Origin: Microcaldota archaeon
GTDB taxonomy: Archaea; Micrarchaeota; Micrarchaeia; Anstonellales; JAGGTN01
Assembly: GCA_021163645.1 (NCBI GenBank)
Contig: JAGGTN010000040.1
Span: 1 to 32,919, forward strand
DNA length: 32,919 bases
Direction of reading: 5' to 3'
Shown: one piece after another, positions 1-32,919 of the stretch
How the letters are laid out: every line of letters begins with the position of its first letter
Numbering within the stretch: the first letter of the stretch is position 1
Made by a program: the position numbers and the translations under genes
Notes under the pieces: model-generated
What the model saw: the letters and a program-made list of their open reading frames with translations, nothing else
What the model was told of the DNA's origin: nothing
Database searches by the model: none

Positions 1-107
1 TTGATTCTTATAATTATTCTTCGAGGAGTAAATCAAATATATGTTTATGGATTGACGAAATATAAACCATATTATATAAATTCTTGTTTATATTTATTGA
101 AAAAGTT

Positions 108-117
108 TATATATGTT
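108..117 (+). promoter_or_regulatory. TATA-box-like element for the S-layer gene (TTTATATATG region)
   Basis: AT-rich TATA-like run about 25-30 nt upstream of the point where a structured leader begins (~141); ATG at 267. Confidence 0.5.
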
Positions 118-140
118 ACTATTGTATCTATCAAAGAAGA

Positions 141-246
141 AGGCTATGTTAATCCATAGCTTTCTCTGAAAACTGCATAAGCAGTTCGTTGAGTGGGCTT
201 AAAACCAGCCACCGTTAATATTCGTATGATAGCCCACACAGGTGGC
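141..246 (+). ncRNA. Structured 5' leader of the S-layer mRNA: two hairpins plus an interleaved helix pair (pseudoknot candidate)
   Basis: Hairpin 143-148/155-160 (GCTATG/CATAGC), hairpin 171-176/181-186 (AACTGC/GCAGTT), helix 193-199/231-237 (GTGGGCT/AGCCCAC) interleaved with 208-213/241-246 (GCCACC/GGTGGC). Confidence 0.55.
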
Positions 247-266
247 ATGAAAAATGAGGTGAGTAA

Positions 267-3230
267 ATGAAAGGATTGAATGTAAAGAAAATCGCCGCAT
301 TGGCTGCGGGCGCTTTATTTATTGGTAGTGCAGCAGTTGCAGCTGGCGTGATATTCGAAGACACACAGTTGGTTAGCGACCAAGGCATACCTCAGGCAAC
401 AGTTATCGTCGGTAGTAATGCGATGGTATCTGATGGTATTGCTGCAGGTAGGATCGCTGCTAAGTTGGCTTCCGAATCATACAAGGAAATGACATACACA
501 GCAACAACAGCAGGAGCTGGCACATGCACACCAGTAACAACAGGCAATGAGACAGCTGGCACATGCCCAATAACTGATGAATCAGTTACCTTGAAGATTA
601 CTAGCCCAGGGATTAGCGGAGTGACCACATTTAAGACATTGATACATGACTATATTGATAAAGACCTTGAAAACAGGTATAATGATGGGTCAAGCGATAA
701 ATATAATTGCAATACAGATGACTCTGATGATGCATCTCCATTCACAGAAGGGTCTGGGACCTGTTCTCCTGACGAAAGGAAGATGCACAGAATAGATGGA
801 AATGACTTTACACCCTTTGCACAGAAGACAATCACAGATAACCAAGGAGGAGGTACATACAAAGAAGAACAATACGCTTGGATAAAGGGGGATACAGAAT
901 ATGATGGCACCAGTGCTGTTGTTGGAAAAATAGATGGATTTGGATATTCAGTTAAATTCTCAGATCCATATACAGGTATTCCATTGTGTTCTGATGACCA
1001 AGACGGAGATAACAATTGGGCTGATTGTTATTCTGGTGGAGATGTTGCAAATGACGATTACAGAACAGATAATCACAGAGTAGAGATAAGCTTCTTAGGA
1101 TCTGACAATTGGGTTATTACAGAATTGTCACCACCCTCAGGAACTTTGGATTCTGAAGATAAACTCAAAGAAGGAGGCACTGTTAAGTTGGCAAAAGAAT
1201 CTAATTGGGGCGTCCTTGATATTGGTGATTCATTAACAAGCGGAAATTATAAAATTACCTTAGACGATATTTCAACAGCAGTCGGATCAGGTAATGATCA
1301 TCCAGCCATTATATCAATATATGATACAACCACAGGTGAAAAATTGAAACAAAACCAGATAAACCCAACTGAAACGAAAAAGATTACATTACCAACAGGA
1401 GATACATTATCAATCCATGTCTATGAGACAGCACCAGGTTATACATTGACAAGTAAATGGGCAGAAATGGCTGTATATGAAAATGAGATTACAATTAACG
1501 GAGACGGTGGAAAAATAACAGGCACATCTGATGATACCAGTAATAAAAAATACAAAGCATATATCTATTGGAAGAATAAAGATGCAGATGCAACAGCCAA
1601 TGATATAGATACAATAAGAGCAATAACAATATGGAATGATGACACTGATGTTACTTTGAATGAAGGAGATACTTATCCAATGATGGCTGGTGGGAATCTA
1701 GATGCTTTCCAATTGACTTATGAAGGATTAGAATCTGCCGATATGGATTCACTTAAGTTTGACATGAAAGATTACAGTAAAGGAATGGACAGTTTAACCA
1801 TCTGTGGAAGTTCTTCAGTAACAGGAGGATATGATGAAATGACTGGTGCATCAACTTACGGGTTAAGTATGGACCTTTCATCAGCTGATAAGATATCTTA
1901 TGTAAAAGTAACAACAGAAAAGAATAACGGCTTCAGGATCGGAGGATATTCTGGTGATTCTTTGTACTACATCTTAGACGGCTATGGTGAAAACAGAGCA
2001 GGAGCAATATCAAGTACAGGTACAACTGCTGGTGGTGATAGATATGTTTGTATCACTAATGCTGGAACTGCCCCTAGTGATGACTATTACAATGGATGGA
2101 GACTATGGTGGGATCATGATGATGATGGTGACATAGAGTCCACCGAGTATTATTCTGTTTCAGATACAGAAGGAACTCCTTCAACAGATTGTGCTGGTGG
2201 AGAAACAGAGTTAATATTAAGTAGTACTGTATCTGGTGTTGCAGGCACAGGTTCATTTGTCCTAGGTCCAAAAGCAGGTGACTTATTCATATACAAGGAT
2301 ACAAATGATTGTTGGATGCCAGTAGATGACGGAACTTCTACAAGCGATATTGAATATAAGGGTGCAGGTAATTATGTATCTGGTGCTTCTGGATATGGAT
2401 ATATGAAGTTTGCAATAGATGCTGCTGATTATTCAGCAACATTGGCCACATTTGATATCTATGAAGATGCAGGCAAATGGACTGATGGAACCACGACAAC
2501 AGATCATGCACAAGATTCAATCGAATTCGTAGGTGAATTATCTTCTGGTGATTGGAGATTCGCAAGTGCTACAGGCGTAGATGATGACAAAGCAAAATAT
2601 GGATGGACTGATGGATCAACTACATCAACTGAAGAAGAGGACTTTATCACAGAGAGAGGCTCTGTGTTTGAGGATTTGGGTGATGAGAGATATTATTTCT
2701 CTATAGCACCTAAAGTACTTGAAGCACAATATACATACACGAATGCAGGAGAAGAAGCAGAGCCAAACACAAAAGAATTGATAATGCATGAAGGAGATAC
2801 AGAAACAATCGGCGATACCACAATAGAAGTAGAGTCAATCGATGAGGAAGTTGGTGCATGCACAACAACAGGAACAGGTGCAGCATCTTGCATGTATGAT
2901 GAAGGCAGTGTAACTGGAGCTATACAAGCACCAGACGGAACAACAATGAGTTCATTAACAGCTATGACACCTGGTTCAGTCAATCCAAGCACTCTTATCA
3001 AATTGGATAAGGATGCTATGAATGATGCTGTATTCATATCAGTCGGTGGACCGGCTGTTAATGAAGTAACAGCAAGGGAATTGACTGGTGCTAATGCAAT
3101 CGATTTCAATACAGAGAATGTCGTCACTAAACAGATATCCCAGGGTAAGATCATCGTTGCTGGTCTTACAGCACAGGATACATTGACAGCAGCTGACCAG
3201 TTCATAGCACAACTACAAAGGACTGAATAA
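267..3230 (+). CDS. S-layer protein (Methanococcus-type family, secreted)
   Basis: 987 aa; signal-peptide-like N-terminus; VIVGSNAMVSDGIAAGRIAAKLAS near the N-terminus and KQISQGKIIVAGLTAQDTLTAADQFIAQL at the C-terminus as in archaeal S-layer proteins; SD-like GAGGTGA upstream. Confidence 0.85.
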   Translation: MKGLNVKKIAALAAGALFIGSAAVAAGVIFEDTQLVSDQGIPQATVIVGSNAMVSDGIAAGRIAAKLASESYKEMTYTATTAGAGTCTPVTTGNETAGTCPITDESVTLKITSPGISGVTTFKTLIHDYIDKDLENRYNDGSSDKYNCNTDDSDDASPFTEGSGTCSPDERKMHRIDGNDFTPFAQKTITDNQGGGTYKEEQYAWIKGDTEYDGTSAVVGKIDGFGYSVKFSDPYTGIPLCSDDQDGDNNWADCYSGGDVANDDYRTDNHRVEISFLGSDNWVITELSPPSGTLDSEDKLKEGGTVKLAKESNWGVLDIGDSLTSGNYKITLDDISTAVGSGNDHPAIISIYDTTTGEKLKQNQINPTETKKITLPTGDTLSIHVYETAPGYTLTSKWAEMAVYENEITINGDGGKITGTSDDTSNKKYKAYIYWKNKDADATANDIDTIRAITIWNDDTDVTLNEGDTYPMMAGGNLDAFQLTYEGLESADMDSLKFDMKDYSKGMDSLTICGSSSVTGGYDEMTGASTYGLSMDLSSADKISYVKVTTEKNNGFRIGGYSGDSLYYILDGYGENRAGAISSTGTTAGGDRYVCITNAGTAPSDDYYNGWRLWWDHDDDGDIESTEYYSVSDTEGTPSTDCAGGETELILSSTVSGVAGTGSFVLGPKAGDLFIYKDTNDCWMPVDDGTSTSDIEYKGAGNYVSGASGYGYMKFAIDAADYSATLATFDIYEDAGKWTDGTTTTDHAQDSIEFVGELSSGDWRFASATGVDDDKAKYGWTDGSTTSTEEEDFITERGSVFEDLGDERYYFSIAPKVLEAQYTYTNAGEEAEPNTKELIMHEGDTETIGDTTIEVESIDEEVGACTTTGTGAASCMYDEGSVTGAIQAPDGTTMSSLTAMTPGSVNPSTLIKLDKDAMNDAVFISVGGPAVNEVTARELTGANAIDFNTENVVTKQISQGKIIVAGLTAQDTLTAADQFIAQLQRTE

Positions 3231-3234
3231 GCAC

Positions 3235-3275
3235 TTTCTTTACTAGCAGGCCCGCAAAAACCTGCACTAAGAAAG
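3235..3275 (+). repeat. 3' hairpin element copy 1, containing AAAACCTGCACTAA
   Basis: CTTTCTT...AAGAAAG outer stem and GCAGG/CCTGC inner stem; 14-mer at 3257-3270. Confidence 0.5.
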
Positions 3276-3283
3276 AAGCTGTG

Positions 3284-3310
3284 AGAAAGGATAAATCCTT
3301 TCTTTTTTCT
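3284..3310 (+). terminator. Intrinsic-terminator-like hairpin plus T-run after the S-layer gene
   Basis: AGAAAGGAT AA ATCCTTTCT perfect 9-bp inverted repeat followed by TTTTT-rich sequence. Confidence 0.55.
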
Positions 3311-3412
3311 TATTTTTCTTTTTGTTTTTGTCCTGATTCTGATGATTGATTTTATTGTCTTGGAAAGGGTTAAATTTAAAAACTTCTTATTGTAGAAATA
3401 TATGGTGGTTAT

Positions 3413-3625
3413 ATGACTTATGTTAATACAGAGGAAAAAACATTAACAAAAATGGTTTCTATTTTAGAGAGAATCGAAGAACGAATTTCTGCAATAGAGT
3501 ATGCATTACTAGATCTGGAAGAACTCCCAGAAAAGGAGCTCAAAGAATTGGAAAAAATAGAAACAGAAATGAAAAAAGGTAAATATTATTCAGTGAAGGA
3601 TTTAAAGAGGGTATGGAATGTTTGA
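3413..3625 (+). CDS. Small antitoxin-like protein (partner of the RelE-like remnant)
   Basis: 70 aa, charged helical protein whose stop overlaps the start of the downstream RelE-like reading frame (ATGTTTGA). Confidence 0.5.
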   Translation: MTYVNTEEKTLTKMVSILERIEERISAIEYALLDLEELPEKELKELEKIETEMKKGKYYSVKDLKRVWNV

Positions 3626-3861
3626 CGTCCACATTTCAGAAAAAATATATTCACAAAATCTTCCAAATTCTGTGAAAAAAAAGCTCTTTGGAATAATAGA
3701 TACAATCAAGAAAGATCCCATACCTGCAAGAAGATACAATATTATGAAAATAAAGAATCACGAAGGAATGTATAGGTGTTGATTTTTATAATAAGATTAT
3801 TCGCCTATTAGATCTCACTAGAAGGAAAGAATCAACTTATAAGAAGATACATACAAAATAA
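3618..3861 (+). pseudogene. RelE/ParE-family toxin, frameshifted and internally deleted
   Basis: Frame 1: MFDVHISEKIYSQNLPNSVKKKLFGIIDTIKKDPIPARRYNIMKIKNHEGMYRC*; other frame continues VDFYNKIIRLLDLTRRKESTYKKIHTK*; the segment between the YR motif and the next strand is missing. Confidence 0.65.
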
Positions 3862-4007
3862 CAAAAAAGTAGTCATAATTTATTTAACGGAAACACAGTC
3901 CACACTTATTTATAAACCTTATATATAAACATTACTTATTCTATCCAGAATTAAAAGAGAGATTAATAGAAAATTAAATAACAAATTGATAGAGTGAAAG
4001 TGATCAA

Positions 4008-5876
4008 ATGGATAAGCATATCCAATCAACCATACATTCACAACTAGAATATTTTCCGTTCCCACGCATTCGCGAAGGGCAGAGACAGATGTATCAAGAT
4101 GTTCAGGACACATTGATGAACAAGGGTGCATTACTCGCCTATGCTCCAACAGGGATAGGTAAAACCGCTGCAGCATTATCAGCAGCATTATCAGTAGGGC
4201 TTGATGATGGCAAGACCATAATGTTCCTGACATCAAGACATTCACAGCACAGGATAGCCATTGAAACATTACAGAAGATAAAGAATAAAGGAGCAGACAT
4301 AATAGTGACAGATATCATCAATAAGATGGGTATGTGTATACGTGATGATATTAACGGTCTTACACGAATGGAATTCAATATACTGTGTGCAAGAGAACGA
4401 AAAAGAAAGACATGCCCGTATTATAAGGTCAATCCATTAGCTGTATCAACGATCCATTCAGGGATATACCATGTTGAGCAATTGAAGAATATCTGTTTAT
4501 CATTAGGCTCATGCCCGCATGCAACCGCACTCAAAAGCATATCACATTCTAACGTTGTCGTAGCAGATTATAATTACATGCTAGATACTGGCATACGTAA
4601 CATCGTATTATCAAAACTCCAGAAAGATTTATCAGATATCATCCTCATCATTGATGAAGCACATAATCTACCTAGAAGAGTAAGGTCATTATACACATCA
4701 ACCCTCAATCGTCCATTACTCTACGGATGTCTCAAAGAATCACGAGAATATGTCAAACAACCAAGATTGGATACACTGATTAAGATCATTTTCAAATCAC
4801 TGCCATCGGAAGATGATACAACAGAACGATATGTCGATAAAGATGATTTCATATACGGCCTAGAAACAATAATTCAAAACAACATGATGACCCCAGTGAT
4901 GTATGATGAGCTCCTATCCATATTAGATGATGCTGTTGAGGTTGTTCTGGCAGAGGTTGAAGATGAATTCTATTCATCATCATTAGCCGGTCTGTTAGAT
5001 TTCTTATTGAGATGGAAACAGGAACATAATCATGTGGTAAGGATATCAAACAGGAACGGTATACATATCATCCCATTGGACCCTGCTGATTACACGAGTG
5101 GATTATTCTCTGGTGTAAGCGGAAGTATACTGATGAGTGGGACATTATACCCGCAACAGATGTATTCTGACCTATTAGGTATCAGAAACCCAGTGTTTGG
5201 TACATATGCTTCACCATTCCCAAGGGATAACCGATTGATACTTTCGGTTGATGATGTATCAACACTATACACAAGACGTAATGAAAAGGAATATAAAAAG
5301 ATAGGCAATAGGATAACAGGATTGCTCAGAGATATACCAGATAATGTCATAGTTTTCTTCCCATCATATAAATTAATGAAAGATATCAGCAAACATATAA
5401 AACCAACCAATAGACAGGTCATAATGGAAAAACAAAAATGGACAAAGGAGGATAAAACATCTATAGTTGAAACATTGAGTGAGCGTAACGATATCGTATT
5501 GTTAGCAGTTCATTTAGGTTCGTTCTCAGAAGGTGTTGATTATAAAGGCAATACGATAAAAGGGATAATCATTGTCGGCTTACCGTTGGACCCGCCAAGC
5601 CTTGAAAAGAATTCACTGGTCAAATATTTCAACAAGAAATTCGTAGGTAAAGGGTATGATTATGCATATCACATGCCTGCATTTAACAAAGTCCTTCAAG
5701 CATCAGGGCGTGGGATAAGGAATTCTGAAGATAGATGCATCACTATATTGATGGATGAAAGGTTCAACTGGCCAAAATATAAACGATATTTTCCAAGCGA
5801 TTATAATTTCATCAGGGCAAAACACCCAGAGAGATATGCACGATTATTTTTTAAATTCTCTGATATTCAACTATGA
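4008..5876 (+). CDS. XPD/DinG (Rad3)-like superfamily 2 DNA helicase
   Basis: 622 aa; Walker A YAPTGIGKTAAALSAAL, DEAH box IIDEAHNLPRR, QASGRGIRNSEDRC motif VI, Cys residues compatible with a Fe-S domain. Confidence 0.85.
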   Translation: MDKHIQSTIHSQLEYFPFPRIREGQRQMYQDVQDTLMNKGALLAYAPTGIGKTAAALSAALSVGLDDGKTIMFLTSRHSQHRIAIETLQKIKNKGADIIVTDIINKMGMCIRDDINGLTRMEFNILCARERKRKTCPYYKVNPLAVSTIHSGIYHVEQLKNICLSLGSCPHATALKSISHSNVVVADYNYMLDTGIRNIVLSKLQKDLSDIILIIDEAHNLPRRVRSLYTSTLNRPLLYGCLKESREYVKQPRLDTLIKIIFKSLPSEDDTTERYVDKDDFIYGLETIIQNNMMTPVMYDELLSILDDAVEVVLAEVEDEFYSSSLAGLLDFLLRWKQEHNHVVRISNRNGIHIIPLDPADYTSGLFSGVSGSILMSGTLYPQQMYSDLLGIRNPVFGTYASPFPRDNRLILSVDDVSTLYTRRNEKEYKKIGNRITGLLRDIPDNVIVFFPSYKLMKDISKHIKPTNRQVIMEKQKWTKEDKTSIVETLSERNDIVLLAVHLGSFSEGVDYKGNTIKGIIIVGLPLDPPSLEKNSLVKYFNKKFVGKGYDYAYHMPAFNKVLQASGRGIRNSEDRCITILMDERFNWPKYKRYFPSDYNFIRAKHPERYARLFFKFSDIQL

Positions 5877-5912
5877 TTTAACTTATTAAAAGAGAAACCA
5901 AAAGATTTATTA

Positions 5913-5952
5913 ATTTCACCAATCTTATATATATGTATAAGTTAGGTGAAAT
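5913..5952. promoter_or_regulatory. Long imperfect dyad covering the TATA-like region and SD of the AbiEii-like gene
   Basis: ATTTCACCAATCTTATA (5913-5929) and TATAAGTTAGGTGAAAT (5936-5952) are inverted repeats matching at 15 of 17 positions, 6-nt spacer. Confidence 0.6.
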
Positions 5953-5953
5953 C

Positions 5954-6607
5954 ATGAAACTGAGGATTATTGACAAGCTTAAAAAAAGAAGACATAAAGA
6001 TATTGCTTTGGTTCAAGATACTCTTATGGATATAATCTATGATGTATTCCCAAAAGCAATATTACATGGAGGCACAGCTATCTGGAGATGTTATGGAGGG
6101 AATAGGTTTTCTGAAGATATTGATATCTACCTGGATAAAAGTGATTTAAAAAAGGTAAAACTCTTTAAACAAAAGGCAAAACAAAGAAAATTAGATATTA
6201 AAAAGTTCAAAACGACGGCCGATACAGTTTTTTCAAAATTCTCTTTCAAAGGGATAGAGGTAAGATTCGAAGCTTCTTTCTTAAAGGTAAGAAGTAAAGA
6301 TATCGTGATCAAACCATATGAGACGAGCGATGGAAACTATATCAATGTATTTACTCTAAGCCCAGAAAGCTTGATAAAAGAAAAAGTGAATACATATCTT
6401 TCTAGATTACTAGTTAGGGACTTATACGACATATATATTCTTCTGAAACATGTTGAGAATAAAAATAAGGTTGGGTCTTATCTGAAGAGATTGTTATCAA
6501 AATACAAAAAACCAAAAGACGAAAAGATATTAAAAGCATTGGTATTTGTTGGTGCAGTACCAACACCTCAGCAGATATTAAAGGAGGTGAATAGATGGGT
6601 AAGATAA
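5954..6607 (+). CDS. AbiEii/AbiGii-type nucleotidyltransferase (toxin-like)
   Basis: HGGTAIWRCYGGNRFSEDIDIYL nucleotidyltransferase motif; ATG at 5954 preceded by GGTGA. ORF track starts upstream at 5933. Confidence 0.75.
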   Translation: MKLRIIDKLKKRRHKDIALVQDTLMDIIYDVFPKAILHGGTAIWRCYGGNRFSEDIDIYLDKSDLKKVKLFKQKAKQRKLDIKKFKTTADTVFSKFSFKGIEVRFEASFLKVRSKDIVIKPYETSDGNYINVFTLSPESLIKEKVNTYLSRLLVRDLYDIYILLKHVENKNKVGSYLKRLLSKYKKPKDEKILKALVFVGAVPTPQQILKEVNRWVR

Positions 6608-7197
6608 AATATCTAAATGAAGTAAAAACCTTCATCCTCAAAGGTAAAGCTTTCAATGTAAAAGATATAAAAAGATTCCTGATATCAAAACAAGCAAATC
6701 CAGATTATGCTTACTCTATAATACATAACATGATGAAAAAAGGGCATATCCACAGGATTACAAAAGGATATTATAGCAGATTTGATGACCCTATGATAAT
6801 AACTTATTGCATAAAACCATCATACATCGGATTAGAAAATGCACTCTCAATACATGGTTTATGGGAACAGGAATCTAACGTAGTCCTAATAACACCTAGG
6901 AGAATAAGATTTGGGATAAGAAAAATATTCAATACAAATGTCATTATCCACCATATTAATAAGAAATATTTTTTCGGTTATGATTACATAGATTATTACG
7001 ATTTAAAAATACCAGTAAGTGATACAGAAAAAACATTTATAGATTGGATTTATTATCACAACAAAATGAACATAAAATTACTAAATGATTTCATAGATAA
7101 GATAGATAGAAAAAAACTAAATAAATATTTAAAAAACTATGATAAAAAATTTGCGGAAAAGGTTCAATCCGTACTAAAACATAAAAACAATAGGTGA
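6595..7197 (+). CDS. AbiEi-like antitoxin/transcriptional regulator
   Basis: 200 aa, N-terminal wHTH-like region then PSYIGLENALSIHGL and SDTEKTFIDWIYY motifs typical of AbiEi-like proteins; overlaps the preceding gene by 13 nt. Confidence 0.65.
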   Translation: MGKIKYLNEVKTFILKGKAFNVKDIKRFLISKQANPDYAYSIIHNMMKKGHIHRITKGYYSRFDDPMIITYCIKPSYIGLENALSIHGLWEQESNVVLITPRRIRFGIRKIFNTNVIIHHINKKYFFGYDYIDYYDLKIPVSDTEKTFIDWIYYHNKMNIKLLNDFIDKIDRKKLNKYLKNYDKKFAEKVQSVLKHKNNR

Positions 7198-7201
7198 GAT
7201 T

Positions 7202-7957
7202 ATGACATTCAATCATGTATCCTATCAGCCATTTGACATACATGCACATCTAGTGGATATGGACATATACGATAAACTCATTGAAGGCAAGGAACAGTTG
7301 AACCATAATATATTAACAGCTGGATATTCCCATACATCCAATATCAAAACAGTTAAGATGAAAAATGTTAAAAATGTTTTCTTGGCTCTCGGGATAGCGG
7401 CACAGGAAGCGATAAAGAATAAACATATACTTGATCAGATTGACCAGTGGATCGAATTCATAGAATCAAACAAGCATATAATAAATGCTATCGGCGAAAT
7501 CGGGCTTGACTATCATTGGACAAATGCATACGAAGATATTGAAAGAGAGAAAACGATTTTTAGGTATCTGTTATCGTTGGCAGAACGTATGAAACTACCT
7601 ATCATAGTGCATTCAAGGAAGGCAGAGGATGATGTGATAAATGAAATCCTAAACTATGATATCAAAGGAACAGTATTGCATTGTTTCTCAGGGAACGCCA
7701 GACAAGCATTAAAAGCAGTAGATAATAATATGCTTATATCAATACCGCCAATCAAATCAAGACAAAGGAAGAAAGTCATTAAAAAGGTTGGTATTCATAA
7801 TTTAGTGGTTGAGACCGATGCACCATACATAGGCAAACATACAACAGATATAAACAAGAGTATTGAAATCATTGCATCTGCATTAGAGATAGACAACAAT
7901 ACAGTTAAAAGCATAACATACAAAAACAGTATAAAGATATTAGGTATTCAATCATAA
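7202..7957 (+). CDS. TatD-family metal-dependent hydrolase (DNase)
   Basis: FDIHAHL, AIGEIGLDY, PIIVHSRKAEDD, LHCFSGN, VVETDAPYI motifs. Confidence 0.85.
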   Translation: MTFNHVSYQPFDIHAHLVDMDIYDKLIEGKEQLNHNILTAGYSHTSNIKTVKMKNVKNVFLALGIAAQEAIKNKHILDQIDQWIEFIESNKHIINAIGEIGLDYHWTNAYEDIEREKTIFRYLLSLAERMKLPIIVHSRKAEDDVINEILNYDIKGTVLHCFSGNARQALKAVDNNMLISIPPIKSRQRKKVIKKVGIHNLVVETDAPYIGKHTTDINKSIEIIASALEIDNNTVKSITYKNSIKILGIQS

Positions 7958-7973
7958 ACAAAAGGTGATAAAA

Positions 7974-8468
7974 GTGTTTAATTTTTTAAGAAAGAAAAAT
8001 CATATTGCTCTCTTTGTTGATGGTCCTAATGTTATAAGAAAAGACGTCAACATTAATCTTAACGAAGTGAAGAAAGAACTTGAAAAATATGGAGAGATAC
8101 GAATCGCTAAGATGTATCTGGACCAGTACGCATCCGATAAATTGATTGAAGCTATGGTTAATCAAGGTTATGATATAGTGATCACCACTGGCGATGTTGA
8201 TGTAACCATGGCTATCGAAGCGATCACATATGTATTTGATAAGAACATAGATATTATTGCCCTATTAACCAGGGATACAGATTACCGACCGGTTTTAGTT
8301 AAGGCAAGAGAGTTTGGCAAGAAAACAATAGTGATAGGCAACGAGCCAGGGTTCAGTATAGCATTAAGGAATTCAGCAGATATATCAATAGTATTAAAAC
8401 CTTCTGAGAATAAAGGATTTATCCATCATGCGTATAAGTCAAAGAATATAAAGAAAGGACGTAAATAA
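7974..8468 (+). CDS. NYN/LabA-like (DUF88, PIN-like) domain protein
   Basis: ALFVDGPNVIRKD, ITTGDVDVTMAIEAI, ALLTRDTDYRPVLVKAREFGKKTIVIG; GTG start at 7974 preceded by AAAGGTGAT. Confidence 0.75.
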   Translation: MFNFLRKKNHIALFVDGPNVIRKDVNINLNEVKKELEKYGEIRIAKMYLDQYASDKLIEAMVNQGYDIVITTGDVDVTMAIEAITYVFDKNIDIIALLTRDTDYRPVLVKAREFGKKTIVIGNEPGFSIALRNSADISIVLKPSENKGFIHHAYKSKNIKKGRK

Positions 8469-8489
8469 AAAGTTTAATACCTAGGTAAA

Positions 8490-8558
8490 CCAATAAAATG
8501 CAAATTTAAGCATACTATTGGCTGTATAAAGGATTCATACTTTATACACAATAAAAAA
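8490..8558 (+). repeat. Two-hairpin element copy A, upstream of LSm
   Basis: CCAATA-aa-ATGC(aaatttaa)GCAT-ac-TATTGG (8490-8521) then TGTATAAAG(gattcata)CTTTATACA; ends CACAATAAAAAA. Confidence 0.5.
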
Positions 8559-8569
8559 AGGTGATGAAT

Positions 8570-8800
8570 ATGGCAGAACAGCAGAAAAGACCTTTTGATG
8601 TGTTGAACATGTCTCTTAACAACACAGTAATTATTGGCTTAAAGGAGGGGATTGAATTCAGGGGTGTTATGGCAGCATATGACATCCACATGAACATTGT
8701 ACTTGAGAAGGCAGAACTGCTTGAAAATGGCGAAGTTAAGAAAGGATTCGGGACAATTCTATTAAGAGGAGATAGTGTAGTTTACGTATCACCATCATAA
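8570..8800 (+). CDS. Archaeal Sm-like (LSm) protein
   Basis: RPFDVLNMSLNNTVIIGLKEGIEFRGVMAAYDIHMNIVLEKAELLENGEVKKGFGTILLRGDSVVYVSPS; Sm1 and Sm2 motifs; ATG 8570 after GGTGATG. Confidence 0.9.
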   Translation: MAEQQKRPFDVLNMSLNNTVIIGLKEGIEFRGVMAAYDIHMNIVLEKAELLENGEVKKGFGTILLRGDSVVYVSPS

Positions 8801-8971
8801 ATCATTATATAAGATTTTAGATGATTTTCTTCTAGACAATCCCTCAACTTTAGTCTTCTCTATGGATTCTGTTTTGTGTCTCACCTTTTCTCTTGGTGCC
8901 TTTATTTGTTTCTTTCTCTGTGTCTGCTTTTTCTTTTATTGCTTGTCTGTGTTTTTCTTTTCTCTCTTCTT

Positions 8972-9031
8972 TTAGTGCAGGTTTTCTTTGGATGTCCGAA
9001 GGAACTGAGGACACCGAAAGAAAAAGTGCGT
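8972..9031 (-). repeat. 3' hairpin element copy 3, just downstream of tRNA-Ala(GGC)
   Basis: Minus strand GCAC TTTTTCTTTCGGTGTCCTCAGTTCCTTCGGACATCCAAAGAAAACCTGCACTAA; stem TTTCTTT/AAAGAAA and GTGTCC/GGACAT; contains the 14-mer (8972-8985). Confidence 0.5.
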
Positions 9032-9035
9032 GTAA

Positions 9036-9158
9036 TGGACTCGGGGGGATTTGAACCCCCGGCCTCCTCCATGCCAAGGAGGCGCGCTTTAGTGGACTTT
9101 TCCGCAACGTACGCTTTTGCACGAAGTGCGAAAAGGCCGACCACTGCGCCACGAGCCC
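9036..9158 (-). tRNA. tRNA-Ala(GGC) with a 51-nt D-loop intron (9089-9139)
   Basis: Mature: GGGCTCG TG GCGC AGTGGTA GCGC G CCTCC TTGGCAT GGAGG AGGCC GGGGG TTCAAAT CCCCC CGAGTCC A; G3:U70 and A73. Intron flanked by a bulge-helix-bulge: stem GCGC/GCGC, central AGTG/CACT, bulges GTC and AAA, long inner helix. Confidence 0.92.
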
Positions 9159-9168
9159 TCATGCATCA

Positions 9169-9178
9169 CTTATATATC
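9169..9178 (-). promoter_or_regulatory. TATA-like box of tRNA-Ala(GGC)
   Basis: Minus-strand GATATATAAG about 11-20 nt upstream of the mature 5' end. Confidence 0.4.
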
Positions 9179-9288
9179 ACAACCACGCGCATAACCATGC
9201 GCACCCACCGCACATTCAACCGCTCTCAACATATCATATACAGAAATATATTTAAATGTTAAGCTATTAATAAGAATGAGGTTTGACC

Positions 9289-9987
9289 ATGTGGAGAGAA
9301 TTAGTAAGGATGTATTCAATGATTGATACGCCAGAATTCCAGCCTATCGACCTTATAATCATCAAAAAGCGGCTCTCTGATATAGATAAATCAATTGAAA
9401 ACACAGACTCGCTCAATCATCTTAGAGAGATAAAAAATCAATACCAAAACGAAATCCTGGAAATGAGCAAATCGTTCTCGCACACAACACAGATATACCG
9501 CAATAATAAATTAAAGAATGAACTCAAAAAATACATTTCAGAGTTTCATAGAATTAAAGACGAAGACCGTGAGAGGATAGTCAACAGATACAGATATCTC
9601 ACATCTATGAATAAACCAATTTTCTCAGAGAACACAACAAGTAAGATATTCTTAGAAGATTTCATATCACGGATCGAACAGCGCAAATTAAGATTATTCC
9701 TCAAAGATATGGAAGATGGCAAACGTATCATGATAGACAAAAAGAATGTAGTGATAATAAATAATGATAACGCATCAGTTATTCCAACTGCTTTTATATT
9801 ATCAACCATTGATGCGCTAGGTATGACCAAGTATATAAACATATCAGAAGTGCCCATTATCCTTGACGTGAAGAAAAAGAAAGATAAATTGAAAGTGACA
9901 ATTAAAGAAAGGTTAATAGAGAACAATACGATACGTTCAAGAGAAAAAAATATCTATTTCAACATCCCAAAAAGATATAATAAATAG
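9289..9987 (+). CDS. Hypothetical protein (coiled-coil rich, function unknown)
   Basis: ORF of about 232 aa from ATG 9289 with SD-like GAGGT; no family recognised with confidence. Confidence 0.6.
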   Translation: MWRELVRMYSMIDTPEFQPIDLIIIKKRLSDIDKSIENTDSLNHLREIKNQYQNEILEMSKSFSHTTQIYRNNKLKNELKKYISEFHRIKDEDRERIVNRYRYLTSMNKPIFSENTTSKIFLEDFISRIEQRKLRLFLKDMEDGKRIMIDKKNVVIINNDNASVIPTAFILSTIDALGMTKYINISEVPIILDVKKKKDKLKVTIKERLIENNTIRSREKNIYFNIPKRYNK

Positions 9988-10351
9988 ATTCTTGAGAAGA
10001 CTTTGAAAATATGGTCTAAATTTAAATTTAAATAATGATTGGGCAAACCTTTTTCTCCATTAAGCCCTGATGTGGTGTCCTTATCCTTTCAAAAACCCAA
10101 ATCCTATGATAAACCTTAAAGTATCATCTCAAACATGATTATTTTGTCTTTGTCATACTCTGTCCGGTCTGTACGCCAAAGAGAGCATGCCATATTAATC
10201 TTATGTATGTCTTTATTTTTAATCCTTTTCATTGCATTTCTATGACGTGATTAGTATATGAACAATGAAATATGTTAATCGGATTCAAGATACTGATACA
10301 TAGTAAGGTTTTTTCAGGTATAACCATTAACACAAACATTTAAAAATAATA

Positions 10352-10371
10352 ACTATTATAATTATAATAGT
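10352..10371. promoter_or_regulatory. Perfect 20-bp palindrome upstream of the membrane-anchored surface protein gene
   Basis: ACTATTATAATTATAATAGT equals its own reverse complement; sits about 50 nt before the start codon. Confidence 0.45.
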
Positions 10372-10421
10372 GCATTATTATATTATAATATTTGGAGATA
10401 TAATATTGGGAGGTGAAAAGA

Positions 10422-11930
10422 ATGGATATCGACCCAGATGATATGAATTATCATTCACAAGATAGTTATTCAGAAAGCAATCATTCAGAGAGCAATCATT
10501 CAGAGAGCAATCGTTCAGAAAGTAATCGTTCAGAAATAGAACGTGAAGAGATACAGAAACGTTTAATGCTCATCGGAGGAATATTAGCAGTCTTAGTAGC
10601 TCTGACCTTAGTTTTTGCGGTTTTCAACGTACCAGAGAGATTGGCTGCATTCACAACTAACCTTTTCGGTGAGAACCACGAAGATACAATCGAAGGATAT
10701 TCTACTGAAACAAACCAAAATGATAATACCATCAACATGGCCACACCGATAACTAAGGTGAACAACGAAAATAACGAAGAAAACACAACACAACCACAAG
10801 CACCAGAAGTGACAGATATGAGGATATCAATCGCAGGCGGTAAATTCGAAGTAGATAGCAGAAATGTTAATATTACTATATACGCCAAAAACGCAGCAGA
10901 ATGTCATGTCAGGAACGAGAATGAGAATTGGAATGATTGGTTTGAATTCAATGGAACAGATAATGAAGGCATGACGATTAATTGGACATTATCAGCAGGT
11001 GAAGGTGAGAAAACCGTTTATCTGCAATGCAGGAACAATGACGGAAAACTATCAGGATTAACCTCAGATACAGTAACCTATTCAATACCCAACACAGAAG
11101 ATAACGACGATGAAGACTCTAATCATCATCACCATCAGACAAACCGTGACCCACCATCTAATCTATTGATCACGATTAACAGTGGTTGGCCGTACACAAA
11201 CAGTCCAAATGTGACTTTATACATGCATGCTGACAACGCAGATGAATGTATTATTGAAGATGATCGCAGAGGCGAATGGGAGCAGTATACCACTGAAAAG
11301 AATTGGACTTTTAGCAACGGAGATGGTTATAAGATAGTTTATTACAGATGTAGAAATAGGTATGGTGAAACAGGACCGGTAACAGCAACAGTAATTCTAG
11401 ATACAGTCCCACCAAATCAACCACACAAAGAAGGATATACAGCCACACCAGATGAAATCACATTAAACTGGGGTGCAGATGAGAACAATCTTGAATTCGT
11501 AATAATAAGAATTCCAGGACCTTCATACGAAGGTGGTTCTAATGAGCAGAATGACGGAGTATACAGATTACCAGAAGGTATGCCAGTAAATGATCCTAAT
11601 GATCCCAGGTATCCTCCTGAAAATGGAAGCTTTTCGACAAGGGAAGAAATAGGACGGACGTATACCCATTATTTCACTGACACTCAGGTAATACCAGGAC
11701 ATGTTTATGATTATTGGGTCATTCCATACGACCAGGCATTTAACAAAGGTCCATGGACAACATACACTTCCATTCATGTGCCGGAGAGTTATTCGCCTGC
11801 TCCATATGACAATGATCAAGAAAGCACATATGACAACGACCAAGAAAGCACATATGACTCCAATTACGATTCAAGTAATAGTGTAGTAAATGATAGTATT
11901 CAGACCGCTCCATATGACCAGATAGCATAA
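10422..11930 (+). CDS. Membrane-anchored extracellular protein with two Cys-containing Ig/FN3-like repeats and an FN3-like region
   Basis: N-terminal SESNH/R repeats, one TM helix (LMLIGGILAVLVALTLVFAVF), repeats with GEGEKTVYLQCRNNDG and GDGYKIVYYRCRNRYG, C-terminal YDNDQEST tandem repeats. Confidence 0.7.
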   Translation: MDIDPDDMNYHSQDSYSESNHSESNHSESNRSESNRSEIEREEIQKRLMLIGGILAVLVALTLVFAVFNVPERLAAFTTNLFGENHEDTIEGYSTETNQNDNTINMATPITKVNNENNEENTTQPQAPEVTDMRISIAGGKFEVDSRNVNITIYAKNAAECHVRNENENWNDWFEFNGTDNEGMTINWTLSAGEGEKTVYLQCRNNDGKLSGLTSDTVTYSIPNTEDNDDEDSNHHHHQTNRDPPSNLLITINSGWPYTNSPNVTLYMHADNADECIIEDDRRGEWEQYTTEKNWTFSNGDGYKIVYYRCRNRYGETGPVTATVILDTVPPNQPHKEGYTATPDEITLNWGADENNLEFVIIRIPGPSYEGGSNEQNDGVYRLPEGMPVNDPNDPRYPPENGSFSTREEIGRTYTHYFTDTQVIPGHVYDYWVIPYDQAFNKGPWTTYTSIHVPESYSPAPYDNDQESTYDNDQESTYDSNYDSSNSVVNDSIQTAPYDQIA

Positions 11931-11984
11931 TGACTATACTTTAGTTATTTTCTTTTTCTATTTTGATTTTAATCCATATCCCAT

Positions 11985-14900
11985 TCACATGAATTCCATT
12001 AAACTGACCTGCTTTTTCTTCTCATCAACAAAGATACTTTCTACATCCTTCTTAATGAAGTATAATCTCTGTTTGAGATAATCAGGTAGATGATACTTCT
12101 CTGCGAGCTCAGTGGATACCTTAAGATACTTCTCAATATTACCCTCACTAACAGTCAGAACAAGTTTACCACCGCATTTTGTACATACACCCCTCAAAGG
12201 CACACGTCTATACTTAGCATTACAAACTACACATCTAAATGTTTGCCTCGAAAATGTCCTTAGATTTCCGTACATATCAGGTAGGAAATGACTAACGATC
12301 ATCCTTCTCACAGCATCATCCACATCAACAGCTCTTATTTTCCTATCCAGTTCAAACTGCCTGTACATCTTATCTATCATATTCTCAACCTTGACATAAG
12401 TAGTCACAGTTGGTGCGTTGTTGATATCATCAACATCATGAGTGAACATAAACCCTTCGTATTGATTATCAGTGCCTAGGATATCCTTAACCAGTTTTAT
12501 ATATTTAAGAGGGTCACCATATCTCTCACTTTCTTCAAAGAATTCTAATGGTAGATGTTCATTGATATCCATCACATAAACCTCATCATCAATCTCCAAT
12601 GGGTTAACAATTGTTGATAGAACAAGAGGAGTATCCTGTGTGCCACCACGTGTCGATGGTAGATATCTCCTGGAAAAATTTATGAAAACATCTAATAATA
12701 GATAGAATGAATCCTCATCACCATCACAGTTTCTCCTAGTTGCGCATATCAGATAAGGATGGTACCATCCCACACGTGCCTTTGATGAACCTATTACTCG
12801 CGACAACACACCTGCACCAGTATGAGGTGATTGAGTACCTATTAAATGTCCAATAAGATCCCTTTTATTCTTAGCCTTATAGAAAGGAGGCATTTTATAC
12901 ACATAAACAAGCATATCATCTATAAACTGAGAAACATTGAACAAGAATTCAAGACCATCTTCAGAAACAATCGTATCCTGCGGGAAGATCTCAACCACCT
13001 GATCATCACTCACAAGCGGTTTGCCCTTGTAATCATGTGTATAACCTAACTCTCTCAACTTTTCGACAGATGTACCTATCTCTTTTGGTTTAAAATGTGT
13101 TAGTGTAGCAAGGACAAAGTCAAACCTGCATGTACCATCCTTAAACACATTAAGTCCATACTTAGCTCTCAGTATTCCTTTTTCAAGCAACTCTGGCACC
13201 TTATCCTTACTCATTAACCCCTTAGGTGCTTTTATAATGGGCAAGAGATTCTCTCCAACATTCTTTTTTGCAATATCAAGATAATGAACAATATCTATCT
13301 TTCTTGAATCATAAGCTCTTGTTGGTGCGCCACAAACAGGACATTTATCCTTATCCTTTTCTCTCTTATTTATCCCTTTCTCATCATCATTAAATATTAC
13401 TTTATGACCTTTAAGGCATGTCCTTTCGATAACAGTATCATGCCCACATATCTCGCATTTGGGGTACATGGTCACATTATTACAGTTTTTACATACCCTT
13501 CGTATAACCTGCGCATCGATAAATCTATAATCCTTATCCTTCTGAGCAATTCGATACAAGTTTGTTAAATTTCTATTTTTACGTGCCATACCCACTGGGA
13601 ATAATACATTTACTGGAGGTTTCATCGCACGCTGTTTGGCTTTTTCAGGCCGACCCATCCGTGAACCTATATAAACACTTATCTTATTCTTTATATTAAC
13701 ACCAAAACCCATAGAGTTTTTATTCACAATGCCCAACACATCTAACATCTTGTTATCTTCAATATCATCACAGCAGGTATTGTTATCATTATTGTTATCA
13801 TCATTATCACTATTATTATTACCTATTTTATTGCCATTATCATCATGACCTTCGTCGCTTCGCTCCTCGGTCATTCCACTCCTCCCAGCCATTCCATCTC
13901 CATCACTCTCCCAACGCTTCTCATCGCTCATCCCATTCTCATTATCATCATTCATCACTGCCTTAACTATCTCATTATTCAATCCAAGACAGATACTCAG
14001 AGCAAGCGCATCATCATGATTTATAACTACCTGTTCATAATCATCCCTCCTTCGTACTGTATGAGGCACGTATAATAACTCAAGCACGCGTTTGCCTGCT
14101 TTACCAAGTTCATAACCCTTAGCTTGCTTAGTTGTCTTAATAGATAAATTCACTACAAGCTGACCAAACTCATCAACAGAAGAATACTTATCAAGCCATT
14201 CCTTTAATTCATTATATTCATCCTCATCAATATCATTCCATGGATATGTGTATCTAGGATGCAATGGTACATGATATCTACGCGACAACAATACAGATTC
14301 CTCAGCGCTCGGAATGATAGTAAAAGGATTTTTCATACATCTCTTTACCACTTCATCATCTGATGCACCATTCTTAATACAATCTTGTATCCACCACTCT
14401 TCAACATAACCGCTTGGTATTATGGGATGAGCTGTTTTAATAAAATCACCGATAGGTGAAAGGATATCGCCTAAGAACAATATCTCTTCAACATCATTTT
14501 TGATATCCTTGGCAAGCTTTACAGAATCAACCCTTATCACATTACCATTCTTAAGTTTGACAACTGGTGGTTCGATTGTCTTGCATTGAGTAACTATACA
14601 TGCCTTACCTGGTCGTTCCAATTTTAACTGTGTTCCAATCGCTGGGAATTCATCAAGCAGGTACAAGACAGCAGGATGGAATGCCTTAGCCATCACACCA
14701 GTAGCTCTCGTACGTCCATACCTCAAACGGAACCCGCCTTTGCGCATAGGATATGAAAATACAGGTCTCCCAGCCACCACATCAGCCATAAACGTGTTGA
14801 TAGGTTTTAATTCAAACATATTACCTTTATCAGCTGTTTTAACCTTTGTTATACCCTCTAACCATGTCCATGGATTGCCTAACCTTTTACTGATTTTCAG

Positions 14901-15725
14901 GATCTTAGCCGATTTTTGTGCTATCCCTTCTCCAATAACCAGCGCCATCCCTCCTCTTACATAATTAGTCTCTACAGACTCAACGTCCCTATTCGTTGAC
15001 ACCTCTATTTTGCTTGTCGGCTCGCCAGTAATACAAACAGGACAATGAGACACTATATATCTTATCTCTTTCTCAGAGGGGAGATACTGCAGCCTAGAAC
15101 ATCTAGCATCATACAGATTAATCTCTTCGATATATCTTGATATAATTTTCTCAGTTGGCCTGAACTCTTGCAAACCCAACTCTTTACGCATGATATCTGC
15201 CAAGAGCACACTTACAGCTGCTGATGTGCCTCCTGCACTTCTTATTGGGCCAGCATAATATATAGCAACATAACGAGAACCATCTGGATTATCCATCACT
15301 TTTAATTCAGGTATTCCTTCTGTTTGTGCGACCAGAACGCCATCTGTTATTATTGCCACGCTCGTGCGTATTGCTTGTTTGATTATATTAGCCAATTTGT
15401 CAGAAGACAATGCTGTAGGTATTGTGTTTTCAGGTAACATATCTGATATGATTTTTTTACCTATACGGACAGCTACCTCTTCCCTATTCATTCCCTCATT
15501 CACTAGTTTTCTTATCTCATGTGCAATGCCTTTAGGACCAACCAAACCTTCAACCCTGGATGGCATATCAGGAGCTATCTTTATCTCAACCTCATCAGAA
15601 GGGTCCATTCCTTTTGAACGCACCTGTTCAGCGATTTCTCTCGCTATATTCATATCTCTAACTAGCCTATTAAAGTATGACCGCAATTTTTTGCTTGCCA
15701 TTACATCCTGCAAATACTCACCCAA
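11985..15725 (-). CDS. polC: DNA polymerase D large subunit DP2
   Basis: 1246 aa; YAGPIRSAGGTSAAVSVLLADIMRK, RRNCDGDEDSFYLLLDVFINFSRRYLPSTRGGTQDTPLVL, C-terminal zinc motifs. Confidence 0.95.
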   Translation of the reverse strand: MGEYLQDVMASKKLRSYFNRLVRDMNIAREIAEQVRSKGMDPSDEVEIKIAPDMPSRVEGLVGPKGIAHEIRKLVNEGMNREEVAVRIGKKIISDMLPENTIPTALSSDKLANIIKQAIRTSVAIITDGVLVAQTEGIPELKVMDNPDGSRYVAIYYAGPIRSAGGTSAAVSVLLADIMRKELGLQEFRPTEKIISRYIEEINLYDARCSRLQYLPSEKEIRYIVSHCPVCITGEPTSKIEVSTNRDVESVETNYVRGGMALVIGEGIAQKSAKILKISKRLGNPWTWLEGITKVKTADKGNMFELKPINTFMADVVAGRPVFSYPMRKGGFRLRYGRTRATGVMAKAFHPAVLYLLDEFPAIGTQLKLERPGKACIVTQCKTIEPPVVKLKNGNVIRVDSVKLAKDIKNDVEEILFLGDILSPIGDFIKTAHPIIPSGYVEEWWIQDCIKNGASDDEVVKRCMKNPFTIIPSAEESVLLSRRYHVPLHPRYTYPWNDIDEDEYNELKEWLDKYSSVDEFGQLVVNLSIKTTKQAKGYELGKAGKRVLELLYVPHTVRRRDDYEQVVINHDDALALSICLGLNNEIVKAVMNDDNENGMSDEKRWESDGDGMAGRSGMTEERSDEGHDDNGNKIGNNNSDNDDNNNDNNTCCDDIEDNKMLDVLGIVNKNSMGFGVNIKNKISVYIGSRMGRPEKAKQRAMKPPVNVLFPVGMARKNRNLTNLYRIAQKDKDYRFIDAQVIRRVCKNCNNVTMYPKCEICGHDTVIERTCLKGHKVIFNDDEKGINKREKDKDKCPVCGAPTRAYDSRKIDIVHYLDIAKKNVGENLLPIIKAPKGLMSKDKVPELLEKGILRAKYGLNVFKDGTCRFDFVLATLTHFKPKEIGTSVEKLRELGYTHDYKGKPLVSDDQVVEIFPQDTIVSEDGLEFLFNVSQFIDDMLVYVYKMPPFYKAKNKRDLIGHLIGTQSPHTGAGVLSRVIGSSKARVGWYHPYLICATRRNCDGDEDSFYLLLDVFINFSRRYLPSTRGGTQDTPLVLSTIVNPLEIDDEVYVMDINEHLPLEFFEESERYGDPLKYIKLVKDILGTDNQYEGFMFTHDVDDINNAPTVTTYVKVENMIDKMYRQFELDRKIRAVDVDDAVRRMIVSHFLPDMYGNLRTFSRQTFRCVVCNAKYRRVPLRGVCTKCGGKLVLTVSEGNIEKYLKVSTELAEKYHLPDYLKQRLYFIKKDVESIFVDEKKKQVSLMEFM
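13755..13970 (-). other. Low-complexity Asn/Asp-rich in-frame insertion in DP2, including a 30-nt palindromic segment (13845-13874)
   Basis: Encodes MNDDNENGMSDEKRWESDGDGMAGRSGMTEERSDEGHDDNGNKIGNNNSDNDDNNNDNNTCCDDIEDN just ahead of the conserved YIGSRMGRPEKAKQR block. Confidence 0.7.
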
Positions 15726-15740
15726 TCCTCATTTCTAAAT

Positions 15741-17195
15741 CTAAAATTTTATCGTATGCATGATTCCTGTTTTGAGTTCAAGGACAGGAACAATTCCTGG
15801 TGTGGGTACATGACCTAATTTTACTTGATAAGGTGTTCGTGCTTGGAAAGTGCCAGAATTAACAAGATGAATCCCTTTGTAAAGTTTATATGCATTCTTA
15901 TGGACATGTGCTGTATGGAAAACATCTGGCACCTCATGAATAACCAAATAATCCTTTTCCTCAGGTATGATAAGATTCTTACCGTACATGGGTGATAGAT
16001 GACGTCTTATAAGCATTTCAACCATAGACTTTTCAGGCTCTGAAAAAGACATGTGAGGCAGATTTGAAACCATTGCATCCAACCCCCTACCATGGTATAT
16101 CAGATGTGTTAATCCCTCTATCTTAACCCAACCTGGATTACTGATTCTTATAAATCTATCTCCTATCATCTCTCTTGGTATAGCTGGTTGAGGCTCTGCG
16201 CGCCTCACAGCATCATGATTACCGGGCGCCACAATTATCTTTATATAATCAGGTATATTGTTCATTAAATCAACAAACAAATCATACTGTTCAAATACAT
16301 CTTTGATCACAAGTTCATTTTCTTGCTGAGGATATATACCTATCCCATCGGCTATATCGCCTGCCACTATTAAATACTTTACCTTACCTGCCAGTTCTTT
16401 ATCTTTACCTTTTCCGTTTAACCATTGGATAAACTCTTTGAAAGTATCCTCTAAAAACATATCACTGCCAACATGTAAATCAGAGATATATGCTATTGCT
16501 AAATCATCATCAATCCTTTTAACCTCTTTATTTATTGGTGTTTCAGGTCTTATTAACTCATTTGCAATGAATATCGTATCCAACATATTACCTTCAAACA
16601 TAACAACTTCATCTTCTATGATTGTATCCTTATTAGCAAATGCATGAGCATCCTTTGGTATAACTACAAGCATATCACCAGTCAGGTCTTCGCATCGGAT
16701 AACCATATTACCCTTTTTACTCATTGATTTCTCATTTATGATTGCAACAATCCTTAATTTCTCTCCCTTATGTTTCTTTGCATACCTAATATCAATTAAT
16801 GGAACATTACTTGGCCTAACCTTTAGCATATCCCTTATTCTTTTATACCTATCCCTAAAATAATGAACAAAATCATCAACGCTTCCTGTTGTTCTTGAAT
16901 TGTTAGTAATATCATATTTTTTCATGATATGAACATCTGATGAATATTCTTTGGCAATAGGTTTAAAATCACTCGGCCGTTCTATCATAACAACTGGCTG
17001 GCTTATTTTAACAACCTCGGAAATGATGCTATCCATCACTGTTTTAGTGATTATTACTTCTTTCGCTTTTTTCAGATTTATCATTAAAAGTTGCCTATCA
17101 CAGTCATTACTCTTTATGAATTCAGATAAACTCTCAACAGCATCAGGCGTTAATCGTTTACCTGATAATGACAACTCTTTTATGAAATCATTCAT
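15741..17195 (-). CDS. polB: DNA polymerase D small subunit DP1 (exonuclease)
   Basis: Calcineurin-like phosphoesterase motifs YISDLHVGS, VAGDIADGIG, APGNHDAVRRAEPQP, HTAHVHKNA; adjacent to DP2. Confidence 0.93.
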   Translation of the reverse strand: MNDFIKELSLSGKRLTPDAVESLSEFIKSNDCDRQLLMINLKKAKEVIITKTVMDSIISEVVKISQPVVMIERPSDFKPIAKEYSSDVHIMKKYDITNNSRTTGSVDDFVHYFRDRYKRIRDMLKVRPSNVPLIDIRYAKKHKGEKLRIVAIINEKSMSKKGNMVIRCEDLTGDMLVVIPKDAHAFANKDTIIEDEVVMFEGNMLDTIFIANELIRPETPINKEVKRIDDDLAIAYISDLHVGSDMFLEDTFKEFIQWLNGKGKDKELAGKVKYLIVAGDIADGIGIYPQQENELVIKDVFEQYDLFVDLMNNIPDYIKIIVAPGNHDAVRRAEPQPAIPREMIGDRFIRISNPGWVKIEGLTHLIYHGRGLDAMVSNLPHMSFSEPEKSMVEMLIRRHLSPMYGKNLIIPEEKDYLVIHEVPDVFHTAHVHKNAYKLYKGIHLVNSGTFQARTPYQVKLGHVPTPGIVPVLELKTGIMHTIKF

Positions 17196-17457
17196 GGGTG
17201 GCCCTCTCAAGACTGCTTAATATTGCCCAAATCTGAGTTCTAGTATGCATAGGCAGATTAATATCTTCACCTGCTTCTTCAATAAGATATATCGCACTTG
17301 TTATACGTACGTTATATTCTCCTTCTTTTTCATCATTAAGTTTTTGTTTTGCCTCACTAACGAGTGCCTTAACATTTTTAGGTACGCCTTGAGAATCTAT
17401 TAATTGCTGCATGAGTTTGCTTATCTCTTTAATCTGTTCTTCCATCTTATCAGTCAT
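17188..17457 (-). CDS. UPF0147 family protein
   Basis: 89 aa; VPKNVKALVSEAKQKLNDEKEGEYNVRITSAIYLIEEAGEDINLPMHTRTQIWAILSSLE. Confidence 0.85.
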   Translation of the reverse strand: MTDKMEEQIKEISKLMQQLIDSQGVPKNVKALVSEAKQKLNDEKEGEYNVRITSAIYLIEEAGEDINLPMHTRTQIWAILSSLERATHE

Positions 17458-17491
17458 ATAATCACCTCAAAAGATAATAAAAATTAGAAAG

Positions 17492-17686
17492 CGGACCCAG
17501 AGGGATTCTCATACCCTTTTCATTTTCCCTGAAAAGCCCTTTCTTTTTTTGTGTAGGCATTTTCTTTTGGGAACGATTGGAATGTTTTGAACCCTCGACC
17601 TACTGGTGACTTCCTATTTAAAATCAATAGTTTTTGCTATTGATATGTTAAAAGCCAGCCGCTCTGCCAAACTGAGCTATGGGCCC
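17492..17686 (-). tRNA. tRNA-Lys(TTT) with two introns: 41 nt at 37/38 (17608-17648) and 80 nt in the T-loop (17506-17585)
   Basis: Mature: GGGCCCA TA GCTC AGTTTGGCA GAGC G GCTGG CTTTTAA CCAGT AGGTC GAGGG TTCAAAT CCCTC TGGGTCC G. Intron 1: central helix CTTT/GAAG, bulges TAA and TCA. Intron 2: central helix TTCA/TGAG, bulges AAA and AAT. Confidence 0.88.
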
Positions 17687-17825
17687 GCATACATTATGAT
17701 TTATACCATATTCTTTTTAATATTATCTTATAATACCGAAATGAAACACTTGCTCTCTTCTTTAAGCGGATATACTTCATTCTTGCAATCTTTAACTGCA
17801 GTTGTTAAAGCACAAATTCAATCAA

Positions 17826-17934
17826 TGGACCTGCCGGGATTCGAACCCGGAGTCTTCGACTTTTCCTCATTCTCTTTATAACAAACCAAAGAGAACGTTG
17901 CGAAGCCGACGCCCTACCATTAGGCCACAGGCCC
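17826..17934 (-). tRNA. tRNA-Ala(CGC) with a 37-nt intron at 37/38 (17862-17898)
   Basis: Mature: GGGCCTG TG GCCT AATGGTA GGGC G TCGGC TTCGCAA GTCGA AGACT CCGGG TTCGAAT CCCGG CAGGTCC A; G3:U70, A73; 3-4-3 BHB geometry with inner 10-bp helix CGTTCTCTTT/AAAGAGAATG. Confidence 0.9.
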
Positions 17935-17937
17935 ATA

Positions 17938-18120
17938 AGTCCAGATATTTATTGCTGCATTATAATCCCTGTCAATAACCAACCTATATTTAGGACACTT
18001 ATGTACTCTTACAGATAAACTTTTTTTAACCTTATGCCCGCATCTGCTGCATTCCTGTGTTGCATTTCTTGGATTCATTTTTATTACTTCAGAACCAGCA
18101 ACTGCTATGAATTTATAATA
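17938..18120 (-). pseudogene. C-terminal remnant of an IS200/IS605-type TnpB
   Basis: FIAVAGSEVIKMNPRNATQECSRCGHKVKKSLSVRVHKCPKYRLVIDRDYNAAINIW: zinc-ribbon and RuvC-III-like region; second CxxC degenerated to CPKY; no N-terminal part; runs into tRNA-Ala. Confidence 0.75.
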
Positions 18121-18185
18121 CACTTTATATCCAATTACAATGGACAGGCTGGAAAATAAGTAAAATAGACCAGTTAATGATAGAA

Positions 18186-19112
18186 TTAAAGACAAAAATT
18201 GAGCATCCATGAAATAATAATACCTATAAGTGCGCCAGCCATTAATGGAGGTAGAGCAGGAAGCACCTGTTTCTTCTTTGTCATATATCTCATCAACAGA
18301 TATAAAGCTAATGTTGTGCAAATGATTATACATACGCTACCCATAAGTCCTAAAACAGGATATGCAGAAACACTTATCATGACAGGAACAACCAAATCTC
18401 CAGTACCTAATTCTGTCCTCTTTATCTTCTTAATTCTTTTTTCAAAAGGCAATTTTTCAAGCCGTTCCATTTCTTCTCTACTGGGTTTAGGCCCTACTGC
18501 AATCGTGAACGATAAATCCTGTTTAGTAAATCTCTCAGCAAACTTAATCATATGCTTTGTTTTGAATACAGCAATATAATCATACACAGATAAAAGCACA
18601 GCAAAAATAATCGCCGGCACAAAACCCAATGAAAACCCGAAAAGTGCACCAACACCTGCACTTGATAAGACAGCATTCACATTACGCAACGGGCTAACCC
18701 ATGACTTCCCAACAGCAAGTAAGAAACCTATCAGCAAGCTGACACACATAGAGACATTTGGATTAATTCCCAACACAGTTAAGATTACAAAAAAGACAAT
18801 TGATGATGCAAACATTACTACAAATATCTCTAATCCTTTGAATAACATTACCCCTTTATATATACGAATACCAAAATAGATTATGATTGCCATTATCAAA
18901 ATATATCCAATAAAAAATAATGAGTTCCAAATACTCCCTTTTTCAGCTATTGGTGTGACTGCCAATTCGTTAAATTCATGAATGGTCCTGCTATGATTGA
19001 TTATCAGCATACCAGTGATAAAACCGATTATCTGTGTTGTAAGAAACAACATGATAATAATATATCCTGGTGGAATCTTTTCAAATAGATTTCTTAAACT
19101 ATTACTCATCAA
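18186..19112 (-). CDS. Presenilin/signal-peptide-peptidase-like GxGD intramembrane aspartyl protease
   Basis: Multiple TM helices; SVYDYIAVFKTKHM (YD), ELGTGDLVVPVM (GxGD), QVLPALPPLMAGA (PAL). Confidence 0.85.
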   Translation of the reverse strand: MMSNSLRNLFEKIPPGYIIIMLFLTTQIIGFITGMLIINHSRTIHEFNELAVTPIAEKGSIWNSLFFIGYILIMAIIIYFGIRIYKGVMLFKGLEIFVVMFASSIVFFVILTVLGINPNVSMCVSLLIGFLLAVGKSWVSPLRNVNAVLSSAGVGALFGFSLGFVPAIIFAVLLSVYDYIAVFKTKHMIKFAERFTKQDLSFTIAVGPKPSREEMERLEKLPFEKRIKKIKRTELGTGDLVVPVMISVSAYPVLGLMGSVCIIICTTLALYLLMRYMTKKKQVLPALPPLMAGALIGIIISWMLNFCL

Positions 19113-19126
19113 AACCCTCCTGTATT

Positions 19127-19264
19127 TTACTTAATCATCCTACCTCTCAGACAATTTATGCATATGCCATTCACCTGATGTTTTTCGCATACGGGACGTC
19201 CGCATATCCTACACCTCATAACAGCAGGCGCCCCACATATATAACATAATTCCTTTATTTCCAC
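19127..19264 (-). CDS. Small zinc-finger protein (45 aa, GTG start), missing from the supplied ORF track
   Basis: VEIKELCYICGAPAVMRCRICGRPVCEKHQVNGICINCLRGRMIK*; paired CxxC knuckles; GGTGAT just upstream of the GTG. Confidence 0.75.
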   Translation of the reverse strand: MEIKELCYICGAPAVMRCRICGRPVCEKHQVNGICINCLRGRMIK

Positions 19265-19295
19265 AATATCACCAACGATTAAAAATCTCAGCGAA

Positions 19296-19365
19296 CAGTA
19301 AAATGCAAACTTAAATTTATGAGCATTTTACTGGTTGAATAAAGAGAAGAGTTATACTCAATAAA
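19296..19365 (+). repeat. Two-hairpin element copy B, next to the 3' end of aIF2-gamma
   Basis: CAGTAAAATGC (19296-19306) / GCATTTTACTG (19323-19333) perfect 11-bp arms; then TTGAATAA...TTATACTCAATAAAAA, resembling copy A. Confidence 0.5.
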
Positions 19366-19367
19366 AA

Positions 19368-20570
19368 TCATATCAATTTTCCATAACCTCCTAATCTCCA
19401 TCGCTGTCCAATCCTACGACAGATAGCAATATTCGAATTCATAATAGGATAAACTTTTCTCTTAGTTCTTACCGTAATTTTATTTTTCTTAACCATTGCA
19501 ACAACACCAATGACAGTAGCAGTACCGATGCTCAATACAATTGGCTCACCTTTAATTAATGGTTTATTCTCAAAATCTGTTCTGTCAAGAAGCTTATATG
19601 ACATATTAAGTATGTTAGTATTATCAACCAACGTACCTGGCTTGCCAGCAACACAACCAGAGAGATTATCACCTTTTGTTAAAGCAGGGTCAAGCTTTGT
19701 GCCTATTGCTATCAATCCACCAGGTTTGGCGGTCTGAATACTATCAATCCCTGTAAACAATGATGTAATCTCAGTTACTATTGGCTCAATAATCTCCTTA
19801 TCCCTGACCTTATATGTTATCCCGGGCCGAATTTCTATCTCTTCACCGACAGATACTTTTCCTTGTATCAGTGAACCACCTATAACCCCTCCTTTCAATT
19901 TCTCTATATTACTCCCTGGTTTATTGACATCAAAAGACCTAATCACATACATCATAAACGGCAGGTTGGGATCACGTTTTGGGGTAGGAAAATTTTCTTG
20001 AATGGCTTCGAGAATGTATTCTATATTAATATTAAAAGTAGCAGAAACAGGCAAAACAGGCACCTCATTTTCATCATAACCAAACTCTTTAAGAAAATTG
20101 ATGATCTCTTCATAATGTTTTTCAGCACGCTCCCTATTCACAAGATCGACCTTATTCTGAATAACGATTAGTCGTTTAACTCCCATCGCCTGCAGAACCA
20201 TCAGATGCTCTTTTGTCTGAGGTTGCGGACATTTTTCATCAGCAGCTATCACCAAGATCGCTCCATCAATGATATTTGACACTGCAATCGTAGTTGTCAT
20301 CAATGTTTCATGGCCGGGTGCATCTAACAAAGAAATTCGTCTCATAAATTCAGTCTTCGAATTACACTTTGGACATGTCTCCTTAGTTGTATATGTATTA
20401 CATTTAAGACATTTGAATATAGAAACATCTACATACCCTATCCTGATACTTATGCCCCGCTTAATCTCCTCACTATATGTATCCGTCCAAACACCTGAAA
20501 TAGCACGCGTGATTGATGTTTTCCCATGATCCACATGACCTAACATTCCTATATTGAGAACTGGTTGCAA
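19368..20570 (-). CDS. Translation initiation factor aIF2 gamma subunit
   Basis: NIGMLGHVDHGKTSITRAISG, zinc knuckle CLKCNTYTTKETCPKC, DAPGHETLMTT, IQNKVDLV. Confidence 0.95.
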   Translation of the reverse strand: MQPVLNIGMLGHVDHGKTSITRAISGVWTDTYSEEIKRGISIRIGYVDVSIFKCLKCNTYTTKETCPKCNSKTEFMRRISLLDAPGHETLMTTTIAVSNIIDGAILVIAADEKCPQPQTKEHLMVLQAMGVKRLIVIQNKVDLVNRERAEKHYEEIINFLKEFGYDENEVPVLPVSATFNINIEYILEAIQENFPTPKRDPNLPFMMYVIRSFDVNKPGSNIEKLKGGVIGGSLIQGKVSVGEEIEIRPGITYKVRDKEIIEPIVTEITSLFTGIDSIQTAKPGGLIAIGTKLDPALTKGDNLSGCVAGKPGTLVDNTNILNMSYKLLDRTDFENKPLIKGEPIVLSIGTATVIGVVAMVKKNKITVRTKRKVYPIMNSNIAICRRIGQRWRLGGYGKLI

Positions 20571-20739
20571 AAAATCACCTTCACATTTTTAATATTCTCA
20601 TATCCTTTATATCTTATTGTTAAGTACGCAATCTTTTTAATATGTTATTATCATTTTATTATGAGAGAAATGATTAATCAATGAGATTTATTTATCTTTA
20701 TAAAGGAAATAGAATATTTATTAAGGAGGGAATGATAAT

Positions 20740-21750
20740 ATGATCAGAGGAAAACTCAAAAGCCAGATTATCAAAGAAATAGATAATGCAAGAAAAGGAA
20801 ATTATCTATTCAAAGAAATCAAGAGATACAAACCAAATCCAGATAATAAACACGAAATGATATTCTTCATAAAACCAGAGCTGACAGGACCTAATATAAA
20901 TATCTCTCTATTTTTAGATATTATTTCAAAATCATTCGATAAATATAGTGTATCAATCGATGGTATCTTTGTGTTGGGGGCCGATTATCTCAAGAGATAT
21001 AATATCATCTCAAAACATTATGGAGTAATCTATACTCTAGCTAAGAAAGGAGTAGAAGCATTATCAGATGAAGCACGAGCTAAATTTATAAGTATATTCA
21101 ATATTAACCCAGATGAAGTAATCACTTTGGGTGCATATCAATTCTTAGATAAGTATAGATTCTTTAATCCAAAATCATTAGACGTATTATGGGAAAATAC
21201 AAACATCAATAGATTGGCAAGCGGGACATATTGTAGCAAACTCAAGTTGCATGCAGATAATATATACTTGATAAATGGCTTCATGCCAAGCCAGCTCTCT
21301 TTTTTCACAGATAAAGGTAAATCAATCGTTGTAATGGTTGTATCCTCATATAATGATTGGAAAATCCTACGTGAAGAGATGATTGGTTTTACTGATCCAA
21401 AGAAGGCATACGAAGGAACCATACGCAGAACGATTCTAGATGAAAAAGAATTGTTGAACATCAAAGAAGTCAGCCAGAGCCGTAATGGTGTTCACTTATC
21501 AGCAGGACCGATTGAAGCACTCGCAGAACTTGTAAGATTTGCCTCACGATATGATAAGAATCAGTACATTAAACCTATTGATACGGCAATGGGAAAAAAG
21601 ATTATCAATGCAGGCATTCCAGAGGATAAACTTGAATGGCTGATAACCAACCCAAAAGTCAATTATCTTGATAAGAATATTTCAATATTCGATTTAACTG
21701 AAGGGTTAAATCTAGAAGATACTATCGGAAAAATAAAAAATATTTTATAA
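20740..21750 (+). CDS. Nucleoside-diphosphate-kinase-like protein with a large internal insertion
   Basis: IKPE near the N-terminus; GFTDPKKAYEGTIRRTIL and SQSRNGVHLSAGPIEALAELVRFAS correspond to the NDK TDP..GTIR and NxxH active-site block; 336 aa versus about 150 for typical NDK. Confidence 0.65.
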   Translation: MIRGKLKSQIIKEIDNARKGNYLFKEIKRYKPNPDNKHEMIFFIKPELTGPNINISLFLDIISKSFDKYSVSIDGIFVLGADYLKRYNIISKHYGVIYTLAKKGVEALSDEARAKFISIFNINPDEVITLGAYQFLDKYRFFNPKSLDVLWENTNINRLASGTYCSKLKLHADNIYLINGFMPSQLSFFTDKGKSIVVMVVSSYNDWKILREEMIGFTDPKKAYEGTIRRTILDEKELLNIKEVSQSRNGVHLSAGPIEALAELVRFASRYDKNQYIKPIDTAMGKKIINAGIPEDKLEWLITNPKVNYLDKNISIFDLTEGLNLEDTIGKIKNIL

Positions 21751-21793
21751 CATTGAACAGGAGCCTTACTTCATAATATTGAAACAGAAAAGC

Positions 21794-21827
21794 GCAGTTT
21801 TTGCCCATCGGGCAAAACCTGCACTAA
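21794..21827 (+). repeat. 3' hairpin element copy 2 with AAAACCTGCACTAA
   Basis: GCAG T TTTTGCCC ATC GGGCAAAA C CTGC (21794-21822), 14-mer at 21814-21827. Confidence 0.55.
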
Positions 21828-21855
21828 AAAGATAGAGCAAGGATGCTTCATTATA

Positions 21856-21896
21856 GCAATCAAAGATTGCAACTTGGCAAATTGAAGATTTGCCAA
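21856..21896. terminator. Two tandem hairpins between convergent genes
   Basis: GCAATC AAA GATTGC (21856-21870) and TTGGCAAAT TGAAG ATTTGCCAA (21874-21896). Confidence 0.4.
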
Positions 21897-21932
21897 CCGT
21901 TCAACAGCTATAATTTTAATCTCATGATTAAT

Positions 21933-23327
21933 TCATTGACTATTCACGTTAATTGTTTTACCTTCCTTATCTATCAGGAGCGCTTGATAATGTTTTAACT
22001 GTATCTCACGCGCAATGAGTACTTCATCCATCGCATCATGAAAATTATTCTTATTCATCGCACGTAATGATTCAACAAGATGTCTTCCCACTTGCCATAA
22101 AAGATTATTGTAAGAATCATCATGGATGTATGGAACCAGCCAATTATTTACCATATTGATCACATCATTGGCTTCTCTTAGATTTTCACTTCTAATCCTT
22201 TTATCATTCATCTGTCCTTTTTTAATCATAAACAACAGATTAACATAATTGGTAATCACTCTATCTATGTAATTATGAATATTTATGTATTGTTCATAAC
22301 CTGATAATAATTTTTGCTTTCTTATATACATACCAGGTGTTAATTTTTCAATTATCTCAAGATTACGCTGGATAAATCTATCCCTTGCAGCTCTAAGCTT
22401 CGTACGTGATGCCGGCCAATTCCGCTCTCTCCTATTTCTTATCCTATCAGGGTCATACGAATTCCTAAGAAGGTCAACGGCATCCAGTCCATCAACCGAA
22501 TAGAGCATATTCCTTGCTTCTATCTTCAACATGTGCTTTTTTCTCTTAAGTCGTTCAGCAATCATTAAGATTTCCTTTGCATAAACCTCACGCTCAAATG
22601 ACGTTGACCCCTTACCAAGTAGTGGTAAATATGTAATGATTTTATCCAGCTCATCAATAATCTGTTTGTTATTCTCATACTCTTTCATGAGTGAATCTAT
22701 TGTATGCTGAGCAGAACGGAGCGCTTTTGGGAGAGAATCAAAACTCATCTTACTAGGTATCTTAACTCCCTCATTGTTCCATCTTGTTGTAGGTAAAATT
22801 ATCTTACCAGTATTAGGATCTATCTCAGCCATATCCTCAAGAGGTTTAATGCACTTGAACCTATTACCAAATGGTTTTATCACAGGCATTTCATTTAGCA
22901 AAATGCTAAGTATCGATGAAACATATTCCTTTTCAGTCATCATCCTATGTTTACTACCGCCGGTTATATAATTTCTCATAGATTTCCATAATTCAGCAAG
23001 CACATGTTCGCTATTGAGCAGTTTATCAACCGATGCATAACTGGAAGATGTATGTGCGAGTGTTGATATTTGTTTAGCTTTATCAACGCCAAAAATCCTA
23101 TTCAGGTTTATCCTATCCTTGCTATAATCATTAACTATACTCATAAGAGCTGTGCGCACCCAATCACGCGCCCTCTTATATACACCATCAATATAATCTT
23201 CACTTCTATTCTCCCAATTCATTTCACTATCCCTTTTGTTAATTCTATTTTTATTTTTGTAATCTGTATTGCAATTGGTTCTGTAATTAGTCCTGCTCTT
23301 GCCCTTTCTTTTGACATCAAATACCAT
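21933..23327 (-). CDS. Hypothetical protein (464 aa, basic, helical)
   Basis: Long ORF; no recognised family. Confidence 0.7.
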   Translation of the reverse strand: MVFDVKRKGKSRTNYRTNCNTDYKNKNRINKRDSEMNWENRSEDYIDGVYKRARDWVRTALMSIVNDYSKDRINLNRIFGVDKAKQISTLAHTSSSYASVDKLLNSEHVLAELWKSMRNYITGGSKHRMMTEKEYVSSILSILLNEMPVIKPFGNRFKCIKPLEDMAEIDPNTGKIILPTTRWNNEGVKIPSKMSFDSLPKALRSAQHTIDSLMKEYENNKQIIDELDKIITYLPLLGKGSTSFEREVYAKEILMIAERLKRKKHMLKIEARNMLYSVDGLDAVDLLRNSYDPDRIRNRRERNWPASRTKLRAARDRFIQRNLEIIEKLTPGMYIRKQKLLSGYEQYINIHNYIDRVITNYVNLLFMIKKGQMNDKRIRSENLREANDVINMVNNWLVPYIHDDSYNNLLWQVGRHLVESLRAMNKNNFHDAMDEVLIAREIQLKHYQALLIDKEGKTINVNSQ

Positions 23328-23364
23328 AACAAAATATTATTTTTTAACAAATATAAATATTACC

Positions 23365-23400
23365 TTTTGATTGACGCTCTTATCTTTTTGATTGACGCTC
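23365..23400 (-). promoter_or_regulatory. Tandem direct repeat upstream of a TATA-like box (candidate operator)
   Basis: TTTTGATTGACGCTC at 23365-23379 and 23386-23400, exact copies, 21-bp period; TATA-like ATATTTATATT at about 23350-23361 on the minus strand. Confidence 0.55.
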
Positions 23401-23414
23401 AACTTTATTAAAAC

Positions 23415-24797
23415 TCATAATGAACAGAGGGAATGAGATAATATATGTGAATTAGAAACAATTTCAAGCTCATAAAAAGCGCGTATAATAGGAATTTTAT
23501 CAACAACAGAATCATAGATCACATACCTAAGATTTATCGGTGTGCCAGATATTATAATATCTGGTTTAGAGTTTATTATCGTTTTTTTGAGGTCATTTGT
23601 CTCTTTTTTAGAATAACCCATCGCAGGCAATACAAATCCATCAAGATGTTTATACTTCTTAAACGTTTTCTTCAAATCACCTACTATATATCTTCTAACA
23701 TTGATTATCTTAACACCCATCTGATTCGCAAGAACATAACCAGCACCATATTTCATACCACCATGTGTAAGCGTTGGACCATCTTCAATGACAACAGCCC
23801 TCTTACCTATCACATCTTTCATACCTATTACATCATTCTTCATATTCTTATCTTCCATTCTGTTCTTATCAACAAATTTTGGTCTCACATCAAGTCTTGA
23901 TAAGATTACCTTTGCTTTCGGATTATACCTCTTAATATTCTCCATAATGGATTTAACGAACCGGCTATCCCTACGTTTTACTTTGTTTACGATTATAATA
24001 TCAGCCATTAACAGATTAACAAAACCAGGATAATAACTGATTTCATGGCCGGGCCTCAACGCATCTGCTATAACAATATGGACATCTGGTTTGAAGAAAG
24101 GAGTATCATTGTTGCCGCCATCCCAAATAATAACATCACAACCCTTCTCTTTTTCAGCCATTCTCAATATCTTCTCATAATCCACTCCAGCGTATACGAC
24201 TACTCCAAGATTAATAAGGGGTTCATACTCCTCTCTCTCTTCTATTGTACAGTTCGCTTTATAGATATCATTAAGAGAAGCAAACCTTTGGACCACCATC
24301 TTATTCAGATTTCCATAAGGCATGGGATGCCTCACCACAACAGGATTTTTCCCAGCCTTTCTCAGCATACGAACAATATACCTGGTTGTTGGTGATTTAC
24401 CTGCACCTGTCCTAACAGCGCACACAGCAATCACTTTTTTACTAGATGTAATCATTGTTTTCTCAGGAGCAACAAGAACAAAATCAGCACCAGATGATAA
24501 AACCAACGACGCTTTCTCCATTACATTCTGGTGTGATAAATCTGAATAGGATAAAACGACTTCATCCACATCATATTCATTTATCAATTGTGGCAGTTCA
24601 TATTCAGAATAGATAGGAATCCCATTCGGATATAATTCACCTGATAATTCTTTTGGGTACTTGCGGCCACTTATACCAGGTATCTGTGCTGCGGTGAAAC
24701 AGACTACTTTATATTTAGGATTATCCCTATAAAGCATATTAAAATTATGAAAATCCCTACCAGCTGCGCCCATAATGATTACTTTTCTAACCTCCAT
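23415..24797 (-). CDS. Cyclic 2,3-diphosphoglycerate synthetase-like / predicted GTPase
   Basis: VIIMGAAGRDFHNFNMLYRDNP, AVCAVRTGAGKSPTTRYIVRMLRK (P-loop), IWDGGNNDTPFFKPDVHIVIADALRPGHE, VVIEDGPTLTHGGMKYGAG. Confidence 0.85.
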   Translation of the reverse strand: MEVRKVIIMGAAGRDFHNFNMLYRDNPKYKVVCFTAAQIPGISGRKYPKELSGELYPNGIPIYSEYELPQLINEYDVDEVVLSYSDLSHQNVMEKASLVLSSGADFVLVAPEKTMITSSKKVIAVCAVRTGAGKSPTTRYIVRMLRKAGKNPVVVRHPMPYGNLNKMVVQRFASLNDIYKANCTIEEREEYEPLINLGVVVYAGVDYEKILRMAEKEKGCDVIIWDGGNNDTPFFKPDVHIVIADALRPGHEISYYPGFVNLLMADIIIVNKVKRRDSRFVKSIMENIKRYNPKAKVILSRLDVRPKFVDKNRMEDKNMKNDVIGMKDVIGKRAVVIEDGPTLTHGGMKYGAGYVLANQMGVKIINVRRYIVGDLKKTFKKYKHLDGFVLPAMGYSKKETNDLKKTIINSKPDIIISGTPINLRYVIYDSVVDKIPIIRAFYELEIVSNSHILSHSLCSL

Positions 24798-24818
24798 GCT
24801 TAATCTTCCGATGAATAA

Positions 24819-24828
24819 TTTATAAAAG
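24819..24828 (+). promoter_or_regulatory. TATA-like box for proS
   Basis: TTTATAAAAG about 45 nt upstream of the ATG at 24870. Confidence 0.4.
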
Positions 24829-24869
24829 TTTTCAGCCTAAACAATAACACAAATAATGGAGCTGTTATT

Positions 24870-26312
24870 ATGGAAAATAAAAGAACAGATAATTTCTCAG
24901 AATGGTTTACTGAAATCATACATAAAGCAGAACTGGCAGATATAAGGTATAATGTAAAGGGATTTATAGTATACAGACCATGGTCAGTGCTCAGCATGGA
25001 AGAAATGTATAAGATTTACGAGGGGGAACTCCAGAAAAAAGGCCATCTACCTACCTGGTTCCCTATCGTCATACCAGAATCAAACTTCAAATTGGAGGCA
25101 GAACACGTTAAAGGTTTTACACCAGAGGTCTTCTGGGTGACAGAGCATGGCAACAACGAAAAGTTTGAGGAAAGATTAGCTTTAAGGCCTACAAGTGAAA
25201 CGGCTATGTATAAGATGTATGCATTATGGATACAGGGTAAACGCGATCTACCGTTAAAGATATACCAGAGAGCTTCTGTATACAGATATGAAACAAAAGC
25301 CACCAGGCCTTTCCTAAGGAGCAGAGAGATATTCTGGATTGAAGGGCATGATTGTTTTGCCACTGAAAAGGAAGCATTGAATCAGGTTAAAGAAGATATG
25401 CAGATGACAGAGAATGTGCTTCATCAACGATTTTGTATTCCGTTTATACTCTTCCAGCGGCCAGAATGGGACAAATTTCCTGGCGCTGTGCATACATACG
25501 CAGCAGATACAATGATGCCTGATGGCAAAGTACTTCAACTCCCATCAACACATCTCTTAGGCCAGAACTTCTCAAAACCATTCAACATCATGTTCCAAGA
25601 TGATGATGGTAAGAAGAGATATGTTTGGCAGACCTGTTATGGCCCAGCAATATCCCGTATTTATGGAGGTATGATTGCGATACTTGGAGATGACAAAGGT
25701 TTACGAATACCATTTGAACTCGCACCGATTCAAATAATTATCGTACCTATATACAAGGATGAAAACAAAGAGGGTATCATTGAATACTGTAATAGGATAA
25801 AGAACAAACTCAAAGAATACAGAATAAAGATAGACATGTCTGATAAAACACCAGGATTCAAATTCAATGAATGGGAAATGAAGGGAGTCCCGATAAGGAT
25901 AGAAATAGGACCAAAAGAGGTCAATGAAGAAAAAGTTACAATTGCTATCAGAACAAGAAAGGGTAAGGAAACAGTATTGCTTAATGAATTGGAAAAGGTT
26001 ATTGATATGAAAGGTAATCTCGTCACCCAAGACCTAAGAACAGAAGCTGATAATAATTTTAAAGGGATAATACACAACGCAAATAGTATGGATGAATTAA
26101 AATCTATATTAGAGAAAGGAGGCTTTGCAAGAGTGCCTTTATGCTCAATTGATATGGATGGCAAAGATTGTGCAGATAACATCAAGGCGAAAACTCATGG
26201 CGATATAAGAGGGATAAGATTTGATAAAAATGAAAAACCAAAACCAGGACAAAAATGCATTTGGTGCGGCAAACCTGCAAAAGTCATGGTTTATGTGGCT
26301 AGGCAATATTAG
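24870..26312 (+). CDS. proS: Prolyl-tRNA synthetase (archaeal/eukaryal type)
   Basis: LRPTSETAMYKMYALWIQ, RPFLRSREIFWIEGHDCFATEKEA, C-terminal zinc residues CIWCGKPAKVMVYVARQY. Confidence 0.95.
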   Translation: MENKRTDNFSEWFTEIIHKAELADIRYNVKGFIVYRPWSVLSMEEMYKIYEGELQKKGHLPTWFPIVIPESNFKLEAEHVKGFTPEVFWVTEHGNNEKFEERLALRPTSETAMYKMYALWIQGKRDLPLKIYQRASVYRYETKATRPFLRSREIFWIEGHDCFATEKEALNQVKEDMQMTENVLHQRFCIPFILFQRPEWDKFPGAVHTYAADTMMPDGKVLQLPSTHLLGQNFSKPFNIMFQDDDGKKRYVWQTCYGPAISRIYGGMIAILGDDKGLRIPFELAPIQIIIVPIYKDENKEGIIEYCNRIKNKLKEYRIKIDMSDKTPGFKFNEWEMKGVPIRIEIGPKEVNEEKVTIAIRTRKGKETVLLNELEKVIDMKGNLVTQDLRTEADNNFKGIIHNANSMDELKSILEKGGFARVPLCSIDMDGKDCADNIKAKTHGDIRGIRFDKNEKPKPGQKCIWCGKPAKVMVYVARQY

Positions 26313-26351
26313 GGGTTTGATGAGAAATAGATTCACGCGTTCCCAAAATAA

Positions 26352-27608
26352 TCAACTCATCCATTCATCATACAATTCATCAAACTCATCTTTTTTTATA
26401 GATTCTCTAATCATTTTCATAAGGTTAAGCATGAAAAATAGATTATGATAACTCAAAATTCTCATACCTGTCAACGGTTCAGTCTTAAATATATGATGGA
26501 TAAATGAACGTGAATATCTCTTACACATCTTACATTTGCATTCAGGATCTAATGGTAGAGTATCATGTTTAAACCTGTTATTAGTAATCTTCAAACGGAA
26601 CTTGTTCTTTATGTTACCCTCGTGTCCTGGATGCACATAAAAATATCCAGCTCTACCTACCCTCTGCGGGCTAACACAATCAAACAAATCAATTCCTCTT
26701 TTAACAGATTCAAAAATATCCTTAACAGTACCGATGCCGAGAAGATGGATGGGCTTATCCTCAGGAATGAATGGTATTACCCAATCAAGCACATTATACA
26801 TCTGGTCCTTACCAAATGCTCCACCGATACCTATTCCATCAAAACATTTAGGCTCACCACTATCATCGTCAACAACCAAAGAGGAAAGATATGTTGCACT
26901 TGCCTGTCTCAAGTCTTTATACAACCCGCCTTGAATGATCCCAAATAGCATCTGGTTCTTCCTTTTACTCGCTAACAGACACCGCTCAGCCCATCTATGT
27001 GTTCTTTCCATACTTTCTTTAGTGTATTCATAACTCGCGCTTGGATAGGTACATTCGTCAAATGCGAATATCATATCCGCGCCTAGCTTTTCCTGTGCTT
27101 GAATAGATATTTCTGGCGTAAACCTATGTTTCGTGCCATCATATACAGATTTAAAATCTATCCCATCTTCATCTATCCTAGCCATCACCTTACCTTCATG
27201 TTTTTTGATATGACCTATCATAGATGCTTCCTGCTCATGAGATTCATACTCAAATTTACTCTTGCCGAGTAACGACCCCATACCAAGAGAGAATGCCTGG
27301 AACCCGCCTGAATCCGTCATGAACGGTTTCTTCCAAGACGTGTATTTATTTAATCCACCTGACTCTTCAATTACATCAAGACCTGGCCTAAGAAATAGAT
27401 GATATGTATTCGCCATTAATATCTGTGCATTCATATCTTCAAGGTCATCCATATCAATAAGCTTAATCATACCTCTTGTGGATACTGGTGCAAACGCGGG
27501 TGTTTCCACGCGTCCGTGTTTAAGGTGTAAGATACCATAACGCGATTTGTTTTCAGGTGTATTAGATTTATTGACTACTTTGAATGATGGAATAAAACGC
27601 TTAACCAT
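26352..27608 (-). CDS. tgt: tRNA-guanine transglycosylase, bacterial/queuosine type
   Basis: ILMANTYHLFLRPGLDVIEESGGL, TDSGGFQAFSLG, LFGIIQGG, LLGIGTVKDIFESVKRGIDLFDCVSPQR, zinc site CKCKMCKRYSRSFIHHIF; no PUA domain. Confidence 0.88.
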   Translation of the reverse strand: MVKRFIPSFKVVNKSNTPENKSRYGILHLKHGRVETPAFAPVSTRGMIKLIDMDDLEDMNAQILMANTYHLFLRPGLDVIEESGGLNKYTSWKKPFMTDSGGFQAFSLGMGSLLGKSKFEYESHEQEASMIGHIKKHEGKVMARIDEDGIDFKSVYDGTKHRFTPEISIQAQEKLGADMIFAFDECTYPSASYEYTKESMERTHRWAERCLLASKRKNQMLFGIIQGGLYKDLRQASATYLSSLVVDDDSGEPKCFDGIGIGGAFGKDQMYNVLDWVIPFIPEDKPIHLLGIGTVKDIFESVKRGIDLFDCVSPQRVGRAGYFYVHPGHEGNIKNKFRLKITNNRFKHDTLPLDPECKCKMCKRYSRSFIHHIFKTEPLTGMRILSYHNLFFMLNLMKMIRESIKKDEFDELYDEWMS

Positions 27609-27860
27609 AACTAAATATAAACATAACATTAAATAAAAACATTCCTGACCTAAGACATTGTTTATATCAATGATTATCCTCCTGAATATTAAAGATTTGA
27701 AATACCTAACGATTTATATGAGAAGGTATATCGCAAAATTTGTAAAAAAATACGCTTTTACAAAAAAAATCAACAAAAGATACAAAATACAACAAAAATC
27801 CTACGAACACCAAACATGAAGAAGAGTTAATTTTAAAAACCAATCCAGGTTCTTATTATC

Positions 27861-28907
27861 ATGGAAGACATAAAAAACCTTAAAGAAGCTATGATGTATA
27901 AAGAATTAACAGATAAAATCGTTCAATGCAATCTATGCCATAGGCATTGTGTATTGAAAGATGGAGAAACTGGCGAATGTCATGTAAGAAAAAATATAAA
28001 TGGTAAATTATACTCTCTTGTTTATGGCAAAACAGTTGCATGGAATATTGATCCGATAGAGAAGAAGCCATTCTATAATTTCATGCCTGGCAGTAAAGCA
28101 TTCTCCTTTTCAACAGTAGGATGCAACTTCCATTGTAAAAACTGTCAAAATTGGACGATAAGCCAGCCAGAACGCATCGAAGGAGAAATATTACCACCAA
28201 AAAAAATCATTGAACTCGCAGAGCAGAATAATACGCAGGGCATTGCATACACATATACAGAACCGACAATATTCTTTGAATACGCATATGACACAGCAAA
28301 GTTAGCATACCAAAAAGGATTGTATAATATATTCGTAACAAATGGTTATATGACACCGGAAACAATAGATAAAATGAACTACATAGATGCCAGCAGGATA
28401 GATATCAAGTCCATGAGTGATAAATTTTATCATGAAATTTGTGGTGGTGTGAACCTAGAATTTGTACTAGATTCTATCAAACGTTTATATAGAAAACAGC
28501 ATATTGAAATCATCGCTCTCCTCATCCCAAGCCTCAATGATTCAGATGATGAAATTAGACAGATGGCGCAATGGATAAAGAACAATACTGATAAAGATGT
28601 TCCCTTGCATTTCATCGCATATTACCCTGCTTATAAAATGACATTACCTCCAACACCTCTAAGTACATTAAGACGGGCAAGGAAGATAGCGATGGATGAA
28701 GGATTGAATTATGTGTATACAGGTAATATTCCTGGCGATGCAGGTGAGAACACATATTGTCCAAACTGTGGCAACATGATAATTCAGCGATATGGGTTTC
28801 AGGTTATCAGGATGAATATCACAGAGGACAATAGATGCCCTGTTTGCGGGCACAGGATAAACATCATCACTAACTTAGATGAATACAGAAAAAGAAAAAG
28901 AGATTGA
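27861..28907 (+). CDS. amrS: AmmeMemoRadiSam system radical SAM enzyme
   Basis: CNLCHRHC, KPFYNFMPGSKAFSFSTVGCNFHCKNCQNWTISQ (CxxxCxxC), IAYTYTEPTIFFEY. Confidence 0.85.
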   Translation: MEDIKNLKEAMMYKELTDKIVQCNLCHRHCVLKDGETGECHVRKNINGKLYSLVYGKTVAWNIDPIEKKPFYNFMPGSKAFSFSTVGCNFHCKNCQNWTISQPERIEGEILPPKKIIELAEQNNTQGIAYTYTEPTIFFEYAYDTAKLAYQKGLYNIFVTNGYMTPETIDKMNYIDASRIDIKSMSDKFYHEICGGVNLEFVLDSIKRLYRKQHIEIIALLIPSLNDSDDEIRQMAQWIKNNTDKDVPLHFIAYYPAYKMTLPPTPLSTLRRARKIAMDEGLNYVYTGNIPGDAGENTYCPNCGNMIIQRYGFQVIRMNITEDNRCPVCGHRINIITNLDEYRKRKRD

Positions 28908-28918
28908 TCGGTGAATAC

Positions 28919-29482
28919 ATGGTGAATGAATTACATGTAAAACTCAAGGATATTCTAGGCAATTCATTTATAATAGAAGGTAATAAACCGATAAAAATAG
29001 ATAAACACACAATGGATTATGTAGGCAGCATAGCAAAAAAACTTTCGAATTCACGCGGGAGAATACTATCTCATGGAGTAGAGCTTGATGATGACCTATC
29101 AGATATGATTTCTTCTATAATTTTTAAGAAGAATAAAAACAGAGCACTATTCGAACGATTATTATTAAAGAATGATAGACTGACTACTATGAATAAGTGG
29201 AAGATACTTCATGACCTTGTTAAAGAGCATGTTGTTCCAGAGGAGGTAAATGGAATAAACATGCATGATCTGCTTAGAGATATCCATGAATTCATAGATA
29301 TAAGAAATATGTTCGCTCATGGGATTTTTGTGTTCGATTCTGATAACAATTTCACTGTAAATCTTAGGTATCATCGCAACGGTGAAAAAAATACTGACAT
29401 TTCAGTAATCACAAAAGCATCCGCAAAATATCAAGATATTTCTATTAAGATATCAAGGGTTATCATATATTTAGAAAAATAG
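28919..29482 (+). CDS. Hypothetical protein with a possible HEPN-like RxxxxH motif
   Basis: HDLLRDIHEFIDIRNMFAHGIFVF; ATG at 28919 after GGTGA. Confidence 0.55.
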   Translation: MVNELHVKLKDILGNSFIIEGNKPIKIDKHTMDYVGSIAKKLSNSRGRILSHGVELDDDLSDMISSIIFKKNKNRALFERLLLKNDRLTTMNKWKILHDLVKEHVVPEEVNGINMHDLLRDIHEFIDIRNMFAHGIFVFDSDNNFTVNLRYHRNGEKNTDISVITKASAKYQDISIKISRVIIYLEK

Positions 29483-29550
29483 ATAAATTAAATATATAAA
29501 AAGAGAATGTCGGATATCATATTAGACAATTTAAACATAATGGTGATCGA

Positions 29551-30465
29551 ATGAATATCCTATTACAATTTCCAGAAGGTTTGAAATCAAAAGCATTGAA
29601 ATACACCGAAAAATACAATGGCAATATTTTTATTTCAGGTTCAAAATCTTATGGTGGATGTGATGTTGCACTACAAGAAGCAGATGCTATCGGAGCAGAG
29701 AAGATAATACACTTTGGTCATTCAGAATTTCCTTTGAACCCAATAATAAGAGAAAAATACAAACATATCAAAATAGAATATGTAGAATTTCATGTTAATG
29801 TTGATCATAAACTAATCAAAAAACTAGCAGAGATACTTAAACAAAGGCAATTAAAAAAACCTATTCTAGCAACAACAGTCCAACATACCAACCAAATAGA
29901 TGACTTCATTAAGATACTCAAAGATAATAGAATTAACCCGATCACTGGAATGGGATTAAAAACAGTACATAGAGCACAGATACTCGGTTGTGATATATCA
30001 TCGGTTTTATCAGTAATAGATAGGGGGGATTGTGTGGTATATATTGGTGGTGGAAGGTTCCATTATCTTGCCTTAAACACGCAATTACCTGTCATTTCTG
30101 TTAATCCATACACTAATGAGCTGAAAGATGTATCAGAAGAAATTGATAGATACAACAGACAAAGACAAGGACTCGTTGCAAAGGCATCAGAAGCTAAGGT
30201 GTTTGGAATCCTTGTTTCAACCAGACCAGGCCAGTTCAACATAAACCTAGCGGAAAGTATCAAAAGACATCTGGAAGCAAAAGGAAAAAGAGCCGAGATA
30301 GTCATTTCAAGAGAGATTGATTGGGAAGCTTTACAGAATTTCAACTGCTTTGATGCATTTGTAAACACTGCTTGTCCGCGGATATCAGACGATTGGAAAA
30401 GAATCAATAAACCAATAATCAATCCTGATGAATTAGGACTACTATTTGAATTATTCCCTGATTAG
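29551..30465 (+). CDS. dph2: Diphthamide biosynthesis protein Dph2 (archaeal)
   Basis: Cys ligands in SYGGCDVA, QILGCDIS, NTACPRISDDW; FGHSEF. Confidence 0.92.
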   Translation: MNILLQFPEGLKSKALKYTEKYNGNIFISGSKSYGGCDVALQEADAIGAEKIIHFGHSEFPLNPIIREKYKHIKIEYVEFHVNVDHKLIKKLAEILKQRQLKKPILATTVQHTNQIDDFIKILKDNRINPITGMGLKTVHRAQILGCDISSVLSVIDRGDCVVYIGGGRFHYLALNTQLPVISVNPYTNELKDVSEEIDRYNRQRQGLVAKASEAKVFGILVSTRPGQFNINLAESIKRHLEAKGKRAEIVISREIDWEALQNFNCFDAFVNTACPRISDDWKRINKPIINPDELGLLFELFPD

Positions 30466-30484
30466 TTATTGATAGAATTACTCA

Positions 30485-31303
30485 TTATGAATTTCTCTTT
30501 GTTTGCCTCTTTTTCTTTGCCCTATTTTCATTTCTGATCGGAGGGAGGATACCTTTTTGATAATCCCTTATGATTGTTTTAGCAGCCTCTGGCATATTAA
30601 CTACTCCTCCTTTTACCAGAAACCCTTTCCTCCTGCCAATATGTTCTAAGATATCCAATGGATTTTGTTCGCTCTCAGCAACCATTGGTTTAATTTTATA
30701 ATATGATAAAAATGAATAATCATGATGCTTGATATAAGATTTGATAATTTCAATAGCCAAAGCAATAGGGTCTCTCAACCTATCAGCAGGATATGCAAAT
30801 TTTAATGCTAGACTAACCTGAGATTCCTTCGTCCTATAAACACCTGGAGTATCTATGAGAAGGATAGAATTTGATAGCCTGATAAACTGCTCTCCCTTTG
30901 TAGAGCCAGGGGTAGATTCAATCTTAACCCTTCTTCTACCTGTGAGATAATTAATAATTGAGGATTTGCCTACATTTGGATAACCAACAACACCTACAAC
31001 TATTCTTCCACGTTTAACCTTACCAGCCTTCTTGTTCAATTTTTCCATTAATTGTTTTTTGCCTTTTCTATCCTTAGCGCTTATAAGGACATAATCTTCT
31101 CCTCTAACATCGTTCAACTCTGGCTCATAAAGGTCTATCTTATTGATAACGATAATCAGTTTTCTTCTCGATCTCTTAATAATATCCTCAATGCGTCTGA
31201 GCCGAGTCCCTTTGACATCCCGTGCATCTACGATTTCAAGGATTACATCTGATTTATTGATTATCTCCTTAACCCTTGATATAAATCCTTTATATTTTCT
31301 CAT
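30485..31303 (-). CDS. Circularly permuted GTPase, YlqF/NOG-like
   Basis: Permuted order: VILEIVDARDVKGTR, INKIDL, then GVVGYPNVGKSSIINYLTGRRRVKIESTPGSTKGEQFIRL, LIDTPGV. Confidence 0.85.
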   Translation of the reverse strand: MRKYKGFISRVKEIINKSDVILEIVDARDVKGTRLRRIEDIIKRSRRKLIIVINKIDLYEPELNDVRGEDYVLISAKDRKGKKQLMEKLNKKAGKVKRGRIVVGVVGYPNVGKSSIINYLTGRRRVKIESTPGSTKGEQFIRLSNSILLIDTPGVYRTKESQVSLALKFAYPADRLRDPIALAIEIIKSYIKHHDYSFLSYYKIKPMVAESEQNPLDILEHIGRRKGFLVKGGVVNMPEAAKTIIRDYQKGILPPIRNENRAKKKRQTKRNS

Positions 31304-31329
31304 CCATATTCACCGTTCAATCGAATCCA

Positions 31330-32247
31330 TCAACCAGACTCATCATTCAAATCTTCCAACAATCCTTTGGCAGGATCAATATCCTCTTTATGTTTTGTTA
31401 TGAGTTCCTTAACCCTCAAGATATAAGGTAGCAATTCTATATCATTTAATTTTGGAATATCATCTAAAAACCTACCGATAAGCTGAATAAAAGAATCTGT
31501 AATCGGCCATTTCATCAATGATTTTTTAATATATCTATTGATCAATTTTACTGTATTTGAATATTGTCGTTCATTCTTAATAAAATCTTTCAATTGCTCG
31601 ATAAAAGAATCTAATATACGTTCATGCTCTATTTTATCTTTGCGCTCCTTAAGTTCCTTTATAGAAATTGAAAATAACATATTGAGTTCATCAATAGAAC
31701 TTTTCTTATACGCTTGTAAAAGGACCCGTTCTGAAAATTTATAATATTCTTCATGTGTATCAACCAAATCAGATAAAGGAACCAAGAATTTGTCTTCAAA
31801 ATAATCATAGAATCTCTCTGGTGGGAATAATTTCATCACAGGTTGTTTATCATTCTTCAATATCTCCTGATGAATGCGCATATTTTCAACTGTATATAAT
31901 ACTTTTCTCCTAGTTGATTTATTACTATACTCTGGTTGTATCTTAGAAACAGCTAATGGTTTTTCTTTTAACAACCTGCTTGTAGATAAGATATATATGA
32001 GCTTAATCCTCCTGCCAACAATGTTATAATCTAATTTTATCCCTTTACCGGCAAGTTTTTTTATTACTTCTATAATCTTATCCTTGTCCTTACTAAGCTC
32101 TGTCGGATTATTGTATACAATTTCTATCTTGCCTGTTTTGCCTGTTGCTATCCTCTTAATCTCATTTAAACCATTTGAAATATTATTCTTCTTGAACTCT
32201 TCATCCAACCATTGCAATAATTCTGAGTCATTCTTTTTCATGTTCAA
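31330..32247 (-). CDS. Hypothetical protein (305 aa)
   Basis: Long ORF, helical charged protein; no recognised family. Confidence 0.6.
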   Translation of the reverse strand: MNMKKNDSELLQWLDEEFKKNNISNGLNEIKRIATGKTGKIEIVYNNPTELSKDKDKIIEVIKKLAGKGIKLDYNIVGRRIKLIYILSTSRLLKEKPLAVSKIQPEYSNKSTRRKVLYTVENMRIHQEILKNDKQPVMKLFPPERFYDYFEDKFLVPLSDLVDTHEEYYKFSERVLLQAYKKSSIDELNMLFSISIKELKERKDKIEHERILDSFIEQLKDFIKNERQYSNTVKLINRYIKKSLMKWPITDSFIQLIGRFLDDIPKLNDIELLPYILRVKELITKHKEDIDPAKGLLEDLNDESG

Positions 32248-32292
32248 GCATAGGATTGTTAATTTTATATTATTATTGGTGGTTTTTTAATA

Positions 32293-32919
32293 ATGGACAA
32301 TAATGACTTAATATCAAACCTACGTAGAAATGAATGGCCCATCTCTGATAAGGTAATCAAAGCCATGGAAAAAATTGATAGAAAATATTTTGTGCCAGAA
32401 AGACAATATGCCTATTATGATATCCCATTGAATATTGGGTATGGGCAAACGATATCGCAGGCATCTTTGATAGGTTATATGCTTACGAAATTAGATGTCA
32501 ATCAAGGCAACACCATACTGGAGATAGGCACTGGTAGCGGGTATCAAACTGCAATACTATGCGAATTAACAGGACCAAAAGGAAAGGTGGTATCAGTAGA
32601 TAGAATATTCGAACTTACTGAACTGGCAAGATTTAACCTTAATAGATTTAAGTATAAACCAATACTAGAAACTGGCGATGCCAGTTGTGGATGGGATAAA
32701 TTCAAACCCTTTGATAGAATAATTGCAGGAGCAGCATATCCAGGATTCCCTAATGACATTAAAAGCCAATTAAAAAAGGATGGAATATTCATAGCACCGA
32801 TAGGCCGTATGATACAATATCTCATAGTATATTACAAATCAATCGATAGAATCATACGGGATATCCCAGTCATGTTTGTGCCTATGATAGGAAAATGCGC
32901 TTACAAAGACAAGTACAAA
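32293..32919 (+). CDS. pcm: Protein-L-isoaspartate O-methyltransferase, runs off the window
   Basis: MDNNDLISNLRRNEWPISDKVIKAMEKIDRKYFVPERQYAYYDIPLNIGYGQTISQASL...ILEIGTGSGYQTAIL; open to the last base; not in the supplied ORF track. Confidence 0.85.
   Translation, partial: MDNNDLISNLRRNEWPISDKVIKAMEKIDRKYFVPERQYAYYDIPLNIGYGQTISQASLIGYMLTKLDVNQGNTILEIGTGSGYQTAILCELTGPKGKVVSVDRIFELTELARFNLNRFKYKPILETGDASCGWDKFKPFDRIIAGAAYPGFPNDIKSQLKKDGIFIAPIGRMIQYLIVYYKSIDRIIRDIPVMFVPMIGKCAYKDKYK

Follow-up and report, generated by a model that had tools for sequence, protein, structure and literature searches.

The gene for the S-layer protein of a Micrarchaeota genome is preceded by an untranslated leader in which two interleaved helices form an H-type pseudoknot, and this pseudoknot is preserved in evolution by matched mutations. 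Its link to the S-layer gene is near-exclusive, and extends over several orders of Micrarchaeota. The S-layer protein is the main protein of the envelope, and in DPANN episymbionts it is probably one of the structures through which the cell touches its host. To our knowledge, only a small number of structurally conserved 5' leaders have been described in archaea.

The S-layer gene and its leader

The window (the whole stretch of 32,919 nucleotides that was analysed) corresponds to contig 44 of an archaeal genome of 895 kb. The S-layer protein gene (987 aa, with a match to Pfam PF05124, S_layer_C) occupies positions 267-3230 and, like all the leader features given below, lies on the plus strand. 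A TATA-like box, anticipated at about 108-117, is read from the sequence as TTTATATA at 106-113, with an A-rich stretch immediately 5' of it as a possible BRE. The transcription start expected from this box would give a 5' untranslated leader of about 133 nt (134-266). The original prediction required a transcription start no further downstream than about position 195, and the start predicted here, at about 134, lies upstream of the pseudoknot as required.

The leader opens with two hairpins, both of which had been proposed from the sequence and have the expected complementarities. The first (138-165) has a core of 143-148 paired with 155-160 plus additional pairs, with counterparts in most leaders, while the second (171-186), in which AACTGC pairs with GCAGTT (171-176/181-186), is indicated by sequence, folding and counterparts in relatives. 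The two helices of the pseudoknot follow, present and interlocked as claimed: in P1, GTGGGCT (193-199) pairs with AGCCCAC (231-237), and in P2, GCCACC (208-213) pairs with GGTGGC (241-246), both pairings being conserved. The GGG(C) core of the P1 5' strand is invariant wherever P1 could be anchored. A conserved loop core, GTTAATATTCGT (214-225), follows the P2 5' strand, and loop 3 (ACA, 238-240), A-rich in relatives as a rule, separates the two 3' strands. The core P2 strand ends 20 nt 5' of the start codon, and the Shine-Dalgarno sequence (SD), GAGGTGA, lies between them in neither helix, at 256-262, one base away from the position first assigned to it (255-261).

Even with the pseudoknot left out, the 129-nt leader folds more stably than its shuffles (z -2.25), and an interleaved helix pair of equal strength arises in 12 of 1000 dinucleotide shuffles of positions 141-262. 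Taken alone, the window therefore offers modest evidence, and it is the comparison with orthologues that decides.

Several further observations were made in the window. A seven-codon ATG ORF (MKNEVSK) is found at 247-270, its TGA stop overlapping the S-layer start (ATGA). Two short ORFs at 3415-3860 look toxin-antitoxin-like by eye, the second of them, RelE/ParE-like, appearing to be frameshifted. At 5933-7197, an AbiEii-like nucleotidyltransferase (PF08843) overlaps a 200-aa ORF with no Pfam match, possibly a type IV toxin-antitoxin arrangement. Finally, a tRNA gene on the minus strand (17826-17934) probably contains an intron, given its length of 109 nt.

Compensatory evolution, distribution and loss

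The upstream regions of 30 S-layer genes from the order of the window, its own included, were collected, and 21 of them share one order of elements: P1 5' strand (GGG), loop 1, P2 5' strand, middle loop, P1 3' strand, short loop, P2 3' strand, SD and start codon. In these 21 leaders the middle loop mostly opens with GNUAA, and the short loop before the P2 3' strand is often A-rich. Canonical pairing holds for the six core pairs of P2 in 126/126 cells, with several pair types per position, and in 341/342 cells when 57 leaders are considered, the helices in each sequence having been located by pairing. As regards P1, the GGG:CCC core is invariant and the flanking pairs covary in the 21 leaders; a clear GGG:CCC P1 is missing in 8 of the 57.

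The relatedness of the sequences was controlled by means of a FastTree phylogeny of the S-layer proteins (50 tips), on which changes were counted by the Fitch method. The P2 core pairs have undergone 27 independent compensatory changes on both sides, with a single break, and the P1 pairs (offsets -1 to +4) 13 such changes, with five breaks, while mis-registered controls gave 0-4 compensatory changes for P2 and 0-1 for P1, together with numerous breaks. Since the variable length of loop 1 misplaced P1 in the MAFFT alignment, this helix was tested on anchored columns and on an alignment from which loop 1 had been excised; shuffle and slide controls agree for P2 and, in the latter alignment, for P1. 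Both helices thus exhibit covariation above a relatedness-aware control, as is expected of a conserved structured RNA. Compensatory changes in both interleaved helices had been set beforehand as the test of the original prediction; the outcome in the orthologous leaders is strongly positive, and they also support its claim that the S-layer gene has a structured, pseudoknotted leader.

The distribution of the element was established with R1, a covariance model built from the P2 helix together with the conserved sequence. R1 matches were found in 47 of the 84 genomes of the order and in 60 of the 303 Micrarchaeota genomes of the class, at about one match per genome and extending to other orders of the class; a phylum-wide search gave identical numbers of genomes and matches. 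Among the 59 matches examined, 57 lie directly 5' of an S-layer start codon, at a distance of 11-61 nt. At least 58 genomes of the phylum Micrarchaeota have the pseudoknot ahead of an S-layer gene, and two of them (G066 and G051) have two S-layer copies each, both preceded by it. The two other matches examined, in G257 and G218, both inside ATPase coding sequence, were rejected as false. In the genome of the window no second R1 match was obtained, even at E<=10.

Searching the named genomes with the single protein of the window retrieved no relatives, whereas an alignment query of S-layer proteins did; the relatives mostly carry labels of Candidatus Micrarchaeota or close kin, and include Ca. 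Fermentimicrarchaeum limneticum (CP058998) and a Ca. Burarchaeum MAG. In 54 of the 77 named S-layer loci the element scores at the expected place, and across the 372 kb of these loci there is one further match only (E 0.78). At least two more loci (L142 and L158) have a pseudoknot visible by eye. A search for the element in viral contigs was also made and its yield discarded: loose patterns gave 24 stretches, and the scores that the model assigned to them were close to chance (best 19.5 bits, E 0.011).

The element is missing in 17 of the 74 S-layer genes placed on a protein tree, and is therefore not indispensable for an S-layer. Its presence and absence require seven changes on this tree, against a mean of 15.6 and a minimum of 10 when shuffled. 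It is missing from a divergent clade (L162-L168 with L149 and L150), as well as from L127, L138, L141 and L148, whose leaders are different and hairpin-like. The pattern fits an early origin in a large clade followed by several losses, on a tree rooted at the midpoint and hence of uncertain root. Ahead of the S-layer start at 2001, the last four loci share a stretch that looks like a hairpin (GGAGUGAGGCUAAGCCAUAGCCUUCUCC and variants) and partly resembles the first hairpin of the window (143-165). Among paralogous S-layer genes, one copy can lack the pseudoknot leader: L129 in T2_metabat1_scaf2bin.174, which also has L107, and L119 in Sv348, which also has L100 and L109. These copies suggest that S-layer paralogues are under different control.

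Conserved loop, variable surroundings and known RNA families

The loop core of 12 nt between the strands has the consensus GNUAAUNNUUNU across the family. G1 is conserved in 52, U9 in 57 and U12 in 51 of the 57 leaders, these three columns being free, while U3, A4 and A/G5 were fixed by the loop anchor and are partly conserved by construction. Conserved unpaired nucleotides, a further mark of conserved structured RNAs, are thus present. In 41 of 57 leaders, loop G1 stands opposite an A that immediately precedes the P2 3' strand (A240 in the window), and the two likely form a sheared G.A pair capping P2. The middle loop, from the P2 5' strand to the P1 3' strand, mostly measures about 14-22 nt and is far longer where insertions occur; in several species large hairpins are inserted behind the loop core. 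Conservation of a core outside the helices, with tolerance of large insertions behind it, is what would be expected of a recognition loop. Insertions of the middle loop, several of them hairpins, were seen at L142, L165 and L093 and in G001 (L057), G068 (L067) and G014 (L075), and wherever the conserved core was read, they follow it.

The surroundings of the pseudoknot are more variable. The SD usually lies between P2 and the start codon, and the distance from the end of the P2 core to the start codon has a median of 19 nt and a range of 5-64 nt (mostly 14-25), a variation that speaks against a rigid mechanical link with the ribosome. Upstream of P1, the stem-loop block has a mean folding z of -3.1, with values below -1 in 49 of 57 leaders; it consists of two simple hairpins in the window and most of family f7, and of one longer stem, sometimes k-turn-like, in other leaders, so that stability is kept while sequence and form vary by lineage. 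A TATA-like match, which the scan was built to seek, is found about 64-153 nt 5' of the P1 anchor in all 57 leaders, giving predicted leader lengths of about 105-227 nt in the family, compared with 133 nt in the window.

A k-turn (a three-nt bulge and tandem G.A pairs between two stems) was looked for in the leader of the window and none was found, and the strict pattern occurs in 9 of 57 leaders, against 1.5 expected from shuffles. K-turn-like stems (e.g. CUCC-UAU-GA-stem-GA-GGGG) were observed upstream of the pseudoknot in the f4 leaders L032-L061 (e.g. G048, G021, G030 and G033) and in f13 (G089-G093, L082-L086); they may be L7Ae sites. The L7Ae/k-turn leaders of archaeal mRNAs are 5' structures that regulate translation (PMC5539422). 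The likeness to them consists in the archaeal 5' structure and in the k-turn-like stems of some relatives; the difference is that neither the leader of the window nor the pseudoknot itself contains a k-turn.

Several riboswitch classes, SAM-II, preQ1, fluoride and guanidine-III among them, are compact H-type pseudoknots with conserved loop nucleotides by the ribosome-binding site. The S-layer element is likewise a small pseudoknot with conserved loop nucleotides adjoining that site, and differs from them in the absence of an Rfam match, in its long middle loop and in its single target gene. With Rfam 15, which includes the known riboswitches and ribozymes, no match at the gathering threshold was obtained in the leader of the window or in those at the loci of 13 relatives, and permissive thresholds yielded only chance matches in leaders.

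In the literature the SLH motif comes closest, a bacterial candidate riboswitch upstream of genes with S-layer-homology domains (Stav et al. 2019, PMC6429828), which is likewise a candidate structured RNA 5' of cell-surface-layer genes. It belongs to Synergistaceae, Clostridia and Negativicutes and to SLH-domain genes, whereas the element described here is archaeal and precedes genes of the PF05124 type; the two are set apart by description and by the lack of an Rfam match. A working analogy is provided by Lactobacillus acidophilus, in which slpA, the gene for a highly abundant S-layer protein, has a structured untranslated leader; the stem-loop of this leader is suggested to shield the mRNA (cited in PMC6482533). 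It is a large bacterial stem-loop, for which the cited passage describes no family-wide covarying pseudoknot or conserved loop.

The literature search, which covered openly accessible published papers, returned no RNA element described for archaeal S-layer genes, no leader of conserved structure for DPANN and no paper joining riboswitches and Micrarchaeota, and the text of the 104-motif survey contains no S-layer motif. Given the lack of both an Rfam match and a description in the literature searched, the pseudoknot is rated as a new RNA family among the structured cis-acting mRNA leaders, and not as a categorically new kind of system.

Possible role in the control of S-layer synthesis

The conserved, family-specific pseudoknot is probably a cis-acting element of post-transcriptional control, the loop and core of which would be read by a trans-acting partner. 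The S-layer mRNA carries one or two stable stem-loops near its predicted 5' end, then the P1/P2 pseudoknot, and then an SD outside the helices. Judging from position and analogy, such a leader would set how much of the main surface protein the cell makes, acting on the stability of the mRNA and on the initiation of translation. It would shield the 5' end and give order to the stretch that immediately precedes the ribosome-binding site, and does not appear to work by hiding the SD. The conservation of loop and helix core suggests a specific partner, most likely a protein, which would recognise the invariant GGG:CCC core together with the GNUAAUNNUUNU loop.

The leader had also been thought to hold a built-in alternative fold, in which the same strands re-pair as two local hairpins (193-196/209-212 and 234-237/242-245), giving two mutually exclusive states before the SD. 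As a two-state switch, it would shut translation either by this re-pairing or by capture of the SD by the P2 5' strand. The alternative pairs do exist in the window, where they are jointly weaker (-8.0 kcal/mol) than P1 alone (-11.3 kcal/mol), yet they are unconserved, with typically 2-3 of 5 and 1-3 of 4 canonical across 21 orthologues. The pseudoknot-free fold of the window does pair GCCACC near the SD, and imposing the pseudoknot there raises SD accessibility from 0.28 to 0.82, so that a lineage-specific effect is possible. It is not a feature of the family: when leaders were folded with the pseudoknot imposed or removed, in a model limited to nested folding, mean SD accessibility was 0.53 with it formed and 0.47 without, single leaders shifting either way, and when pairing of the P2 3' strand was prevented, the SD paired mainly (>0.5) with the P2 5' strand in 3 of 55 leaders only. 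Since formation of the pseudoknot neither hides nor releases the SD in a systematic way, a switch of this kind is very improbable. Still less credible, to the point of being nearly dismissed, is a coding explanation, by a leader peptide or a short upstream ORF overlapping the S-layer start: the seven-codon ORF of the window and the preference of the loop for U at positions 3, 6, 9 and 12 speak for it, while the three frames are open in 39, 30 and 0 of 57 relatives, none in all, and the spacing between loop and P2 strand is no fixed multiple of three.

The compact H-type fold, the strong conservation of its loop, the invariant GGG:CCC core and the position immediately 5' of the ribosome-binding site might also suit an aptamer, that is, a new class of compact pseudoknot riboswitch. 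Its ligand would be an ion or small molecule connected with the cell envelope, for example a metal or a glycan precursor. We regard an aptamer as rather unlikely, given that one kind of target gene is served in the whole phylum, while a riboswitch class as a rule controls several genes in one pathway, that no Rfam riboswitch family matches, and that no conserved expression platform was found in which a masked SD excludes the aptamer, mean SD accessibility being unchanged. It is also unlikely that the leader is a purely mechanical 5' stabiliser with no specific partner, for which any stable structure would suffice. The upstream stem-loops, which remain stable while changing in sequence and form between lineages, would suit such a role, as would the protection suggested for the structured bacterial S-layer leader (PMC6482533); a generic stabiliser would, nevertheless, have no need of a loop sequence and a GGG:CCC core conserved across orders.

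Beyond the cis-acting control element with a trans-acting partner favoured here, a more ambitious reading may be put forward tentatively: the leader could represent a dedicated class of S-layer regulatory RNA, whose pseudoknot loop binds a ligand or protein, senses the state of the cell surface or its supply, and tunes S-layer synthesis in Micrarchaeota. Since the element is tied to one gene over several orders, the control of S-layer synthesis becomes directly testable, and the pseudoknot is itself a well-defined RNA with which to seek whatever protein or ligand may read it.
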